From a virus, in the IMG/VR virus record IMGVR_UViG_3300020185_004577, positions 1 through 64,000 of that record: a DNA stretch of 64,000 nt; one strand, 5' to 3'. A program made the translations under genes and the position numbers. How positions within the stretch are numbered: the stretch's first letter is position 1; the number at the start of each line of letters is the position of its first letter. Shown here piece by piece: positions 1-64,000 of this stretch. The notes beneath the pieces were generated by a model that ran no database searches, had not been told where the DNA came from, and saw only the letters and a list, made by a program, of their open reading frames with translations.

Positions 1-1883
1 TCTATATCTTTATTTATCTTAGCAAACTTAGGCTTGTCTAAGTCGTCTTTTTCTCCCATCTGAACCATAGGGCCATATCTACCTATCTTGGCATATACAA
101 CTTTATTTGTTTCTGGGTGTGTTCCCAACTCTCTAATGCCTACCTTACCCTCTTCATCATTTGCCTTTTTAACTTTTTCTGAAAATGGTTCATAAAAATC
201 TCTTATAACAGAAACCCACTCAGCATTACCTTTAGCCACCTCATCAAAGTTAGCTTCTACATTAGCTGTAAAATTGTAATCCATTACCTTTTCAAATGTG
301 CCTAACAAATATTCTGTTACTATCATTCCCATTTCAGATGGTACAAACTTCTTTTTTTCACCGCCGTAATTTTCAACGGTTTTAACTTCAGTTACTTCAC
401 CGTTTTTTAAAAAAAGCTTTTCAATGCTTTTTTCAACGGGCTCAACGTCTTTCAGCTCAACATATTCTCTCTTTTGTATTGTAGATATTATACTGGCATA
501 GGTTGAAGGTCTTCCTATTCCTAAATCTTCTAATTTTTTAACTATAGATGATTCAGAGTATCTGGTTGGAGGTTTTTTGAATGTTTGAAAAGCATTTATC
601 TCAACACAATCTACTGAGTCATTTTTGGCCATATCTGGTAACAGTCCAGACTCATCTTCACCACCTTTATCTTCAGGAGTATACAGCTTTAAGAAACCAT
701 CAAAACTTACAACCTCTCCTTTTGTAACAAATTTTTCTGTTGTATTTGAAATTTTAGTCTTGATAGTTGTTCTTTCAACTCTAGCATCCGACATTTGTGA
801 TGCCATAGTTCTTTTCCATATTAAGTTGTACAACTTCTTGCAATCTTCAGAGTCACCAACAATATCAAAAGATGGATTAACTGGCCTCACTGCCTCATGA
901 GCTTCTTGGGCACCCTTTGCCTTGCCTTTGTATTTTTTTCTATTAGAATATTCCTTTCCATACTTAGAAACAATCTCATTTTCTATACTATTTAACGAGT
1001 CTTCTGATAAGGTTACAGAATCAGTTCTCATATAAGTAATATGTCCACCTTCATATAGAGATTGTGCAGCACTCATAGTTCTATTCAAAGAAAATCCCAA
1101 CCTAGAACTCGCTGTCTGCTGTAATGTTGATGTTGTAAATGGAGCTGGTGAAGTCTTCTTTCCAGGCTTTTTGTCAACAGAGTCAATTGTAAAATTGGCA
1201 ACCTTGCAATTATCCAAAAAAGATTTCGCATACTCTTTAGAGTCAAATCTTGTATCTAAAACACCCTTAAACTCACTGTCTTTAAACTTCATTAAAGAGG
1301 TAACTTTAAAGTCAGAAGTTGTTGTGAATTTCTTAATTTCATTCTCTCTCTCTACCAATATTCTCAAAGCAACAGATTGAACCCTACCACCACTTAAGCC
1401 AGGTTTTACTTTTTTCCACAACAATGGAGATAAATCGAACCCAACTAAACGGTCTAAAACCCTTCTAGCTTGTTGTGCATTTACCATGTTCATATCTAGC
1501 TCAACTGGGTTTTCTACAGCTTCTAATATTGCCTTTTTTGTAATTTCAGTAAATATTATTCTTTTCGTCTTGGAATCTGGTAGCTTCAAACACTCTTTTA
1601 TATGCCAAGATATTGCTGTACCCTCTCTATCGTCATCGCCAGCCAACCATACTGTTTCTGCACTATCTGCCAGCTTTTTTATACCTTTTACTACATCTTT
1701 TTTGTCCGTTGAAACAATATAGTTAGGCTTAAAATCATTTTCTTTATCTATACCTTTGTTGCCCTTGTCTAAGTCTCGAATGTGACCATAACTAGCCACA
1801 ACTTTATAATTATTACCAAGAAAAGACTGTATTTTCTTTGTTTTACCTGGGGATTCTACTATTACTAAATTTTTTGCTGACAT
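1..1883 (-). CDS. topA: DNA topoisomerase I (C-terminus cut by window edge)
   Basis: Type IA topoisomerase that relaxes supercoils through a covalent tyrosine intermediate. The reverse strand opens at 1883 with MSAKNLVIVESPGKTKKI, the usual Toprim start. It continues with an acidic metal-binding DDDREG motif and the active-site segment ITYMRTDS, whose tyrosine is the nucleophile. The part near the window edge reads as a C-terminal repeat with GRYGPMVQMG, the style of repeat typical of Bacteroidota TopA in place of Cys4 zinc fingers. The ORF is open to base 1, so the last residues lie outside the window. A host-type -7 box lies 25 nt upstream. Identification is firm. The enzyme probably supports phage replication or transcription. 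Confidence 0.95.
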   Translation of the reverse strand, partial: MSAKNLVIVESPGKTKKIQSFLGNNYKVVASYGHIRDLDKGNKGIDKENDFKPNYIVSTDKKDVVKGIKKLADSAETVWLAGDDDREGTAISWHIKECLKLPDSKTKRIIFTEITKKAILEAVENPVELDMNMVNAQQARRVLDRLVGFDLSPLLWKKVKPGLSGGRVQSVALRILVERENEIKKFTTTSDFKVTSLMKFKDSEFKGVLDTRFDSKEYAKSFLDNCKVANFTIDSVDKKPGKKTSPAPFTTSTLQQTASSRLGFSLNRTMSAAQSLYEGGHITYMRTDSVTLSEDSLNSIENEIVSKYGKEYSNRKKYKGKAKGAQEAHEAVRPVNPSFDIVGDSEDCKKLYNLIWKRTMASQMSDARVERTTIKTKISNTTEKFVTKGEVVSFDGFLKLYTPEDKGGEDESGLLPDMAKNDSVDCVEINAFQTFKKPPTRYSESSIVKKLEDLGIGRPSTYASIISTIQKREYVELKDVEPVEKSIEKLFLKNGEVTEVKTVENYGGEKKKFVPSEMGMIVTEYLLGTFEKVMDYNFTANVEANFDEVAKGNAEWVSVIRDFYEPFSEKVKKANDEEGKVGIRELGTHPETNKVVYAKIGRYGPMVQMGEKDDLDKPKFAKINKDI

Positions 1884-1908
1884 GTGTTATTTATCAATGA
1901 TTTAAAAA

Positions 1909-1916
1909 CAAATATA
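1909..1916 (-). promoter_or_regulatory. Host-type -7 box (TATATTTG) for topA
   Basis: On the minus strand the bases read TATATTTG, a perfect match to the Bacteroidota -7 element TAnnTTTG, 25 nt before the topA ATG. No clear TTTG -33 box is seen at the usual distance, only T-rich sequence, so this is a half-site call. Confidence 0.5.
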
Positions 1917-1980
1917 ACATTTTTTATTGAAAAATAAAACGAAAGTTTATTTAAAAAAGTCATTATTATAATAAATCTTA

Positions 1981-1988
1981 ATATTTAT
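1981..1988 (+). promoter_or_regulatory. Phage-type promoter motif (ATATTTAT)
   Basis: AATATTTATG occurs 26 nt before the ATG at 2015. It resembles the box found upstream of several structural genes. The intergenic region 1884-2014 thus carries divergent promoters, host-type toward topA and phage-type toward 2015. Confidence 0.45.
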
Positions 1989-2014
1989 GAGGGAAACGTA
2001 TTTTTATACATAAA

Positions 2015-2425
2015 ATGGAAAAAAAGGAAGTTAGATTATTTGTAAGGGAGGTTATTAGTGAAATAGCTATGGCAATAGGAGGCTCTGGTTGGGATAGTAA
2101 CAATGACGTACAATCTTTTCATGGATACCCTTCTGGTTATGGTCAATTTCCATACTTATATACAGACATGCCTGAAATGTTGCCAAGTGCAGAAGAGATA
2201 AACAAAAATAATGAGCACATTAAAATCAACAAATACACAAACAACAATGAGGTTTATGAATTTCCTTTTGATAGTTTCAAAAAAGGCTTCGAAATAGAAA
2301 GACATGAATTGGAAAGACAAAAACAGCTCATAAGCGTTTTTGACATAGCCAAAATAGTTATAGACAAATTAAGAAAAGACAAAAATTTTTATCAAGATGA
2401 GAATGCTGGAGATACATCGCAGTAA
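2015..2425 (+). CDS. Unknown protein with putative capsid-targeting N-terminus
   Basis: A 136-residue protein I do not recognise. Its start, MEKKEVRLFVREVISEIA, has the basic/hydrophobic-x-Glu pattern (V-R-E at 10-12, I-S-E at 14-16) shared with several late proteins of this window. The middle (about residues 22-55) is rich in Gly, Tyr and Pro and probably disordered. The C-terminal half looks helical and charged. It is one of the few plus-strand genes and is followed by a small gene that overlaps or abuts its end. A structural or head-packaged role is inferred only from the N-terminus and promoter. Confidence 0.6.
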   Translation: MEKKEVRLFVREVISEIAMAIGGSGWDSNNDVQSFHGYPSGYGQFPYLYTDMPEMLPSAEEINKNNEHIKINKYTNNNEVYEFPFDSFKKGFEIERHELERQKQLISVFDIAKIVIDKLRKDKNFYQDENAGDTSQ

Positions 2426-2429
2426 AGTT

Positions 2430-2627
2430 ATGATTATATTAGAAGTAGATTACAGCGAATTCGAGAGACACCATTTTGATGATATATGGGATGCGATTCG
2501 AGATGTTTACGAAGAAGAACTTTACAAGCTAAAAAAAATAGAAAGAAATAAAGACAAAATGCATGTTAAGCTTAACATAGTAAGAAGGCGTGCATATCTA
2601 AAAGAAAAAAAGAATACTAAACGATAG
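2430..2627 (+). CDS. Small unknown protein
   Basis: A 65-residue charged protein starting MIILEVDYSEFERHH. The reading frame also has an upstream ATG at 2397 inside the previous gene. I prefer the ATG at 2430, which lies 4 nt after the preceding stop and gives a compact hydrophobic beta-strand start. The C-terminus is very basic (KKNTKR). The gene's end overlaps the convergent gene at 2617 by 11 bp. No family recognised. It is probably co-transcribed with the gene at 2015. Confidence 0.5.
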   Translation: MIILEVDYSEFERHHFDDIWDAIRDVYEEELYKLKKIERNKDKMHVKLNIVRRRAYLKEKKNTKR

Positions 2628-2979
2628 TTATATAAGTGTTCCCATTAGTCATGGTTATTTTTTCCAAATTTATATATGTAAATTTTTCTGAAATACTTTC
2701 ATTTAAAAATTCATGTTTTTCAGTTAGTAATATTTTTTTTCCAAATGCAAAACAACAAAAAGATTCAATTGAAGTGTAGTCTATGTCTTCGCTCCCATCT
2801 CTACTTTTCTTTAGTTTATAATAAAGAAAAGGTAAGTCATATTCTTCAATCTCGGAAATCTCATTAATATTTATCTTAACAACACCCCAGTCATAAACAA
2901 TAACATAGTTATTTGACGCATTAGAACTACTTGCTTTAAACACACTACCATCAATATATTTTCTCTTTGTTAACTCCAT
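2617..2979 (-). CDS. Unknown 120-residue protein
   Basis: The protein starts MELTKRKYIDGSVF and is predicted to be mostly beta-strand, alternating hydrophobic and polar residues (for example NYVIVYDWGVVKINI). I do not recognise it. It is directly downstream of the coiled-coil gene at 2980: that gene's stop and this gene's ATG are adjacent, so the two are almost certainly translated from one message. Its end overlaps the convergent plus-strand gene by 11 bp, leaving no room for a separate terminator. Confidence 0.6.
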   Translation of the reverse strand: MELTKRKYIDGSVFKASSSNASNNYVIVYDWGVVKININEISEIEEYDLPFLYYKLKKSRDGSEDIDYTSIESFCCFAFGKKILLTEKHEFLNESISEKFTYINLEKITMTNGNTYITIV

Positions 2980-3738
2980 TTATATTTTGGTTAACATAAT
3001 CTCTTTTACAACCTCGTTTTCATAAGAAACCAAGTCATAAGTGACATCTGTTACCTCAACTCCACAAACTCTTCCTTCTGAATTTTTCAATATTAACTTA
3101 GTTCCTTTTGATAAGTGTTCCAAAACATTTTCTGGTGGTAGTTCTATATCAGACATTGTAAAATTTAAATTTTCTATATTAACTCTAGTGTGATTTCTAG
3201 TTTCTTTTACAATTTCATTAACTATAGTTTGACCAGTTATGCTTTTCATTGAAGCCTCTTGTTCCAAGAACTCTTGCTTTTTTTCTTGGAAATATCTATT
3301 TATATCTTTGGTTTTTGACTCAATTAGATGCTCTAAATTTTCAGAAACCTTTTTTATTTGAGACTTTATTTCCTGCTTAGTTTCTTCTCCTAAGTTTATT
3401 ATACTAGCCTTTTCCTGCTCTTTAGCCTTTCTATCCAACTCTTCTTCTTCCAACACCTTAAGAAGCTCTTGTTCATTTTGTTTTTTTATACTCTCTTTGG
3501 ATGCAACACGATTTCCTTGTGAATAATTTTCAATAATATAGTTAACGTAATCATCTCTACTAGCACTTTCACTGTAAGACGGGTGACCCTTAAAATTATA
3601 CCTTATAATTAAAGTCTTTATTGCATCATACTCTCTCCCATTGTAGTTCTTAACTATTCTATCTACCTCTTTTATCTTAGAAGGATTATAATGATTATAC
3701 AAATCAATAAGTGCTTCTTTAAAACTTTCAGAATTCAT
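2980..3738 (-). CDS. Coiled-coil protein of unknown function
   Basis: A 252-residue protein. The N-terminal third (1-75) is a compact helical segment with no known motif. Residues about 80-165 are a long charged coiled coil rich in Glu, Lys and Gln. The C-terminal part (about 175-252) looks like a small beta domain (GTKLILKNSEGRVCGVEV). The start is supported by a phage-type box 12 nt upstream and by the terminator of ssb just beyond. It forms a pair with the gene at 2617. No function can be assigned. A scaffold-like or tail-associated role is possible but unsupported. Confidence 0.6.
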   Translation of the reverse strand: MNSESFKEALIDLYNHYNPSKIKEVDRIVKNYNGREYDAIKTLIIRYNFKGHPSYSESASRDDYVNYIIENYSQGNRVASKESIKKQNEQELLKVLEEEELDRKAKEQEKASIINLGEETKQEIKSQIKKVSENLEHLIESKTKDINRYFQEKKQEFLEQEASMKSITGQTIVNEIVKETRNHTRVNIENLNFTMSDIELPPENVLEHLSKGTKLILKNSEGRVCGVEVTDVTYDLVSYENEVVKEIMLTKI

Positions 3739-3750
3739 TGTATTTTATTT

Positions 3751-3758
3751 TATAAATA
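3751..3758 (-). promoter_or_regulatory. Phage-type promoter motif (TATTTATA)
   Basis: Minus-strand TATTTATA ends 12 nt before the ATG at 3738, within TTTTATTTATAAAATAAA. This close spacing would leave a very short leader. Confidence 0.4.
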
Positions 3759-3764
3759 AAACAA

Positions 3765-3789
3765 AAAAAGGCTGATTAACAGCCTTTTT
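3765..3789 (-). terminator. Intrinsic terminator after ssb
   Basis: A perfect 10-bp inverted repeat (AAAAAGGCTG / CAGCCTTTTT) with a 5-nt loop ends in a U-run on the minus-strand transcript, 21 nt after the ssb stop. It separates ssb from the gene at 3738. Confidence 0.85.
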
Positions 3790-3809
3790 AAAAATTTAAA
3801 TACTATACC

Positions 3810-4307
3810 TTAGAATGGAAGGTCATCATCAGTACCCGTAACAGCTTGTGGTGCAGCAGCTTGTGGTGCAGCAGCTTGTGGTGCAGCAGCTTGTGGTGCG
3901 GCAGCTTGTGGTGCGGCAGCTTGTGGTGCGGCAGCTTGTGGTGCAGCAGCTTGTGGTGCAGCAGCTTGTTGGCTATCATTTCTTCTGCCATCTGTTAGGA
4001 TTCTAAAATCTCTAGCATTGATATCTGTATATCTAATTTTAGTTCCATCTCTTTCAACAGTTCTATATTTTAATTCCCCTTCTACAAAAACAAGGCTACC
4101 TTTCTGCAAAATTCTCTGAGCGTTTTCAGCTAATTTTCCAAACATAGTGATGTTATGCCAAGATGTCTCTTCTTGCTTTACTCCGCTTTTGTCAGTCCAG
4201 TTTTTATTTGTTCCTACTGAAATTCTAGCCAATGTAGTTCCATTGTCTAATCTTTTTACATCTGGGTCCGCCCCCAGTCTTCCTAATACTTCTACTTTGT
4301 TTACCAT
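3810..4307 (-). CDS. ssb: Bacterial-type single-stranded DNA-binding protein
   Basis: Binds single-stranded DNA during replication and repair. Residues 1-105 form the OB fold (MVNKVEVLGRLGADPDVKR, then SWHNITMFGKLAENA). Residues about 113-153 are a low-complexity linker of eight QAAAP repeats. The protein ends DDDLPF, the acidic tip that in bacterial SSBs binds partner proteins such as helicases and exonucleases. Its length (165) is normal for the family. The phage also has a gp32-type SSB at 41870, so this host-like copy may recruit host repair enzymes. A terminator follows. The promoter is not clear. Confidence 0.95.
   Translation of the reverse strand: MVNKVEVLGRLGADPDVKRLDNGTTLARISVGTNKNWTDKSGVKQEETSWHNITMFGKLAENAQRILQKGSLVFVEGELKYRTVERDGTKIRYTDINARDFRILTDGRRNDSQQAAAPQAAAPQAAAPQAAAPQAAAPQAAAPQAAAPQAAAPQAVTGTDDDLPF
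3849..3968 (-). repeat. 15-bp tandem repeat, eight copies (SSB linker)
   Basis: Eight nearly identical 15-bp units encode QAAAP. Copies differ only at occasional A/G positions. The high nucleotide identity suggests recent expansion by slippage, so linker length may vary between related phages. Confidence 0.95.
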
Positions 4308-4363
4308 ATTTTTTAATTTATAATGTTCACCAAAATTAGTGATTTAGTTTTTATATTCAAAAC

Positions 4364-6343
4364 TTATTTGAATATTTTTTTAATAAAATTTGTAACAACT
4401 CCTTTGTTATCACTTTTCAAGCTTTCTTTAGAGTCTTTGGAGTTGTTAAGCTCTTTTTTTCTTATTTTAAACAACTCTTCTTCTGAAATTTGACCTGGCA
4501 TCATTCGTTGTCTGTCCTTACTTGGAGTCATGTCTGATGAATATGTATTTTTTACATTTATTTTATTTTTATCACAAAACATAATAGTTGACTCTATTAA
4601 CTCCTGTGTTGCTCTACTATTGTAATACCCCTTTAGTTGTTCAAGTTCTAATTTATCTCCCACCCTAACAAAGCCAGCAGTAGCTCTTTCTTTAGTAATT
4701 AAGTGAGTTACATTTATTGCTATGTATTTTTTTTCACAAATTCTATTTAAATAAGTATATATGCAGTGATGCATCTGTAAGCCTTCAAGATTTAACCTTT
4801 CTGCTGTTTCTACCACTTCAAATTTAACATCTCCAATTTGAATATTTAATTTTATAAAACTAGAAACAGACTTAGAATAAAACTCAGCTTTTTTAGCATC
4901 TTTCATAGCATTAAATCTAGCAGAATAGTCGTCATGAAGCTCTTTTAATTGATTGTAATTTTTACACTTAAATAAAACTTTAGGCTTTACTTCAAGTAAG
5001 TCAACAACTCTTATAGTGTCCATATAAATTACAACATAATCATTACCCTCATCTATTTTATTGTCTAAAATGTGTTTTATATTTTTAAACTCTAAGAGCA
5101 CATCATCTGTAACTCTTTGATTCTTTAAAATGCTAGACAAAACACTATAAACCCTATCTAACTCATAATTCTGCAATAAAAATTCTAACTGATTCTTTGA
5201 AGTTAATTTATAATGATATGCTTTATTTAATGTATCCATGTGAGACATCAACTTTATAGAATTATAAATTGTAGAACTTATCTTTAAATAACGTGACAAA
5301 TCTGAGCCATCTGCACGCTTATTGTAAGTCTCTTTCATTGACATTTCGATTATAGAGTGGGGGTTGGTTGATTTTCTATCTGCATACAATCTTGGGTTAT
5401 GTATGTAGTTACTTTCAGACCACATTTTAAAAAAGTTGTAACCTTTTGTGTGAATTATACAAGATGCACTTTCAAAAGACAAAACAGACAACAGCAGCTT
5501 ATATCCATTCATGCTATTAAAAAGGTAATCTCCTAAGTTTAATTTCTTTTTAACCATCTTCCCATCCCCAAAACCACTATCTAGATTTTGGTAATATTCT
5601 ATAGAACCAGACTCACTTTTTTCTATCTCAATTTTACTTTTAGATTTTATAAAGTCTATAAAATAAACAGAATCAAATTTATCCAAATCTTTAATGTGAA
5701 CCTTTATTAAATCTAAGGATTTTAAAATATTTTCAAAACCAGAATAATTAATAGAGTCAGAATAAGCAAAGAACTCTTCTAAAATCTTGACATTTGTTAT
5801 ATCCACATTTAAATCAACATCATCAATCACTTTATTTTCACCAGACTTTGATAAAGCATCAATTGATTTTAAATCTATGACATTAGGGGTGCTTAACTTT
5901 ATTCTAGATTGTTTTTTCAATAAATCAACTTCTAAAATGTCTACAGATTTATTAAACATTAAAGCGTCTTTGGAAGAACAATATTCAACTGCACCCTTTA
6001 ATCTTTTTATGGTAAAACTACTTTCTTCTTCTTTTACTTCTAAATCATAATCTACTGAGTATAACTCTCTTAAATTAGGCTCTAATAAGTATAGTTTTTT
6101 TAGATTGTCATACACCCTATTACACGAAGTGCAAGTTATCGATTTTAAACTTTCAGAATCTTCAGTGAGTTCATCATAATTTTTTATAACGTTTCTTACA
6201 AGTTTGCCCTTAAACCTCTGAACATTTCCACATTTACAATAAAGTATTTGACCTTTACTTGAAACGTTTGAGTCTTCAGAAATTTTAGAAACCACCATAC
6301 TGGCTGATAAATCAACTATAAAAGAAGGTTTTTTTGTAGACAT
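4364..6343 (-). CDS. PcfJ-like protein with N-terminal zinc ribbon
   Basis: A 659-residue protein. Near the N-terminus, YCKCGN (about 35-40) and CTSCN (about 71-75) form a likely four-cysteine zinc ribbon. The middle (100-480) is not recognisable. Residues about 530-600 carry the PcfJ signature: an L-x-x-EG-x-x-MHHC motif, then hydrophobic strands with an ITKERATAGF segment, then LEQLKGYYN. PcfJ-like proteins occur in conjugative plasmids and phages with no proven biochemical activity; the conserved His-Cys pair suggests an active or metal site. It lies 56 nt upstream of ssb on the same strand, which could indicate a DNA transfer or replication link. That link is inference. Confidence 0.75.
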   Translation of the reverse strand: MSTKKPSFIVDLSASMVVSKISEDSNVSSKGQILYCKCGNVQRFKGKLVRNVIKNYDELTEDSESLKSITCTSCNRVYDNLKKLYLLEPNLRELYSVDYDLEVKEEESSFTIKRLKGAVEYCSSKDALMFNKSVDILEVDLLKKQSRIKLSTPNVIDLKSIDALSKSGENKVIDDVDLNVDITNVKILEEFFAYSDSINYSGFENILKSLDLIKVHIKDLDKFDSVYFIDFIKSKSKIEIEKSESGSIEYYQNLDSGFGDGKMVKKKLNLGDYLFNSMNGYKLLLSVLSFESASCIIHTKGYNFFKMWSESNYIHNPRLYADRKSTNPHSIIEMSMKETYNKRADGSDLSRYLKISSTIYNSIKLMSHMDTLNKAYHYKLTSKNQLEFLLQNYELDRVYSVLSSILKNQRVTDDVLLEFKNIKHILDNKIDEGNDYVVIYMDTIRVVDLLEVKPKVLFKCKNYNQLKELHDDYSARFNAMKDAKKAEFYSKSVSSFIKLNIQIGDVKFEVVETAERLNLEGLQMHHCIYTYLNRICEKKYIAINVTHLITKERATAGFVRVGDKLELEQLKGYYNSRATQELIESTIMFCDKNKINVKNTYSSDMTPSKDRQRMMPGQISEEELFKIRKKELNNSKDSKESLKSDNKGVVTNFIKKIFK

Positions 6344-6442
6344 AATTTTTTAATATTTATTTTTTTAAAAATGATGATATTTTAGTTATATGTGAAATTA
6401 ATAAGTTTAATGTTATAAACAAAAAAATATATCTTTTTTTTT

Positions 6443-6452
6443 AATATTTATA
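6443..6452 (+). promoter_or_regulatory. Phage-type promoter motif (AATATTTATA)
   Basis: AATATTTATA ends 24 nt before the ATG at 6477 and follows a run of T. It is one of the best matches to the structural-gene box and lies in the divergent region 6344-6476. Confidence 0.55.
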
Positions 6453-6476
6453 GCAAAGTACTTTAACAAAAAAATT

Positions 6477-9302
6477 ATGCGTAATAATAAAAAACTTTAT
6501 AGCGAAGTTTCCAGAATGATTGAGCTAACAGAAAATAATCAAAATAAGTCAAAATTACTTAAAGAATCCTTTGGCAATAAGGTAATGTATAAAAAAATAT
6601 TAAAAGAATCTATTGATGATATAGATTTCACAGATATATTTGATATGTCTGATGAAAGCGAAAAAGATATGGACTCTAAAATAGACAGTAAATTTTCATC
6701 TCTTTCACCTAATGATGACATTTCTTTGTTGGGCAAATTAGCTCTAGCTACAGGTTCAATAAATAAGTTGCAAGCTGCAATGTTTGATTTAGAAAAGAAG
6801 GACACTCTAACCTTAAAAGACTTGAGCTCTGAAAGAGTTAAAAGGGATGATGATAAAGGAAGTGTCTTTGATAAAGGTAGAAAACCTTTATATCCTGGGC
6901 AATCTGTTGCAGATTTTAAAGATATGATGAAAAAGGGAAGGCTTATATTAAAAGTTGGAAATGAATCAGAAAATCTAGATGGTGAAAATGTAGACAAAGT
7001 ATTTAAATGGCTAGGAGGAACTAAAGGCGAAAAAAGCCTACACAACATAGGATTTGGAAGCAATGGTAAATTGAGCAAAAAAGGAAATGCAGAATTAAAC
7101 TTCTTGGCAAGAATGGTTTCCGACAAACCCAAAGATGAAGCAGAGCAAAAAATATTAGATACGTTCGGGAGTGCCGCTAAAAACAATGCACTGTCAATAT
7201 TGAAAGATTTTTATACGGTAGTAGCAAAAAACACTTTGCTTTCACTTTTAAATATGGAACCAACACCAGAAAATTTAGATACAATATCAGATGGTGTTAA
7301 TGAAGCGATAACAAATTTAGCTGGAGTTTCTGGTGGTGATTTAGAAAAAAAGCCTACTAGCTGGGATTCTTCTAGAAATATTGGACCTTGGATTTTGCAA
7401 GTTGCAAAAAATTATGCCAAAAACGTGCTTAAAAAAGATACAGAATATGTTCCAAACTTAAATTCAGCAAGACAATTCTTTCAAGATATGATGGATAGAG
7501 AGGGTGTTATATCTATAATTTCAAGAAAAGAGCCTTCTCATGAAAACTATGCTGATGAAGTGGAAAAAGTTGGAAGTAAATATTTGTATAAGTATTCAAA
7601 AATAGAAGATGCTATTGATGATTTATTAAATTCATCTAAAGTAAAAAATCATCATTTAAAATCTTATAATTTAGACATTTCTAAATCTAAAGATTTATTT
7701 TCTTCAGAAAGAAAAGCTCCAGTATCAATGTCTCCAGAAATGGAAAAGGAAACAGGCGAAATGATTGCTGATGAAGATGCAATTTTAGGAATTGATAAAG
7801 ATTCTGAATTAAAAATAAGAAACATACTATCTAAAGTGGTTGACTTTATGACTTTAGACTCTAAGAAATATGGAATAAAACAAGCTACTCACGACCCTTT
7901 GTATTTATCAGGAAAAGACAAGGAAGAAATAAAATCTGGTAAAGATGAAGGTTTAATTAGAAGAAGAAAAGAGTTGGCTAAAGAAAATGCTGTAAACTTC
8001 ATGTACAACTTTTTGCTATCTGCAATTGGAGACACAAAATACGGTACAGATATAGGAATATCAGGAAAGGTTAATCCAGAAGTAATGCAAAACTGGATAG
8101 ATGGTCAAAGAAAGTCTATATTAACTAAATTGATAGACATTGAAAAGAAAAACAATCCTAATATAGATTCTGAAAAAATAAAAGAAAGAGCTGAAGAGTT
8201 AGGACTATTAATTAAAGGTGGTAAAATGAGCCAATCTTTTAAAAGTGGATTAAAAGATTATTTTTCTGCAAACAAAAAGGACTTATCTAAAGTAATGGAA
8301 TTAATTTCTTCGACATCTCCAGAGGGATATGAAGTAGAAACGGATATAGAAACAATTTTTGAGCAGAAAGTTAGAGCTAAAATTCAAAATATAATAAAAG
8401 AATCATTTGTCGTAAAAGAAGAGGAATACGAAGACAACAACACGGAAGAAGAAGAGTTAGATAATTTAATAAATGTATTTGGAGACAGATTTGGAAAATC
8501 AACATCCTATGAAAGAGGTGGCAAAAATGGATTAGACAATGAAATAAAAAGTATAATAGATGGAAACAAATCCAAGTGGCATTTTGAAAATAGTGAAAAA
8601 GGTCAACATAACTATATAACTTCAGTTTTAGCTTCTATGTACAACTCATTGAGCAGCTCTCAACAGAGAAATGTTTTAAAACATATTTTCCTTTCTTTCT
8701 TCCCAAGAGGTGAAGAAAGTAGAATAGTTACACAACTAACTAACAAGCAAGTTCCTGGCTCTATGATGAGCAACAAGTCAGATATGTGGGATGTAATCAT
8801 ATCCTCAGAAGATGATGGAGTTTTGCTTTTGCAAAAAGCTTTAGAAACATATGAACCTAAAGGCTCTTTGTTTAAATACTTATTAAGAAGAATTCTTAAT
8901 GAAGCAAAAAATAGAACCAGAAAATTCGATGCATCAGTACACAAAGGCGAAAGAACTTACCACTCTAGTTATACAGACTCTATTGATGCCCCTATAGGAA
9001 GTGATGAGGATGGAAGTAAAGCTTTCGAATTAGAGGCTGAGCCAGCTATAAATGACAGGCTGGAAAAGGCAAAACACACACTATCAAGAGTGTTAAGCAC
9101 ATTAGGAGGTGAGCTTTCAAAAAGTCAAAGAAATTTATTGATGGCAATTAAAGATATGGGCGATGATGCATTTAGTCCCGATGGAGAGCTTGTATATGGA
9201 CTTATAGCAACTAGAACGGGGCTTAGCGATTCTAATGTTGGTAGTACAATGTCTGCCATAAAGAAAATGGCAAAAGAATTAAAGGGAAAAGGAATGGTAT
9301 AG
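6477..9302 (+). CDS. Giant sigma-70-like protein, probably virion-associated
   Basis: A 941-residue protein. The N-terminus has two hydrophobic-Lys-Glu-Ser sites (LLKES at 27-31, ILKES at 41-45), and a third, IIKES, lies at about 639-643. The last 160 residues resemble sigma factors in order: a region-2-like helix (GSLFKYLLRRILNEAKN, about 790-806), a short stretch SIDAPIGSDEDG like the sigma region 3-4 linker, and a terminal helix-turn-helix (LIATRTGLSDSNVGSTM, about 905-921) like region 4.2. A weaker region-2-like copy (NIGPWILQVAKNYAKN) is at about 305. The rest is not recognised. The usual phage sigma factor is far shorter. I infer a DNA-binding or polymerase-binding protein carried in the virion; it could instead be a structural protein with only fold-level similarity. 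Confidence 0.6.
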   Translation: MRNNKKLYSEVSRMIELTENNQNKSKLLKESFGNKVMYKKILKESIDDIDFTDIFDMSDESEKDMDSKIDSKFSSLSPNDDISLLGKLALATGSINKLQAAMFDLEKKDTLTLKDLSSERVKRDDDKGSVFDKGRKPLYPGQSVADFKDMMKKGRLILKVGNESENLDGENVDKVFKWLGGTKGEKSLHNIGFGSNGKLSKKGNAELNFLARMVSDKPKDEAEQKILDTFGSAAKNNALSILKDFYTVVAKNTLLSLLNMEPTPENLDTISDGVNEAITNLAGVSGGDLEKKPTSWDSSRNIGPWILQVAKNYAKNVLKKDTEYVPNLNSARQFFQDMMDREGVISIISRKEPSHENYADEVEKVGSKYLYKYSKIEDAIDDLLNSSKVKNHHLKSYNLDISKSKDLFSSERKAPVSMSPEMEKETGEMIADEDAILGIDKDSELKIRNILSKVVDFMTLDSKKYGIKQATHDPLYLSGKDKEEIKSGKDEGLIRRRKELAKENAVNFMYNFLLSAIGDTKYGTDIGISGKVNPEVMQNWIDGQRKSILTKLIDIEKKNNPNIDSEKIKERAEELGLLIKGGKMSQSFKSGLKDYFSANKKDLSKVMELISSTSPEGYEVETDIETIFEQKVRAKIQNIIKESFVVKEEEYEDNNTEEEELDNLINVFGDRFGKSTSYERGGKNGLDNEIKSIIDGNKSKWHFENSEKGQHNYITSVLASMYNSLSSSQQRNVLKHIFLSFFPRGEESRIVTQLTNKQVPGSMMSNKSDMWDVIISSEDDGVLLLQKALETYEPKGSLFKYLLRRILNEAKNRTRKFDASVHKGERTYHSSYTDSIDAPIGSDEDGSKAFELEAEPAINDRLEKAKHTLSRVLSTLGGELSKSQRNLLMAIKDMGDDAFSPDGELVYGLIATRTGLSDSNVGSTMSAIKKMAKELKGKGMV

Positions 9303-9312
9303 AGACTTTGGA

Positions 9313-10182
9313 TTATTCAAAACCTATATCATTGGATGGGTTGTTTGAATATGTTGATGAAATAATATTGTCTTTCATTTCCTTTAACTCTTCTAACTTT
9401 TCAGAATAGTTATAACCATAAAGTTCTACCGATTCTATCAAATTTTTAATGTGTCCAATAGATAGTCCATTTGTATCTTTTGACATTTTTCCAATTTTAC
9501 TTTTAGTTATTTTTATGTCTAACTTTTCACAAAAAGACCTAATGTATTGACCTCTCTCTACATCGTCTGGATATTCTATAAAAAACTTTTCTTCAAACAT
9601 TCCTGGCTTGTCTGTTAGAAATTCTGCTATTTTTGATTCAAAATTAGTAGTTGCAATAAAATATACTCCATCTTTGTTTTCATTAGATTTAAGTATGTTT
9701 TTTGCAGCAGATATCCCATACTTCTCTAAAGATACTCCAAAATCTTCCATGATAATCAAAATGTCAGTATTGTCGTTGCTTTCTTTTACAAAAGAAATGA
9801 AGCTATTTAAATCAGTTGGGTCTTCAACATAAATAACTACACCATCATAAGACTCCGCAACCCTTCTACATAAATACTTTTTACCGCACCCAGGCTGTCC
9901 ATGTATCAATATAGCTCTATTAAACTCGACCCCAGATGATTTGTACTTATTTTTTAAATTTATAAAACTATTAAAATCATCACTAATATCTTTATAATAA
10001 GAGTTTAATATTTCCAAAGGTTTATCATTAGAAAATGATGCCTTAAAAAGGTGTGGACCTTGCTCTAGCGAATACTTAAGATGATATATACCGTTTGGTA
10101 TTTTGCTATATACTGACTTCGCTGGGTGGAATTCTAAACCATCTTCTGAAGTCCATACTCTTTTAATTTTGTTTTCTGACAT
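9313..10182 (-). CDS. AAA+ ATPase with altered Walker A
   Basis: A 289-residue single-module AAA+ protein. The P-loop reads GQPGCGKK (95-102), with Lys where Ser or Thr normally coordinates magnesium. Walker B is ILIIMEDFG (about 140-148), with the acidic pair in Glu-Asp order. Sensor 1 is ATTN (about 177). A sensor-2-like helix follows LSIGHIKNLI (about 240-250). The layout resembles Bcs1-like and CbbX-like phage ATPases. The altered P-loop leaves open whether it hydrolyses ATP. It lies convergent to the giant sigma-like gene (10-nt gap). Possible roles are remodelling of a phage complex or replication loading; neither is shown. Confidence 0.8.
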   Translation of the reverse strand: MSENKIKRVWTSEDGLEFHPAKSVYSKIPNGIYHLKYSLEQGPHLFKASFSNDKPLEILNSYYKDISDDFNSFINLKNKYKSSGVEFNRAILIHGQPGCGKKYLCRRVAESYDGVVIYVEDPTDLNSFISFVKESNDNTDILIIMEDFGVSLEKYGISAAKNILKSNENKDGVYFIATTNFESKIAEFLTDKPGMFEEKFFIEYPDDVERGQYIRSFCEKLDIKITKSKIGKMSKDTNGLSIGHIKNLIESVELYGYNYSEKLEELKEMKDNIISSTYSNNPSNDIGFE

Positions 10183-10252
10183 AATATTTTAATATAGATT
10201 AAATATAAGAAAAATATAGACAAAGTCAATATAGATTATAAAAAATATTGTA

Positions 10253-10260
10253 TATTTATT
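10253..10260 (+). promoter_or_regulatory. Phage-type promoter motif (TATTTATT)
   Basis: GTATATTTATTAATAAATC lies just upstream of the ATG at 10276; the box ends 15 nt before it. Confidence 0.45.
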
Positions 10261-10275
10261 AATAAATCATAACTT

Positions 10276-11094
10276 ATGAAAAAAGGTACATCAAATAACA
10301 TATTCATTAAAAACTTTATAAAAGAAAGTTATAAGTCTGTTGATGAAAAAGTTAATGAAATAAAAGATAAAATAAAAAAATTAGAATCAGAAGAAGAACA
10401 AGCTTTAAAAAACTGGGGTGGTGAGTCTGAGAGCGAAGAAGAATTTAGTGCTGAAGAGTTTTTTGGGGATGCTGGAGATGCTGCTGAAGAAGACATAAAA
10501 TCAGACCCAGAAATGGGTGGCGAAGATGAGTTTGCTCCATTTGGAAGCTTAGAAGACCCTAGAATGTTAAAGGGTTTAACTGAAAATCAATTTAGATTAG
10601 TTATTAGAAATATGATTAAAGAGTCAGGCTACCCATCATTAGATGGGGGTGAAAATGCTGATGGTGGCGAGGCTGAAAATGACAACAATGACGATGCTAC
10701 AGTCGCTGAGTCTGACGACAATTTAGAAGAAGAGAGGATAGCAAATACTGAATCTAAACATGAGGTTAACCAGCTTAGAAACTTTATTGGTAGCCATATA
10801 TATGGAGAAGATTTAGGTGACTTAGGAAAAATGTATGTTGCCTATTCATATGGAGAACAGTTTCCAACATATCTACACTACAAAGGAAAGTGGTACCACA
10901 ATACCGACTATTATATGTTAGATGATGGAAAGATTAATAAACCTACTGAAAAACACAAAAAAGACATGAAGCCCTCAAAAGAAACTCATGGTATGTCCAC
11001 TATAGGCTTGCAAAGTTTGATTAGAGCTTTTAAGAAAAAAAATAAGTTAGGAGATAACAATCATACAGATGTTGAACCTGGTGAAAAGAACTAA
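10276..11094 (+). CDS. Acidic protein with putative capsid-targeting motif
   Basis: A 272-residue protein. The start contains IFIKNFIKESYK (9-20), with I-K-E-S at 15-18. A second, very similar element, VIRNMIKESG, lies at about 109-118. Between and after them are long acidic low-complexity stretches rich in Glu, Asp and Gly (about 40-85 and 120-155). The C-terminal part (about 160-240) looks folded, with aromatic residues (YGEQFPTYLHYKGKWYHN). The two similar sites, each followed by Ser, suggest two proteolytic cuts that would release an acidic fragment. I do not recognise the family. A head-packaged internal protein is a reasonable guess. Confidence 0.65.
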   Translation: MKKGTSNNIFIKNFIKESYKSVDEKVNEIKDKIKKLESEEEQALKNWGGESESEEEFSAEEFFGDAGDAAEEDIKSDPEMGGEDEFAPFGSLEDPRMLKGLTENQFRLVIRNMIKESGYPSLDGGENADGGEAENDNNDDATVAESDDNLEEERIANTESKHEVNQLRNFIGSHIYGEDLGDLGKMYVAYSYGEQFPTYLHYKGKWYHNTDYYMLDDGKINKPTEKHKKDMKPSKETHGMSTIGLQSLIRAFKKKNKLGDNNHTDVEPGEKN

Positions 11095-11102
11095 TTAATA
11101 CT

Positions 11103-11585
11103 TTACTTATCTTCTTGTGAGATTTCTTCCAATATTTCACCTATAACATCTAACCAAAGTACTAAAGCCCAATTGTCAGCACTTTTTTCCCAAGGCCTAT
11201 CATCATACGGTATATAATGTGTCATACGCTCTCCTAGCCAATATTTGGGATTTTGACACAAATCTCCATTAACCATATCTATTACATGCCCCATCTCATG
11301 CAACAAAACCCATACTCTATCCATTTTGTCAACAATATATGTGCTCAATGATATTTGATACAAATTTTCTGAATACTGGTATGTTACTCCTTTTACATAA
11401 CTTTGTAATGATTCGTTTCCATTTAATAATATTGTAACATTTGTATCACAAACATATTTATCCATTACCCTTTGAGCTACTAAAGACTCAAATTTAGGAT
11501 TAGAAAAGTGAGGTATTAAATTTTGGGAGTTAACAGAAAATAATAATATTAAAAATGTTATTATCAAAGGAAAACTAATCTTCAT
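11103..11585 (-). CDS. Exported zinc metallopeptidase (HExxH)
   Basis: A 160-residue protein with a clear N-terminal signal peptide (MKISFPLIITFLILLFSVNS). The mature domain has the zinc-binding sequence LLHEMGHVIDM at about residues 92-102. A downstream Glu in PWEKSADNWA (about 133-140) is a plausible third ligand, as in gluzincins such as the ImmA/IrrE fold. Export suggests action in the periplasm or on the cell surface. It is last in a run of genes with bS21 and two membrane proteins; its ATG overlaps the bS21 end by 11 nt. It could act in lysis, superinfection control or degradation of envelope proteins. The substrate is unknown. Confidence 0.75.
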   Translation of the reverse strand: MKISFPLIITFLILLFSVNSQNLIPHFSNPKFESLVAQRVMDKYVCDTNVTILLNGNESLQSYVKGVTYQYSENLYQISLSTYIVDKMDRVWVLLHEMGHVIDMVNGDLCQNPKYWLGERMTHYIPYDDRPWEKSADNWALVLWLDVIGEILEEISQEDK

Positions 11586-11760
11586 CTTTTAGTTTCTGTA
11601 TATGCTTAGCCTTATTTATTTCATCCCTTCTCTTTACTGATTTTTTAGTATAATCTTTTCTGTCTCTAATATCATTAAGCATTTTAGTTTTAAAAACTTT
11701 ATTTTTCAAATTTTTTAAAGCCTGATTTATATTTCCTTTTTTAACTTTTATTTTAAGCAT
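11575..11760 (-). CDS. rpsU: Ribosomal protein bS21
   Basis: A 61-residue basic protein that matches bS21 along its whole length: an N-terminal KIKVKKGNINQALKNLK strand-helix, then KTKMLNDIRDRKDYTK, then SVKRRDEINKAKHIQ. bS21 sits on the 30S platform next to the anti-Shine-Dalgarno end of 16S rRNA. In Bacteroidota it helps to hide that sequence, and initiation usually ignores Shine-Dalgarno motifs. A phage copy could replace or compete with host bS21 and bias initiation toward phage messages. It lies 6 nt after the membrane protein gene upstream and overlaps the peptidase gene downstream. No Shine-Dalgarno is visible before its ATG, only A-rich sequence. Confidence 0.9.
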   Translation of the reverse strand: MLKIKVKKGNINQALKNLKNKVFKTKMLNDIRDRKDYTKKSVKRRDEINKAKHIQKLKDED

Positions 11761-11766
11761 ATATTT

Positions 11767-12696
11767 TTACTTATTATTTTTTTTCTTAGATGTTGACCAC
11801 CAATCTGAAGAGGTTTCTTTTGTCTTGATATCTAACTCTTTATCTTCTTCACTTAACATGTCTAGGGTTAAATATTTAGACATAATTACAGAAGCTTCAG
11901 CATAATCTACCTTTGCTGTCCTTTCATTATCAGAAAGTTCTGTTATATCTAAAAAATTACATAAAGTTAAAAACATCTTTATATTATCGTCTGTATATTC
12001 TGAACTTACACTCTTTCTAAATTCAACATAAGTTGGAAGAACCTGCCCTGACTTAACTTGTCCACTATCATATAATGATGTTAATAAAGGTTCGAATATT
12101 TGCTTATCTTGTTCAAGTTTTTTTTTCTTTTGGTTAACTAAATCTTGAAATTCATTTTTTTTTACAGTTGATTCATCAACATCTTTTTCTAAATTATCTA
12201 AATTTTCATCTTCAACTTGTTCAACTTCAACTTCTTCCTTCTGATATTTAACAAAGAAATGCAAAGAAGTTAAGGATATAACTGGTAACAATCCACCTTC
12301 TAAAAATGCTAAATACCTTTTCATGGATGGTATGTCATTGGTATCAGAGCCAAGCATTTCCCATATAGGTCCAGTTAATTCAATCCACGAAATAAAAAGC
12401 TCACCACTTGGGTCTATTTCTTTATATGAATAAAATATGTTGCCTAGCATTTGAATAAAAGTAACCAAACCAAACATAAACCAAACACCACCCTTAACCT
12501 TATTTGTAGCAGCAACCAAAGCAGTAATTGCAGCAACTTCTATAGCAATAGATAAATATACAGCCCAACTAAATGGATTTGCTATGTCATACCAAGTTAC
12601 AACATGTGAAATCGATATACCAGCAACCAATAATATTGGCACCAAAAACATTGCTCTATTAGGGTTATCTTTTACCCAATTGAAAAACCTAATCAT
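11767..12696 (-). CDS. Multi-pass membrane protein
   Basis: A 309-residue protein with about four hydrophobic segments in the first half (around 13-33, 41-62, 69-92 and 130-150), the last interrupted by polar residues. Past residue 150 it is soluble, with a highly charged, coiled-coil-like stretch (about 152-200). No family recognised. It overlaps the preceding small membrane protein gene by 4 nt and is followed 6 nt later by rpsU, so it is inside one operon. The neighbouring exported peptidase makes an envelope role plausible. A holin function cannot be claimed. Confidence 0.65.
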   Translation of the reverse strand: MIRFFNWVKDNPNRAMFLVPILLVAGISISHVVTWYDIANPFSWAVYLSIAIEVAAITALVAATNKVKGGVWFMFGLVTFIQMLGNIFYSYKEIDPSGELFISWIELTGPIWEMLGSDTNDIPSMKRYLAFLEGGLLPVISLTSLHFFVKYQKEEVEVEQVEDENLDNLEKDVDESTVKKNEFQDLVNQKKKKLEQDKQIFEPLLTSLYDSGQVKSGQVLPTYVEFRKSVSSEYTDDNIKMFLTLCNFLDITELSDNERTAKVDYAEASVIMSKYLTLDMLSEEDKELDIKTKETSSDWWSTSKKKNNK

Positions 12697-13001
12697 TTTT
12701 GAAGTTCTTTAATGTTGTTTTTAACCAATGAGTGCAATTCCATCAGTTGAGAACCTCTATCTTTACTTGAAATCCAATTATCATATTCAAGGTGAATGTT
12801 TATTTTTTCAACTCTTACAACTTCTGGTATACTATCTATCTTTTGGCTCAGACTGTCTATTACAAGAATTTGTTTCTCATTTGATTGTTCTAACTTTTTA
12901 ATACTCCCACCTCTTGAGCAAGACCTAAAAAAGAAAAAAACAAGTAATATAGCCAATATATATACTTTGTATTTTTTAATGAATTCTGTTATTTTCTTCA
13001 T
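12693..13001 (-). CDS. Small single-pass membrane protein with coiled coil
   Basis: A 102-residue protein. A basic start (MKKITEFIKKYK) is followed by one membrane segment at about 13-27 and then a charged helical tail (SIKKLEQSNEKQILVIDSL). This is the topology of an inner-membrane spanin or a similar type II anchor, but no specific match is seen. The frame is open further upstream to 13064, but that stretch contains the phage-type promoter box, so the ATG at 13001 is preferred. The end overlaps the next gene by 4 nt, indicating coupling. Confidence 0.6.
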   Translation of the reverse strand: MKKITEFIKKYKVYILAILLVFFFFRSCSRGGSIKKLEQSNEKQILVIDSLSQKIDSIPEVVRVEKINIHLEYDNWISSKDRGSQLMELHSLVKNNIKELQK

Positions 13002-13023
13002 ATTTTCTATTTTTATTGTTATA

Positions 13024-13031
13024 TATAAATA
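13024..13031 (-). promoter_or_regulatory. Phage-type promoter motif (TATTTATA)
   Basis: Minus-strand CACAATATTTATATATAAC lies 22 nt before the ATG at 13001. It marks the probable promoter of the membrane protein, rpsU and peptidase group, and lies between that group and dnaJ. Confidence 0.55.
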
Positions 13032-13079
13032 TTGTGAAAAACAAATATATGATATTTTACACAAAAATAAAGGATAGTT

Positions 13080-14201
13080 TTACTTTACAAAATGCTCTCT
13101 AAAACTCTTGTAAATACCAAGAGGTTCATTTCCTGCATTTTTCTTAAGATTTGACAAAGCCATTCTGGTGTTATCATCAATTTCATGCGAATTGGGAATG
13201 TCTACATTAATATATACAATTAAATCACCCACCTTGTTTTGGCCGTAAACAGGAAGGCCTTTACCAGAAACTCTAAAAGCTTTGCCAATATATGAATTGG
13301 GTGGAATGTTTATTTTTATCTTACCGTGAGGAGTGTCTATTTCTGTTTCACTATTACCAAATATAGCGTCTATAAGACTAATATTCTTGTCTAAAATAAC
13401 ATTATCTTTCTCTACACAAAAAAGGTCATGCTTTTTCTCAAATAAATCAACTAACAAATCACCACTTTCTCCACCCTTGACAAAATCACCCTTTCCTTTT
13501 ATTGCAAAAGGCATATTAGACCTAGAACCTTTAGGGATTTTAATATCAACTTCTTCCTCCTCGTTAAAGTTGGCACCCAAACTACCGCAAGGAACACAAA
13601 TTTCTTTTATAATAATACCAGCGCCCTGACAATAATTGCATGTAGACTCTTGTCTAATAACTCCTAAAGGCGTTACTTGTTGAATGACAACTCTACCCCT
13701 TCCAGAACATTGAGGACAGTTTGTGTGACTTTTTCCACCTTTTGAACCTGAACCATTGCAACTTTTACATTTAGACTTTCTTTTAATTAAAACTTTTTTA
13801 TTTACACCATTAACAATTTCTTCTATTGTAATTCCTAACTTTATTCTTAAATTTCTTCCTTTTAAATTTTGTCTATAATTATGTTGATTACCACTTCTGC
13901 CGAACATGTCATTAAACAAATCTTCCATAGATGAATTTCCACCAAATCCACCACCATAACCATAATGACTGTTTCCACCATTGCCTACATGTCCATAAGC
14001 ATCATATTTTGCTCTTTTTTCTGAATCGCCCAATACATCATAAGACTCTGAGATTTCTTTAAATCTTTCCTCAGCGTCTTTATTTCCATGATTTTTATCT
14101 GGGTGGTGTTTTATGGCAAGCTTTCGATAAGCTTTCTTTATCTCTACAGAAGTAGAAGACTTTGTTACTCCCAAAACTTTATAGTAATCTAATTGCGACA
14201 T
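13080..14201 (-). CDS. dnaJ: DnaJ (Hsp40) co-chaperone
   Basis: A full-length 373-residue DnaJ that stimulates DnaK ATPase and delivers substrates. J domain at 1-70 with HPD at 33-35. A Gly/Phe-rich region (about 72-110) includes GYGGGFGG. The zinc domain has four C-x-x-C pairs (CKSC, CPQC, CNYC, CVPC, about 143-202). The C-terminal substrate and dimer domains follow, with IPKGSRSNMPFAIKGKGD and PHGKIKINIPPNSYIGKAFRV. No phage DnaK is seen here, so it would work with host DnaK. A phage-type box lies upstream. It precedes the membrane/rpsU group on the same strand. Confidence 0.95.
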   Translation of the reverse strand: MSQLDYYKVLGVTKSSTSVEIKKAYRKLAIKHHPDKNHGNKDAEERFKEISESYDVLGDSEKRAKYDAYGHVGNGGNSHYGYGGGFGGNSSMEDLFNDMFGRSGNQHNYRQNLKGRNLRIKLGITIEEIVNGVNKKVLIKRKSKCKSCNGSGSKGGKSHTNCPQCSGRGRVVIQQVTPLGVIRQESTCNYCQGAGIIIKEICVPCGSLGANFNEEEEVDIKIPKGSRSNMPFAIKGKGDFVKGGESGDLLVDLFEKKHDLFCVEKDNVILDKNISLIDAIFGNSETEIDTPHGKIKINIPPNSYIGKAFRVSGKGLPVYGQNKVGDLIVYINVDIPNSHEIDDNTRMALSNLKKNAGNEPLGIYKSFREHFVK

Positions 14202-14216
14202 TTTATAAATGTAGCA

Positions 14217-14224
14217 TATAAATA
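14217..14224 (-). promoter_or_regulatory. Phage-type promoter motif (TATTTATA)
   Basis: Minus-strand TTATTTATATGC ends 15 nt before the dnaJ ATG, in the 40-nt gap after the DUF1566-like gene. Confidence 0.45.
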
Positions 14225-14241
14225 AAAAAAATAAATAAACG

Positions 14242-14676
14242 TTAAGAGTTTCTTACCATTATAAATCTTGCTCTCGTGGTGATTTTGTTATTTGAATAAA
14301 ATTTGTCTTCAATTCTAAAGTTTGAACCGAAAAACTTACCCATGTCAAACGAAACTAAAGAAACTAAATCTGAACCATGCACCTCTGAAGATGTCCAACA
14401 AGGTGGCAAAAGTAAAAAAGGATATTTATCAATTAAATAATTATTATGATTATATTGACCGAAACCTTGTTCTATCTCATTATCGTTACGAATAAATTTT
14501 ATAATATCATAACATTCTTGATAAGTTGGAAGTCTCCATCCAGAACCATATTTACTGCAATATAATTTAGCATCTTTCCATCCTAAATTTAATTTATTGT
14601 CAGGAATTTTAATAGATAAATTATTTATGTATAATCCATTTTCTAATATTAAATGACGTTTAAACTCATTTCTCAT
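14242..14676 (-). CDS. DUF1566/Lcl-like protein
   Basis: A 144-residue protein with the hallmarks of the DUF1566 (Lcl C-terminal) fold: W-K-D-A...C, then GWRLPTYQECYDI (about 47-59), then CWTSSEV (about 93-99) and a final R-A-R-F-I-M-V-R strand. Such domains, with a C-type-lectin-like look, often sit on surfaces and bind ligands. The N-terminus MRNEFKRHLILENG is close to that of the unknown protein at 31303 (MYKRRKRKLILERK). This suggests a shared signal or the same virion destination. It is separated from clpP by a terminator. A receptor-binding or decoration role is inferred. Confidence 0.7.
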   Translation of the reverse strand: MRNEFKRHLILENGLYINNLSIKIPDNKLNLGWKDAKLYCSKYGSGWRLPTYQECYDIIKFIRNDNEIEQGFGQYNHNNYLIDKYPFLLLPPCWTSSEVHGSDLVSLVSFDMGKFFGSNFRIEDKFYSNNKITTRARFIMVRNS

Positions 14677-14682
14677 AACACA

Positions 14683-14713
14683 AAAAAGGCCTCAATTTCT
14701 TAAGGCCTATTTT
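14683..14713 (-). terminator. Intrinsic terminator after clpP
   Basis: The inverted repeat AGGCCT ... AGGCCT with flanking A/T pairs and a 10-nt loop is followed by T residues on the minus strand, 17 nt after the clpP stop. Confidence 0.75.
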
Positions 14714-14729
14714 ACTTTTTTATTTAACT

Positions 14730-15482
14730 TTATTTCTTAGACCTAGTGGTTCTAGCCTTTTTGGGAGGCTCCAAACCAACAACGTGGTCTATAACTCCGT
14801 ATTCTAGAGCTTCTACTGCTGTCATCCAATAATCTCTATCACAATCTGCATGTATAGTTTCGAACTTTTGACCAGTATGGTGAGCTATAATTTCATACAA
14901 CTCTTTTTTGAGTAAATTAATCTGTGTAGCAGTTATTTCAATATCTGAAGCTTGTGATTGACCAATGCCACCCAATGGCTGATGTTGCATTGAGCGAGAA
15001 TGTTTTAAAGCATATCTTTTACCCTTCGCCCCCGCTGTTAACAAAACAAATGCCATAGAAGCGCAAAGACCCATGTTATAAGTTCCTACATTGGGTGCTA
15101 CCGCTTGCATAGTGTCATATATACCCAATCCAGCATATACTGAGCCTCCAGGGCTATTTATGTACATTTTTACATCTTTTTTCTTATCTACAGACTCTAA
15201 ATATAATAATTGAGCATTTATTACATTTGCAACTTGGTCAGTAACTGGCATGCCCATATATATAATTCTGTCCATCATTAATCTCGAAAAAACATCCATA
15301 GCAACAGCATTCATCTGTCTTTCTTCAATAATATTTGGAGTCATGCCTACAGGTGAAGTTTCTAACATAGAAACTGGGTTCATTACACTTCTCATTTGAA
15401 TATTTTCGTAATCATGAAATGTCATACTTGAAACACCGTGGTCTCTTGCGAATAATTTAAAATCCTTCTTTATATTTTTCAT
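14730..15482 (-). CDS. clpP: ClpP protease subunit
   Basis: A 250-residue serine protease subunit that forms the barrel fed by a Clp unfoldase. The catalytic triad is visible: Ser142 in LCASMAF, His167 in SMQHQPLGG, Asp217 in DRDYW. The oligomer contact segments NSPGGSVYAGLGIYD and EALEYGVIDHV are also present. The N-terminal 45 residues before the mature domain are longer than in E. coli and may be a propeptide. The frame extends upstream into the clpC-like gene. I chose the ATG at 15482 because it lies one base after the clpC stop, fitting translational coupling. The C-terminal tail is basic (KKARTTRSKK). Confidence 0.93.
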   Translation of the reverse strand: MKNIKKDFKLFARDHGVSSMTFHDYENIQMRSVMNPVSMLETSPVGMTPNIIEERQMNAVAMDVFSRLMMDRIIYMGMPVTDQVANVINAQLLYLESVDKKKDVKMYINSPGGSVYAGLGIYDTMQAVAPNVGTYNMGLCASMAFVLLTAGAKGKRYALKHSRSMQHQPLGGIGQSQASDIEITATQINLLKKELYEIIAHHTGQKFETIHADCDRDYWMTAVEALEYGVIDHVVGLEPPKKARTTRSKK

Positions 15483-15483
15483 A

Positions 15484-17568
15484 TTATTTTTTATTTGTTT
15501 TTTTAGAAACTCTTTTTGCAACTTTTTTAACAACAACATTATCTTCTTTAGCGCTATAGTCAACAGATAATTTATCTCCTAATTTTATTTCACCTCTCAA
15601 CACGGCTTGTGAAGCTGGGTTTTGTACGTACTTTGTAACTGCCCTTATTACAGGTCTTGCTCCAAATTCTTCACTGTAACTTTCCTTTAATAAGAAATCT
15701 TTCATTTTCTTTGTAATAGAAAGTTCATACTCTCCGTTTTCAAACATTCTTTTTGCCAAAGAACTAACATGTATATCTACTATTTTAGAAATATCATCTT
15801 CTTTTAAAGTGTTAAAGACAACTTTTTCATCAATTCTATTAATAAACTCTGGTCTGAACACTTTTTTGAGCGACTTTGCAATAACATCATTAACATTCAT
15901 ATCGTCAGTTGTGCCAGAATCAAAACCTACAGGAGTGACATCCAACTCTTTAACTCCAATATTAGAAGTCATTATTATAATGGTATTTTTAAAGTTAATC
16001 TCTCTACCTAGACTATCAGTCAACATCCCTTCATCTAATATTTGCAAAAGAACATTACTAACATCTCTATGCGCTTTTTCTATTTCGTCAAAAAGAATAA
16101 CACTATAAGGATTGTTTTTAACAGCATCTGCTAATTGTCCACCCTCATCGTGACCTACATACCCAGGAGGTGAACCTATCATTCTAGACACTGAATGAGG
16201 CTCCATGTACTCTGACATATCAAGTCTTATGAGAGACTCTTCATTTCCAAACATATATTCAGCTAAAGCTTTAGTTAGTTCAGTTTTACCAACTCCAGTC
16301 CTTCCTAAAAACAAAAATGAAGCAATTGGTCTATTTGGATTATGAAAACCTGCTGCAGACCTTTGTACAGCTTCTGAAACCTTTTGAACAGCTTCATCTT
16401 GACCAATAACTCTAGACTTTATTTCTTCAGGCATTTTAATTAACCTCAAACCTTCATCATCAGTTAGTTTCTTAACAGGAATACCAGTCATTCTAGCAAC
16501 AACTCTAGCTATTTCATCAAGTAAAACATCAACTTTGTTTTCTTTACTTTCTTTATCCCAATTAAATTTATCTAACTCTAATTGTTTTTCCATTTTTCTA
16601 ATAGCATCTCTTGAATCTGCTGCCATTTCAAATTCTTGCTTTTTTATATGACTAGCCTTTAATTCCACTTGAGACTCTATATCTTTTTCTAATTGAAGAA
16701 TTTCTTCAGGAACATTTATATTATCTATGTGAACTCTAGAACCAACTTCATCCATTATATCTATTGCCTTATCTGGGAATTGTCTCTCTGTAATATATCT
16801 TTCAGCATATGTAATACAAGCATCTATAGCCTCCTCATTAAAAGATACATTATGAAAATTTTCATAGTGCTGTTTGATATTCATTAATATTTCTTTAGTC
16901 TCTTCAGTTGTGGGTGGTACAACTTTAACTTTTTGAAATCTTCTTTCTAAAGCTCCATCTTTTTCTATAGTTTTTTTATACTCATCTATAGTAGTAGCAC
17001 CAATACATTGAATGGCACCTCTAGAAAGAGCTGGTTTAATCATGTTTGCAACATCTAAAGAGCCCTGAGCATTACCAGTTCCTATTATAGTGTGTATTTC
17101 GTCAATAAAAACAATTACATCCTGATTTTCTTCAAGCTCTTCTATAATAGCCTTCATACGTTCCTCAAACTGGCCTCTGTATTTTGTGCCAGCAACAATA
17201 GATGACATCTCTAGTTCAACTATTCTTTTGTCGTGTAAAATTCTACTTACTTCTTTATTTACAATTTTCATTGCTATACCTTCAGCGATTGCAGTTTTAC
17301 CAACCCCTGGGTCTCCTATTAAAACAGGATTATTCTTTTTTCTTCTACTCAATATTTGTATTAGCCTATCAATTTCTTCTTCCCTTCCTATTACAGGGTC
17401 TAGCTGATTGTTCATTGCTAATAACGTTATATCTTTACCAAAAGAATCTAACGCTGGTGTCTTTGATTCTTTTCCATCTTTTCTCTTAATTCTTTTACCA
17501 TCATTTGGCTCTTTTCTACCACCGAATGATTCAAACTCACTTTCATCTGAAGACATATTGATATTCAT
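15484..17568 (-). CDS. clpC: ClpC-like AAA+ unfoldase without Clp N domain
   Basis: A 694-residue two-module Hsp100 unfoldase. D1: Walker A GDPGVGKT (85-92) and Walker B VIVFIDEIHT (151-160). A UVR-like motif follows (about 302-330, SHIKKQEFEMAADSRDAI), as in ClpC. D2: GRTGVGKT (422-429), ILFDEIEKAH and EFINRIDE. The VGF loop (547-549), which docks on ClpP in ClpC, is present. The usual N-terminal substrate and adaptor domain is missing; residues 1-40 are charged linker. The protein would feed the phage ClpP just downstream. A host-type promoter lies about 75 nt upstream. ClpA/ClpB are less likely because of the UVR motif and VGF loop. Confidence 0.92.
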   Translation of the reverse strand: MNINMSSDESEFESFGGRKEPNDGKRIKRKDGKESKTPALDSFGKDITLLAMNNQLDPVIGREEEIDRLIQILSRRKKNNPVLIGDPGVGKTAIAEGIAMKIVNKEVSRILHDKRIVELEMSSIVAGTKYRGQFEERMKAIIEELEENQDVIVFIDEIHTIIGTGNAQGSLDVANMIKPALSRGAIQCIGATTIDEYKKTIEKDGALERRFQKVKVVPPTTEETKEILMNIKQHYENFHNVSFNEEAIDACITYAERYITERQFPDKAIDIMDEVGSRVHIDNINVPEEILQLEKDIESQVELKASHIKKQEFEMAADSRDAIRKMEKQLELDKFNWDKESKENKVDVLLDEIARVVARMTGIPVKKLTDDEGLRLIKMPEEIKSRVIGQDEAVQKVSEAVQRSAAGFHNPNRPIASFLFLGRTGVGKTELTKALAEYMFGNEESLIRLDMSEYMEPHSVSRMIGSPPGYVGHDEGGQLADAVKNNPYSVILFDEIEKAHRDVSNVLLQILDEGMLTDSLGREINFKNTIIIMTSNIGVKELDVTPVGFDSGTTDDMNVNDVIAKSLKKVFRPEFINRIDEKVVFNTLKEDDISKIVDIHVSSLAKRMFENGEYELSITKKMKDFLLKESYSEEFGARPVIRAVTKYVQNPASQAVLRGEIKLGDKLSVDYSAKEDNVVVKKVAKRVSKKTNKK

Positions 17569-17642
17569 TTTTATTTATTTTTAATTGTTTTTACTATTGA
17601 TAATACTTTGTTCTGTAAAATTAACTATTAATTTGAAAAAAC

Positions 17643-17671
17643 CAAACATAAATTAATTTTTTAACACCAAA
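17643..17671 (-). promoter_or_regulatory. Host-type promoter for the clpC-clpP operon
   Basis: On the minus strand, TTTG (17668-17671), a 17-nt spacer, then TATGTTTG (17643-17650) match the Bacteroidota consensus in both boxes. It overlaps the end of the upstream gene and lies about 75 nt before the clpC ATG. Confidence 0.7.
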
Positions 17672-17982
17672 ATCCACTCTTTTATTCTTTCTTGTTCTAT
17701 TGGGAATTTTATGTCTAAATCAATTTTATTGCTAAACCCCACAAAATCAGCAGATTTAAATCTAAAACCAAACACGCTAGAATAATTAGCAATTATTACT
17801 GTACCGCTTTTATTTATAAAATCTATTTCAAAAGTTCTTGGACTTTTTAAATCACCACTTATATGATATATGGATTTTATTAAATTTGAATCACCCCTAA
17901 ACTTTCTAATTATATATTTAGAATTGTATTTGGTTAAATAAATTCTACCAAGCTCATCTTTTAATTCAAACCCTTTTTTCAC
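17653..17982 (-). CDS. Unknown 109-residue protein (GTG start)
   Basis: A beta-rich small protein starting GTG at 17982 (MKKGFELKDELGRIYL). Alternating hydrophobic residues (KYIIRKFRG, GTVIIANYSSVFGFRF) suggest a small beta barrel. No family recognised. GTG is chosen because it is followed by a continuous, well-formed frame. The divergent box at 18019-18030 could drive it. Its last codons contain the -33 and spacer of the clpC promoter. Confidence 0.55.
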   Translation of the reverse strand: MKKGFELKDELGRIYLTKYNSKYIIRKFRGDSNLIKSIYHISGDLKSPRTFEIDFINKSGTVIIANYSSVFGFRFKSADFVGFSNKIDLDIKFPIEQERIKEWILVLKN

Positions 17983-18018
17983 AATGTAAATTTAGTGAAT
18001 TTTTTGTGATTTTTCAAC

Positions 18019-18030
18019 TATTTATAAATA
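18019..18030. promoter_or_regulatory. Palindromic divergent phage-type motif (TATTTATAAATA)
   Basis: A perfect 12-bp palindrome lies between two divergent genes. It gives the TATTTATA box on both strands, 19 nt before the Nudix ATG at 18050 and 36 nt before the GTG at 17982. Confidence 0.5.
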
Positions 18031-18049
18031 TTGTAATCACTTATAAGAT

Positions 18050-18484
18050 ATGAAAAAAAAAATTGGTGCTGGAATATTTGCTATTGATAAAAATAGTGGA
18101 AAAATATTGTTATGCAAAAGAGGTTTAGACACTTCGTTTTCTGAGATGTGGGCTGTATTTGGGGGAACTTTTGAAGAGACTGATGTAACACCAAAAAAAA
18201 CAGCCAAAAGAGAATTTTATGAAGAAACGGGGTCTGATGTAAATTATCAAATATCTAAAGAGCCGTTTTTTATAAACTCCAATAGGCTAATAGATTTTTA
18301 CACATATTTAGGCATATTTAATGGCCAACCAGAAATAAGAATAAACGAAGAAAGCCTTAGTTATGGTTGGTTTGATATAGACAATTTACCAAAAAATATA
18401 ATACCTGGGTTAAATGATATGCTTAACGAAAAAACTCCTGAAATTAAAGAAATAATAAAAAAATTATATAACTCTAACTATTAA
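18050..18484 (+). CDS. Nudix hydrolase
   Basis: A 144-residue MutT/Nudix fold that hydrolyses a nucleoside diphosphate linked to another group. The Nudix box is GGTFEETD...KREFYEETG (about 44-68). The helix REFYEETG is standard, but the spacing before it is one residue long and the usual first Glu is Asp. The N-terminus GAGIFAIDKNSGKILLCKRG is typical. The substrate is unknown. It is on the plus strand and overlaps the end of the convergent methyltransferase gene by 11 bp, close to the NAD operon, so an ADP-ribose, NADH or modified nucleotide substrate is possible. Confidence 0.88.
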   Translation: MKKKIGAGIFAIDKNSGKILLCKRGLDTSFSEMWAVFGGTFEETDVTPKKTAKREFYEETGSDVNYQISKEPFFINSNRLIDFYTYLGIFNGQPEIRINEESLSYGWFDIDNLPKNIIPGLNDMLNEKTPEIKEIIKKLYNSNY

Positions 18485-19505
18485 AAGCATTTTTAAGTAT
18501 GTGCTTAATTACAGATACGGTAAATCCATTCCCTACCATTCTATACCTTTCAGTTCTAGAAACATTTTCCACATTCGTATAACCATCTGGCAAACACTGC
18601 AATCTCTCACATTCAATTATTGTCAATTTTCTAAATCCTTTTTGATTAAACTCTAAAGCTTTTTCTCCTCTAGGGTCTAATTGTAAACTCTTCTTTTCTC
18701 CAGAGAATTTATACATCTTCTCCTTCCCAGTTATAAATTTATTCATAAAAACTTCTTCGCCTTCTTTTAGGGCAGATTTTTCTACTTTTTTACCCTTAAA
18801 GACTATTTGTCTTTTACTTTTCTTTACGTACATATCAAAGTTTGAGCCTTTGAAGTAGTTTGCATCTATACAATACGCCTTTTCTTTGTTTGTATACCCA
18901 TTCTCTAAAATATCTTTTAGCTTTTTATTTTCATCTTTTGGTTGGTCAACTTTTATATTTGTCCAATAAAGTCTATTTCTTTTTTGAGCAGATAATTTTT
19001 CGGAGTTTATATTTACATAAGGAGTCCCTATAGCTCTAGATATAGCAGTCTTACTATCCAAACTCATGCTTGCCACATTTTCTAAAAGAAAATACTTTGG
19101 ATTCAAATTTTCTTTCGCTTCTATATAATTCCAAAATAATCCACTCCTTTCTCCGTCAAGACCTTTTCTATTACTTTTTGCTATACTTAAATCTTGACAT
19201 GGTGAACCACCTATTAGCAAATCTACCTTTCCATTACAAATCTCTAGTATTTTTTTGTAATCTAAAGATTTAACGTCTCCCATTTGAATTATTTCAGGAT
19301 GATTACTCTTAGACACTTTCATTGCATTAACATCAACCTCTGAGGATATATATAAATTCACTTTTACACCCATTTCTTTTAATGCAACCATAGCACAAGA
19401 AGCTCCATCAAATAAACTAACTACATTGATTCCACTATCTTCTTTTGATTTAAAACCAATTATTGATATTAATATTTTAAATATTTTATTAAGCTTACTC
19501 ATCAT
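18474..19505 (-). CDS. dcm: DNA (cytosine-5) methyltransferase
   Basis: A 343-residue C5 methyltransferase. Motif I is VVSLFDGASCAMVAL (about 27-41), motif IV is GGSPCQDLS with the catalytic Cys (about 98-106), and motif VI is LLENV. QKRNRLYWTNI (motif VIII) follows. Motifs IX-X appear at the C-terminus as ECERLQCLPDGYT and RYRMVGNGFTV. The target-recognition stretch (about 190-290) is short and Lys-rich. No restriction partner is present, so it probably protects phage DNA or modifies expression. A short hydrophobic start (MMSKLNKIFKILISIIGF) precedes motif I. It is the last gene of the NAD operon, 8 nt after the fusion gene. Confidence 0.93.
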   Translation of the reverse strand: MMSKLNKIFKILISIIGFKSKEDSGINVVSLFDGASCAMVALKEMGVKVNLYISSEVDVNAMKVSKSNHPEIIQMGDVKSLDYKKILEICNGKVDLLIGGSPCQDLSIAKSNRKGLDGERSGLFWNYIEAKENLNPKYFLLENVASMSLDSKTAISRAIGTPYVNINSEKLSAQKRNRLYWTNIKVDQPKDENKKLKDILENGYTNKEKAYCIDANYFKGSNFDMYVKKSKRQIVFKGKKVEKSALKEGEEVFMNKFITGKEKMYKFSGEKKSLQLDPRGEKALEFNQKGFRKLTIIECERLQCLPDGYTNVENVSRTERYRMVGNGFTVSVIKHILKNAFNS

Positions 19506-19513
19506 TTATTTAT

Positions 19514-20578
19514 TTATTTATTTAAATTTATTTTTTTTTTTGTTTTGTAAAACTGTTTTTGCTCTAACAAATGTAAACATTCTTCTGGGACTATGTACTT
19601 CAGTTTGTCAATCCCATTTTCCTCTCTTAAAATTTGCCTTACCTTAGAAGAGGATATATTTGTCTCTAGCAATCCTTCTATCTTTTTTATATTTTTGTTG
19701 ATAGACTCAAATCTAACAACTTTATTTATATCATTCATATGAGCACCACCTCTTTCATAGTAAAATATAGGAAAATTATCTTCTATGTATTGTGAAGACT
19801 TTAAATTACCTATATCATACAAGTAATCTGCGCCCATAATTAAAGAAAATTTGTAATCTTTATATTTTGCACTTATCTTTAGTAGAGATTCAGCAACAGA
19901 ATTATTTTCATCGTTTTTATAATCCAATTTTGCTAATTTAAAATAAGGATTATCAAGTATAGCATTTTTCAAAAGTAAAATTCTACTTTTTAAACTTAAC
20001 AACTCTTCACTCTTGTGATTCAAGTCATATCCTTCGTCAGAAAATAAAAACCAAACTTCATCAAAGTTATAACTATTGACAACTGTATTTGCAACAATTA
20101 AATGAGCATTATGTACTGGGTTAAATGAACCTATAAATAGACCTATATTAGATGTTTTTTTGCTATTTTTATTACTTAAGCCCTTTATCATTACTATGTC
20201 CCTTTCTAGTTGCTGCAATATTTTAGCCTTTTTTTGCTTTAAATCCCTTATGGAATAAGATGCTTTATTTGAAACTAATTTGCTTACTAGAAATTTAGAA
20301 TTTATATTGTTAAATTTCTCAATATACTTTTTGTTAGACTCATATAATTCATCATGCTTTTTAATTGAACTTATTATCGTAGCATGGTCTCTTCCTCCCA
20401 AAATGTTTCCAATATCACGCAAGCTAACTTTAAAGTTAGACTTTATTATAACTGCAAAAACTCTTCTAGCATCAGCATAATCTGGCTTTCTGCTTTTTGA
20501 AATAACATCCTCTTTGGAAAGCCCAGTTTCTTTTGCAATTATGGAAAATAATAAATTTTTCTCTTTATTTGTAAGCAT
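19514..20578 (-). CDS. DnaA domain IV / NadD-like adenylyltransferase fusion
   Basis: A 354-residue fusion. Residues about 1-92 match DnaA domain IV, the DnaA-box-binding module: DARRVFAVIIKS (36-47), then SLRDIGNILGGRDHATI (52-68) with the GGRDH(A/T)T signature. Residues about 143-345 match nicotinate/nicotinamide mononucleotide adenylyltransferase: GLFIGSFNPVHNAHL (146-160) with the HxGH-like nucleotide site, MGADYLYDIG in the middle, and ISSSKVRQIL near the end. The AAA+ part of DnaA is absent. The adenylyltransferase would make NAD(+) or its deamido form from the mononucleotide and ATP. The design recalls NadR (DNA-binding plus NMN adenylyltransferase), so a DNA-bound NAD sensor is possible. 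It lies 61 nt after nadV. Confidence 0.82.
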   Translation of the reverse strand: MLTNKEKNLLFSIIAKETGLSKEDVISKSRKPDYADARRVFAVIIKSNFKVSLRDIGNILGGRDHATIISSIKKHDELYESNKKYIEKFNNINSKFLVSKLVSNKASYSIRDLKQKKAKILQQLERDIVMIKGLSNKNSKKTSNIGLFIGSFNPVHNAHLIVANTVVNSYNFDEVWFLFSDEGYDLNHKSEELLSLKSRILLLKNAILDNPYFKLAKLDYKNDENNSVAESLLKISAKYKDYKFSLIMGADYLYDIGNLKSSQYIEDNFPIFYYERGGAHMNDINKVVRFESINKNIKKIEGLLETNISSSKVRQILREENGIDKLKYIVPEECLHLLEQKQFYKTKKKINLNK

Positions 20579-20639
20579 TTATTTTTTGTTAATTGAGCTC
20601 CATACATAATGGTTTTCTCATTTTTTTATAATTAAACAA

Positions 20640-22151
20640 TTATAGGGAAACCACAAAAGTAAATGGTTTTTTAGAGTTTTGTTTATTAATTAACTCTCTA
20701 ATTTCACCAATTGTTGTTGTTTTGTAAAATTTACCATCTTTGTAGATAGTGCCCAAAAGACCACACCCCTCTTCTTCAACAGTACACTGGTCTTTTAGTT
20801 TAATTTTACCTTCAGAATCTTGATAAATATGCAAATAACCTTTAGCGGATTTTTTTACACCATCATCAGTTATTGGGTCTTTAAAAATATCTCTAGACTC
20901 GCCATTAACAACAACGTGAGTGGCTTTAACTGCGCCACCCTGGCTATCTCTAGTTGCATAGCCCATTGAATATGAGCCAATGCCTAACACAACATTTGTA
21001 GACGCAAAACCTTTAGCTTCTAGTCTCACACAAATATCTTCAGCCCTTTCTAAAGTTATACTGTCTCCGTATATTGCTCCAATATGAGAGTCTAAAACCT
21101 TATAACCTTGAGAGTTGATAGTTCCTCCAAAAACATCCCAAAGAAGCTCAATAACACCTTTTGAAACAGCTTCTTCAACAGAAGTTGTAGCATCGTCTGT
21201 ATAAAACAAATCAATACCACACAATATGTCAACAGGGTCTCCAGAATCAGGCCTAATAACTAACTTACCATCCCTATTCAAAATATCATCTTTAAGCTCG
21301 GTAATAAACTCGGTACAAACTTTCCACAAATCAAAAGAATCAGAAACAACTGAAAGTATACCAGTTGGATATTGCTTCATCAACCTTCTAAATGCGTTAA
21401 TTTCATCTTCTTGTCCATATGCAGTCATTACTGCATGCTCAGAAGCTGGCACACTGAAGCCTATGTCTTTTGAATTGTAATAATGTTCTGCCGCTTGCAA
21501 GCAAGGTATGGTGTCTGTTCCACAAAAAGATGTTAAAAAACCTAAACCAGAACTAATTGCAGACTCTGGGTGCTGCATTCCTCTAAATGAAAAATCATGA
21601 CCTTGAAAATCAACAAAAGCTAAATTTTCAGCATCAGTTTTCATAGCGTGTTTTACCAATATTTGCTTATAAGCATAAGCCAAGGATGCTGAATGCAATG
21701 GTTTCCACAATAAAGAAGAAATCATAGTTTCTAAAAAGTTAGGTAACCAAAAAAAGTCTTTATGCGTGTTTTTTACAGTGAAAAATGGGACTTTTTCATC
21801 TATCACAGTTCCTTCTGGCAAAGACTTTACTTGTATAGGTAAATATCCCAAATCATGTAATGATTCAAAGTGAGAAACATCATAATCTGAGCCCAAGTAA
21901 GAAGAGAGAAAATCCTTAGCCTCTCCTACAACCTCACTTTTGGGTCTATTGAAGAAATTTTCATTATATAATTCTTCTATTTTTTGTATAGTATATTGAA
22001 CACCAAAAACAACTACTTTTTTAGCCTGTTCAGGCATGTATTTTACACTTCTAGGAGTAAAGTTTGAATAGACTTCTGTGGTTCCCTCTGGATACATTCT
22101 ATGGTGACTAGTCTTGTAACCATCTGTCATTAATAGTGGATTATTTTTCAT
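20640..22151 (-). CDS. nadV: Nicotinamide phosphoribosyltransferase-like (NadV/NAMPT)
   Basis: A 503-residue member of the NAMPT family, which joins nicotinamide to PRPP to form NMN. The start PLLMTDGYKTSHHRMYPEGT is typical. HDFSFRGM (185-192) and SEHAVM, with the catalytic His at 239, match the family. The IRPDSGDP segment (about 300) binds the phosphoribosyl group, and GIGSYSMGYATRD appears near the end. Some phage relatives instead join nicotinamide to ADP-ribose pyrophosphate, and sequence alone does not separate the two activities. It is 11 nt downstream of the prs-like gene, and the NadD fusion follows. Together they could rebuild NAD+ from nicotinamide. Confidence 0.92.
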   Translation of the reverse strand: MKNNPLLMTDGYKTSHHRMYPEGTTEVYSNFTPRSVKYMPEQAKKVVVFGVQYTIQKIEELYNENFFNRPKSEVVGEAKDFLSSYLGSDYDVSHFESLHDLGYLPIQVKSLPEGTVIDEKVPFFTVKNTHKDFFWLPNFLETMISSLLWKPLHSASLAYAYKQILVKHAMKTDAENLAFVDFQGHDFSFRGMQHPESAISSGLGFLTSFCGTDTIPCLQAAEHYYNSKDIGFSVPASEHAVMTAYGQEDEINAFRRLMKQYPTGILSVVSDSFDLWKVCTEFITELKDDILNRDGKLVIRPDSGDPVDILCGIDLFYTDDATTSVEEAVSKGVIELLWDVFGGTINSQGYKVLDSHIGAIYGDSITLERAEDICVRLEAKGFASTNVVLGIGSYSMGYATRDSQGGAVKATHVVVNGESRDIFKDPITDDGVKKSAKGYLHIYQDSEGKIKLKDQCTVEEEGCGLLGTIYKDGKFYKTTTIGEIRELINKQNSKKPFTFVVSL

Positions 22152-22162
22152 TTTTATAGATT

Positions 22163-23077
22163 TTAATTATTATTATTTTTTATCTTAGGTAAATTGCCTT
22201 TTCCAATTATGAATATATCATATTGATTTAATTGATTATGCAATGGAAACTGATTAACACTATTTGTTGTATATATTTCATCTATGTGTTCAAAAATTGT
22301 ATCAAGCCCTTTAGAGAATATTCCATGCGTGATAACTAAAGCTATTTTTGAGTTTTTGCCATAATCTCTTCTGATAACTTTAGCTAATTCTATAAAAGTT
22401 CTACCTCCATCACATATATCGTCCACTATTACAAATGTTTTATTTTCTGCATTATCAACCTCGCCACTAATTGATGTGTGAGTGATGTTGCCTTTTAGGT
22501 CTCTATTTTTAGAGCCTATTATCATATTCTTAATGTCAAATTTTTGTTGTATTTTGAAAACCTTTTTAAGCGCTCCAGCATCAGGCGATACTAATACTAT
22601 TCCATCTTTAGCATTGTCAATATTTCTTAAAGCTTGATTAAATAAATATTGATTATCTCTAGATTCAAAGTTATTTATACAAGCCTCCAAAACATCTGAA
22701 TGTGGGTCTAAGACTGTAACTTTTTCAAAGTTTTGTGAATTAAGTATTGGTGCTATAACTGTTTTAATATAATTGATTCCACCCTCTTCAAACTTTCTAT
22801 CACTTCTACCACCAATACAATAAGGTATATATAATCTAACTTTTTTTACGCCAATTTCTTTTAAACACTGATTGGCACACACAATTAACTCTAAGTCCTT
22901 AAAACTGTTTAGTCTTGATTTAATTGTAATACCTTGGCTGTTGTTTTTTAGAGAATCAAAAGTAGAATATCCTTTCTCAACAATTTTAAGAGTTTGTTGT
23001 CCGTCTGGGAATTTTGAAATCTCATATCCACAAGAAAGTTGGTCATTTGAGTCTACTAAGTTTAATGTTTCAGCCAT
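22163..23077 (-). CDS. Ribose-phosphate pyrophosphokinase-like (Prs family)
   Basis: A 304-residue Prs-family protein. It has FPDGQQTLKI near the N-terminus, GGRSDRKFEEGG in the catalytic region, VSPDAGALKKV (about 158-168), and the PRPP-binding loop VIVDDICDGGRTF (about 217-229). Prs makes PRPP from ribose-5-phosphate and ATP. Phage relatives that pair with NAMPT-like enzymes can instead add pyrophosphate to ADP-ribose. The substitutions around the ATP site relative to housekeeping Prs leave the substrate open. It is first in the operon and has a strong host-type promoter. Confidence 0.88.
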   Translation of the reverse strand: MAETLNLVDSNDQLSCGYEISKFPDGQQTLKIVEKGYSTFDSLKNNSQGITIKSRLNSFKDLELIVCANQCLKEIGVKKVRLYIPYCIGGRSDRKFEEGGINYIKTVIAPILNSQNFEKVTVLDPHSDVLEACINNFESRDNQYLFNQALRNIDNAKDGIVLVSPDAGALKKVFKIQQKFDIKNMIIGSKNRDLKGNITHTSISGEVDNAENKTFVIVDDICDGGRTFIELAKVIRRDYGKNSKIALVITHGIFSKGLDTIFEHIDEIYTTNSVNQFPLHNQLNQYDIFIIGKGNLPKIKNNNN

Positions 23078-23093
23078 AATTGTTTTATATACT

Positions 23094-23125
23094 CAAATTT
23101 AAAGATAAATTAAAAGAATAGCAAA
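23094..23125 (-). promoter_or_regulatory. Host-type promoter for the NAD operon
   Basis: Minus-strand TTTG (23122-23125), a 20-nt spacer and TAAATTTG (23094-23101) match both Bacteroidota boxes; the -7 box ends 16 nt before the prs-like ATG, so the leader would be very short. Confidence 0.7.
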
Positions 23126-23200
23126 TATGAATTCGCTATTTTCTTTGTTTTTATAGTAACGAAAAAATATTAAAAAAATTACAACAAGCTATTTATTTAT

Positions 23201-23563
23201 ATGGAATTAAATTATTTATATCATTACAAAGCAAAAGTCATAGATGTTTATGATGGAGACACTGTTAGACTTGAAGTTCAACTTGGTTTCGGACTTACAT
23301 GGAGAGGTGTGGATAACAAAGGGTTGAAAATTAGGCTATTTGGAATAGACACTCCAGAAGTTAGAGGTAAAGAAAGGCCAGAAGGACTTATTTCTAGAGA
23401 TAGATTAAGAGAGCAAATACTAGGAAAACACATAACCCTTAAAACAATAAGAGATAAAACTGGTAAATATGGTAGATATTTAGGAGTCCTAATAAAAGAA
23501 GATGGAACCAATATGAACGAATGGCTAATTTCTGAAGGTTTGGCAGAAAGAAGAGAGTATTAA
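23201..23563 (+). CDS. Thermonuclease (SNase-like)
   Basis: A 120-residue staphylococcal-nuclease-type enzyme that cleaves DNA or RNA. It has VIDVYDGDTVRLEV at the start of the barrel, IRLFGIDTPE (about 45-54) with the active-site Arg, a Glu in the KERPEG turn, and KYGRYLG with the second Arg (about 92-98). The C-terminus GLAERREY is typical. There is no signal peptide, so it acts inside the cell, perhaps on host nucleic acid. An ATG-proximal TATTTAT at 23190 is only a few bases away, too close to be a normal promoter. It overlaps the convergent UvrD-like gene by 4 bp. Confidence 0.9.
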   Translation: MELNYLYHYKAKVIDVYDGDTVRLEVQLGFGLTWRGVDNKGLKIRLFGIDTPEVRGKERPEGLISRDRLREQILGKHITLKTIRDKTGKYGRYLGVLIKEDGTNMNEWLISEGLAERREY

Positions 23564-25023
23564 ATCTGTAGCAACATATAGTACAGCTTTTTCTTAGGTC
23601 TTGACACTGCTACATAATGAACATTTTTTTCTTCTTGATACCCATCCATACCAGGATAAAAAGTGTAATACTCTTTTTTATCATCTGGTATCTCTATGCC
23701 ATTTCTTTTTATTAAAGATTCTGGTATTGAATTAACTACAACACAAGTATGAAACTCTTTACCTTTGGACTTATGTATTGTGGTTACAAAGTTTTTGTTT
23801 TTTTTGTTTTCTTCTATAAAATTAATCAAATCCATAACACCCCCAGAAAAATTTTCTAAAACATAGTCTAATCGCTTACGTATTAATGGGTTTATATTTC
23901 CATTTTTTATGTCTTCAACATCTTTCTCTTTTAGGTAATTAAAGTATTTTAAAGGAACTTTTCTACTGAGTAGATTGAACTCTATTAATTTAACTATAAA
24001 ATTAGTCCTTGCTAGAATTACAACCTCATCTTCATTGTTAATTAATTCAACTAACCTATCGAAGTCTATGAATTTTTCATTTATTTCACCATCAAAAGTG
24101 TGAAAAGATTTTGCGTCTAAACTTGAAAATTCATTAGAATTTGCAATTATTTGTTTAGCGCTTCTAAAATTAGTAGTCAAACTCATTTTTTCAACCTTTC
24201 TCCTTTTTTCTAAAATGTCTTCAATAGCCATACAGTTGCTGCCGCTATATCCATATATAGATTGGTTTAAGTCGCCAACCAGATAATACTTTTTAGCATT
24301 TAACTTCATGAGTATATCCATTTGAATAGTGCTAGTGTCTTGATATTCATCCAGAAAAAGGTAGTCATATTTGTCTTTAAACATTTTCAACCACTTGTTT
24401 TCTTTTAGTAAGTTTCTTACATCTAGCAATATATCAGAAAAGTCTCTTTTTCTTTTTTCTCTTAAGTACTTTGAATACTGAATGTAATAATCTGGTATCC
24501 TAACTTTTATTCCATCTGCTGTTTGTAATTTATATGATGAGATTTGAGAATCTAAAAAATCAGCATCATCATAGAGGTTTGAAATAATTTTATCAAATTT
24601 CAAACTCTCTTTTTGAGACGATTTGTAACTGGGTTTATTTGTATCTTTATACCAATCTATAAATTCATAAAAATTAGTAACCTTCTTAAACTTGCCCATT
24701 CTATGTAGCATCCAAAAACAAAATGAATGTATTGTAGTTATTTTTATATCTTTGTTGTTTACCCTCTCTTTTAACTCATCTACCGCAGCATTTGTAAAAC
24801 TAAAAAATATAATCCTTTTAGGGTCTACTCCTTTTTTTAAAAGAAATTTCAACCTCTGAACACAACAGAAAGACTTACCACTTCCAGCAGTAGAGGAAAC
24901 TATAACAGACTTTTTACCTTCATATAGAACAAATTGTTTTTGCTCTTCTGTTAAGCTAGATAAAATATCGTTATCTTCTTTTTCTTGAAAAGCGTCTAAT
25001 TGTAATTTTGAAACCTTACTCAT
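23560..25023 (-). CDS. UvrD/Rep-family SF1 helicase
   Basis: A 487-residue 3'-5' DNA helicase. Walker A is SSTAGSGKS (44-51). Motif II is YLFLDEYQDTS, and motif III is GDLNQSIYGYSG. The late motif TTIHKSKGKEFHTCVVV and a final HYVAVSRPKKKLYYML box are present. It is shorter than UvrD (about 700), with reduced 1B and 2B insertions, similar to other phage repair/replication helicases. It is the distal gene of a tight run with the DnaQ-like exonuclease and overlaps the unknown gene upstream by 8 nt. Likely roles are replication restart or recombination. Confidence 0.92.
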   Translation of the reverse strand: MSKVSKLQLDAFQEKEDNDILSSLTEEQKQFVLYEGKKSVIVSSTAGSGKSFCCVQRLKFLLKKGVDPKRIIFFSFTNAAVDELKERVNNKDIKITTIHSFCFWMLHRMGKFKKVTNFYEFIDWYKDTNKPSYKSSQKESLKFDKIISNLYDDADFLDSQISSYKLQTADGIKVRIPDYYIQYSKYLREKRKRDFSDILLDVRNLLKENKWLKMFKDKYDYLFLDEYQDTSTIQMDILMKLNAKKYYLVGDLNQSIYGYSGSNCMAIEDILEKRRKVEKMSLTTNFRSAKQIIANSNEFSSLDAKSFHTFDGEINEKFIDFDRLVELINNEDEVVILARTNFIVKLIEFNLLSRKVPLKYFNYLKEKDVEDIKNGNINPLIRKRLDYVLENFSGGVMDLINFIEENKKNKNFVTTIHKSKGKEFHTCVVVNSIPESLIKRNGIEIPDDKKEYYTFYPGMDGYQEEKNVHYVAVSRPKKKLYYMLLQI

Positions 25024-25492
25024 TCCTAACGTTAATTATACCACCTTTTTTATTTTTTTTACACCACAAAAGTAAAAAATCATCTGACAAACCTCTCATA
25101 TTATTTTTCTCCAAAATTAAACCTCTGCCTTTTTTGAATATACATTTACCTGTAAGGTTAATGTCTAAAAACCCCCTTAATTTTCCAACGGGGTACAATT
25201 CAACACCACCAACATTATTAGAACCGAACATCTTTGTGGACTCATTAAAATGAAACTGATTTCCTAAAATTTCACAAATGAACATACTACTTGATATGGC
25301 TGAAACATCAGGTCTGAAATCTGTGTCAGACGATATTCTAAAATAAAGTCTATTAATAGTTGTCATAAAAGTTCTATTCCATTCCAATCTACTAGCATAA
25401 GGAGTTATGTTTCTAGGTTGTGCAAAGTCATAAGAATACCAATTTTCTTCAAATAAAACTTTACAAATATTATTATTGTAGCTTGGGCTCAT
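25016..25492 (-). CDS. Unknown 158-residue protein
   Basis: I do not recognise this protein. It starts MSPSYNNNICKVLFEENW and is probably a beta-rich domain with a Gly-rich turn (MFGSNNVGGVELYPVGKLRG). It ends in a basic patch (CKKNKKGGIINVRNE). It overlaps the helicase gene (8 nt) and the exonuclease gene (20 nt), so it belongs to this repair operon and may be a partner of one of them. Confidence 0.6.
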   Translation of the reverse strand: MSPSYNNNICKVLFEENWYSYDFAQPRNITPYASRLEWNRTFMTTINRLYFRISSDTDFRPDVSAISSSMFICEILGNQFHFNESTKMFGSNNVGGVELYPVGKLRGFLDINLTGKCIFKKGRGLILEKNNMRGLSDDFLLLWCKKNKKGGIINVRNE

Positions 25493-26306
25493 TTTGTGTT
25501 GCTCTACTTTTCTCCATTATTTTTTCTAAAACTTTTTTTGTGTCAGTTGAAAAGTCTGACTTCATAAACCAAGTGTAATATCCTGGGTTGTGTTTTAAAA
25601 CATCAGATACCGATTGGTCTTGGTATTTTCCAAAATTAAATACAGGAACATCGTTGTCGTTTAAAACAATCCTTCCAGAGTAATCTAACTGCCCTTTGAA
25701 GTTTGTAAAATCATGTAGTTTAGACATATCATTTACAATAGGTCTTTCCTCTATAGTTCCATCAGAATCTTCGTAATTAGAATCTTTGTAGTAATCCAAT
25801 TGGCTTTCTAATATTTCAGCAGTAGCCCTAATATCATTCATAGCATCATGAGCACCTTCTAAATTTTTATTACAATAAAACTTATATGCCGCCTTCAGAT
25901 TTCTAGGTTCCATTTTTTGAAATATCTTCCACACGTCAATAGAGCGTCTATCATTCATGTCAAAATCAGAACCAACTCTATAGAACTCCTCTATCAACAA
26001 AGGTACATCAAATCTATTACTGTTAAAACCACACAAATCCGCATCACCTATAAATGCTTTTATACCTTTCGATATTTGCTTAAAAGTTGGTGCATCTTTA
26101 ACCATCTCATTTGTTATTCCATGAACAGCAGTAGCTTCTTCAGGGATGGGTATCATCGGATTTACCAGTCTATTTTTTTCTTCCTTTTCTCTTCCATCAG
26201 CGTAGTATTTAACAATTCCTATCTGAACTATTCTATCATTCGAAACACTAACACCTGTTGTTTCTAAATCAAAAAATACTAAATCTTTATTTAATTTTAA
26301 ATTCAT
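25473..26306 (-). CDS. DnaQ-like 3'-5' exonuclease with C-terminal DUF3820-like domain
   Basis: A 277-residue protein. Residues 1-175 are a DEDDh exonuclease: FFDLETTG (11-18) gives Asp and Glu, FNSNRFDVPLL (about 97-107) gives Asp, and GAHDAMNDI (about 153-161) gives the His and the last Asp. Residues about 215-270 (FNFGKYQDQSVSDVL, then PGYYTWFMKSDF) match the small domain often fused behind such exonucleases in Bacteroidota. The DNA polymerase at 42855 lacks a visible exonuclease domain, so this protein could provide proofreading in trans. That link is inference. Confidence 0.9.
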   Translation of the reverse strand: MNLKLNKDLVFFDLETTGVSVSNDRIVQIGIVKYYADGREKEEKNRLVNPMIPIPEEATAVHGITNEMVKDAPTFKQISKGIKAFIGDADLCGFNSNRFDVPLLIEEFYRVGSDFDMNDRRSIDVWKIFQKMEPRNLKAAYKFYCNKNLEGAHDAMNDIRATAEILESQLDYYKDSNYEDSDGTIEERPIVNDMSKLHDFTNFKGQLDYSGRIVLNDNDVPVFNFGKYQDQSVSDVLKHNPGYYTWFMKSDFSTDTKKVLEKIMEKSRATQNEPKLQ

Positions 26307-26310
26307 AAGT

Positions 26311-26499
26311 TTATATTTTTTTTAAATTATCTTTATTGGCCCAAAATACTCTTTTAACTTTAACGTTGGACTCGTGTACTGTCTCTAATTTAATCATATT
26401 ATGCGACAAATCTTGTTCTAACTCTCTTAAAATCACATTTTTAGATATTGAATTTCCGTCTTCAAAAAAAATTTCTTTTTTTAATTTATATTTTGACAT
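26311..26499 (-). CDS. Small unknown protein between exonuclease and sigma genes
   Basis: A 62-residue basic protein, MSKYKLKKEIFFEDGNSIS, with a helical centre. It lies 4 nt from both neighbours (sigma gene upstream, exonuclease gene downstream), so it is in the same operon and very likely real. No family recognised. The position next to a sigma factor would suit a small regulator, but nothing in the sequence proves it. Confidence 0.6.
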   Translation of the reverse strand: MSKYKLKKEIFFEDGNSISKNVILRELEQDLSHNMIKLETVHESNVKVKRVFWANKDNLKKI

Positions 26500-26503
26500 A
26501 ATT

Positions 26504-27370
26504 TTAACTCAAATGTTGCTTTAATATATTACTTCTACTCCTATGTCTCAAAACCTTTATGGCAGAATCTTTTATTTGACGAACTCTCTCTCTTGTTAAT
26601 CCAAAATATTCACCCACTTCTTCGAGTGTCATCTTTGGATATCCCATTATTCCGTAATACATACAAACAACCTCTCTCTGTCTAGGCTGTATTGTTTTAA
26701 GTGTTGAAGATAAATCTTGATGTAAAGAGTCTGAGGCCACACTTATATCCACATCATTCATCTCTCCTTCTGAAATTTTATCATACAAACTATAACCTTC
26801 ATCATCAGTTGACAGAGGAGCGTCTAAAGATGCTTGAGGCTGCGAGGAACGTAATAATCTAGATATTTTCACTACATCCTCTTGCATTATTTCAGCTATC
26901 TCTTCCTCTGTAGGCTCTCTTTGATTTCTTTGTTCAAAATCTCTAGACTCTTGCTTTAACTTATAATAAGTACTGATTTGATTTGTAGGAAGCCTAACCA
27001 TTCTAGAATTATTTGCCAAAGCTTCTAGTATAGATTGTCTAATCCACCATACAGCATATGATATAAATTTAAAACCCCTTGTTTGGTCAAATCTTTCGGC
27101 AGCCTTTATTAAGCCATAATTACCTTCATTTACTAAATCTTCAAAATTTATACCCTTACCCTGATATTGTTTTGCAACACTTATAACAAATCTTAAATTG
27201 CCAGTAATTAACTTTTCTCTAGACCTTATATTACCTGCTTGTGACTCGATGGCTAACTTATGCTCTTCTTCTTCTGTTAGTTGTTTGATTTTATTTATTT
27301 CATTTAAATATGACTTTATGGAATCAGAATCTCTATTCGTTATTTTATTAGTTATTTTCAGTTGCCTCAT
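26504..27370 (-). CDS. Sigma-70 family factor, RpoD-like copy 1
   Basis: A 288-residue primary-type sigma factor that directs RNA polymerase to promoters. The N-terminus MRQLKITNKITNRDSDSIKS is nearly that of Bacteroidota RpoD. Region 2 has NLRFVISVAKQY, DLVNEGNYGLIKAAERFD and FKFISYAVWWIRQSI (about 55-115). Region 3 (NSRMVRLPTNQI) and region 4.2, with the helix-turn-helix LEEVGEYFGLTRERVRQI, complete it. Like the host protein it lacks region 1.1. It has its own host-type promoter and starts a unit of small gene, exonuclease, unknown gene and helicase. It looks host-derived and closer to RpoD than copy 2. Confidence 0.95.
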   Translation of the reverse strand: MRQLKITNKITNRDSDSIKSYLNEINKIKQLTEEEEHKLAIESQAGNIRSREKLITGNLRFVISVAKQYQGKGINFEDLVNEGNYGLIKAAERFDQTRGFKFISYAVWWIRQSILEALANNSRMVRLPTNQISTYYKLKQESRDFEQRNQREPTEEEIAEIMQEDVVKISRLLRSSQPQASLDAPLSTDDEGYSLYDKISEGEMNDVDISVASDSLHQDLSSTLKTIQPRQREVVCMYYGIMGYPKMTLEEVGEYFGLTRERVRQIKDSAIKVLRHRSRSNILKQHLS

Positions 27371-27423
27371 TTTAAAATTTTATTTAATTAAATTAGTTCC
27401 ATTGTTAGATTTTTACGATTAAA

Positions 27424-27452
27424 CAAATATAAGAATTATTTTAAAGAACAAA
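27424..27452 (-). promoter_or_regulatory. Host-type promoter for sigma copy 1
   Basis: Minus-strand TTTG (27449-27452), a 17-nt spacer and TATATTTG (27424-27431) match the consensus, about 53 nt before the ATG. It begins just inside the terminator of the neighbouring sigma gene. Confidence 0.7.
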
Positions 27453-27456
27453 AAAA

Positions 27457-27480
27457 AATACCACACAAAAGCGTGGTATT
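27457..27480 (-). terminator. Intrinsic terminator after sigma copy 2
   Basis: The inverted repeat AATACCAC / GTGGTATT with an 8-nt loop is followed by a long T run on the minus strand, 22 nt after the stop of copy 2. Confidence 0.85.
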
Positions 27481-27502
27481 AATACTTTAAAAAGACTTTA
27501 TT

Positions 27503-28366
27503 TTATAGATATTTTATGAGCAAATCTTTTGTTGAAGTGTTTTCTAACAACTTTTTCTCAGCCTTTCTTGCAATTTGCCTAATCCTCTCATTGCTATACC
27601 CTAGTTTTCTAGCAATTTCCTCTTTAGAATGCGCTTGACAATCTATGCCATAAGTGTACCTAATGACTAAAGTTTCATTGTTCGTAAGTATTTCAAATGC
27701 TCTGTACATATCTTGTTTTAAAGAATCGTCTAACAATGAAGAGTCTGGCTTGCCCAAGCTATCATCTTCTATTAAATTCACTAAAGTTGAAGAGTTTTCA
27801 TCAGAACCTACTTTTGCATCTAAAGATGAATGAAAAGAACTAGCTTGCTGTAGAAGCTTACCAGATTCAGCGTCTATATCCATATATTCACAAACTTCGA
27901 ATTCTGTTGGCTCTCTTTCTAAAACTTGCTGCAAGTGCTGTACGGCTCTTATATATTTCCCAGCTTCTAAATTTTTATTAGAAGGAACTTTTATCATTCT
28001 CTTCTTTTCAGATATGGCTTGTATTATAGTTTGTCTAATCCACCAAACCGCAAAAGATATAAATTTAAAACCTCTAGTTCCATCGAATCTTTCGGCAGCC
28101 TTTATGAGTCCCAAATTACCTTCATTTATCAAATCGGCTAATGGCAATCCTGTATTTTGGTATTTTTTAGCAACACTAATTACGAATTTTAAATTTGATT
28201 GAACCAATTCTTTTAAAGCCTCTTCGTCACCTTCTTGAATCAATTTAGAAAGCTCAAATTCTCTTTCCGGGGTTATGGAATCAAATTTATTTACATCCGT
28301 AAAGTATTGTTCTATTGATTTTTCAGTTCTGTTTGTAAGGCTTTGTTGAATTTTTAATTGTCTCAT
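27503..28366 (-). CDS. Sigma-70 family factor, RpoD-like copy 2
   Basis: A 287-residue paralogue of the neighbouring sigma gene. It also starts MRQLKI (MRQLKIQQSLTNRTEKSI) and keeps NLKFVISVAKKYQ, DLINEGNLGLIKAAERFD and FKFISFAVWWIRQTI. Region 3 has changed (KKRMIKVPSNKNLEAGKY). The region 4 helix-turn-helix EEIARKLGYSNERIRQI also differs from copy 1. The change at the DNA-reading helices suggests a different -35/-33 choice, making it a candidate reader of the phage-type boxes. No promoter with both boxes is visible upstream. Confidence 0.95.
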   Translation of the reverse strand: MRQLKIQQSLTNRTEKSIEQYFTDVNKFDSITPEREFELSKLIQEGDEEALKELVQSNLKFVISVAKKYQNTGLPLADLINEGNLGLIKAAERFDGTRGFKFISFAVWWIRQTIIQAISEKKRMIKVPSNKNLEAGKYIRAVQHLQQVLEREPTEFEVCEYMDIDAESGKLLQQASSFHSSLDAKVGSDENSSTLVNLIEDDSLGKPDSSLLDDSLKQDMYRAFEILTNNETLVIRYTYGIDCQAHSKEEIARKLGYSNERIRQIARKAEKKLLENTSTKDLLIKYL

Positions 28367-28423
28367 TTTCGTTTTTTTTTAAAGATTTATAACTTAAACG
28401 TAAAATGATAAAAAAAATTACAA

Positions 28424-29215
28424 TTATTTTGTTTTTTTTATTTTATTTATTCTATCTCTTATTTTTGCACAAAGCTCTAGATTATCTTTTTCTATAGCCC
28501 CTTCCATTACTTGTTGTAAAAATTTGAGGTCGTATATGTCGTCAATTTTGTTCTCTATTACACTTTCCAAGTTCATATAATTACCCTCTTCTCCATAAAT
28601 GTCTTCAAACTTTAGGCTGGAATACATTTGTTGAATAGGCATTTCCATAAAAGACAAGCTGCTTACTATACTGTCTATAATTTTATCCCTATCTTCATTT
28701 GGTATATTTAATATATTAGAAAAATTGAACATATTACTATTGTCAAAGTTTAGTTCCTTATTTTCATAATCAGAACACATTTTTTTGAAATTAATAGGAA
28801 GGTCGTCAAAATCAAACTTACAAGACACGCTATTAAGAGTGTTGTATATACTTATGTTTTTTTTAACACTCTTTGATGTTGCAACAATATAACACCCTGT
28901 AATATCATATAATAATCCTAAATTTTTAAAAAATGAAGGTTGAGAATTCTTTTTTCTAATGTGACTCATGAAAGATTCACTATTTTCTTTAGTTCCAAAC
29001 AATAAATTCATACTATTGGACTCATAATCTATACCCAACTTTTTGGACACATCTTTACAGTCTATAACAAGAAAATATTTTAAATTTTTAATACCTAACT
29101 TTGCTAAATTACCATCTGGGTTCTTTTTTATAAGCTTTTCTATCTTTTGCTTTATCATAGAAAATCTATTTAATACTTTAGCCTTTTCATAAGCTATTGG
29201 CTCAACTAATCTCAT
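28424..29215 (-). CDS. Unknown protein with C-terminal UVR-like motif
   Basis: A 263-residue protein of unknown function. The N-terminal half (1-130) is a mixed alpha/beta region (KYFLVIDCKDVSKKLGI). The C-terminus (about 228-263) reads LQQVMEGAIEKDNLEL followed by CAKIRDRINKIK. This fits the UVR motif consensus of acidic helix, (A/C)AK-(I/L)-R-D-x-I. UVR motifs in McsA and ClpC take part in protein-protein contacts, so this protein might interact with the phage ClpC-like unfoldase. That idea is inference. A phage-type box lies 12 nt before the ATG. Confidence 0.6.
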   Translation of the reverse strand: MRLVEPIAYEKAKVLNRFSMIKQKIEKLIKKNPDGNLAKLGIKNLKYFLVIDCKDVSKKLGIDYESNSMNLLFGTKENSESFMSHIRKKNSQPSFFKNLGLLYDITGCYIVATSKSVKKNISIYNTLNSVSCKFDFDDLPINFKKMCSDYENKELNFDNSNMFNFSNILNIPNEDRDKIIDSIVSSLSFMEMPIQQMYSSLKFEDIYGEEGNYMNLESVIENKIDDIYDLKFLQQVMEGAIEKDNLELCAKIRDRINKIKKTK

Positions 29216-29227
29216 AAATTATTTGCT

Positions 29228-29235
29228 TATAAATA
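29228..29235 (-). promoter_or_regulatory. Phage-type promoter motif (TATTTATA)
   Basis: Minus-strand TTATTTATAAGC ends 12 nt before the ATG at 29215. Confidence 0.4.
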
Positions 29236-29253
29236 ATATAATGTTTTTAAAAA

Positions 29254-29637
29254 TTAACTATTCCAATCCAAGTTAGAAAAAAACTCTTTTAGCTGCATAA
29301 ATGATTCTTTATTTATGTTTACAGACTTTTCTATTATTTGCTTACTTTTTTCGTCAATTTCAGCAAAATTCATAGTAAGCCTTCTATTTTCCTTGCCTTT
29401 TTCACGAGATATTATTAAATCAACCTCCAATACACTCATGGGCTGCCCAGAATCATCTGTGCTAGCAACTATTTCAATATATGTTTTTTCATTCGGAGAT
29501 GAATTTTTATTGTAAACAACTTCTTCATTTACTTCATTTACAATGTTGCTTGAGGTCTCTAAAGATTCTCCATAAGATGAGCCAGAAACTCGCTCTGTAG
29601 TCAATACGCTACCACTTTCTTCAACTATATCATTCAT
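29254..29637 (-). CDS. Unknown acidic protein
   Basis: A 127-residue acidic protein (MNDIVEESGSVLTTERVSGS). The first 50 residues are Ser/Glu-rich and probably disordered. The second half has a compact strand-helix pattern (LEVDLIISREKGKENRR, then KQIIEKSVNINKESFMQL). It may be a small phage regulatory or structural protein. No family recognised. A strong terminator separates it from the downstream side of the next gene. Confidence 0.55.
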   Translation of the reverse strand: MNDIVEESGSVLTTERVSGSSYGESLETSSNIVNEVNEEVVYNKNSSPNEKTYIEIVASTDDSGQPMSVLEVDLIISREKGKENRRLTMNFAEIDEKSKQIIEKSVNINKESFMQLKEFFSNLDWNS

Positions 29638-29696
29638 AATATTAATATTTCAATCAATATAATTTATAAAAGACAAAAGTCAATATTACTACAACA

Positions 29697-29728
29697 AAAA
29701 AGCTCTTCAATTAGTTAAAGAGCTTTTT
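29697..29728 (-). terminator. Intrinsic terminator after gene 29764
   Basis: An 11-bp perfect stem (AAAAAGCTCTT / AAGAGCTTTTT) with a 10-nt loop and a T-run on the minus strand, 36 nt past the stop at 29764. Confidence 0.85.
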
Positions 29729-29763
29729 AAAATATTGTATTTAAGTATTAAATAGTAAAATTT

Positions 29764-30291
29764 CTACTTTTTCTCAACCCAAACAACTTTACCTTCAGAC
29801 ATTACTGGGTTGTGTACTGCACCCTTGAAAGGCTTACCTCCTGTAAGTTCTGAATATTTAGCTTGCAATTGAGATTCATCACTTTGCATCTTTTTCTTTA
29901 ATCCTTGAATTTGACTTGCAATATTAGCGATTTCTTTTTGTGCTTTTTCATATTTTGCTTTATCAGAAGCGTCTGTATATGCTTTTTTAACATCTCCTGC
30001 AGCTTTGTTTACTGCATCTTTCGCTTGGCCTGCAGCATCTTTTGCAGCATCAGCAACTTTTCCAGCGGTCTCTTTAGCTTTTCCACCTATCATTTTACCA
30101 ACACCCTTAAGTCCAGCACCAATACTTCCAAACAACTCTTGAAGCTCTTCTTCAGAAATATCTTCTCCTTCATTTATTCTAGATATGGCTTCTGTTAGTT
30201 TTGCCTTTTTTTCTTTAAGAGATTGAGCCTTAATGTACTTTGAAGCCTCTTCACTTATAATAGCCTTCAATTCTTTTCTTGTTATTTTCAT
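29764..30291 (-). CDS. Amphipathic repeat protein with capsid-targeting-like start
   Basis: A 175-residue protein. The N-terminus MKITRKELKAIISEEASKYI carries the I-S-E-E pattern near residues 11-15. About 65-120 is an amphipathic, Ala/Lys/Asp-rich helix (KETAGKVADAAKDAAGQ, then KDAVNKAAGDVKKAY) with an 11-residue-type period like LEA or CsbD proteins. The rest is a coiled coil and a short C-terminal beta segment (VMSEGKVVWVEKK). The frame runs further upstream through a hydrophobic stretch that crosses the promoter box, so the ATG at 30291 is preferred. It could bind membranes or coat DNA; a virion internal protein is possible. Confidence 0.65.
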   Translation of the reverse strand: MKITRKELKAIISEEASKYIKAQSLKEKKAKLTEAISRINEGEDISEEELQELFGSIGAGLKGVGKMIGGKAKETAGKVADAAKDAAGQAKDAVNKAAGDVKKAYTDASDKAKYEKAQKEIANIASQIQGLKKKMQSDESQLQAKYSELTGGKPFKGAVHNPVMSEGKVVWVEKK

Positions 30292-30319
30292 TATTTTGTG
30301 TTTATCTATATAAAATAAA

Positions 30320-30327
30320 TATAAATA
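30320..30327 (-). promoter_or_regulatory. Phage-type promoter motif (TATTTATA)
   Basis: Minus-strand TTATTTATATTTATTTTATA ends 28 nt before the ATG at 30291. Confidence 0.4.
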
Positions 30328-30335
30328 AAAAAATA

Positions 30336-30358
30336 AAAAGGGGCAAAAAACCCCTTTT
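30336..30358 (-). terminator. Intrinsic terminator after Hsp20 gene
   Basis: AAAAGGGG / CCCCTTTT with a 7-nt loop and a T-rich tail on the minus strand, 26 nt beyond the Hsp20 stop. Confidence 0.85.
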
Positions 30359-30384
30359 AACACACAAATCAATTGAACAATTAA

Positions 30385-30819
30385 TTACTTAATCTCAACA
30401 GTTCTTTTTTTGTTTTTAGCAGAATTACTCTTAGGTACATTAATGTACAAAATACCATTATCATACTTAGATGTTATCTTGTCTAAATTTGAATCCTTGG
30501 GAAGTTTAAACATTTTATCAAAAGAACTTTTTCCAAACTCTCTTAAAGAATAATTTTTTGAATCTTCACTTTCTTCATCGGTAATTTCGTATTTAACTTT
30601 TAAAATAAAGTCTTCTAATGATATATTAATTAATTTTTTGTCTATACCAGGTATACACATTTGAATCTCTTGGAAAGATTCTTGATTCAACACATTTGAC
30701 TTTACGTTATTATTTGTGAATTTAACATCTCTAAACAACTCTTCAAAAGGTGTGAAACTTTTTAGCTGAGAGTCTATGACAGACTCAATTGGCGACAGCC
30801 TTCTTTTAATTGTAAACAT
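30385..30819 (-). CDS. Small heat-shock protein (Hsp20 / alpha-crystallin)
   Basis: A 144-residue Hsp20-family protein that holds unfolded proteins. The crystallin core spans about 45-140, with YSLREFGKSSFDKMFKLP and then ITSKYDNGILYINVPKS, the family's closing strands. Phage copies are known, also in cyanophages. The flanking N-terminal part (1-45) is typical of variable Hsp20 starts. No DnaK is nearby, but dnaJ and clpCP in the same window suggest shared handling of misfolded proteins. No clear promoter is visible. Confidence 0.93.
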   Translation of the reverse strand: MFTIKRRLSPIESVIDSQLKSFTPFEELFRDVKFTNNNVKSNVLNQESFQEIQMCIPGIDKKLINISLEDFILKVKYEITDEESEDSKNYSLREFGKSSFDKMFKLPKDSNLDKITSKYDNGILYINVPKSNSAKNKKRTVEIK

Positions 30820-30872
30820 ATTTTTTATTTTTTAATTTACAATTAACACTTCAAAGTTTATACCAACAAAAA

Positions 30873-30903
30873 AAACGTCAATTTTATAGACAAATTGACG
30901 TTT
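30873..30903 (-). terminator. Intrinsic terminator after gene 30937
   Basis: The 12-bp inverted repeat AAACGTCAATTT / AAATTGACGTTT with a 7-nt loop is flanked by A-runs and T-runs on both sides, so it could act in both directions. On the minus strand it lies 34 nt past the stop at 30937. Confidence 0.8.
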
Positions 30904-30936
30904 TTTTTAAAAATATATGACAAAAAATCCGATTTT

Positions 30937-31203
30937 TTATCTCTTTTGATATTTTTTAATATTTTCTGGCCATACTATTATTTTGTTATCAGCAGACACA
31001 TATCTATAGTCTAATATATTTAAAAAATAACGCTCTCCTTCATTATTAGCTACCATAAACCTACAATCACCTTTGAACCCAGTCATTAACTTAGTTGTTG
31101 CTTCACAAAATGCTTCTTGAGTTGTGTACTCTAAGTCTATCGTTCTTACGTTATTGTTTTTTTTGTTTTTCGTTTTATTGGTAAAGTGTCCTAAAAATTC
31201 CAT
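30937..31203 (-). CDS. Small unknown protein
   Basis: An 88-residue protein, MEFLGHFTNKTKNKKNNN, with a basic start followed by an alpha/beta segment (EAFCEATTKLMTGFKGDC, then ERYFLNILDYRYVSA). No family recognised. It has its own terminator and a half-conserved host-type promoter upstream, so it is likely a real single-gene unit. Confidence 0.5.
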   Translation of the reverse strand: MEFLGHFTNKTKNKKNNNVRTIDLEYTTQEAFCEATTKLMTGFKGDCRFMVANNEGERYFLNILDYRYVSADNKIIVWPENIKKYQKR

Positions 31204-31242
31204 ATTAAGTTTTGTTTTTTTCTTTCTTTTAATTTATACAAC

Positions 31243-31273
31243 CAAAAATATGTAATTACATTAACGAAAGCAA
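31243..31273 (-). promoter_or_regulatory. Likely host-type promoter for gene 30937
   Basis: Minus-strand TTG (31271-31273), a 20-nt spacer and TATTTTTG (31243-31250) fit the Bacteroidota consensus with a reduced -33 box, about 40 nt before the ATG. Confidence 0.5.
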
Positions 31274-31302
31274 GTTTTATTGAAAAAATAATTTATTTTT
31301 TT

Positions 31303-31767
31303 TCAATCAAATATTTTGTAGTAAAACTTAGGTAATAATATTTCTGAATCTGAATAATTTAATTTGTATTCGTACTTAATGAGTGCAACATCGAAGTCCA
31401 TACGTTTAACTATAGCTCCAGTAGGGTCTAATAAATCAATTTTACAAATATGAACATCTTTATATTCATCAATCCAATCATTTGATGTGATTGCTAACAT
31501 TGATTCTATGGAGATAATATTACCTTGTTCAGGAGTATAATAAAAATGTAAAGATTTAATTCTGTCTGGGCTGATTGTTTTATCAGAATATTCATTTTGT
31601 AAAAAAACAACAAATCTATTTGCTTTATATGGTTCAAAAGAATTAAAAAGAGTTCCTTGAGTTAAACGATAAGATTCTGGGTTGTTTATATTATAGTATG
31701 CATAACCCGTATAAGGAGAAGATTCTTTTCTTTCAAGAATTAACTTTCTTTTTCTCCTTTTATACAT
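31303..31767 (-). CDS. Unknown protein, possible tail-tube-like fold
   Basis: A 154-residue protein. The start MYKRRKRKLILERKESS resembles the DUF1566-like protein (KRHLILEN). The body has NRFVVFLQNEYSDK and a C-terminal strand pattern (VHICKIDLLDPTGAIV, VALIKYEYKLNYSDSE). This recalls tail tube or baseplate beta barrels, but the similarity is weak. It overlaps nothing and lies two bases from the next gene at 31770. The LILE start suggests a virion destination. Confidence 0.45.
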   Translation of the reverse strand: MYKRRKRKLILERKESSPYTGYAYYNINNPESYRLTQGTLFNSFEPYKANRFVVFLQNEYSDKTISPDRIKSLHFYYTPEQGNIISIESMLAITSNDWIDEYKDVHICKIDLLDPTGAIVKRMDFDVALIKYEYKLNYSDSEILLPKFYYKIFD

Positions 31768-31769
31768 AA

Positions 31770-32414
31770 TTAAATTCTATTCTTATATTTTAATATTTTT
31801 TGCATTTTTACAGGAGTAAGAACAAGTCCATTTTTTAGTGTTAAAGAAAATTGCTTAGCAATAGCCCTTTCTATCAAATCAAAGCTTAATCTAGTATCTC
31901 CAACCAAAAACCCTCTGTCAGTAAATTTGACAATAAATGGGAAGTTTGTTTTAGTGTCAAACCTAACTATCAAATCTTTTTTTGGTACTTTTGGCATTTC
32001 CTTAGCTGGATTAGCAACTTTTTTGCTTACAACATTGAGCTCTTTTTCTTGTTCTGTCAAAGATTCGGCTGCAGATTTCTCTGCTGTTATTTTTTGATTT
32101 TCTAAATCTGTAACTCTTTGTTTGGCAGAAGATTCTAATTCTCTAGTTAAATCCAATTGGTCTTGAGTTATCTTTACCTGCGCATCAGCCATTTTTTTAT
32201 AATCGGCCCCACTAGCAGAAGTTTGAACTTGTTTGTCCATTTTTAATTTTTCTGTTAGATTTTTTATGCTTTCCGTAGTTTTTTCTAAAGTATCTTTAGC
32301 CAATTCTATTGCATCTTCTAAAGTTGCAACATTGTCAACTTTTGCATCATCTTCAGACAAATACAAAGAAGCTTCTTTTAATATAAATGAATCTATATCT
32401 CTTTTGGTAAACAT
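31770..32414 (-). CDS. Coiled-coil protein with capsid-targeting-like start
   Basis: A 214-residue protein. MFTKRDIDSFILKEASLYLS holds the I-L-K-E-A site at 11-15. About 30-130 is a long coiled coil (IKNLTEKLKMDKQVQ, DQLDLTRELESSAKQ). A C-terminal basic/beta segment (KDLIVRFDTKTNFPFIV) may be the folded end. It has a strong phage-type box 16 nt before the ATG. A head-packaged or scaffold-like protein is a reasonable guess. Confidence 0.6.
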   Translation of the reverse strand: MFTKRDIDSFILKEASLYLSEDDAKVDNVATLEDAIELAKDTLEKTTESIKNLTEKLKMDKQVQTSASGADYKKMADAQVKITQDQLDLTRELESSAKQRVTDLENQKITAEKSAAESLTEQEKELNVVSKKVANPAKEMPKVPKKDLIVRFDTKTNFPFIVKFTDRGFLVGDTRLSFDLIERAIAKQFSLTLKNGLVLTPVKMQKILKYKNRI

Positions 32415-32430
32415 GTTGTTTTGTTTTTAA

Positions 32431-32438
32431 TATAAATA
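32431..32438 (-). promoter_or_regulatory. Phage-type promoter motif (TATTTATA)
   Basis: Minus-strand AAACTATTTATATTAAAAAC ends 16 nt before the ATG at 32414. Confidence 0.55.
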
Positions 32439-32451
32439 GTTTATAAAAGTA

Positions 32452-32478
32452 AAAAAGAGCACTTAAAAGTACTCTCTT
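32452..32478 (-). terminator. Weak intrinsic terminator after gene 32491
   Basis: On the minus-strand RNA, GAGUACUU pairs with AAGUGCUC through one G-U pair around a 2-nt loop, followed by U-rich sequence, 13 nt after the stop. Confidence 0.55.
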
Positions 32479-32490
32479 TCATTTATTATA

Positions 32491-32676
32491 CTATTGTGCA
32501 CCCATTAAATTATCATAATGTTCTTGCCAAATCTTTTCTTCTTTTCTCTTCAAATCTTCTAAGGCCTTTCTTTTTTGTTCCAAATGCTTTTGAGCCACTT
32601 TTTTTCTAGCCGCTTTTTTTTTGCCTTTTTTTACAGATAGTCTATTTTTTGTTGCTTTATTTTTAACTTTTTTCAT
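32491..32676 (-). CDS. Small very basic protein
   Basis: A 61-residue protein, MKKVKNKATKNRLSVKKGKK and onward, with an extremely basic first half and a helical, charged C-terminal half (LEQKRKALEDLKRKEEK). It may bind nucleic acid, for example to condense DNA, or act as a small packaged protein. No family recognised. It has an independent gene position with its own terminator. Confidence 0.5.
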   Translation of the reverse strand: MKKVKNKATKNRLSVKKGKKKAARKKVAQKHLEQKRKALEDLKRKEEKIWQEHYDNLMGAQ

Positions 32677-32726
32677 ATTGCTAAATTTTTTAATAAAATT
32701 AAATAATTTTTATACAAAGTCAACAA

Positions 32727-34448
32727 TTAAGACATTCTATTATTGATTTCATCTCTAACTTTAGCAGCTTTTTCATAATCTTCTACTTCCAAAGAAGAGG
32801 CTAAAGCATCATTAAGTTCATCAATATTCATATCTGATATGTTTTTATCAATTTGTGTCTCTTGAACTTCTGGGCTTTCTTCTACTTCAATTCTATCATC
32901 ACCATCTTCGATAGCCCTTAATATATCATCTGTATTATCAGAACCTGCATCAACTATATCTTCTGGGCTAGGTGTTTGACCATTATTTTCTTCTTGATAT
33001 TCTTCAATATCTTCTTCTATCTCGTCTAACAACTCCTCAAGAGCAGAAATTCCTGCCTGGCCATCATGTAGTACTTTATCCATTAAATCCAAAAATTCGT
33101 CTGGCTCTAGCATGCCAAGCTCATATAACAAGGTGGAAACTATAGTGTAATCATTTTCTCTATCTTGAACTATATAATCGATTGCATCATGTAAGTATTT
33201 CCAAATTCTAGGGCCTAATAATTTCATCCAGTGCTCTTCTTGGTATGAATCTGCCCTACCCAATACTGCTTTTTGCATTTTTGGGGTCATATTTTCTAAA
33301 CTGTATGCAAATAAGTATTCCACCACAGATTTTGCTACTTCATGAAGTAATATGGGAAACAGATGAGCAGAGGCCTTAGCTCCAGTTACTGGTCTAGTTT
33401 GCACCTCATCTTCGCCCTCTTCACCATCTTCGTCTTGAGAGTCTTCTTCATCTCCAAATTTTAATTCTGATTTACCCATATTAGTTCTCATGCCAGTGGC
33501 TTTTGGGTCAAAACTCCAAGTCATCAACTCAACAGTTGGCATAATTTCCATATACAAAGCAAATAACTCGGGGTCAATCGCTTCCACTTCAGCTCTTAAG
33601 TCAGATATAGTTTTGTGACTTCTATATCCTGCACCCATCGCTAATGCGTTTTGCATAAATCTTTTGTCTAAATTCTTTTTTAATTGCTCTTGTTCTTCTG
33701 GTGTAAAATCATCTTCTATAGTTTGTTCTAACTGTTGTTGCAAATCTTGACCAGAATCATCTTCCATATCCATGTCTGGTCCATTTTCTAAAGGCTTTAA
33801 ATCGGCTTCTATTTTTTGCATGATTCTATCTTCTACACCAAAAGTACGCTTCACTACATCTAAAGCAAGTCTTTCAAGCGCTTCTTTATGTCTAGCCTCT
33901 AACATGCTAGCCATCATTGTTTTTTGCATAGCATTCATAGGAGCTATAAGCCCTGCTTCTTGTGCATTTCTTAACACCTCATTAAACTCTTCTGTTCCTA
34001 ATTTTGATAAAGTCTTGAAATCTGGTTCTCCTTTTTGGAATATTTCTATATGTTTAAAAGGAGTATCTTCTGCACCCTCCTCTCCAGATAAGCCAGATTT
34101 AATTCTTGGGTGTATAAACCTTTCTCCTGAAGCCTCATCTTCTGGTCTCAATGGAGCTTCATTTATCATCCTTCTATACTTATTATACTCCTCTATTTTT
34201 TTATATTTTCTTTCTAATGTATAAACGCTTTCCATCTGAACACTTTCTGCTTTAGGCTTAGGTTTTTCCGATGGATTTGGGTCTCTATCTGGTATGCCTC
34301 TTCTTTTTTTCTTTTTCCCAGTGTCTGTATCTGTATCTGTATCTGTATCAGTATCGGGATTGGCTATTTCATTTTCTTCCATCTTTTTTTCCATAAGACG
34401 CTTAGCAATAGCTTCTTTTAAAAGTTTTTTTAAATCTTTCTTATTCAT
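32727..34448 (-). CDS. Large acidic virion-type protein with TD repeat and UVR motif
   Basis: A 573-residue protein. The N-terminus [18 protein letters not shown] has the L-K-E-A site (10-13), and a second site, MINEAPL, is at about 94-100. A Thr-Asp repeat (32-43) and a KKKKRR patch separate them. The middle (150-480) is helical and acidic with an [18 protein letters not shown] segment. About 540-573 is a UVR-like motif ([20 protein letters not shown]). No family recognised; the size and acidity fit an internal or head-associated protein. A phage-type box lies 30 nt upstream. Confidence 0.65.
34322..34356 (-). repeat. 6-bp microsatellite (Thr-Asp repeat)
   Basis: About five copies of a GATACA-type hexamer (minus strand) encode the Thr-Asp repeat of the gene at 32727. 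Near-identical units suggest slippage. Confidence 0.85.
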
Positions 34449-34478
34449 TTTTATTTATTTAATATAAAATATTACTAC

Positions 34479-34486
34479 TATAAATA
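34479..34486 (-). promoter_or_regulatory. Phage-type promoter motif (TATTTATA)
   Basis: Minus-strand ATCATATTTATAGTAG ends 30 nt before the ATG at 34448. Confidence 0.5.
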
Positions 34487-34499
34487 TGATTCAAAAAAG

Positions 34500-34530
34500 A
34501 AAAAGCCCTCTGTTTAAAAGAAGGCTTTTA
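34500..34530 (-). terminator. Intrinsic terminator after nrdA
   Basis: AAAAAGCC / GGCTTTT hairpin with T-rich tail on the minus strand, 24 nt after the nrdA stop. Confidence 0.75.
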
Positions 34531-34553
34531 CTTTATTATTTAACTTTTATACA

Positions 34554-37211
34554 CTAACTTCCGCAAGCTTCACAATTGTCTGGATTATCTAGACTACAAG
34601 CCATTTGAGACATGGCATCCACCTCTTCTTCTGACATATCTGTGGGAGATGTGGGAGAAACAACTTCAGGTACAGATGTAGAAGATATAAATCTACCATC
34701 ACTATCTATTTTTTCAACAACTTTTGTTTCTGGAATGCTGTCAATCAGAACTTCTGAGTTTATTTCTATATTTTTAATTTCAGAGTCATCTTTTTTCTTT
34801 ATTGAGTTAACGTCTGTACCTAAAGATTTTCTGGCTTCTGATTTTGCATTACTTCTAAGATAATACATACCAGTCTTTAGGCCTTTAGACCATCCATAAA
34901 ATAGAGCTTTATTTACCTTTGCAACATTTGCGTCTCTTAAAAATAGGTTCATAGATTGTGACTGGTCTATAAATGCAGCTCTATCAGCAGACATGTCTAT
35001 AAGATTGCTGGCTTTCATTTCCCAAACAGTTTTATAAGTCATTTTTATTTCTTCTGGTATTTCTGCTATAGTTTGAATAGAACCATTATTTTGAATCATC
35101 TTTATTCTAATATCATCATTCCACAAGTCTATATTTATCAAATCTTCAACCAAGTGTCTGTTTACCAAAACAAACTCTCCTGACAACACATTTCTTTTAT
35201 ATAAATTATTTGTAAAAGGCTCAAAACACTCATTATTCCCCAATATTTGTGCAGTAGATGCTGTAGGCATAGGTGCTACCAGTAAAGAATTTCTAACACC
35301 ATGTTTAATTACAGACTTTTTAAGTTTTGACCAATTCCAAAGGCCAGACAATTCTTCTTCTTTAATTCCCCACATATCATACTGAAATATGCCTTTAGAA
35401 ACTGGAGAACCTTTAAAAGAAGAGTATGCTCCTGATGTTTCTGGAGCGTCTGCATTAATGGCGACCTCTTCTTTGTATAAAGATTTTGAAATATCGTTAG
35501 AAGCAGTCATGGCAGCAAAGTATATTGTTTCAAAAATATCTTTGTTTAATTGTTTGGCTGAATTTGACTCAAAAGGAATTCCTAAAAGAGCAAATGTATC
35601 AGCTAAGCCTTGAACGCCCAAACCTATAGGCCTATGTCTCATGTTGGACTTTTTAGTTTCTTTAGTTGGATACCAATTTGCATCTATAACTCTATTTAAA
35701 TTCAAGGTTGCTTGATATGTAACATCATAAAGCTTCTTGAAATCATAAGTTCTAAGACTCTTATCTTTGGACTTAACCTTTCCAGTTGGAATGTCTACCA
35801 TTTTAGGAAGAGCTATTGAGGCCAAATTGCAAACTGCAGTTTCATCTGGAGTACTTACCTCCATGATTTCTGTGCACAAATTAGAAGATTTAATTACTCC
35901 TATATTTTTTTGATTACTTTTGTTGTTGGCAGAATCTTTAAAAAGAACATAAGGTGTTCCAGTTTCTATTTGAGCTTCAAGTATTTTACCCCACAACTCT
36001 CTAGCTTTCATCACTTTTTTACCTCTACCTTCTGATTCATATTTTTCATAAAGTTTGGTAAATTCTAAATTTACTTCTGATTCATTTAATAGTTCACCAT
36101 CTTCATTGTATTTAGGGTATACATCATATACATCTGAAAGACCTGGGCATTCGTTGGGGCACATTAAAGTCCAATTAGCATCATCTTTAACTCTTTGCAT
36201 AAACAAATCAGGAGTCCACAATGCTAAAAACAAATCTCTAGCTCTTTCCTCTTCTTTTCCGTGGTTTTTTCTTAAATCAATAAAACTTTCTACGTCAAAA
36301 TGCCAAGGCTCTAGATATATGGCAAACGAACCCTTTCTCTTGCCCCCTTGATTTATCCATCTAGCTACTTCATTGTAGGTTTTAAGCATAGGGAGTAGAC
36401 CGTCTGAATTGCCTCCAGTGCCCTTTATATAAGAGCCTTTAGACCTTACACCATGAACATGAAGACCTACTCCACCAGACCATTTAGATATTTTTGCCAC
36501 ATCCTTTAAAGTGTCGAACAAAGAATCTATATCATCCCCCTTGTTAGCAACTAAAAAACATGAAGACAATTGCGGCTTAGGAGTTCCAGAATTAAATAAA
36601 GTCGGAGTTGCATGAGTAAATTGTCCTGTAGATAGTAATTCATAAGTTTTTTGAACCTCCTTTAAGTTCTCACCCCATATGCCCAAAGAAACTCTCATGT
36701 ACATATGTTGTGGTGTCTCAACAACCATTCCATTAATTTTTAACAAATAAGACCTTTCCAGTGTTTTGAATCCAAAATATTCAAAATCCAAATCTCTATC
36801 ATGAATAATCATGGATTCTATTTTCTTAGCATTTGACTTTACAACGTTTAATAACTCTTCGGAAACCAAAGGGGCATGCTCTTTTGTTTTTGGGTCTATA
36901 TTGTTATACAAGTCTTCTATGGTATCTTTAAAAGATTTTTTTGTCTCTTTTTTAACAGAAGTTAAAGCTATTCTGGCTGCAAGTATTGAGTAGTCAGGAT
37001 GTATTCTAGTTAAAGATGCAGCAGTTTCTGCCGCTAAAGTATCTAATTCTCTAGTGGTAACACCATCATATACCCCTGCAATAACCTTTTTTGCAATTTC
37101 CATATAATCAACAAAATCTTGGTCTAATCCATACGTTTGTTTTTTTATTCTTGCTGATATTTTGTCAAATTTTACTGACTCTTCAGAGCCGTCTCTTTTT
37201 ATTACTTTCAT
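34554..37211 (-). CDS. nrdA: Class I ribonucleotide reductase, large subunit
   Basis: An 885-residue catalytic subunit that reduces ribonucleoside diphosphates. An N-terminal ATP cone (1-90, MKVIKRDGSEESVKFDK) controls overall activity. The active-site Cys of the first pair is in SSCFLVAN (C218), and the N-x-C-x-E radical site is NLCTEIM (about 445). The finger loop and barrel follow (PMPTASTAQILGN, about 640). The C-terminus has a C-x-x-C pair (NCEACGS), needed for re-reduction. It follows nrdB by 17 nt and shares its promoter. No thioredoxin or glutaredoxin is seen here, so the host reductant is probably used. Confidence 0.97.
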   Translation of the reverse strand: MKVIKRDGSEESVKFDKISARIKKQTYGLDQDFVDYMEIAKKVIAGVYDGVTTRELDTLAAETAASLTRIHPDYSILAARIALTSVKKETKKSFKDTIEDLYNNIDPKTKEHAPLVSEELLNVVKSNAKKIESMIIHDRDLDFEYFGFKTLERSYLLKINGMVVETPQHMYMRVSLGIWGENLKEVQKTYELLSTGQFTHATPTLFNSGTPKPQLSSCFLVANKGDDIDSLFDTLKDVAKISKWSGGVGLHVHGVRSKGSYIKGTGGNSDGLLPMLKTYNEVARWINQGGKRKGSFAIYLEPWHFDVESFIDLRKNHGKEEERARDLFLALWTPDLFMQRVKDDANWTLMCPNECPGLSDVYDVYPKYNEDGELLNESEVNLEFTKLYEKYESEGRGKKVMKARELWGKILEAQIETGTPYVLFKDSANNKSNQKNIGVIKSSNLCTEIMEVSTPDETAVCNLASIALPKMVDIPTGKVKSKDKSLRTYDFKKLYDVTYQATLNLNRVIDANWYPTKETKKSNMRHRPIGLGVQGLADTFALLGIPFESNSAKQLNKDIFETIYFAAMTASNDISKSLYKEEVAINADAPETSGAYSSFKGSPVSKGIFQYDMWGIKEEELSGLWNWSKLKKSVIKHGVRNSLLVAPMPTASTAQILGNNECFEPFTNNLYKRNVLSGEFVLVNRHLVEDLINIDLWNDDIRIKMIQNNGSIQTIAEIPEEIKMTYKTVWEMKASNLIDMSADRAAFIDQSQSMNLFLRDANVAKVNKALFYGWSKGLKTGMYYLRSNAKSEARKSLGTDVNSIKKKDDSEIKNIEINSEVLIDSIPETKVVEKIDSDGRFISSTSVPEVVSPTSPTDMSEEEVDAMSQMACSLDNPDNCEACGS

Positions 37212-37228
37212 CTCTTATTTTTTTAAAA

Positions 37229-38239
37229 TTAAAACTCATCATCTCCACCATCAAAGCTGATAGTATTCTCTGTTGTATCTCCACCAACTCCAGACTTAGA
37301 ATAGTCACCTACTCTTTTTTCAAAAAAGTTTGTCTTATTTTCAAGTGCTATATTTGACATAAAATCAAAAGGATTTTTAGTTCCAAAAATAGGTGTACAA
37401 TTTAAATCTGACAACAATGCGTCAGCAACGTACTCTAAATATTCAGACATCAACTTTGAATTCATACCTATTAAGCTAACTGGTAAAGATTCTGTGATAA
37501 ACTCTTTTTCTATTTCTAGTGCAGAGCCAATTATCTCTTTAATTCTATCCTTTGAAACTTGATTAATAACATGATTATTGTGTAAGTGTGTTGCAAAATC
37601 ACAATGTAGAGCTTCATCTCTAGATATTAACTCATTAGAAAAGCTAAGCCCTGGCATCAACCCTCTGCTTTTTAGCCAAAAAATAGAACAAAAAGACCCA
37701 GAAAAGAATATTCCCTCAACAGCTGCAAACGCTATAAGCCTTTCAGCAAAACTATCTGATTCAATCCACTTTAAAGCCCACTCAGCCTTTTTCTTTACTG
37801 CTGGTATTGTGTCTAAAGCGTTAAAAAGTCTATCTTTTTCTTCTTTATTTTTTACGTAGGTATCTATAAGTAATGAATACGTTTCTGAATGTATGTTTTC
37901 CATTGAAATCTGAAATCCATAGAAAAATTTAGCTTCAGGATATTGCACTTCGCTTAAAAAGTTTTCTGCTAAATTTTCATTTACAATACCATCTGAAGCT
38001 GCGAAAAATGCTAAAACATTTTTTATGAAATATCTTTCGTTTTCATTTAATTTTTCCCAATCTACTAAGTCTTGTTGTAAATCTATTTCTTCTGCAGTCC
38101 AAAAACTTGCCTCTGCTTTTTTGTAAAATTGCCAAATATCATCATATTTTATAGGAAATACAACAAATCTATTAGGATTATCTTTTAGTATACTTTCTTC
38201 TAATGTACCAACTTTTCGTTCTAGCGTTTTTTCGTTCAT
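37229..38239 (-). CDS. nrdB: Class I ribonucleotide reductase, small subunit
   Basis: A 336-residue ferritin-like radical subunit. Metal ligands are visible in [33 protein letters not shown] and [10 protein letters not shown]. The Tyr in HSETY is in the place of the radical tyrosine. The C-terminus ends FDGGDDEF, a variant of the tail that docks on NrdA. It is first in the nrdB-nrdA unit and has a perfect host-type promoter. Expression early in infection is likely, to supply dNTPs. Confidence 0.97.
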
Positions 38240-38274
38240 ATTATTTTTTTATTTTATTTTATTTTTAAGCAACA

Positions 38275-38305
38275 CAAATATAGTAATAGTAATTTCTTTA
38301 CCAAA
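38275..38305 (-). promoter_or_regulatory. Host-type promoter for nrdBA
   Basis: Minus-strand TTTG (38302-38305), a 19-nt spacer and TATATTTG (38275-38282) match the Bacteroidota consensus exactly; the -7 box ends 35 nt before the ATG. It is the best example in the window. Confidence 0.8.
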
Positions 38306-38324
38306 ATAATTGCTATTTTTTCAC

Positions 38325-39725
38325 TTAAGATTTTGATATTTTTTCAATATCTAAACCTGCAATGTTTGAAAGTCCATAATTAGACTGATTAACATCTTGC
38401 AAAACTCTTATATCTAAATTAGAAGTGTCAAAATGTAAATCAATTGTAAATCCATCTTCTCCATTTCTGTTTTTCAATATCATCATCTTAGCTTTGTTTA
38501 CAGCCTTATCTTCTTCAGTCCTACCTATACCCAATATTAAATCAGCAGTTTGAGCTTTACCAAGACTTTCACTAATAACTCTAAGGTCAAATTTTGGAGA
38601 GTTTATAGCTTCTCTATTTGCTTGAGTTGCAGTCCATATGGGAACATTCAACTCCATAGCCATAGCTCTCAACGTTTCATAAATGCTAGTTAAATTATAT
38701 CTTCTCTCAGAATATTCTGATGTTGATTTCATTATATCCGCATAATCCACAAAAATGACATCTGGTTTAATTCCGTGGTCTCTTTCTAATGATTGTAAGT
38801 GAGCTCTTAAGGTGTTAACAGAAGCTGTGCCAGTTGGAAACTCTTTTATAAAAAGTTGTCCCCCTTTATTTTTTATGTACTGTGATGTCTCTCTAATTTT
38901 ATCCACATATTCAGTAACATATTTTAAAGGTATATTATTAAGTGCAGAATCAAATCTGTGACCTATTTTCTCCTCTTTCATTTCTAGGCTATAATAAATG
39001 GCTTTTTTACCATCCAACATTGCGTTACTGGCCAACTTTACTAGCCCCATAGATTTACCCCCTCCAGTAGGAGCTAATATAATAGCCAACTCTCCACCTG
39101 CAAGACCCCCACCTATAATATTATCTAACCCTTCCATGGCAGTTATCGGCTCTCTACTTTCTATGACTAACCTTTTTTCTACATCATCTAAATAATTGTG
39201 ACCACTACTTTTTGGCTCACCTAACTTTAGGCTATCACCTATAATAACAGATATATTATCATAATCTTCCACCTCCCAAGCTTTTGCAGCTTTTAAGAGT
39301 CCTTTTTTTAAACCTTGTCTTTTACAAAATTCTAAAGAAACTTCTTTAACAAATTTTTGGTCGTTATGCTTATATTTTGAAACAATGTCTATTAACTCTA
39401 TTAATTGCTCCTGTTGTATTCCAACCTCTTTATACTTAATTAAACTAATTAAAGTCTCATAGTTTGGAATGAAATTATATTTTGCTATATATTTGGATAT
39501 ATGCTGAAACAATATCTTATGTTGTATATTGTCAAAGTGCTTAGCATACAAAATGTCTAATATTTGTTGAGAAAATTCTTCATCTTCAATAAAACACTTT
39601 ATTAGCTTAGTTTGAAAAGAAGACTCTTTCATAGCCTCTTTTCTACCCGAATAGTCATCTACATTGTCAAAAGCATCAACTATTTCATTAGCATTTATTT
39701 CTTTCGTGTTTAAATTTTCTTTCAT
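38325..39725 (-). CDS. Replicative DNA helicase (DnaB/gp41-like)
   Basis: A 466-residue hexameric 5'-3' helicase, T4 gp41 type. The N-terminal helical domain is at 1-170. The RecA-like core has Walker A APTGGGKS (218-225), Walker B DVIFVDYADIM, and the later motifs TATQANREAI and KNRNGEDGF. Two candidate DnaA-box-like elements are not needed for it, but one TTATCCACA lies within the gene. It is the replicative helicase of this module, between nrdB and the FEN nuclease. Confidence 0.93.
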   Translation of the reverse strand: MKENLNTKEINANEIVDAFDNVDDYSGRKEAMKESSFQTKLIKCFIEDEEFSQQILDILYAKHFDNIQHKILFQHISKYIAKYNFIPNYETLISLIKYKEVGIQQEQLIELIDIVSKYKHNDQKFVKEVSLEFCKRQGLKKGLLKAAKAWEVEDYDNISVIIGDSLKLGEPKSSGHNYLDDVEKRLVIESREPITAMEGLDNIIGGGLAGGELAIILAPTGGGKSMGLVKLASNAMLDGKKAIYYSLEMKEEKIGHRFDSALNNIPLKYVTEYVDKIRETSQYIKNKGGQLFIKEFPTGTASVNTLRAHLQSLERDHGIKPDVIFVDYADIMKSTSEYSERRYNLTSIYETLRAMAMELNVPIWTATQANREAINSPKFDLRVISESLGKAQTADLILGIGRTEEDKAVNKAKMMILKNRNGEDGFTIDLHFDTSNLDIRVLQDVNQSNYGLSNIAGLDIEKISKS

Positions 39726-39798
39726 TAGATATTTGTTGAAGTGTTAATAAATAAGTTTTTTTTTAAATCTTGTTTTTAATTTGTTTATATTTTTTTTC

Positions 39799-39837
39799 AC
39801 CATAAAGGCTGCAAAGTCTGAAAAGGACTTTTATGGT
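39799..39837. other. Structured intergenic element
   Basis: An outer 8-bp inverted repeat (ACCATAAA / TTTATGGT) encloses an inner stem (AAGTC / GACTT). On the minus-strand RNA the hairpin is followed by A-rich rather than U-rich sequence, so it does not look like an intrinsic terminator. It sits between the FEN gene stop and the helicase start. Confidence 0.5.
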
Positions 39838-39844
39838 TTATAAG

Positions 39845-40885
39845 TTACTTTTTTGCCCTGTCAATTATCTTAGAAGAATATTCTTTTTCTTTAGAAATTA
39901 ATCTATGAAAAGGTCTAAAAAATAAAGATAAATCATTTTTAAAAATATGCATATTAAATCCATCCTTTACAAATAAATTCATAGCATTATTGATACCCCT
40001 TTCCTGCTCTACTGTTGGCATTATAATTATGCACTCAAGTATTTCGTTTACATCATCTATTGCCTTTTGATTAACCATAGGGCTCTTCAGGTTCATCAAT
40101 TCTCTATTTAACTCAATCACCTGTCTTCCATTAATGATTTGCTCATATATCTTTAAAGGCTTTTCCTCATACTTTTCTTCAGCCTCTTTTATAAGTTCAT
40201 CTAAAGTATATCTTTCTTCAAAAAACCTGGGGAAATATGATTTCATTTTTTTCATACCTACACCTTTTAATCCCGAAATACAGTCTGAAGTATCTCCTTC
40301 TATGCACTTAGCAAAAAGTGCATTTTTATGAGTGTAACCAAAAATATCTTTAAAATTTTGTACAGTTATAAGTTTACCGTCAGAAGGTCTTATTACAGAA
40401 ACATTCTCGCCAATTAGTTGATGAAAATCTTTGTCACTGCTGTAAATCAATACATTTTCATTTTTAGACTTATTTTTTACGTATAAACCCAAAAGGTCAT
40501 CTGCCTCTACATATTCTACTTCTACCTGCCTAACACACAGCTCTTCAAGGTAGTTTTTTACTTTTACCTTTTGCTTTAAAGTACTATATTTATTTTTTCT
40601 CTCCTCATCTATTTCATCTTCTGTAAAGTAATACGATTCCTCATCCCAAGACTTATTTCTATTTCCTTTATAAAGTGGGTATATCTTTTGTCTAAACACT
40701 CCAGACATAATACCATCCCAGAAAACTACAACTCTGTCTGGCATTGTCTTGTCTACTATAGACCTTAGGCTATCTAAAAATCCATAAGACCCCCCACAAT
40801 GCTCACCCTTGGAAAAGAGGTCTTGTCGTTTCATGAAATTTCTCTTAAGATTCCACTCCCCGTCTATTAAAAGAACTTTTCTCAT
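39845..40885 (-). CDS. 5'-3' exonuclease / RNase H (FEN family)
   Basis: A 346-residue T4 RNase H-like flap nuclease that removes RNA primers. LLIDGEWN at the start provides an acidic residue, with VFWDG (about 56) and the YKGNR box. EADDLLGLY (about 130-138), SSDKDFHQL and EGDTSDCISGLKGVG follow; the last is the helix-turn DNA-binding loop. Its start codon overlaps the stop of the UvsX-like gene (TAATG), so the two are coupled. Confidence 0.92.
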   Translation of the reverse strand: MRKVLLIDGEWNLKRNFMKRQDLFSKGEHCGGSYGFLDSLRSIVDKTMPDRVVVFWDGIMSGVFRQKIYPLYKGNRNKSWDEESYYFTEDEIDEERKNKYSTLKQKVKVKNYLEELCVRQVEVEYVEADDLLGLYVKNKSKNENVLIYSSDKDFHQLIGENVSVIRPSDGKLITVQNFKDIFGYTHKNALFAKCIEGDTSDCISGLKGVGMKKMKSYFPRFFEERYTLDELIKEAEEKYEEKPLKIYEQIINGRQVIELNRELMNLKSPMVNQKAIDDVNEILECIIIMPTVEQERGINNAMNLFVKDGFNMHIFKNDLSLFFRPFHRLISKEKEYSSKIIDRAKK

Positions 40886-41850
40886 TACTTGCCACTATAC
40901 TTACTCCAGTCTTCATCAAATCTTAATTCCCAATCAGACCTATGCTCTTTTTTATAATTATTTAAGTCGGCAGTAGTATCTCTAACAAAACCATGAGCAG
41001 TACATAATATCTTATCCTTTACAGATATGTTAGTAATGTGATTTTTCTCTACAACAATAGCTGTTTTTATTGCAAAAGAAACATTAACACCTTCTTTAGT
41101 GGCGTAAACCTTGGTGGAATTAGAAAGTATGCCTCCCATTCTAACAATCAAGCTAGCCGCCTTAGTAATTCCTTTTCCTCCATAAGGAGTTAAAGTGTTT
41201 GCAATAGTTCCTTCATATGCATGATTTACAATTAGCAAACTTGCACTATAAGGAAAATCGGCACGTTTTGTTGCAGAAATTTGTTTTTCAATAACTCTAT
41301 GTATTTGTTGAGTTAACACTTTTGCAGTTTTCATAATAGCCCCATCTGCTTCTTTTTCAATTGCTTCCCTTTCTGCTTTACTAACTACATTTCCAATTGA
41401 GTCTATAATTACTAAAATGTCGGTAGGTAAATTACCTTCTCTTTGGTCTTTTAATCTATCTCTAACAAACTTTGTAATATCTTCAACCTCTTCAATAGAA
41501 TCTACATAAAGCATGTCTTCTTGAGATATGCCCATCTCTAGAGCATGACCCCAATTAAACTTCTTTTCTGTATTTATGAATATTGGTAAAATATCATTAT
41601 CAATAGCGCCTTTAGCTGCCTCAAGAGCTAAAGTAGATTTTCCAGAATCAGGATGTCCATAAACCATAGTAACACCATACATAGGTATTCCTGGCAATTG
41701 TGTCGTATCTTGATAAGCTCTTCCTAAAGGAATCCACTCATCCTCTTTGTATATAACCTCTTCTATATCTAACTTTTGTCTATAATCAGTTATAGAAAAT
41801 GTTTTTTTTGATTTTACTTTTGGTGTATCTTCTGCTTTTGATTTTGCCAT
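40885..41850 (-). CDS. uvsX: UvsX/RecA-like recombinase
   Basis: A 321-residue strand-exchange protein. Walker A GHPDSGKS is at 65-72; an ILVIIDSIGNVV Walker B follows. A glutamate-rich segment and the VNHAYEG loop are similar to UvsX. The C-terminal part carries KILCTAHGFVRD. It starts 19 nt after the gp32-like gene and overlaps the nuclease by one base. It probably supports recombination-dependent replication with gp32 and gp41. Confidence 0.92.
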   Translation of the reverse strand: MAKSKAEDTPKVKSKKTFSITDYRQKLDIEEVIYKEDEWIPLGRAYQDTTQLPGIPMYGVTMVYGHPDSGKSTLALEAAKGAIDNDILPIFINTEKKFNWGHALEMGISQEDMLYVDSIEEVEDITKFVRDRLKDQREGNLPTDILVIIDSIGNVVSKAEREAIEKEADGAIMKTAKVLTQQIHRVIEKQISATKRADFPYSASLLIVNHAYEGTIANTLTPYGGKGITKAASLIVRMGGILSNSTKVYATKEGVNVSFAIKTAIVVEKNHITNISVKDKILCTAHGFVRDTTADLNNYKKEHRSDWELRFDEDWSKYSGK

Positions 41851-41869
41851 TTTATTATTTTTTTATTTA

Positions 41870-42640
41870 TTAATTATTCGTATTATCTGTAGAACTTGGT
41901 GCTATAGTTGACTTGTCCAATATTTTTTTAATAGCATCATAAGGAAGTTCTATAAAAACTTCATTAATAGGCTTTACTAGACTTCTAAGTGTATTTGTCT
42001 TTTCCTCATCTGGAAGTCCGTGATGGTCTACCATTAGCGGCGACTTAACGGGTACTGGCATTAGGTTTGCAGTGTCAGAATCAATAGGAAAAGTTATATT
42101 TATATCATTACCTTGAGATACATGAGATATATCTCCATAGTATTTGTTTTTATAAAATCCTGCAATAGAATTTAGTACAGTCTTAGAGAACCCCCACCAT
42201 TTTGGCCCCTCATGCTCTTTACCTCTTATTACTACTGGCAAAAAGTGTCTGGTTTTGGCCATTTTCTTCTTTTTATCATCACTGTCTGGCTGTGTACTCA
42301 AATGCTCACAAATGGGACATGGTCTACCATACATTGATGGACAAACAACCATTTTTGATGTACCGACATTCCAGTGAAAATCAATTTTTTGATATGCCTT
42401 ACCTTCTAGTGGTGGAACTATTCTCAACTCCTCTCCTTCTTCTGGTAATTTTCCTTTTTTTGGATTATAAGTAACTTCTTTTAAGTCTACTTTTACTCGA
42501 TTACTTTTGTCATTAAATGAGTTTGCTTCCTCTACATCATTTAAAAACTGCTCAACATTCATGCCTTGACTTACATGTTGACTTTTTTGATTAGCTCCCC
42601 CAAATTCTTCATTTGAGGGAACAGTGTTTCCTTCGTTCAT
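41870..42640 (-). CDS. gp32-type single-stranded DNA-binding protein
   Basis: A 256-residue T4 gp32-like protein that coats single-stranded DNA at the replication fork. A zinc site of the gp32 type is visible: His in DFHWNVG, then CPSMYGRPCPIC (about 98-109), giving H-x10-C-x7-C-x2-C. The core is flanked by a basic N-terminus and an acidic or Ser/Thr-rich tail (STIAPSSTDNTNN). It has a leader of about 90 nt after a phage-type box and starts the recombination module. Translation control like that of T4 gene 32 is possible (see the leader element). Confidence 0.9.
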   Translation of the reverse strand: MNEGNTVPSNEEFGGANQKSQHVSQGMNVEQFLNDVEEANSFNDKSNRVKVDLKEVTYNPKKGKLPEEGEELRIVPPLEGKAYQKIDFHWNVGTSKMVVCPSMYGRPCPICEHLSTQPDSDDKKKKMAKTRHFLPVVIRGKEHEGPKWWGFSKTVLNSIAGFYKNKYYGDISHVSQGNDINITFPIDSDTANLMPVPVKSPLMVDHHGLPDEEKTNTLRSLVKPINEVFIELPYDAIKKILDKSTIAPSSTDNTNN

Positions 42641-42730
42641 TTTTCTCTTTTTAAAGTTTTAATCAGTCTAAATCGCTATCTTAAGCTTGTTGGCGACTGT
42701 GTAAATAACTCTCTATTTTTAGAGTTCAAT
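42641..42730 (-). promoter_or_regulatory. Long structured leader of the gp32-like gene
   Basis: About 90 nt separate the gene from its phage-type box. Within it a 6-bp stem (AACTCT / AGAGTT at 42707-42726) with an 8-nt loop lies near the 5' end, and A-rich tracts follow. T4 gp32 represses its own translation through a leader structure, so a similar switch is plausible but unproven. Confidence 0.4.
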
Positions 42731-42738
42731 TATAAATA
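42731..42738 (-). promoter_or_regulatory. Phage-type promoter motif (TATTTATA)
   Basis: Minus-strand TTTCTATTTATAATTG, 90 nt before the gp32-like ATG. It is the most distant such box in the window. Confidence 0.4.
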
Positions 42739-42814
42739 GAAATATTTTTTAATTTCTTGTACAAAGAAACATAAAAGAAGATTAAAATGCAACATATTTT
42801 AAAATAAAAATAAA

Positions 42815-42852
42815 ACACTTTTCAACAAAAATATTACAGTGTTGAAAAGTGT
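42815..42852 (-). terminator. Strong intrinsic terminator after DNA polymerase
   Basis: A 13-bp perfect stem (ACACTTTTCAACA / TGTTGAAAAGTGT) with a 12-nt loop ends in a T-rich stretch on the minus strand, 3 nt after the polymerase stop. Confidence 0.9.
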
Positions 42853-42854
42853 AA

Positions 42855-44486
42855 CTATATACACTCCATATAATTTTTGCCCGATGAAAAATCAACATCA
42901 AAAACCATATCATTATACTTGGATAATATATTTGTTATTTCATCAATTGAACTCATATCGTCTGGGTGTATGTCCATAACAAAAGAATCATGAACTTGAA
43001 ACATGAAAGAGGATTTACTATTTTTAAGCCATAATTTTAACTCTTGAATTTTATCAACAACTATTTCAGTGGCAGTCGATTGAACATAATTATTAAAAGC
43101 TGCATAAGACTTATTGGGCTTAATTAAAGTTCCAAAAGGATTTATTATATATCCCAACTCTTTATATACACTGTTTATATATTCTGATGTTGTTAATATT
43201 GGAGATAAAAATAATTTTATATTATTTAAACACTCATCTACATCAACACTGTCTATTTGTGATATTATATTTTTAACTAATTTATCTCCTCCACCATAAA
43301 GAATGGCATGATTTACATCTTTTGCTACTTTTCTATGAGTTTTGGTAATTTCCACATCTAAAAACATTGATTTTGCAGCATTATAATGCAAATCAGAATT
43401 CATGTTTTTTAATATAAAATCTTCATCTCTAGACAAATACATAGAAAGCCTAGTTTCAAAAGACTTATAATCAAAAACTATAATAGTACCATTTTCATAT
43501 CTAGATATTATTTGATTTCTTATAACACTATCTTTGGGTAGCATTTGTGGATTAAAAGAATCAACACAATTTATCCTACCCGTTATAGTTCTTTTGTCAG
43601 AATACCTAAGCATTAAATATTTTTTGCCGTTTTCCCAAGTGCTTCTAACACCATTTGGAACCTTAAAGTTAGGCTCAAAATATATTTTATTAGTAGATAA
43701 CCATGAAGTTATTTTATCTTTTACGGTCTGTCTCATGCAAGAGTTTAACTCATCTTTTGTAACCTCGTGATTATCTCTTATTATTTTCATTAAAATAGGT
43801 ATATTTCTATACATGTTTCTTCCTAAAAACATTCTATTAAAATCTTTTGGCTCTATATAGTGTGAGTATTTAGACCAGAATATATTTTCTGTTGTCATAA
43901 CATCTCTTATTTGGTCTATATAAACGTATTTAACAGAATTTTGATAACTAAATAACGTACATTCAATTTTATTAATAAGTCCTGTTAATATTTTTCTAGA
44001 ATCTTTACCCACATATTCTAAACTAGGTATACTTATAGTATAAGTATCTGATTCATTTTGAATATAGCACACATTTTTGTGAAAATATATAAAAGACCTT
44101 GAATTTTTATTTATATTTTTCAATAGAAAATCTCTTAACTCACCATCTACTATAGCATCATATGAAATGGGTTTTTTGTGAAAAAATTTTTTTATAGAAT
44201 ACTCTAAAAAAGACTTTATATCAGACTTGTTCTTTTCTTCTTTTTCAGTTAAACTAAAAGTCCAAAACAAATTATCGCTTATTTTACTAGACAAAATAGA
44301 CTGTTCTGGGTACATTTCTTTAACTTTATTCCATCCTAAAATTAAAGTTGGGACTACCGTCTCCAAATTGATATCTATATTATCTATTATATCTAAGGCA
44401 AAATCTCCATAATGAGCATTTATATAATCCAAATCATCTGATGAATAAGGGAATATTTTACAAATCTTTATCAAATTATGAAGCAT
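42855..44486 (-). CDS. Family A DNA polymerase
   Basis: A 543-residue polymerase of the Pol I family. Motif A is FDYKSFETRL, with Lys where DYSQIE-type proteins have Ser. Motif B is RKVAKDVNHAILYG (K and Y-G conserved). Motif C is QVHDSFVMD (about 497-505), with the catalytic His-Asp. No 3'-5' exonuclease motif is visible in the first 200 residues, and no 5' nuclease domain. It could use the DnaQ-like exonuclease and FEN nuclease of this window in trans. It is the only DNA polymerase seen here. A strong terminator follows. Confidence 0.9.
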   Translation of the reverse strand: MLHNLIKICKIFPYSSDDLDYINAHYGDFALDIIDNIDINLETVVPTLILGWNKVKEMYPEQSILSSKISDNLFWTFSLTEKEEKNKSDIKSFLEYSIKKFFHKKPISYDAIVDGELRDFLLKNINKNSRSFIYFHKNVCYIQNESDTYTISIPSLEYVGKDSRKILTGLINKIECTLFSYQNSVKYVYIDQIRDVMTTENIFWSKYSHYIEPKDFNRMFLGRNMYRNIPILMKIIRDNHEVTKDELNSCMRQTVKDKITSWLSTNKIYFEPNFKVPNGVRSTWENGKKYLMLRYSDKRTITGRINCVDSFNPQMLPKDSVIRNQIISRYENGTIIVFDYKSFETRLSMYLSRDEDFILKNMNSDLHYNAAKSMFLDVEITKTHRKVAKDVNHAILYGGGDKLVKNIISQIDSVDVDECLNNIKLFLSPILTTSEYINSVYKELGYIINPFGTLIKPNKSYAAFNNYVQSTATEIVVDKIQELKLWLKNSKSSFMFQVHDSFVMDIHPDDMSSIDEITNILSKYNDMVFDVDFSSGKNYMECI

Positions 44487-44490
44487 GTGA

Positions 44491-44498
44491 CAAATGTA
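44491..44498 (-). promoter_or_regulatory. Host-type -7 box (TACATTTG) at the polymerase start
   Basis: TACATTTG lies only 4 nt before the polymerase ATG. The -33 region is T-rich without TTTG. If used, transcription would begin near the ATG, giving a leaderless message. Confidence 0.35.
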
Positions 44499-44624
44499 TA
44501 AATTATTTGTAATATAAAAAATTATAAACTTATGGTTTTATGTCTATTCTATTAAAAAAACATTTTTAATAAGTATTTTATTGACTTATGCCTCTTACTT
44601 GTTGTCAGATATATAACTACGAAT

Positions 44625-47600
44625 TTAACCTTTTTCCTTAAGTATAGTCACTCCTTGTCCTTCAAAGTTTTTGTTAATATATTCAACAAATGCTGGAGCT
44701 CTTCCTTGAGCTCTTCTCATTCCTCCTAGTTTGTCATTAGGACTCAACTTCTTTTTTACTGCAGCAACTGTTTTGCCTGGCCCTGTGTTCAAATGATAAT
44801 AAAAGAATACTGCGTTTTTTAAATCTGGGAATGTTACACCATTGTCGGGACATCCATAACCCTCCTGCCTTGTGGTATACCCAGTTTTTTTTGTTCCAAA
44901 TCTTGATGTCCTTCTTCTGCCATTAAAAAAACCAACTAAAGCAGCTGTCGCTACATCTTCTTCTAACAATCTTTCAGGATACCTTATAAGGTCAACTCCT
45001 GAGTTTTTGGCAGCCTTTTCATATCCAGATTTAAACGTGATTTGATTGTATCCTCTTCCTCTATATTTCCAACCATCACCTTTACGTGTGTTCCCATAAC
45101 CATTTGTTCTTATACCTACTGGCTTTTGTGTATAAACAATATTTGCAATTTTTTCTTGATATTTGTCTGAATCAGCCTTTTTTGTTTTTGGATTAACAAA
45201 ACCACCTTTTACAGGGTCGTTCTTTTTAAAATAACTCCAAACTTCTGGCAGTCTACTGGCGCTGTAAAGAAACCCTTCTGACTTTAAATCGAAACTACTT
45301 TCTTTGCTACATATAGATAATACCGATGCGATAGCAAAATTACTCGTAATACCTTCTTCTACGCATTTTTTTATAATTTTATCTATTCTTCTCTTTTTGG
45401 TGCTGCTTCTTAAGTATGATGCAACAGTTTTAGAGCCTTTATCAGTACCAGTGACTGCGTAGTCTCCACCAGTTCCGCCGCCACCACCAGCACCTCCACC
45501 ATCACTAGCGGGGTCTTCTGAATTAAGCTTCTCTTGTAACTCCTTGTCTTCTGCAGCTGAACTTGTTGACGCTTTTTCTAAAGGAGCTTCTTTAGCTATT
45601 CCTGCAGCATCCTCAAAGTCTTGAAGAGTTATTGGTAGAACTCCACCATAACTATTTCCTCCATATCTCATTTTTATTCCCGACAAATCTGTAGTCATAT
45701 CGTTGGGAGTTATTTTGTGATTCACTTTAATAATTTGATATAGACCAGTAAAAATAGTGTGATTTTCTAAAAAGAAAAACTGAAGAGGTGATATTTGGGA
45801 ATTTCCAATAGTTTCAACCCCAGCCTTGTAACTTCTTCCCTCAAAAACAGAAAGTAAACTACAGTCAGTGGTTACGGTTTTATTTTTGTTATCGTTATCT
45901 ACAATTGCTTGTAAATTAACTATACTTTCAGCTGTAACCTTATTTTCATCAGTGCTAACTTGTACATTTTTAATAATTTTATTTGTAGGGTCTCCAAATG
46001 CTATTGGGAAAGCTTCAACTTCAAAGGTTCTTAAATCTTTTACAGCAGACTGCTTTTTTTCCGTATCATTACCCACTAAAGTTCTACTTTCTGGTGTTGG
46101 TTGGAACATAACTTGGAAAAAGTTACCTATTCTTGGACCCATCATTTCATGGGGTCTAAAAATGTCAGTCACTTTATCGTATCTTGCATTTCCACATATA
46201 GGGAAAAACATAAAGTTATTTTTGGTACACAATTGCTGAAACATATTTAATGTGGTAGTATTTGCTTTTGCCGCATAAAGTGGAGCTAAACTAATTAATG
46301 CATCTTTCACTTTAACATCACTAGCCCCAATAGCCTGAAGAGGATAGTCATACCTAAAACCTCCACCAAGAACACTTCCATTATTCCTTTCTCTAGAAGA
46401 GGGGGTTTTAGCGGGGGGAACTTCGCTTCCATAAACTTTCTGCATTTCTATTGCTACATTCGGAGTTAGCGTTGCTGGTTCTCCTACTTGATTTATTCTA
46501 CTTCCATCACTTTTTCCTCCCAATATTTGCCACTGATGAAAAAGTGTGTGCATTTGTTTATATATCAAATCTTCATGCTCTCCAGCTTTGCCTAATATTT
46601 GTCCAAAAACTTTATCTACTTCATCTTGTATTTTTTGTATTTTAGGCAACAATCCCAAAGCTAACTTTCTCAAAAAGACTAAAGCCATCTGAGAATAATC
46701 ACCCTCATCGTTGAATGCACTAATTGGATTGTTTTTATTTCGAGTAGAGCCAACTGGTGCTCTGTTTTCTTTTGCATTCAAACCTCCCGCAATTGGAGTA
46801 AATGATTGACTTGTTTCATCCCTTGATGGATATTGAGCATATGGAGCTATAATTACTGGTGTCTGTTCGACATTAATAAAGTTGCCTTGTGCTCCACCGT
46901 CTGAACTTGATTCACCATGTGTTGGTCCAAAATATTGTCGCCAACTAAAAGTATCAGGCCTAAAATATTCGGGTACTGAGCTTCTAGTGTCTACACTACT
47001 TGCCTTTTTGTAATTATATAATGAAAAGCCAACACCGTTACCTCCATACTTTGACGAATCACCAAAACCAAAAAGAATGTCTCCTCCACCAGTGTATCCT
47101 GCCAATCTTTTGTTAAAAAAAAGAAGAAATTGATTTGTTACTTTGGCTCCATCTGGCTCTTGTTCGTCTTCTGGCACTCGTGTTGAATCTAAAGTTATTA
47201 CTTTGGCCACCTCATCTTCTACAGCTTCATTATCCTTTTGTTCATCTTCTTCTTCATCGCCTGTTGCTGTTGGCACAAGCCCCGGATTTTCTAATGCGCC
47301 ACCAACTCTTGAAACATCTCCAGAATCACTAAAAACAACATATTCTGTATAATTACCTTCCTCTCGAGAGCCGAAACCTGGGGTTCCTCCATATCCAGTA
47401 TGAGCAAACACAACGCCACCCATTCCTACCCACGAACCTAAGCTGGTCTTAAAATCCATACCATTACCCCAAGTAGGAGATACAGTTGTACCTTTTTTAC
47501 CAAGATTTTTTTGTTTTGTAGTTTGTCCAAAAAATGCTTTTTCACTGCCAATTAAATTTGCAAAAACTTCCTCAAATGTATACATTATCACACCTGCATT

Positions 47601-49646
47601 TTTCAATTCTGTACCAAGAGCGTTGGTTCTATTCATTACATTATTTTTATTATCATAGAATGAACCTAATTTACTTTTCATAGAAGAATATGTAATCATT
47701 CTTACATCTGGAAAACCGTCTCTTAAAAAATTTACAATTCTTTTACCTTGAGCCGTTGTGGTCAAAGCAGCTAATCCTGGGTTAATTACAATGCCTCGCC
47801 TCATAACTCCACCAGAGCCAAAATTCCACATGCGAACAGAATCAAGGTCAGCGTCTGGCCTTTGTATCCAAGCTCTTATTGCGATGCAAAATTCTTTTAA
47901 CTTCTGCAAGCCTTCAGTGTCTAATTGAGCTAGAACAACGTCTGTAATGTTAGCCAAATCTGAACTCGCCAAACTTCTTATTTTATCATAATCTTGATTT
48001 TTCTTATAATCTCCAGTATAAAACCTAGTATTACCATTTGGCTCTAAATTACCAGGTAATGCAGGATTAAAGCTTTGAGTTAAAAAACCAGCTATACCCG
48101 CTCTTTTAACCATTATAGACGCTATCATAGACCAATCATTCTGTCCCAAATAAGGATTGTCAGCGCCTATTTCCATATTATTTATAATATGTTTTATAGT
48201 TTTGTCACCACCCTCAGCAGCTTCTTTTTGCAAAGCCCTATTTTCTGCAATACCAAAACTTATAGCTGTAATAAAATCATTAACAAACTTTTTTTCAAAA
48301 TTTTCAGTACCCAAGCCTTTTGCTGGTATTTGGTTTCCCAAATCTTTTTTTCCATCTTTTGACTTATCAAATATCATAGGATAATATCTTCCTATGGTTT
48401 TATTTTCTTCTGCCTTATTTCTCTCTTCAACGTTATTAAGGTAACCTTGCTCTCCTGCATCTATTATGTACCCCATTATATAGGCAGTGTCTCTAGCGAT
48501 TCTGCTAAACACTTCAGAAATAGTCAACTTTTGCAACTCGCTTCTATTTTCTTTATAAAGATTAGCCTTTATTGCATTCTCTATTATTTCTAAATTCGAA
48601 TCTATTATAGGATTAAGCTTTTTAGCTCCTGTTTTTAATTTTTCTATATCAGTATTACTTACATTACCTCCAAACTTTGGCAGCTTGATATTAGAAGCTC
48701 CTGGAGTTGAGGAAATTTTAACTTTCCAATTTTCTATATTACGTAAACTAGGACTTAAATTTTTCAATGCAGGGATTAATATTTCATCATCTTCCGTGTA
48801 AGCATTATCTTTAGGTTTAGTAATTTTTATAGGTACAAAATCAGGTATTTCACCTCTACCAGGTATTTTACTTGATATTATATTTTCTCCTCCATCTTCA
48901 TTAAATGTTAATTCTCCACTTACAACGCCTTGTATTGGGTCTCTTTTGGCTAGTTGTAATTTGGCAACTATTTCATCGTACTCTTTAGTTAAATTTGCAG
49001 TCTCAACCTCTATCGTCTTACCAATGTACATCAAATCAATAATACTTTCTGTTGCTTCTATATAAGTTTTACTATCTTTTCCTATGTTAGTGTCTAACCT
49101 ATCGGCTCTCAATTTTTTAGCAGCATACAAATATAAAAACGGTATATCTGCAAACATACCCCATTGATTAGGCACAAAAGTTGCCTTTATAGTATAACTT
49201 CCATCATCAGAATTGTATTGAGTAGATGTGGTTTTCATATTTAGCAACCATGTAACAGGAGCTCCTAAATATCCTTTAAATGTAAATACAAACTTAGGTG
49301 GAGGCCACTGAAAAAGAGCAGCATAATTAACTCCATCAGCATCGACATCATACGTTTCTCCAAAAACTGTTTTTCCAAACAAGTCTTTAAACTCTATTTC
49401 CACAATAGGCTGAAGAGATGTATTTGTTTCAATTTTTACGTTAGTAATTCCAAAACCTATCTGCCTTCTAAAAAAACCAGTTTTAAAAGTGGGTAATCCT
49501 GTAAAGTCTTCAACTTGACTTATAAACCCAGTGTCTGGGTCTGTTACTACAGCACCTTCATTGCTTATAGTTGTCAGTCTAACATCTAAATATAAATCTC
49601 TCTCATCAAACTGTAAATCAGCTATATTTTCTGGGATTACTGGCAT
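44625..49646 (-). CDS. Giant baseplate hub/spike protein with GH19 lysin domain
   Basis: A 1673-residue tail protein. The N-terminal part (1-200) has beta-rich, baseplate-like sequence (FGITNVKIETNTSLQPIVEI). The middle contains many loops and Gly-rich stretches. About 1330-1390 resembles a hub segment (FFLENHTIFTGLYQIIKV). The last 230 residues match GH19/chitinase-type peptidoglycan lysins: SICSKESSF with the catalytic-type Glu, and GNTRKGDGWKYRGRGYNQI. The Gly-rich linker (about 1410) separates hub and enzyme. It is the tail-associated cell-wall enzyme used in DNA entry. It lies 9 nt after the gp53-like gene. Confidence 0.85.
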   Translation of the reverse strand: MPVIPENIADLQFDERDLYLDVRLTTISNEGAVVTDPDTGFISQVEDFTGLPTFKTGFFRRQIGFGITNVKIETNTSLQPIVEIEFKDLFGKTVFGETYDVDADGVNYAALFQWPPPKFVFTFKGYLGAPVTWLLNMKTTSTQYNSDDGSYTIKATFVPNQWGMFADIPFLYLYAAKKLRADRLDTNIGKDSKTYIEATESIIDLMYIGKTIEVETANLTKEYDEIVAKLQLAKRDPIQGVVSGELTFNEDGGENIISSKIPGRGEIPDFVPIKITKPKDNAYTEDDEILIPALKNLSPSLRNIENWKVKISSTPGASNIKLPKFGGNVSNTDIEKLKTGAKKLNPIIDSNLEIIENAIKANLYKENRSELQKLTISEVFSRIARDTAYIMGYIIDAGEQGYLNNVEERNKAEENKTIGRYYPMIFDKSKDGKKDLGNQIPAKGLGTENFEKKFVNDFITAISFGIAENRALQKEAAEGGDKTIKHIINNMEIGADNPYLGQNDWSMIASIMVKRAGIAGFLTQSFNPALPGNLEPNGNTRFYTGDYKKNQDYDKIRSLASSDLANITDVVLAQLDTEGLQKLKEFCIAIRAWIQRPDADLDSVRMWNFGSGGVMRRGIVINPGLAALTTTAQGKRIVNFLRDGFPDVRMITYSSMKSKLGSFYDNKNNVMNRTNALGTELKNAGVIMYTFEEVFANLIGSEKAFFGQTTKQKNLGKKGTTVSPTWGNGMDFKTSLGSWVGMGGVVFAHTGYGGTPGFGSREEGNYTEYVVFSDSGDVSRVGGALENPGLVPTATGDEEEDEQKDNEAVEDEVAKVITLDSTRVPEDEQEPDGAKVTNQFLLFFNKRLAGYTGGGDILFGFGDSSKYGGNGVGFSLYNYKKASSVDTRSSVPEYFRPDTFSWRQYFGPTHGESSSDGGAQGNFINVEQTPVIIAPYAQYPSRDETSQSFTPIAGGLNAKENRAPVGSTRNKNNPISAFNDEGDYSQMALVFLRKLALGLLPKIQKIQDEVDKVFGQILGKAGEHEDLIYKQMHTLFHQWQILGGKSDGSRINQVGEPATLTPNVAIEMQKVYGSEVPPAKTPSSRERNNGSVLGGGFRYDYPLQAIGASDVKVKDALISLAPLYAAKANTTTLNMFQQLCTKNNFMFFPICGNARYDKVTDIFRPHEMMGPRIGNFFQVMFQPTPESRTLVGNDTEKKQSAVKDLRTFEVEAFPIAFGDPTNKIIKNVQVSTDENKVTAESIVNLQAIVDNDNKNKTVTTDCSLLSVFEGRSYKAGVETIGNSQISPLQFFFLENHTIFTGLYQIIKVNHKITPNDMTTDLSGIKMRYGGNSYGGVLPITLQDFEDAAGIAKEAPLEKASTSSAAEDKELQEKLNSEDPASDGGGAGGGGGTGGDYAVTGTDKGSKTVASYLRSSTKKRRIDKIIKKCVEEGITSNFAIASVLSICSKESSFDLKSEGFLYSASRLPEVWSYFKKNDPVKGGFVNPKTKKADSDKYQEKIANIVYTQKPVGIRTNGYGNTRKGDGWKYRGRGYNQITFKSGYEKAAKNSGVDLIRYPERLLEEDVATAALVGFFNGRRRTSRFGTKKTGYTTRQEGYGCPDNGVTFPDLKNAVFFYYHLNTGPGKTVAAVKKKLSPNDKLGGMRRAQGRAPAFVEYINKNFEGQGVTILKEKG

Positions 49647-49655
49647 TTTCTGTAT

Positions 49656-49967
49656 TTAGTTTATTGATTTTTTTCTTAACAACTTACCCTCCACTTCGGT
49701 CAAAACTTCTCTTAAAGGCAGTGGGATTCGAATCACAGCTTCCTTAGGAATGTCAAATTCCATATAGTACTCTGGGTTTGCCATCAAAATAAGCCATCCG
49801 TAAGTATCATCTTCGTAAACTTCTGCAGATATTCTGTCTAATCTAGTTTTATCAGAATTATAAACCCTAAAAACATCAGTATCTCTTTCATTTATTTTTA
49901 TAGGAGGCATTATCTCTGTGCCTTTTGCGTTTTTTGTCCTTAACAACTTATATCTATCTCTTCCCAT
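49656..49967 (-). CDS. gp53-like baseplate wedge protein
   Basis: A 103-residue protein with the LysM-like arrangement of gp53 and tail protein X: TRLDRISAEVYEDDTYGWLILMANPEYY (split as TRLDRISAEVYEDDTY and GWLILMANPE), then EAVIRIPLPLREVL. It helps connect wedge and baseplate. It sits between the repeat baseplate protein and the hub gene, which is where such a protein is expected. Confidence 0.75.
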   Translation of the reverse strand: MGRDRYKLLRTKNAKGTEIMPPIKINERDTDVFRVYNSDKTRLDRISAEVYEDDTYGWLILMANPEYYMEFDIPKEAVIRIPLPLREVLTEVEGKLLRKKSIN

Positions 49968-49988
49968 TATTGTTTAATATATACTATC

Positions 49989-49996
49989 AATAAATA
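49989..49996 (-). promoter_or_regulatory. Phage-type promoter motif (TATTTATT)
   Basis: Minus-strand CTAATAATATTTATTGATAG ends 21 nt before the gp53-like ATG. Confidence 0.45.
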
Positions 49997-50050
49997 TTAT
50001 TAGTTATTTTTTATACAAAATAAAACAAAAAAATAAAATGTAAACAGAAG

Positions 50051-53000
50051 TTACTTACTAACTCTTCTACTGAAATATCCTCCCACATCTGTAGATAGTG
50101 GTGGGTCTTCTCCTGCTTCTCCGCCATAAGCTCCAATTATATTAAAGGTTAACGTAACTTTGCACCACATCGGCTGAACTTTTCCACCGTCAAATGTCCA
50201 TGGAGAGCTTGCATAATCGTATGCAACACTACTAACTAATATATCATGGTCTAGCCAATCACCCAAAGTTAAATGACATACTGGCGGTCTTGAAAAAGAG
50301 AATCCAGACTGTTGTCTATCAGATAGTCTATTTCTTGCTGGTCTTGTCATTTTTGAAATAAATTCCATTCTCTTTAAGAAATCAACCTTACTACCAGAAA
50401 AATATGATGGCTGAAAAATGCTTCTCTTTTTCATTTCAGCAAGCTTGTCCATAGTGTTTTCCACAGAGCTTTCTACATAATTTTCTTCTTTTTTTGTAGT
50501 TGAAAAAGTATCAAAAAGTTTATATATATTTGTGCCTCCTGCACTTTCTCTAAACCTCTGATTTCTTTGTGCTGCTAAATTAGCAGATTCAGCAGCTGCA
50601 TCTGCCGCTTCATCCAATTCTGCAGCTTGCTCATTTAGTTCCCTATTTTGTTCTGCTTGAAACTTTCTTCTTTCAAAGTAAGAAGCAGACTCTGGTGTAA
50701 ATGGCTTCGTCCCAGGCTTTAATCTTGGTAATCTTTTTCTGTTATTTAAGGCAGCGTTGGCTTCAGCTCTTAACTCATCTGCTTCAGCACTGTCTTGAGT
50801 TCTTATTGATGAAAATTTATTGCCAAACGATTCAGTAATCTTACTAACTTGACCAGTTGTCTCATCGAATTTGTATCCAATATCTACCCTTTGTGCGAAA
50901 TCAGTTAAAACCCAAAAAGAAACACTTCCATCCCTAGAAGAAGAGCCATATGTATATATTGGTTCTGGTCTACCTAAAAAAGAAGTAGAGTTCCATGTTG
51001 CACTGTCTCCATGGTTAAACGACTCTATATATGCAGGAAATGACATTGCAGAACCTTCTATTGCGGGTATTGAATAATTAGTCAAAACAAACCTTAACGT
51101 TTCGGCACCCTCTGGTGCATATGGGTTTTTAATGCTATATCTATTATAAGATTTTTTGTAACTTCCATCTTTTTTTTTGCCTAAAACAAAAACGCTAGAA
51201 GAATTCTCAGTTCCTTGTACGTTGAAATTTTTAGCAAAAGAAATTTTATCTTCATCAGTATTTGCAATGGTATCTATAACATGCCTAACTCCCCTTCTTC
51301 TACTTCCTCCTTTGTCAAAATCTTGTTCTATTGCATCTGAAGTGTCTGTTTGAGACACCATATTTAAGCCTGTAATTTCACCTTCAGAATCATCTAAGTT
51401 AGATGGGTTCAATGGTTTTAGTATTTTTTCGGCAGAATCAGCTAAGTAAGTTCCACCATTTTCTGAAATAACTTCTGCAGGCGTAGTGTTAGTCCTTTGT
51501 TGCAATCTTTTATTTATCCCAGTCTTGCTCAACAACTCTTGAAAACCAGCTGAACCAAAGTTTCTCAACCCTTCTATTGCACTCTGTACTCCTTTGTCAT
51601 ATGTTTCACCAGGCTTACTTTGAAAAGTGTTTTGTTGTATATTGTGTAAAGAAATTAGATTAGTAACAAATCCCACACTAGATGGTGAAGAATAAAACCC
51701 TAAACCATCATCAACTCTAGATGTGTCATCAATGAGAGATGTTCCATAAGTTCCAATAATGTTTTCGCCTCCTTCTATCGTATTTAAACTATTAATAGAA
51801 TTTCTTTTAGTTAAATATTCTCTACCTCCTGGACTGAGTTGATTCGATGATGTTTCATCTAAAAAATCTATAGACTCTTCATCGTCAAAAACAGATTTAA
51901 TGTTTTCTTTATCACCATTTAAAAGATTTTGAGTAGCCCTAAATATGGCTCCTGAAATTTCCAATCTAGAAACTCCAACAAAGGTACTAGTACCCTCTAG
52001 TATTATATTTGCTCCTAAATTGAATCTACTAGGATTTTTTGCTAGTTGGTCATTTCTAAAAACTTTAGAAACTTGATTTATATCTTTAGTGTTAGAAACA
52101 TTTGAAGATGTCTGGTCTTCCCTTTCTGGTTTGGCGATTACTAATAAGTTAGTATCATTTTCTACATTGTTACTTGTGTTATTTGCCCGAAACCCTATAG
52201 AGTTGTCGCCCAAATCTTCAGGCTGAGTTATGTTACTGTATAAGTTGTTTAATCTATCTCCAGAAGAATCTTCCTCCAAATTACTATCGTTAGGTAAGTT
52301 GGCAGCTAAACTAGTTGACAAATACTGAAAACTGTCGCCAATTAATTCAGAATTTGAGGGAACATTTGGCACTAAATTATTATCTCTAAACGCTTCTGAA
52401 TCTTCCTCCAAACTTGAGTCTATTGGAGAATTAGAAGAAATGTCATCATTTCTGAATGGAATAGAATCTTCAAATAGATTAGTATCATTTTTTTTATTTG
52501 ACGAAAGGTCTTGTTGTCTAAACTCTTCAGATTCACTTTCTAAGTCAGTTTTTCTCAAATTATTATTTGACAAATCATCTTCTCTATAAGGAAAACTATC
52601 CGACTCCAAGTCACTTTTTGTAGGCGTATTGTACGAAAGGTCGTCACTTCTGTAAACGCTAGAATCAAAATCTAAATTTGAAGAAATTTTCTTATTTGCA
52701 GAAAGGTCTTGCTCTCTAAATTCTTGAGAATCATTTTTAAGATTATTACTATTTGAAACATTACTTTGCAAATCTTCTTGCCTAAACGGTTTTGAAGTAT
52801 CTTCTAAACTTGAAGTTTTTGATTCGTTTCTGGATGTGGTGTCACTTCTAAAATTCTCTGAAACTTTTTCTAAATCGGTGTTTACAATTTTGTTTTTTGA
52901 AGTTACAGAATCTCTATATTGTGAAGATTCCACATCTAAATTCGTTTTATTTTCAGAATTTTTACTTAAAACATTAGCTCTTAACTCCTCTGAATCACTC

Positions 53001-54022
53001 AATAAATTACTATTTTTTGTAGTATTTTTAGTTAAAGTATCTTCTCTGTATTTTTCATTTTCAGATTCTGCATCATAATTTTTATCAGTGTTTTTTGACT
53101 GATTTATACTTTTATAATTAGAAGAGTCAGATTCTAAATTTGTATTTTTTTCTCTATTGTTTTTTAATAAATTAGACCTATATAAAGAACTTTCGTTTTC
53201 TATACTGTTATTTGTTTTTAAGTTTTTGGAATTATTATTAGCTCTAATGTCTTCTGAAATAGATTCAATGCTTGCATTTTCTGATTTATTTTTTAAAATC
53301 AAATTGCTTCTACTTGATTCTGAATCGTTTAATAAATCATTAATACTACTTAAATTTTTTGATTCATTAACTTCTCTGGGGGTTCGTGAATCTATTTCTA
53401 AATTTGTTATTTTTTCTTTGTTATATTTAAGATTTATATCCCTATCTACTTTACTTTGATTGTCTGAAGAAGCGATTTTATTATATGGGTCATTGTCTCT
53501 TACTAAATTTTTAGACAACAAATTATCTCTATAATCAGAAGAGAAAGAATCAATATTTAATTTTGATTCTGAATTTTTTCTAAAATTTTCATTTCTAGCT
53601 ACTTTAGATATGGAGTCTACATTTTTAGATATATCATTATTTTTAAGTATTGCGCTTTTCCTAGACTCTTCTGCAAAATCTTCTAAACTCTTAGAAGATT
53701 CAACAAGCTTATTTTTAGACTCTAACCTTTTTCTTTGTAAGTCTCCACTTTCCTCTAAACTTTTTTGTTTAGAAACAAGATTTTTAGTTAAAGCTTCTCT
53801 TATTATTTGTGAATCTATTTCTAAATCGCTACTTGAAATAACATTTTTAGAGAGATTATCTTCTCTCATTTGTGGATATATCACATCATAAATGTCTTTA
53901 GGCTTCTCTAAATTTTTAGACAACAACTTACCCCTAACTTCATTAGAATAGTCTGAAAAAAAGGCATCTAACCCAGTTCTTCTTTCAAATTCTTCAAATG
54001 TTTCATCATAAGGTACAGACAT
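50051..54022 (-). CDS. Baseplate protein with about 30 copies of a 22-residue repeat
   Basis: A 1323-residue protein. Residues about 25-664 are a degenerate repeat of period 22 with consensus aromatic-R-x3-L-S-x-N, then a polar stretch, then L-E-x-D-S. Single units include FRQQDLSSNKK and FRNDDISSNSP. Residues 665-900 are Gly/Ser-rich. The C-terminal part (about 960-1323) is baseplate-like: YSIKNPYAPEGAETLRF, FLGRPEPIYTYGSSSRDG, HLTLGDWLDHDILVSSVAYDY. The repeat may form a fibrous arm. A phage-type box lies 16 nt upstream. It precedes the gp53-like and hub genes. Confidence 0.75.
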   Translation of the reverse strand: MSVPYDETFEEFERRTGLDAFFSDYSNEVRGKLLSKNLEKPKDIYDVIYPQMREDNLSKNVISSSDLEIDSQIIREALTKNLVSKQKSLEESGDLQRKRLESKNKLVESSKSLEDFAEESRKSAILKNNDISKNVDSISKVARNENFRKNSESKLNIDSFSSDYRDNLLSKNLVRDNDPYNKIASSDNQSKVDRDINLKYNKEKITNLEIDSRTPREVNESKNLSSINDLLNDSESSRSNLILKNKSENASIESISEDIRANNNSKNLKTNNSIENESSLYRSNLLKNNREKNTNLESDSSNYKSINQSKNTDKNYDAESENEKYREDTLTKNTTKNSNLLSDSEELRANVLSKNSENKTNLDVESSQYRDSVTSKNKIVNTDLEKVSENFRSDTTSRNESKTSSLEDTSKPFRQEDLQSNVSNSNNLKNDSQEFREQDLSANKKISSNLDFDSSVYRSDDLSYNTPTKSDLESDSFPYREDDLSNNNLRKTDLESESEEFRQQDLSSNKKNDTNLFEDSIPFRNDDISSNSPIDSSLEEDSEAFRDNNLVPNVPSNSELIGDSFQYLSTSLAANLPNDSNLEEDSSGDRLNNLYSNITQPEDLGDNSIGFRANNTSNNVENDTNLLVIAKPEREDQTSSNVSNTKDINQVSKVFRNDQLAKNPSRFNLGANIILEGTSTFVGVSRLEISGAIFRATQNLLNGDKENIKSVFDDEESIDFLDETSSNQLSPGGREYLTKRNSINSLNTIEGGENIIGTYGTSLIDDTSRVDDGLGFYSSPSSVGFVTNLISLHNIQQNTFQSKPGETYDKGVQSAIEGLRNFGSAGFQELLSKTGINKRLQQRTNTTPAEVISENGGTYLADSAEKILKPLNPSNLDDSEGEITGLNMVSQTDTSDAIEQDFDKGGSRRRGVRHVIDTIANTDEDKISFAKNFNVQGTENSSSVFVLGKKKDGSYKKSYNRYSIKNPYAPEGAETLRFVLTNYSIPAIEGSAMSFPAYIESFNHGDSATWNSTSFLGRPEPIYTYGSSSRDGSVSFWVLTDFAQRVDIGYKFDETTGQVSKITESFGNKFSSIRTQDSAEADELRAEANAALNNRKRLPRLKPGTKPFTPESASYFERRKFQAEQNRELNEQAAELDEAADAAAESANLAAQRNQRFRESAGGTNIYKLFDTFSTTKKEENYVESSVENTMDKLAEMKKRSIFQPSYFSGSKVDFLKRMEFISKMTRPARNRLSDRQQSGFSFSRPPVCHLTLGDWLDHDILVSSVAYDYASSPWTFDGGKVQPMWCKVTLTFNIIGAYGGEAGEDPPLSTDVGGYFSRRVSK
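52030..53950 (-). repeat. 66-bp degenerate coding repeat, about 29-30 units
   Basis: The period is set by the coding repeat of the baseplate protein. Amino acid conservation is clear (R, N and L/S positions), while nucleotide identity between units is low, so the array is old. Confidence 0.85.
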
Positions 54023-54038
54023 AGTTGTGTTCTTTGTA

Positions 54039-54046
54039 TATAAATA
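54039..54046 (-). promoter_or_regulatory. Phage-type promoter motif (TATTTATA)
   Basis: Minus-strand AAAAATATTTATATACAAAG ends 16 nt before the ATG at 54022. Confidence 0.55.
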
Positions 54047-54075
54047 TTTTTAAATAAAAATAATGCGATTAATTA

Positions 54076-57000
54076 TTAAGTACTATGCTTAGTGTCTTTT
54101 AGAATTATTTCCTGTAAATCTTTACCATCTATTTGTAACTTTACAACATGTGTCACTTTTGATGATTCTGCTTTATTTACTTCTGCAACAAACTTACCCA
54201 TTTCAGCACCACCTTCGGCCATAATCTCTGCTAACTTTTCTAATTTAGAAACATTCATACCTTTTACGGCAGACTCTAATTGCAATACTCCTGCAGCCAT
54301 TCTTTCAATTCCATCAGCCCCCATTGCTAAATTAGGGCCAAGACTAACCATAACACTTCTAAGCTCCCATAAAGCTTCTAACATCAATGCTATACCAAAT
54401 AAAACAAATGGATTAAAGAACATTAAACCTGCAAAAGCAAAACCTATTAAAGCAGGACCTAAAGTATTCAATCCACTGGCTAGGGTTACCAATCCTTTCC
54501 AATCAGTTTCAGCCAAAGATATCAACATAGGCGCTGCCATCGCTAACATTGGTGCTGCCGCAGCCAGCATTGCAGACCCTATAAGAAGGCCTATACCTGC
54601 AGCTATAGTTCCAAAACCAAAAGAAGAAAGGGCTGCTGCGAAAGGATATAAACCACTCCAATCGGCTTCTTTAATCATTTCTAAAGGCCCTATTGCTTTC
54701 AATAAATAATCTCCTGCCATACCCATCAAAACAGCGCCAACCAATAGTGCAACTCCTGCTATAGCTAATGCTGCAGCCCCGTAAAGTAAAAGAGGCATCC
54801 CAAACACCATAGCCCAACCTAAGGCTGTTAATGCGAGTATAACTAACATTGCAACACCAACGCCAGCAAGAACATTTACCCAATCTACTTCACTCATCAT
54901 TAGTGCAGCATATGCAAAAGGTATTAATGCCACACCCATAATTGCCATCGCGGCTGCTCCCAAAAGAACATCTTTCATGCTCATTTTACCCATTATCTTA
55001 GTTGCCAACCATAAACCGCCAGCCATAATAATCATAGAAGCTGCTGCTGCAGCAAGCTGAGCACCATCAGGACTTCCTGTTGCAGCTATTCCTAACATAA
55101 ATACAGCAACTGCAGCACCAATCACTGTCAATGCAAAACCAAGCATTAAAATATCTTTCATTTTTACTCTACTAAAAGATTTTATACCCATAGCCAATTT
55201 GGCTATCCAACCTTGACCAGCCCCTCCTCCTGGTGAAGGTGGTGGCTTGGGGCCCTGAACAGCACCAGCAGCACCAGCAGCACCACCACCGCCCTTGAAA
55301 ACACTTTTAATTCCTTTTAAAAATCCGCCACCTTTACTTCCTATGGCAAAACCTCTACCTTGAGCAATTCCATTAAGATAAGCTTTAGCTGGTCCGAACA
55401 GAACTGCCATAGTTGCCATAAGAATACCAAAAACACCCTTCAAGAAAGGGCCTGCAGTATTAATTGCTTGAATCATACCTGTTAACCATTCTATAACAGG
55501 TTGGAAAAATGGCACTAAAGTGTTGATAACAGAATTCTTTAAAGCATCAACAGCATCCATAAGACCTTGATTTTGTTTAGCTTGGTCTTCTAATGTCTTT
55601 TTCTTTTTTTCTTCGGCAGCAATTGCTTCTTGAATTGAAGTTGCTGATATTTGTGAAAAATCATCAATACCTTCCATTTCACCCGTAAATTCAAGCTTGC
55701 CCCCTTCTCCAACTTTAGTCATTTGCATTAAATACGCCTTTTGCTTATCATCTAAACCATCCAAGCTCGCACCAAGACCTCCAAGTAGGTCCATTTTATT
55801 CATATCTTCTGCATTTTGACCAATCATATTAGTCAAACTTTCCATAGATTGACCAGTTGCATCTGAAACCATTTGTAGTCTGTCAGTATCTACTGCATCA
55901 AACTCTAATTTCCCAGTTTCAGAGTTAAACGTACCTATGTCTTTACCCATTTCACCCAACAACTTCTGAAGTTCCTCTGGACCTTTACGTGCAGCAGAAA
56001 GCAATTGCATTGGGTCTATAGCAGCAAAAGAGCCTCCTGCAAGTTGTAGTTCAGCAGCCATCTCCATAGCTCCTTCAATATTTCTTGCTCTTTTACCAGT
56101 TTCAAAAATTTCATCAACATTCATACCTAAACGCTTAGACTCTAAAACCATTTTTCTTAAAGAAGCCTCTCCTCCTGTGAAACCCATTGTACGCATTTTA
56201 GACATGTTTTTTGACATCTCTTGCATTACTTCATTTCCACTAACACCATAAACTCTAGCATCATTCATAGTTGCAGCCGCATCTTCCTCAAGTTGTTTGA
56301 TGCCTCCACCAAATTTTACATATTCCTTTTGTAATTTAGACATTTCTGCCGTGTTTAAACCAGTTGACTTACCCAGGGCAGCCATACTCTCAGCAGCTTC
56401 TGCCAAAACTTCAAAATTTGTTGTACGAAGGTCTACACTCAATTGACCCATAGCTTCGGTAGTTTCTCCAACGCTCATTCCAAATCTGGCTGTTTCAGAA
56501 GTTAGTGCAGCCATGCCAGCAGTATTTTCACTAAAATTTATACTAGTTTTCTGTTGGGCATCTTTTATTGTTTTATCGTAATCTAAAGCCGATTTTATTA
56601 AAGAATCTAACTTAAATGATTTAGTCAAATTCTTGCCCATAGCACTCAAACCTTTGCTGATGTCAAATGTTGTTTCTTGAACATTTTTCATTTGGTCATT
56701 AGTTATATCTAGTTGAGTATTTAAATCTTGACTCTCAGCCAAAGCATCTTGAAAAGGCTTTACTAAATTTTCTGGCAAATCTCCTTCATTAACTATTTTG
56801 TCAACCAAGTCATCTGCGCCATCCTTCATTTGGTCTAATACGCCACTAAAAGTAGCGCCATCACCTCCAGCTTTTTCAAAAGCTTCTGCAAGTTTATCAG
56901 CCTCCTCAGTGGTTAAACCTAACTTATCAGCCAACTCTACAGAATTATCTAAAGATATCCCTAGGTTTTCTGCTATATCATCAAAGGTTTTGTCTAAAGC

Positions 57001-57252
57001 AGCTGAAGCAGTTTCGGCATCAGCCTCAATAGATTGGGCCGTGGCTTCTAAATCTTTTAATTTCGCATTATATTCATCGGTAGTTAGGTTTCTAAAAAAC
57101 TCATTTCCTCCAATACCAAGAAAAGTGCTAGACATAGAATTAACGAAATCCTGCTGTTGCTCCATAGACTTAGCAGCTCTATCCATAGCAGCATTGTAAG
57201 CCTGAGCTCTCTTCAGAGCATCACCACTAATTCCTTTTTCGTTTGCTGCCAT
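54076..57252 (-). CDS. Tail tape measure protein
   Basis: A 1058-residue protein with the tape-measure layout. The N-terminal 600 residues are helical and coiled-coil, rich in Ala, Lys and Glu (NAAMDRAAKSMEQQQDF, KLDSLIKSALDYDKTIK). The C-terminal 400 contain many hydrophobic segments separated by short Gly/Pro turns, as in tail proteins that reach the membrane (VIGAAVAVFMLGIAATG, LAMAAPMLISLAETDW). It sets tail length and helps form the DNA channel. The final helix is charged. It is the first gene in a baseplate run, and a phage-type box is 19 nt upstream. Confidence 0.88.
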   Translation of the reverse strand: MAANEKGISGDALKRAQAYNAAMDRAAKSMEQQQDFVNSMSSTFLGIGGNEFFRNLTTDEYNAKLKDLEATAQSIEADAETASAALDKTFDDIAENLGISLDNSVELADKLGLTTEEADKLAEAFEKAGGDGATFSGVLDQMKDGADDLVDKIVNEGDLPENLVKPFQDALAESQDLNTQLDITNDQMKNVQETTFDISKGLSAMGKNLTKSFKLDSLIKSALDYDKTIKDAQQKTSINFSENTAGMAALTSETARFGMSVGETTEAMGQLSVDLRTTNFEVLAEAAESMAALGKSTGLNTAEMSKLQKEYVKFGGGIKQLEEDAAATMNDARVYGVSGNEVMQEMSKNMSKMRTMGFTGGEASLRKMVLESKRLGMNVDEIFETGKRARNIEGAMEMAAELQLAGGSFAAIDPMQLLSAARKGPEELQKLLGEMGKDIGTFNSETGKLEFDAVDTDRLQMVSDATGQSMESLTNMIGQNAEDMNKMDLLGGLGASLDGLDDKQKAYLMQMTKVGEGGKLEFTGEMEGIDDFSQISATSIQEAIAAEEKKKKTLEDQAKQNQGLMDAVDALKNSVINTLVPFFQPVIEWLTGMIQAINTAGPFLKGVFGILMATMAVLFGPAKAYLNGIAQGRGFAIGSKGGGFLKGIKSVFKGGGGAAGAAGAVQGPKPPPSPGGGAGQGWIAKLAMGIKSFSRVKMKDILMLGFALTVIGAAVAVFMLGIAATGSPDGAQLAAAAASMIIMAGGLWLATKIMGKMSMKDVLLGAAAMAIMGVALIPFAYAALMMSEVDWVNVLAGVGVAMLVILALTALGWAMVFGMPLLLYGAAALAIAGVALLVGAVLMGMAGDYLLKAIGPLEMIKEADWSGLYPFAAALSSFGFGTIAAGIGLLIGSAMLAAAAPMLAMAAPMLISLAETDWKGLVTLASGLNTLGPALIGFAFAGLMFFNPFVLFGIALMLEALWELRSVMVSLGPNLAMGADGIERMAAGVLQLESAVKGMNVSKLEKLAEIMAEGGAEMGKFVAEVNKAESSKVTHVVKLQIDGKDLQEIILKDTKHST

Positions 57253-57271
57253 TTATTAAACTTATATTACT

Positions 57272-57279
57272 AATAAATA
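57272..57279 (-). promoter_or_regulatory. Phage-type promoter motif (TATTTATT)
   Basis: Minus-strand GAACTATATTTATTAG ends 19 nt before the tape measure ATG. Confidence 0.5.
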
Positions 57280-57321
57280 TAGTTCAATAAAAATAATTAA
57301 TTGAAAAATAAAGTAAACAAA

Positions 57322-57345
57322 AAAGGGTAGCGATTGCTACCCTTT
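57322..57345 (-). terminator. Intrinsic terminator after gene 57372
   Basis: A perfect 10-bp stem (AAAGGGTAGC / GCTACCCTTT) with a 4-nt loop and a T-run on the minus strand, 26 nt beyond the stop. Confidence 0.9.
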
Positions 57346-57371
57346 ATATTATATAAATTAAATATATATCC

Positions 57372-57938
57372 CTACTTCTTTTTGCCTCCGTAAAAATCTC
57401 TAAGATAACTTTCTCTTTGATTATTAGTCATAGATTGCATTTGTGAATTCATCCAAGATTGTGTTGAACCTATAGCGTCATCTAAGTGATTTGTATTTGT
57501 TTTGTAATAATCCCTAGAACCACCTCTTACAATACCTCCAGCACCAGGAATAACATTTAAAGGTCTTCCAATTGGATTTTGATTCCACCCACCAATTATC
57601 CAAATACCCCTAATGCACTGAATGATTAAATATATACAAAATACCCCACTCATTAACGCTTTGATACTATCTCCAAAGTTGAAAAAGTCTACCAAAGAAT
57701 TGAACATACTTTGATTAAACAAAAGAAATATATGTAAACCAAGAAACATAAGACCCATAACAACTACAGAAAGTGGGTTTCTCCAATTTTTATTTGGACC
57801 TGTAAAAAATAACTGAAAAATGAAAGCAATAAATGTTGCTATAAAATTAGATTTATCATTATTTTTAACATCATTAACTACTACGTCATCACCTGGGTGT
57901 TTTCCGTATCTTTTATCATATTCTTTAAACTTGCTCAT
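57372..57938 (-). CDS. Membrane protein of the tail gene region
   Basis: A 188-residue protein with about three hydrophobic segments (around 30-50, 55-75 and 92-115). A Gly/Pro-rich, hydrophilic C-terminus follows (IGRPLNVIPGAGGIVRGG and DDAIGSTQSWMNSQMQS). No family recognised. It lies directly upstream of the tape measure on the same strand, separated by a strong terminator. It may be a tail-tip or injection-related protein inserted in the membrane during entry. This is inference from position and topology. Confidence 0.6.
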   Translation of the reverse strand: MSKFKEYDKRYGKHPGDDVVVNDVKNNDKSNFIATFIAFIFQLFFTGPNKNWRNPLSVVVMGLMFLGLHIFLLFNQSMFNSLVDFFNFGDSIKALMSGVFCIYLIIQCIRGIWIIGGWNQNPIGRPLNVIPGAGGIVRGGSRDYYKTNTNHLDDAIGSTQSWMNSQMQSMTNNQRESYLRDFYGGKKK

Positions 57939-57994
57939 AATTATAATTTTTATCTTTATTATATAAACGAATTAATATGAAAAATATTACAATA

Positions 57995-59527
57995 TTAAAT
58001 AATTTTTTTTAAGATTTTAGATATTGATAATGCAGAATCATCCTCTTTAAGATTTGCACTCACAATACTTTTGGGGGATATTTTTGGTTTAACAATTGTA
58101 TTTTTAGAGGATTTTTTAGAAGTTTTCTTAACCTTTGGTTTTGAATTTATTTCTTTTTTTATGCTATCCATATAGCGTTGAGATATAGGGTCAGAAACGA
58201 TATTGTTAATGACTTGTTGTCTAAAATTAGAAAAATAAGACATTACCCTGTCTCTCTCTGCATCTTTATCCTTAAATGATTCACCCTTTTGCTTAGGGTA
58301 TATAAAAGCCAATGCTGGATAATTGCCGTAACCATCTATCCTTCCTTCATTTGCTAATCTTTTGAAAAAATTTATATACTTAAAAAACCTTTCAGAATCT
58401 ATATCTTCTATAAATTTTGACACTTTTTCTGACAACTCTTTATCGTCATTTAAGTCTATTTTATATCCATTAGATGTAGTTCCGAAGCCTTTTCTTTTTG
58501 TTTTTAAAAGAAATCTACTAAGAACTTCTTCTTTTTTGGAACTAGACTCCTTACCTTTTTCCACTTCTTTTTCTTCGTAATCAGATGTTTTTACCTCTAT
58601 TGATTGGACACCTTTATCTATGTTTATTATTCCCGGTATATCAAAATTGCTTCCAACAGTTATATAAGACTTTTCAAAGTCTCCAGCACTTCTATTGTAA
58701 AGTTCCCAAGAAACATCTATATCATTTATTTTCATATCCAAAGAATCATAATCAACTCCTTTATCTATTTTAAGCAAATGTTCTATATCATTGTTGTCTA
58801 CTATCTTTATTTGCAAACCTTTCTTAACTTGTATAATAGATAACTTTTTGTGTTTAGTATTTTCTTTCGCCATTCTAAGACCCATAACAAATCCAGAACC
58901 AATAGATGAACCTCCCGACTTAAAGTCCCAAGGCTCTATTTTATAGCCATCTGCACTTCCCAAATAATAACCATCTATCATCTGTCCGCCCGTAATGGCA
59001 CCACCTTTAAAAACGCCCATAAAAGCGCCACTCAACCACTCTCCTCTAAACGTAATTAATTGCCCTTTTATTGAACCTCTAGCCTTTCTTTTAGTTTTAG
59101 TCAAACCTAAAGTCTCAGCTTTCCAAGAGCCTTTAAGTATCCAACTTAAAGATGGAAACAGCTTTTCAACTTTTGCCTGATTTGATGTGTGAACCAAAGT
59201 TCCCTTTGCATTTGTTTCTTTCTCGTCAACCTCAAAAGCCAAATAAGGAATTAATTCTTTGTCAATTTTTTTTGCATAATTTTCTCCAACCTTATAAAGA
59301 CCCGGCTTTCCCATGACTGCCTTTTTCTCACTATCCGAACCAGTTGAGGCTACATATTTTAAGTAATTTTGATTTGGAGTCTTAGGATTAGAACCCTTTG
59401 CATCAGCGTCTGTGTAACGATTTCCACCTAATCCACTAGCAAAAGATTTTAGTTTGTGACCAATATTACCCAAAATCTCATCTAAACGCTTTTCTATATC
59501 CTCTACATTTTCTTCGTAATTTTCCAT
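57995..59527 (-). CDS. Unknown 510-residue protein, probably virion-associated
   Basis: The N-terminus MENYEENVEDIEKRLDEILG is charged and helical. The middle has a Gly-rich beta segment (GGAITGGQMIDGYYLGSADG, WDFKSGGSSIGSGFVMGLR). The C-terminus is very basic and then ends with an acidic/helical tail (SALSISKILKKII), which recalls the Leu-Lys pattern of the tagged starts but in reverse position. No family recognised. It lies 7 nt downstream of the tagged gene at 59535, and with gene 57372 forms the stretch before the tape measure. Confidence 0.55.
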   Translation of the reverse strand: MENYEENVEDIEKRLDEILGNIGHKLKSFASGLGGNRYTDADAKGSNPKTPNQNYLKYVASTGSDSEKKAVMGKPGLYKVGENYAKKIDKELIPYLAFEVDEKETNAKGTLVHTSNQAKVEKLFPSLSWILKGSWKAETLGLTKTKRKARGSIKGQLITFRGEWLSGAFMGVFKGGAITGGQMIDGYYLGSADGYKIEPWDFKSGGSSIGSGFVMGLRMAKENTKHKKLSIIQVKKGLQIKIVDNNDIEHLLKIDKGVDYDSLDMKINDIDVSWELYNRSAGDFEKSYITVGSNFDIPGIINIDKGVQSIEVKTSDYEEKEVEKGKESSSKKEEVLSRFLLKTKRKGFGTTSNGYKIDLNDDKELSEKVSKFIEDIDSERFFKYINFFKRLANEGRIDGYGNYPALAFIYPKQKGESFKDKDAERDRVMSYFSNFRQQVINNIVSDPISQRYMDSIKKEINSKPKVKKTSKKSSKNTIVKPKISPKSIVSANLKEDDSALSISKILKKII

Positions 59528-59534
59528 TGTATTA

Positions 59535-60029
59535 CTATTTAGTTTGCAACCAATTAACTACATAATTATTTGATGCTGCAATAGGATTTTTTTGAGACAA
59601 TATTTTTTTGGCATCTAAAGACAAACTTCTCAAGTCTCTAATAGTACTTGAGCTTATAGCTCCATCCCGACCAGATATGTCATTAAAACCTCTTTTCATT
59701 AATGATTTGTATTTTTTAAATAAATCTTTTATTTTTTCAGAAAAAGATTCTTTATCAATGCCGAAATATGAAGATAATAAAATAGACTCAATTTTTTTAA
59801 AAGCATCTTCCATCATATTTTCACTTTCTTTATTCAAAACATTACTCTTATCAAAAACAGGATGTTCATACCAACTTTTAACATCTCCCAAATCATTGCT
59901 AGATGACATTTTGTGTCCATTTTTGTTATTTTTTTTCAAATGTTTGAAATTTCCAAACATACCTCCAGGAGGAGCTTCATTCAAAAACGATTCTCTAACC
60001 AACTTTCTTATATAATATTTACTATCCAT
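59535..60029 (-). CDS. Unknown protein with strong capsid-targeting-like start
   Basis: A 164-residue protein. MDSKYYIRKLVRESFLNEAPPGG holds two sites in a row, V-R-E-S (11-14) and L-N-E-A (16-19), the second followed by a Pro-Pro-Gly-Gly turn. The middle is Gly/Asn-rich and basic (GNFKHLKKNNKNGHKM); the C-terminal half is helical (FKKIESILLSSYFGID, IRDLRSLSLDAKKILSQ). It is one of the clearest cases of the repeated N-terminal pattern. A phage-type box is 19 nt upstream. It may be an internal head or neck protein. Confidence 0.6.
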   Translation of the reverse strand: MDSKYYIRKLVRESFLNEAPPGGMFGNFKHLKKNNKNGHKMSSSNDLGDVKSWYEHPVFDKSNVLNKESENMMEDAFKKIESILLSSYFGIDKESFSEKIKDLFKKYKSLMKRGFNDISGRDGAISSSTIRDLRSLSLDAKKILSQKNPIAASNNYVVNWLQTK

Positions 60030-60048
60030 AATGATATGTGTGTATAGA

Positions 60049-60056
60049 TATAAATA
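60049..60056 (-). promoter_or_regulatory. Phage-type promoter motif (TATTTATA)
   Basis: Minus-strand TTTACTATTTATATCTATA ends 19 nt before the ATG at 60029. Confidence 0.55.
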
Positions 60057-60075
60057 GTAAAATTTTTATAAAAAA

Positions 60076-60101
60076 AAGGCTCAAAATTTAAGTTGAGCCT
60101 T
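60076..60101 (-). terminator. Intrinsic terminator after gene 60126
   Basis: Inverted repeat AAGGCTCAA / TTGAGCCTT with an 8-nt loop and a T-run on the minus strand, 24 nt after the stop at 60126. Confidence 0.85.
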
Positions 60102-60125
60102 GTGTAATATTATTTTTTGTTTTGT

Positions 60126-60338
60126 CTATCTAAAGTTTTTGACTTCTATGACACTATAAATCCAGCCACTATCAGTATTTGAGTTTAATATTTCGCACAT
60201 CCTATTAACCTCTTTAATATCATTAGATTCGTAAACCTCAGAATTTCCATCTAACATTAAAACATGAACAGGTCTTCCGTAAAGATATTTCATAGTTTTC
60301 TTTATTTGATAAGAGCTTTTTTTTGCTTTAATCAACAT
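60126..60338 (-). CDS. Small unknown protein
   Basis: A 70-residue protein, MLIKAKKSSYQIKKTMKYLY, with a basic start and a compact strand-helix-strand body (HVLMLDGNSEVYESND, NRMCEILNS). It lies 4 nt after the gene at 60343 and has its own terminator. No family recognised; likely translated as a pair with its upstream neighbour. Confidence 0.5.
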   Translation of the reverse strand: MLIKAKKSSYQIKKTMKYLYGRPVHVLMLDGNSEVYESNDIKEVNRMCEILNSNTDSGWIYSVIEVKNFR

Positions 60339-60342
60339 AAGG

Positions 60343-60720
60343 CTATTGATTAATCAAATGATAAAACTCACTCTCCTTTGCCTCAACAATAGACTTCACT
60401 TTCTCATTCAATAAACTATTTCTTGAACTAGTAAATAAATTTGCTAAAGAATCAAATTCAGACTGATTCATTGAGAAATCTTTATAATTTACAAACTCTC
60501 CAAAAACTACACCTAAAGAATAGTCATAACCAGTCGTTCCTTTTGTAGTTTCTTGTGCAGATATATAAAGAGATATTCCATCTGATATATTTAACACATA
60601 ATAAGGACTTCCATCAGAACCTTCAACCAAAAATGAAGTTTCTTGACTTAATGTGTTGCACATTCTCGTCCACAATGATATTATTTGCTCTTTTCTAAGT
60701 GTTGATTTTTCGTGTCTCAT
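60343..60720 (-). CDS. Unknown 125-residue protein
   Basis: The sequence MRHEKSTLRKEQIISLWTRM begins with a short basic helix, followed by a beta-rich part (GSPYYVLNISDGISLYI, GYDYSLGVVFGEFV). The C-terminal helix is EKVKSIVEAKESEFYHL. No family recognised. It lies between the gp26-like genes and the small gene at 60126; no phage-type box is found upstream, so transcription may come from elsewhere. Confidence 0.5.
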   Translation of the reverse strand: MRHEKSTLRKEQIISLWTRMCNTLSQETSFLVEGSDGSPYYVLNISDGISLYISAQETTKGTTGYDYSLGVVFGEFVNYKDFSMNQSEFDSLANLFTSSRNSLLNEKVKSIVEAKESEFYHLINQ

Positions 60721-60802
60721 TTTAATATAATTAATTTATACGCTAATTTACATATAATATTCTGTTTTACAAAATGTAAAAAATTTATTTTATTTGAATT
60801 AA

Positions 60803-61792
60803 CTATCTAGATTTTGACTTAGCTTCACTTCTAGCTTTGCTTGCCGCTTGTCTATCTGCTTTGTTTTTCTTTTCTACTTCCTCCTGTATTCTTTGCATTA
60901 CCCACCTTCTCTCATATACAGGCATATTAAAAACATCATCTCTAGAAAATCCACCCTTTCCATAATAGGTAATTAAAAAAATCTCATCCATCATGTGTTG
61001 TCGGTATTCTGGATTTAGTCCGAAAAAATTAGTGTCTATAGGTATTTTGTTTGAAGCAACATGTCCACAAGATGGACAAGTTGTATGTATTGTATTATCA
61101 ACTCCTGGCTCTACACTATCCATGTGAGACCTTAGTTTTGCTGAATCAGACAAAGACATTGCCTTAATTACTTTTCTAATAAAACCTTTATCTTTTATGC
61201 CGCTTATACTGGTTATCTGACTTCTATAAGTCACAGCTATTCTGTTTTCTAATTTTAAATCTCCAATTTTTTTAGACTCTTTTTCAACGGTTTTTATTAT
61301 ATTCCTTTCATCAGCTAATGTTTTAGGTCTAAATTTTACAATAATTTTTTCACCTTTAATTTTCATTGTGGGCATTGTAAATTGGTATTCCAAGTTTTCG
61401 TCTGGCTGTTCTTTTATTTCTTTCATCTCTAATTCAGATAAATTAAAACTTGTTTGTGTTTCTGAATTGCAATTTCCGCACTTAAAATCAAAAGTAACTT
61501 TATCACCATAAGAAGTAGACCTTAAATAAACCATAAAAGCATCTCTATCTCCAACTAATAACTTGTCTATATTTCCGCTCCAATCTAAAAGACAAGAACT
61601 CATTAGCATTTCTAGAGCTCTACCAGAATCTATTAAAGTTGGAGAAGTTAGTAAATTTTCTTCTTTAGCAGTAACGTATTTAACTAAAAAAGTTTCCTTT
61701 TTGTCTTTATAAAAAATACCCCTTGATGGAATTGAAATCTCATCAAAGGGTACATTGTTTTCTTTTACTATGTGTTTATATGAAATGCTCAT
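60803..61792 (-). CDS. gp26-like baseplate hub protein, copy A
   Basis: A 329-residue protein of the T4 gp26 type. The shared start is FDEISIPSRGIFYKDKKETF, and KYVTAKEENLLTSP, then SCLLDWSGNIDKLLVGDRDA. Two zinc-ribbon pairs are present, CGNC (about 110) and CPSCGH (about 238). The C-terminus is a charged tail (RIQEEVEKKNKADR) not found in copy B. It lies 12 nt after copy B and is probably a second hub or chaperone subunit. Confidence 0.75.
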   Translation of the reverse strand: MSISYKHIVKENNVPFDEISIPSRGIFYKDKKETFLVKYVTAKEENLLTSPTLIDSGRALEMLMSSCLLDWSGNIDKLLVGDRDAFMVYLRSTSYGDKVTFDFKCGNCNSETQTSFNLSELEMKEIKEQPDENLEYQFTMPTMKIKGEKIIVKFRPKTLADERNIIKTVEKESKKIGDLKLENRIAVTYRSQITSISGIKDKGFIRKVIKAMSLSDSAKLRSHMDSVEPGVDNTIHTTCPSCGHVASNKIPIDTNFFGLNPEYRQHMMDEIFLITYYGKGGFSRDDVFNMPVYERRWVMQRIQEEVEKKNKADRQAASKARSEAKSKSR

Positions 61793-61804
61793 ATTACATA
61801 TTCA

Positions 61805-62707
61805 TTAAACATTTGCGTTAGGCCAAAATAACTTAGCTGTTATAGGAATTTCTTGACGATATGGCGTCCCACAATTGTTACATTCAAAATCATGATTTAA
61901 ATCAATACCAGGCTCCATATCTTTTAGATATTCTCTAAAAAAGAAACTATCTGCTATAGGCATAACTCCTATAAACTTCTTAATATACGTCTTATCTCTA
62001 TTTCCATTTACATCCATGATTTGCAATAAATATCTTTCAGTAAGAACAGTAGCAACTTTAAGCCTTCCCTTAACTGTCTTTTTGCCCGTTTCATTTATTT
62101 TTTGCAACCTAGTTTCATCGGCTCCATTTAGTAGTCTAAATCTTATGTTTGCCTTTGACTTAGGCAGCATAACACTAAAAAGTCCTTCTGAGTCTGGCTT
62201 GTCAAACACTTCTCTATTTGATAAAGAAGAAAGTAATATGGAATTTTCATTAACCTCTGAACAATTAGGACACGTAGTTTTAGTTTCGTAATCATCTCCA
62301 TAACCTGTAATTCTTAAATTAATTAGAACAGCATTTCTGTCGCCAGTAAGCATTTCATCTGCCGTTATGTCTTTATCGATAAGTGCATTTTGAAGTAATA
62401 CATCTAAAACTTTACCGCTTTTTATCAAATCAGTACTTGTTAAAATGTTTTCATCTTCTGCCGTTAAATACTTTACCTCTACTGTTTTTTTTCCATTTGG
62501 ATAAAATATGCCCCCAGATGGTAAGTCAATATAATCTGTTGGAACTTCAAATTCAGTATCAATAAACTGAGCTGGTATGTCGTGCTTTTCCGCAACTGAT
62601 TGAGCTCTAGATTGAGATGTGTTATCTTGTACATTTTGAGCCTGCTGCTCTTGAGAAGGTCTAGTTCTTGATTGAACAGTTGGTTCTAAAGGATTATTTT
62701 CTTCCAT
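61805..62707 (-). CDS. gp26-like baseplate hub protein, copy B
   Basis: A 300-residue paralogue of the next gene. IDLPSGGIFYPNGKKTVEV and KYLTAEDENILTSTDLI match the same family, followed by ALIDKDITADEMLTGDRNA. The cysteine pairs CPNC and CNNCG are kept. A Gln-rich disordered start (about 1-50, TRPSQEQQAQNVQDN) differs from copy A. A phage-type box is 28 nt upstream. It probably forms part of the baseplate with its paralogue. Confidence 0.75.
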   Translation of the reverse strand: MEENNPLEPTVQSRTRPSQEQQAQNVQDNTSQSRAQSVAEKHDIPAQFIDTEFEVPTDYIDLPSGGIFYPNGKKTVEVKYLTAEDENILTSTDLIKSGKVLDVLLQNALIDKDITADEMLTGDRNAVLINLRITGYGDDYETKTTCPNCSEVNENSILLSSLSNREVFDKPDSEGLFSVMLPKSKANIRFRLLNGADETRLQKINETGKKTVKGRLKVATVLTERYLLQIMDVNGNRDKTYIKKFIGVMPIADSFFFREYLKDMEPGIDLNHDFECNNCGTPYRQEIPITAKLFWPNANV

Positions 62708-62735
62708 AATTTGTTTTTATTTATTAATTAGTAAT

Positions 62736-62743
62736 TATAAATA
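62736..62743 (-). promoter_or_regulatory. Phage-type promoter motif (TATTTATA)
   Basis: Minus-strand CACTATTTATAATTAC ends 28 nt before the ATG at 62707. Confidence 0.5.
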
Positions 62744-62803
62744 GTGTTGTCTAATTTTTATCAAAAATAAGAATGCATTATCAAAAGTAAATAGTAGTTT
62801 GTT

Positions 62804-63271
62804 ATGAATGAAGAAGAAAAAAAGAAAAAAGTAGCCTCTATATTGAGGAGAACTAAAAAAAGGTTACTGAAACCGAAAAACAAAATAAAAAAAATAAAAT
62901 ACCTTCAAGCTCAGTCTTATAGAATGAGCAAAAACACCACTTGGCCTGAGAGGGAATTTGAATCATTACTAAAAGAAATGGGTATAGAATATGAGTCTCA
63001 AAAAATATTGAAAGGTAAAATATTCGATTACTACATACCTTCTTGCAATATGCTATGTGAAGTTGACGGAGATTACTATCATGGTAATGAAGACAAATAT
63101 AGCACTTTGAACGAAATGCAAAAAAAAATAAAACAAAACGACAGATACAAAAACATAATATCCAAAGGTATGGGCTATGGAATATTTAGAGTTTGGGAAT
63201 CTGAACTAAAGGATAACAGAGAGCTTGTAAAAGAAAGAATTAGAAATGAAATACTAATCCAAAAACTCTAA
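62804..63271 (+). CDS. Vsr/DUF559-like endonuclease
   Basis: A 155-residue protein. After a very basic start (KKKKVASILRRTKKRLL), TTWPEREFESLLKEMGIEYE (about 45-64) and then IFDYYIP...CEVDGDYYHGN (about 72-95) form a PD-(D/E)xK-type core with Asp and Glu. GIFRVWESELKDN closes it. Such free-standing nucleases are often homing enzymes in phages. It is alone on the plus strand, and its end overlaps the convergent helicase gene by 18 bp. It may be mobile; no flanking repeats were found. Confidence 0.8.
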   Translation: MNEEEKKKKVASILRRTKKRLLKPKNKIKKIKYLQAQSYRMSKNTTWPEREFESLLKEMGIEYESQKILKGKIFDYYIPSCNMLCEVDGDYYHGNEDKYSTLNEMQKKIKQNDRYKNIISKGMGYGIFRVWESELKDNRELVKERIRNEILIQKL

Positions 63272-64000
63272 CTCAGCTTCAGCCTCTTCGTAGTGTTCTT
63301 TTAAAAATGTTTTTAACGAAGTCTGTCTAGAATTTGGATTTACATTTTCAACACCTCTATAAAAAGCTTCTCTTTCTCCTATTAAAATTGCCATTTTTCT
63401 CGCTCTAGTTATACCTGTGTATATCAAATTTCTATACAACATAATATTGTGCTCACTAAGAACTGGCATAATTACAACCTCAAACTCAGAACCTTGAGAC
63501 TTATGTATGCTAATACTATAAGCCAGCTCTATTTCTATTACATTCTGCCTTTCATACTGAACAAGTTTAGAATTATTAGAATTACCATAATCTATAATAA
63601 GGCTAGAATCTTTCGAATTTATTTTTTTTATATAACCTATATCTCCATTAAAAACATTTAAATCATAGTTATTTGAAGTTTGTATAACTCTGTCACCCTC
63701 CCTATAAGTTCTATCTCCTATTTTTATTTCTTTTTTATTTTTTGACTCAGGATTAACCTCTTTTTGTATTCTTTTGTTTATTTCTCTAGTTCCTATAGAA
63801 CCCTTATTCATAGGAGTAAGTATCTGAATTTCACACTTATTACCCATATATTTTTTAACAGTATCCTTATATAGTTTGACAATCATATCAAGAGCATTCA
63901 TTCCATATCTAAAAGTTGAAAAGTCAGAAACCTTGCTTAAGCTTTTTTCCATGGAAGAATCTATAAACATACAATCAATGTCATCCTTCCATATAGAAGG
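63254..64000 (-). CDS. RecD/Dda-like SF1 helicase (N-terminus beyond window)
   Basis: The C-terminal part of a 5'-3' SF1B helicase. IQILTPMNKGSIGTREIN, GDRVIQTSNNYDLNVFNG and IGYIKK form the SH3-like and 2A segments. SIHKSQGSEFEVVIMPV (motif V) and RNLIYTGITRARKMAIL (motif VI) follow. The frame is still open at base 64000 without a stop, so the start and Walker A lie outside. An internal ATG at 63970 is not the true start. The end overlaps the endonuclease gene by 18 bp. Confidence 0.88.
   Translation of the reverse strand, partial: PSIWKDDIDCMFIDSSMEKSLSKVSDFSTFRYGMNALDMIVKLYKDTVKKYMGNKCEIQILTPMNKGSIGTREINKRIQKEVNPESKNKKEIKIGDRTYREGDRVIQTSNNYDLNVFNGDIGYIKKINSKDSSLIIDYGNSNNSKLVQYERQNVIEIELAYSISIHKSQGSEFEVVIMPVLSEHNIMLYRNLIYTGITRARKMAILIGEREAFYRGVENVNPNSRQTSLKTFLKEHYEEAEAELEFLD

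Follow-up and report, generated by a model that had tools for sequence, protein, structure and literature searches.

The virus analyzed here encodes a 941-residue protein that combines a sigma-70-like C terminus with an N terminus that, by sequence, fits T4-type tagged proteins. A sigma factor is the RNA polymerase subunit that sets where transcription begins. Our preferred reading, held tentatively and with somewhat less than even confidence, is that this protein is a precursor that is made late, packaged, and cut by the prohead protease, and whose C-terminal piece acts as a sigma factor in the next host. In its most specific form (a virion-packaged sigma, in which a head-targeted precursor yields two sigma-like pieces that are ejected onto host RNA polymerase before any phage gene expression), the proposal is possible but more doubtful.

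Phage, gene, and orthologues

The window (the whole stretch of 64,000 nucleotides that was analyzed) covers the first 64 kb of G000, an IMG/VR virus record of 83,144 bp. The terminase relates the phage to T4-like myoviruses, its best cultured matches (31 to 34% identity) including Microcystis phage Mel-JY01 and Flavobacterium phage immuto. The first of two RpoD-like sigma factors in the window has almost all of its best matches in Bacteroidota, with 52% identity to Arenibacter, which makes a (marine) member of that phylum, of the Flavobacteriaceae or another group, the probable host. The features to which we refer are as follows (window coordinates; a slash marks a candidate cut).

6445..6452, plus strand: TATTTATA, late-type upstream element, 24 bp before the start codon (TATTTAT enrichment; conserved block in three orthologues)
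6477..9302, plus strand: sigma-70-like tagged protein, 941 aa (open reading frame; full-length orthologues in L002 and L036)
6477..6527, plus strand: putative capsid-targeting head, residues 1-17, MRNNKKLYSEVSRMIEL (EVSRMIEL invariant in three orthologues; like tags of other proteins in these phages)
6558..6569, plus strand: candidate prohead-protease site 1, LKE/S, residues 28-31 (kept in L002, absent in L036)
6600..6611, plus strand: candidate prohead-protease site 2, LKE/S, residues 42-45 (LKE/S, LTE/S, and IKE/E in three orthologues)
7131..7445, plus strand: first domain resembling region 2, residues 219-323 (N-half matched by hhalign to the sigma profile from Bacteroidota, E 5.7e-4)
8394..8405, plus strand: internal candidate cleavage site, IIKE/S, residues 640-643 (IIKES, IIRES, and MLKES in three orthologues)
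8763..8936, plus strand: second region-2-like domain (2.2-2.4), residues 763-820 (TIGR02937; Pfam Sigma70_r2, E 0.035; hhalign)
8979..9014, plus strand: SIDAPIGSDEDG, resembling the region 3.2 linker (sigma finger), residues 835-846 (alignment to the phage's own RpoD-like sigma)
9060..9281, plus strand: region-4-like domain with helix-turn-helix, residues 862-935 (TIGR02937; hhalign; AF2 segment with pLDDT ~70)
26504-27370 and 27503-28366, minus strand: two RpoD-like sigma factors (the first 52% identical to RpoD of Bacteroidota)

According to the list of open reading frames (ORFs) and the translation, the gene begins with ATG and stays open over 941 codons, and the opposite strand has many stops in the same register. 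The ORF and the motifs quoted in a preliminary description of this DNA were all located: LKES at residues 28 to 31 and 42 to 45, SIDAPIGSDEDG, and, near the C terminus, LIATRTGLSDSNVGSTM. The frame is conserved over its full length in orthologues from L002 (record G001, 125 kb; 75% identity) and L036 (record G007, 232.5 kb; 57% identity), and inspection of the ORF lists found the order of neighboring genes to be identical in all three records. Scans of viral contigs and genome contigs and a profile search of 11 related records returned only these two orthologues; in tblastn against 50,697 phage records, the best E value was no better than 0.5, and the protein's profile had no match in Flavobacterium phage immuto, Microcystis phage Mel-JY01, or LR756508. 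Orthologue comparisons are therefore of three sequences (the window's protein, L002, and L036), which are all that are known and come from uncultured phages. An internal duplication, with the N-half compared to the C-half, was rejected as not significant.

Two observations concern other genes of these phages. A 15-bp tandem repeat of 8.5 copies (window 3842-3969), which gives APQAA repeats in the protein, lies within a gene of single-stranded DNA-binding type. The window's phage has DNA polymerase III alpha as one ORF (G000 67948-71931), and G007 has it as two (98060-100333, in L046/L047, and 100455-102554, in L047), of which the first ends in an intein-like N-half (GRG/CFLPGSRVKM...) and the second starts with an intein-like C-half (...GVHN/SAAGSLLSW), making the pair a candidate split intein.

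Sigma-70 homology

The NCBIfam model TIGR02937 (sigma70-ECF) matches the C-terminal fragments of the three orthologues at E values of 4.5e-6, 2.3e-4, and 1.4e-6; the corresponding 26.4, 20.8, and 28 bits do not reach the curated cut-off of 42.9, and the protein is for this reason not filed as an ECF sigma. Pfam Sigma70_r2 likewise matches the C-terminal region 2 under the Pfam cut-off. The TIGR02937 match in G009/G012, at 14.6 bits, is a tape-measure protein and was used as the noise level. Independent sigma profiles were built from 30 sigma loci of six Bacteroidota genomes and searched against ORFs of at least 100 aa from three phages (G000, G001, and G007): the three orthologues were recovered at E values of 7e-6, 2.4e-5, and 0.009, and they and six RpoD-like proteins were the only such ORFs above the inclusion threshold. 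When the C-terminal 300 residues were compared with the Bacteroidota sigma profile by hhalign, the match (90.5%, score 49.0, E 1.4e-6) exceeded the best of 49 non-sigma control families (score 27.6) and extended over 139 columns, running collinearly from region 2.2-2.4 through the linker to region 4.

Further resemblance comes from the phage itself. The segment SIDAPIGSDEDG aligns with SLDAPLSTDDEG in an RpoD-like sigma that the phage itself encodes (E 9.6e-5 from the linker to region 4, versus 0.26 to 0.34 for unrelated alignments), and the linker and region 4 resemble those of the phage's RpoD-like sigmas. Region 2, linker (SIDAP motif included), and region 4 keep their collinear order in all three orthologues. 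AF2 models of parts of the protein are of low quality (mean pLDDT 49 and 50); with the C-terminal model (mean pLDDT 49), the top Foldseek structures are mostly sigma factors, at E values of 0.05 or worse and none significant, and the region-4 model has short helix-turn-helix proteins among its matches in BFVD (best probability 0.97 but E 1.0). The profile comparisons support the last ~180 residues being a diverged sigma-70 homologue. The preliminary description had proposed the order region 2, linker, and region 4, along with a profile comparison of the C terminus; independent profile tests bear out that order at better than chance, with sigma above all 49 control families.

Two alternatives bear on this homology. 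The protein could be a large structural or assembly protein whose likeness to sigma is convergent helical sequence: it is helical and rich in K and E, and a tape-measure protein also scores with TIGR02937. Given that the orthologues score well above this protein with the same model and exceed every control family in profile comparison, we consider such convergence very improbable. Alternatively, the protein might be packaged and processed, with its sigma-like domains no longer functioning as sigma but as an internal/core or DNA-binding protein, or in the sequestration of host RNA polymerase. Region 4 is the least conserved segment between orthologues, sigma scores fall under the family cut-offs, and non-late genes are already served by host-type promoters (see below), all of which would suit a lost sigma function; the collinear region 2, SIDAP linker, and region 4 of three orthologues argue for its retention, and we judge the loss unlikely, though deserving of serious weight.

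There is moderate support for an extra region 2 in the N-half, at residues 219 to 323. The N-half scores 35 against the Bacteroidota sigma profile, versus 27.6 for the best non-sigma control family, and the slice of residues 200 to 345 reaches an E value of 7.2e-5, although this slice was picked after the match was seen. NF009165 matches the same region weakly, and AF2/Foldseek results for the N-half are also weak, with sigma domain 2 structures present amid unrelated matches. The weaker region-2 copy that had been placed near residue 305 is thus real in outline. A region-4-like domain proposed by eye in the N-half (residues 565-598) was rejected, there being no profile support.

Putative targeting tag and candidate protease sites

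The T4 protease gp21 cleaves behind L/I-X-E, and for head targeting ten residues at the N terminus of IPIII are enough (PMC9026906). The N-terminal sites of the 941-residue protein match this prohead-protease rule, (L/I)-x-E, with site 2 kept in all three orthologues, and a third, internal site (IIKE/S, residues 640-643) had been overlooked in the preliminary description. The string [LI][KR]ES occurs three times in the protein versus 0.2 times in residue shuffles (p 0.0016) and twice within the first 50 residues versus 0.011 expected (0 of 5,000 shuffles as high); only four [LI]xE[SAG] strings are present, at residues 28, 42, 640, and 807. At both site 2 and the internal site, P3 (L/I) and P1 (E) match the protease rule in the three orthologues and X is variable, and such retention of the protease-rule residues amid changing neighbors fits selection on the sites, even if three sequences are few.

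The tag is atypical in that its first (L/I)-x-E falls at residue 28, versus ~14 in other tags; a nearer candidate within the head, MIE/L, has M at P3. The N-terminal tag motif (residues 5-24) was observed 23 times versus 3.7 expected in G007, 9 versus 2.2 in G000, and 11 versus 2.8 in G001, with p values that are optimistic because the pattern was written after the tags were inspected. A gp21-type protease (PF03420) is encoded by G007, the 232-kb record (E 2e-34), and by G006 (E 1.2e-34); none was found in G000, the window's own record, or in G001, both of which are incomplete. The capsid protein of G007 has a candidate L-N-E/V site. The likeness that had been drawn between the N terminus and T4 tags is supported by conservation, by the gp21-type protease of a relative, and by the late-type motif upstream; of the two N-terminal LKES sites, site 1 is missing in L036, the most distant orthologue.

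Six other proteins of the window carry N-terminal tags ending in (I/L/V)-x-E (2015-2425, 10276-11094, 29764-30291, 31770-32414, 32727-34448, and 59535-60029); mostly without known family, they are candidates for ejected internal proteins. The protein at L003:8492-9100 ends in RKIIKEFLN, a possible C-terminal cleavage site; T4 Alt is known to be processed at its C terminus (PMC9026906).

Upstream motifs and expression class

Of 453 genes, 99 have TATTTAT upstream, whereas permutations of the same composition give a median of 33 and the reverse complement gives 22. Its carriers include the terminase, protease, scaffold, and tail genes, most tag genes, and the gene studied here, and it precedes 23 of 34 tagged versus 77 of 345 untagged genes (odds 7.3, p 1.3e-7). 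Among the 118 genes without this late motif, 24 have TTG-N17-23-TAnnTTTG, versus 1.1 expected, a pattern close to the primary promoter of Bacteroidota (PMC6847099). We infer that TATTTATA/TATTTAT is a late promoter and TAnnTTTG a host-type promoter. A possible third upstream class, TTGACTTT, lies about 46 to 48 bp ahead of several starts; in the upstream regions of G000, G001, and G007, it has 54 occurrences versus 36.5 expected and is conserved at some places.

Because promoters of the host type are over-represented among the non-late genes, there is no need to invoke a new class of early promoter, and early transcription could start without a delivered sigma. This weakens the earlier suggestion that such a factor would let the phage redirect transcription immediately upon entry.

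A late-type motif would also be expected of a late sigma-like factor that acts, unpackaged, in the same infected cell, its LxE sites being fortuitous or serving something else. The atypical form of the tag would fit this alternative, as would the small sigma-like protein in the phage group, a possible partner. It accounts less readily for the conservation of site 2 and the internal site amid varying neighbors, or for the link between such tags and the late motif, and we regard it as unlikely.

Proposed mechanism

The simplest reading of a protein that is sigma-like, made late, and equipped with head-targeting sites is as cargo destined for the next cell, and the conserved internal IIKE/S site suggests a precursor cut into two products. 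From the gene, its orthologues, their sigma homology, the conserved sites, the protease gene of a relative, and the common upstream motif, we infer promoter function, packaging, cleavage, ejection, and polymerase binding and effect as follows. The gene would be transcribed late, and its product would join the prohead core by means of its N-terminal tag. A protease of the T4 gp21 type, presumably encoded by the phage, would cut after (L/I)-x-E near residue 30 or 44, releasing the protein from the core, and again at residue 642, giving a piece of ~600 residues with one region-2-like domain and a 299-residue C-terminal piece holding region 2, linker, and region 4. Both pieces would remain in the head and pass into the host cell together with the DNA, where the C-terminal piece, as a diverged sigma factor, would bind the RNA polymerase of the Bacteroidota host and tilt it toward phage DNA before phage proteins exist. 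The function in the new host is the weakest step of this mechanism: as host-type promoters already serve many non-late genes, the delivered factor may bias the host sigma without replacing it, or it may act on a minor promoter class.

Comparison with known systems

To our knowledge, a virion-borne sigma factor would be new, no case having been described, and a literature search (not exhaustive) found no described case of a virion delivering only a sigma or specificity subunit; nor did virion proteomics for these phages turn up. If the protein is virion-borne, it would represent a novel means by which an entering phage seizes control of transcription, and other tag-bearing proteins of these marine phages would be worth examining as ejected effectors.

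(i) Sigma-70 factors of ECF-like layout share the collinear region 2, linker, and region 4 with our protein, which differs in scoring below curated cut-offs and in being a tagged protein of 941 aa that also contains a second region 2 and some 600 further residues.

(ii) Small phage sigma factors of the T4 gp55 type are, like our protein, phage-encoded and sigma-like. G007 encodes a candidate, gp55-like by layout (L037:5719-6603; G007 165718-166602), to which Flavobacterium phage immuto and Microcystis phage Mel-JY01 have related proteins. It is small, has no tag recognizable by eye, and shows no profile similarity to the 941-residue protein (E 0.34).

(iii) T4 Alt and IPI-III resemble our protein in having an N-terminal tag with (L/I)-x-E, and the phage group has a gp21-type protease. 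Alt is packaged and modifies host RNA polymerase after ejection (PMC9026906). It is an ADP-ribosyltransferase, however, whereas the putative cargo here is sigma-70-like and would be split at an internal site.

(iv) N4 and phiKZ-type phages deliver an RNA polymerase from the virion (PMC12633501, PMC7824862), and transcription machinery would likewise come from the virion here. Theirs is a whole polymerase, whereas our protein would supply no more than a specificity subunit to the polymerase of the host; if so, a specificity subunit alone would offer another, cheaper route to redirecting host transcription.
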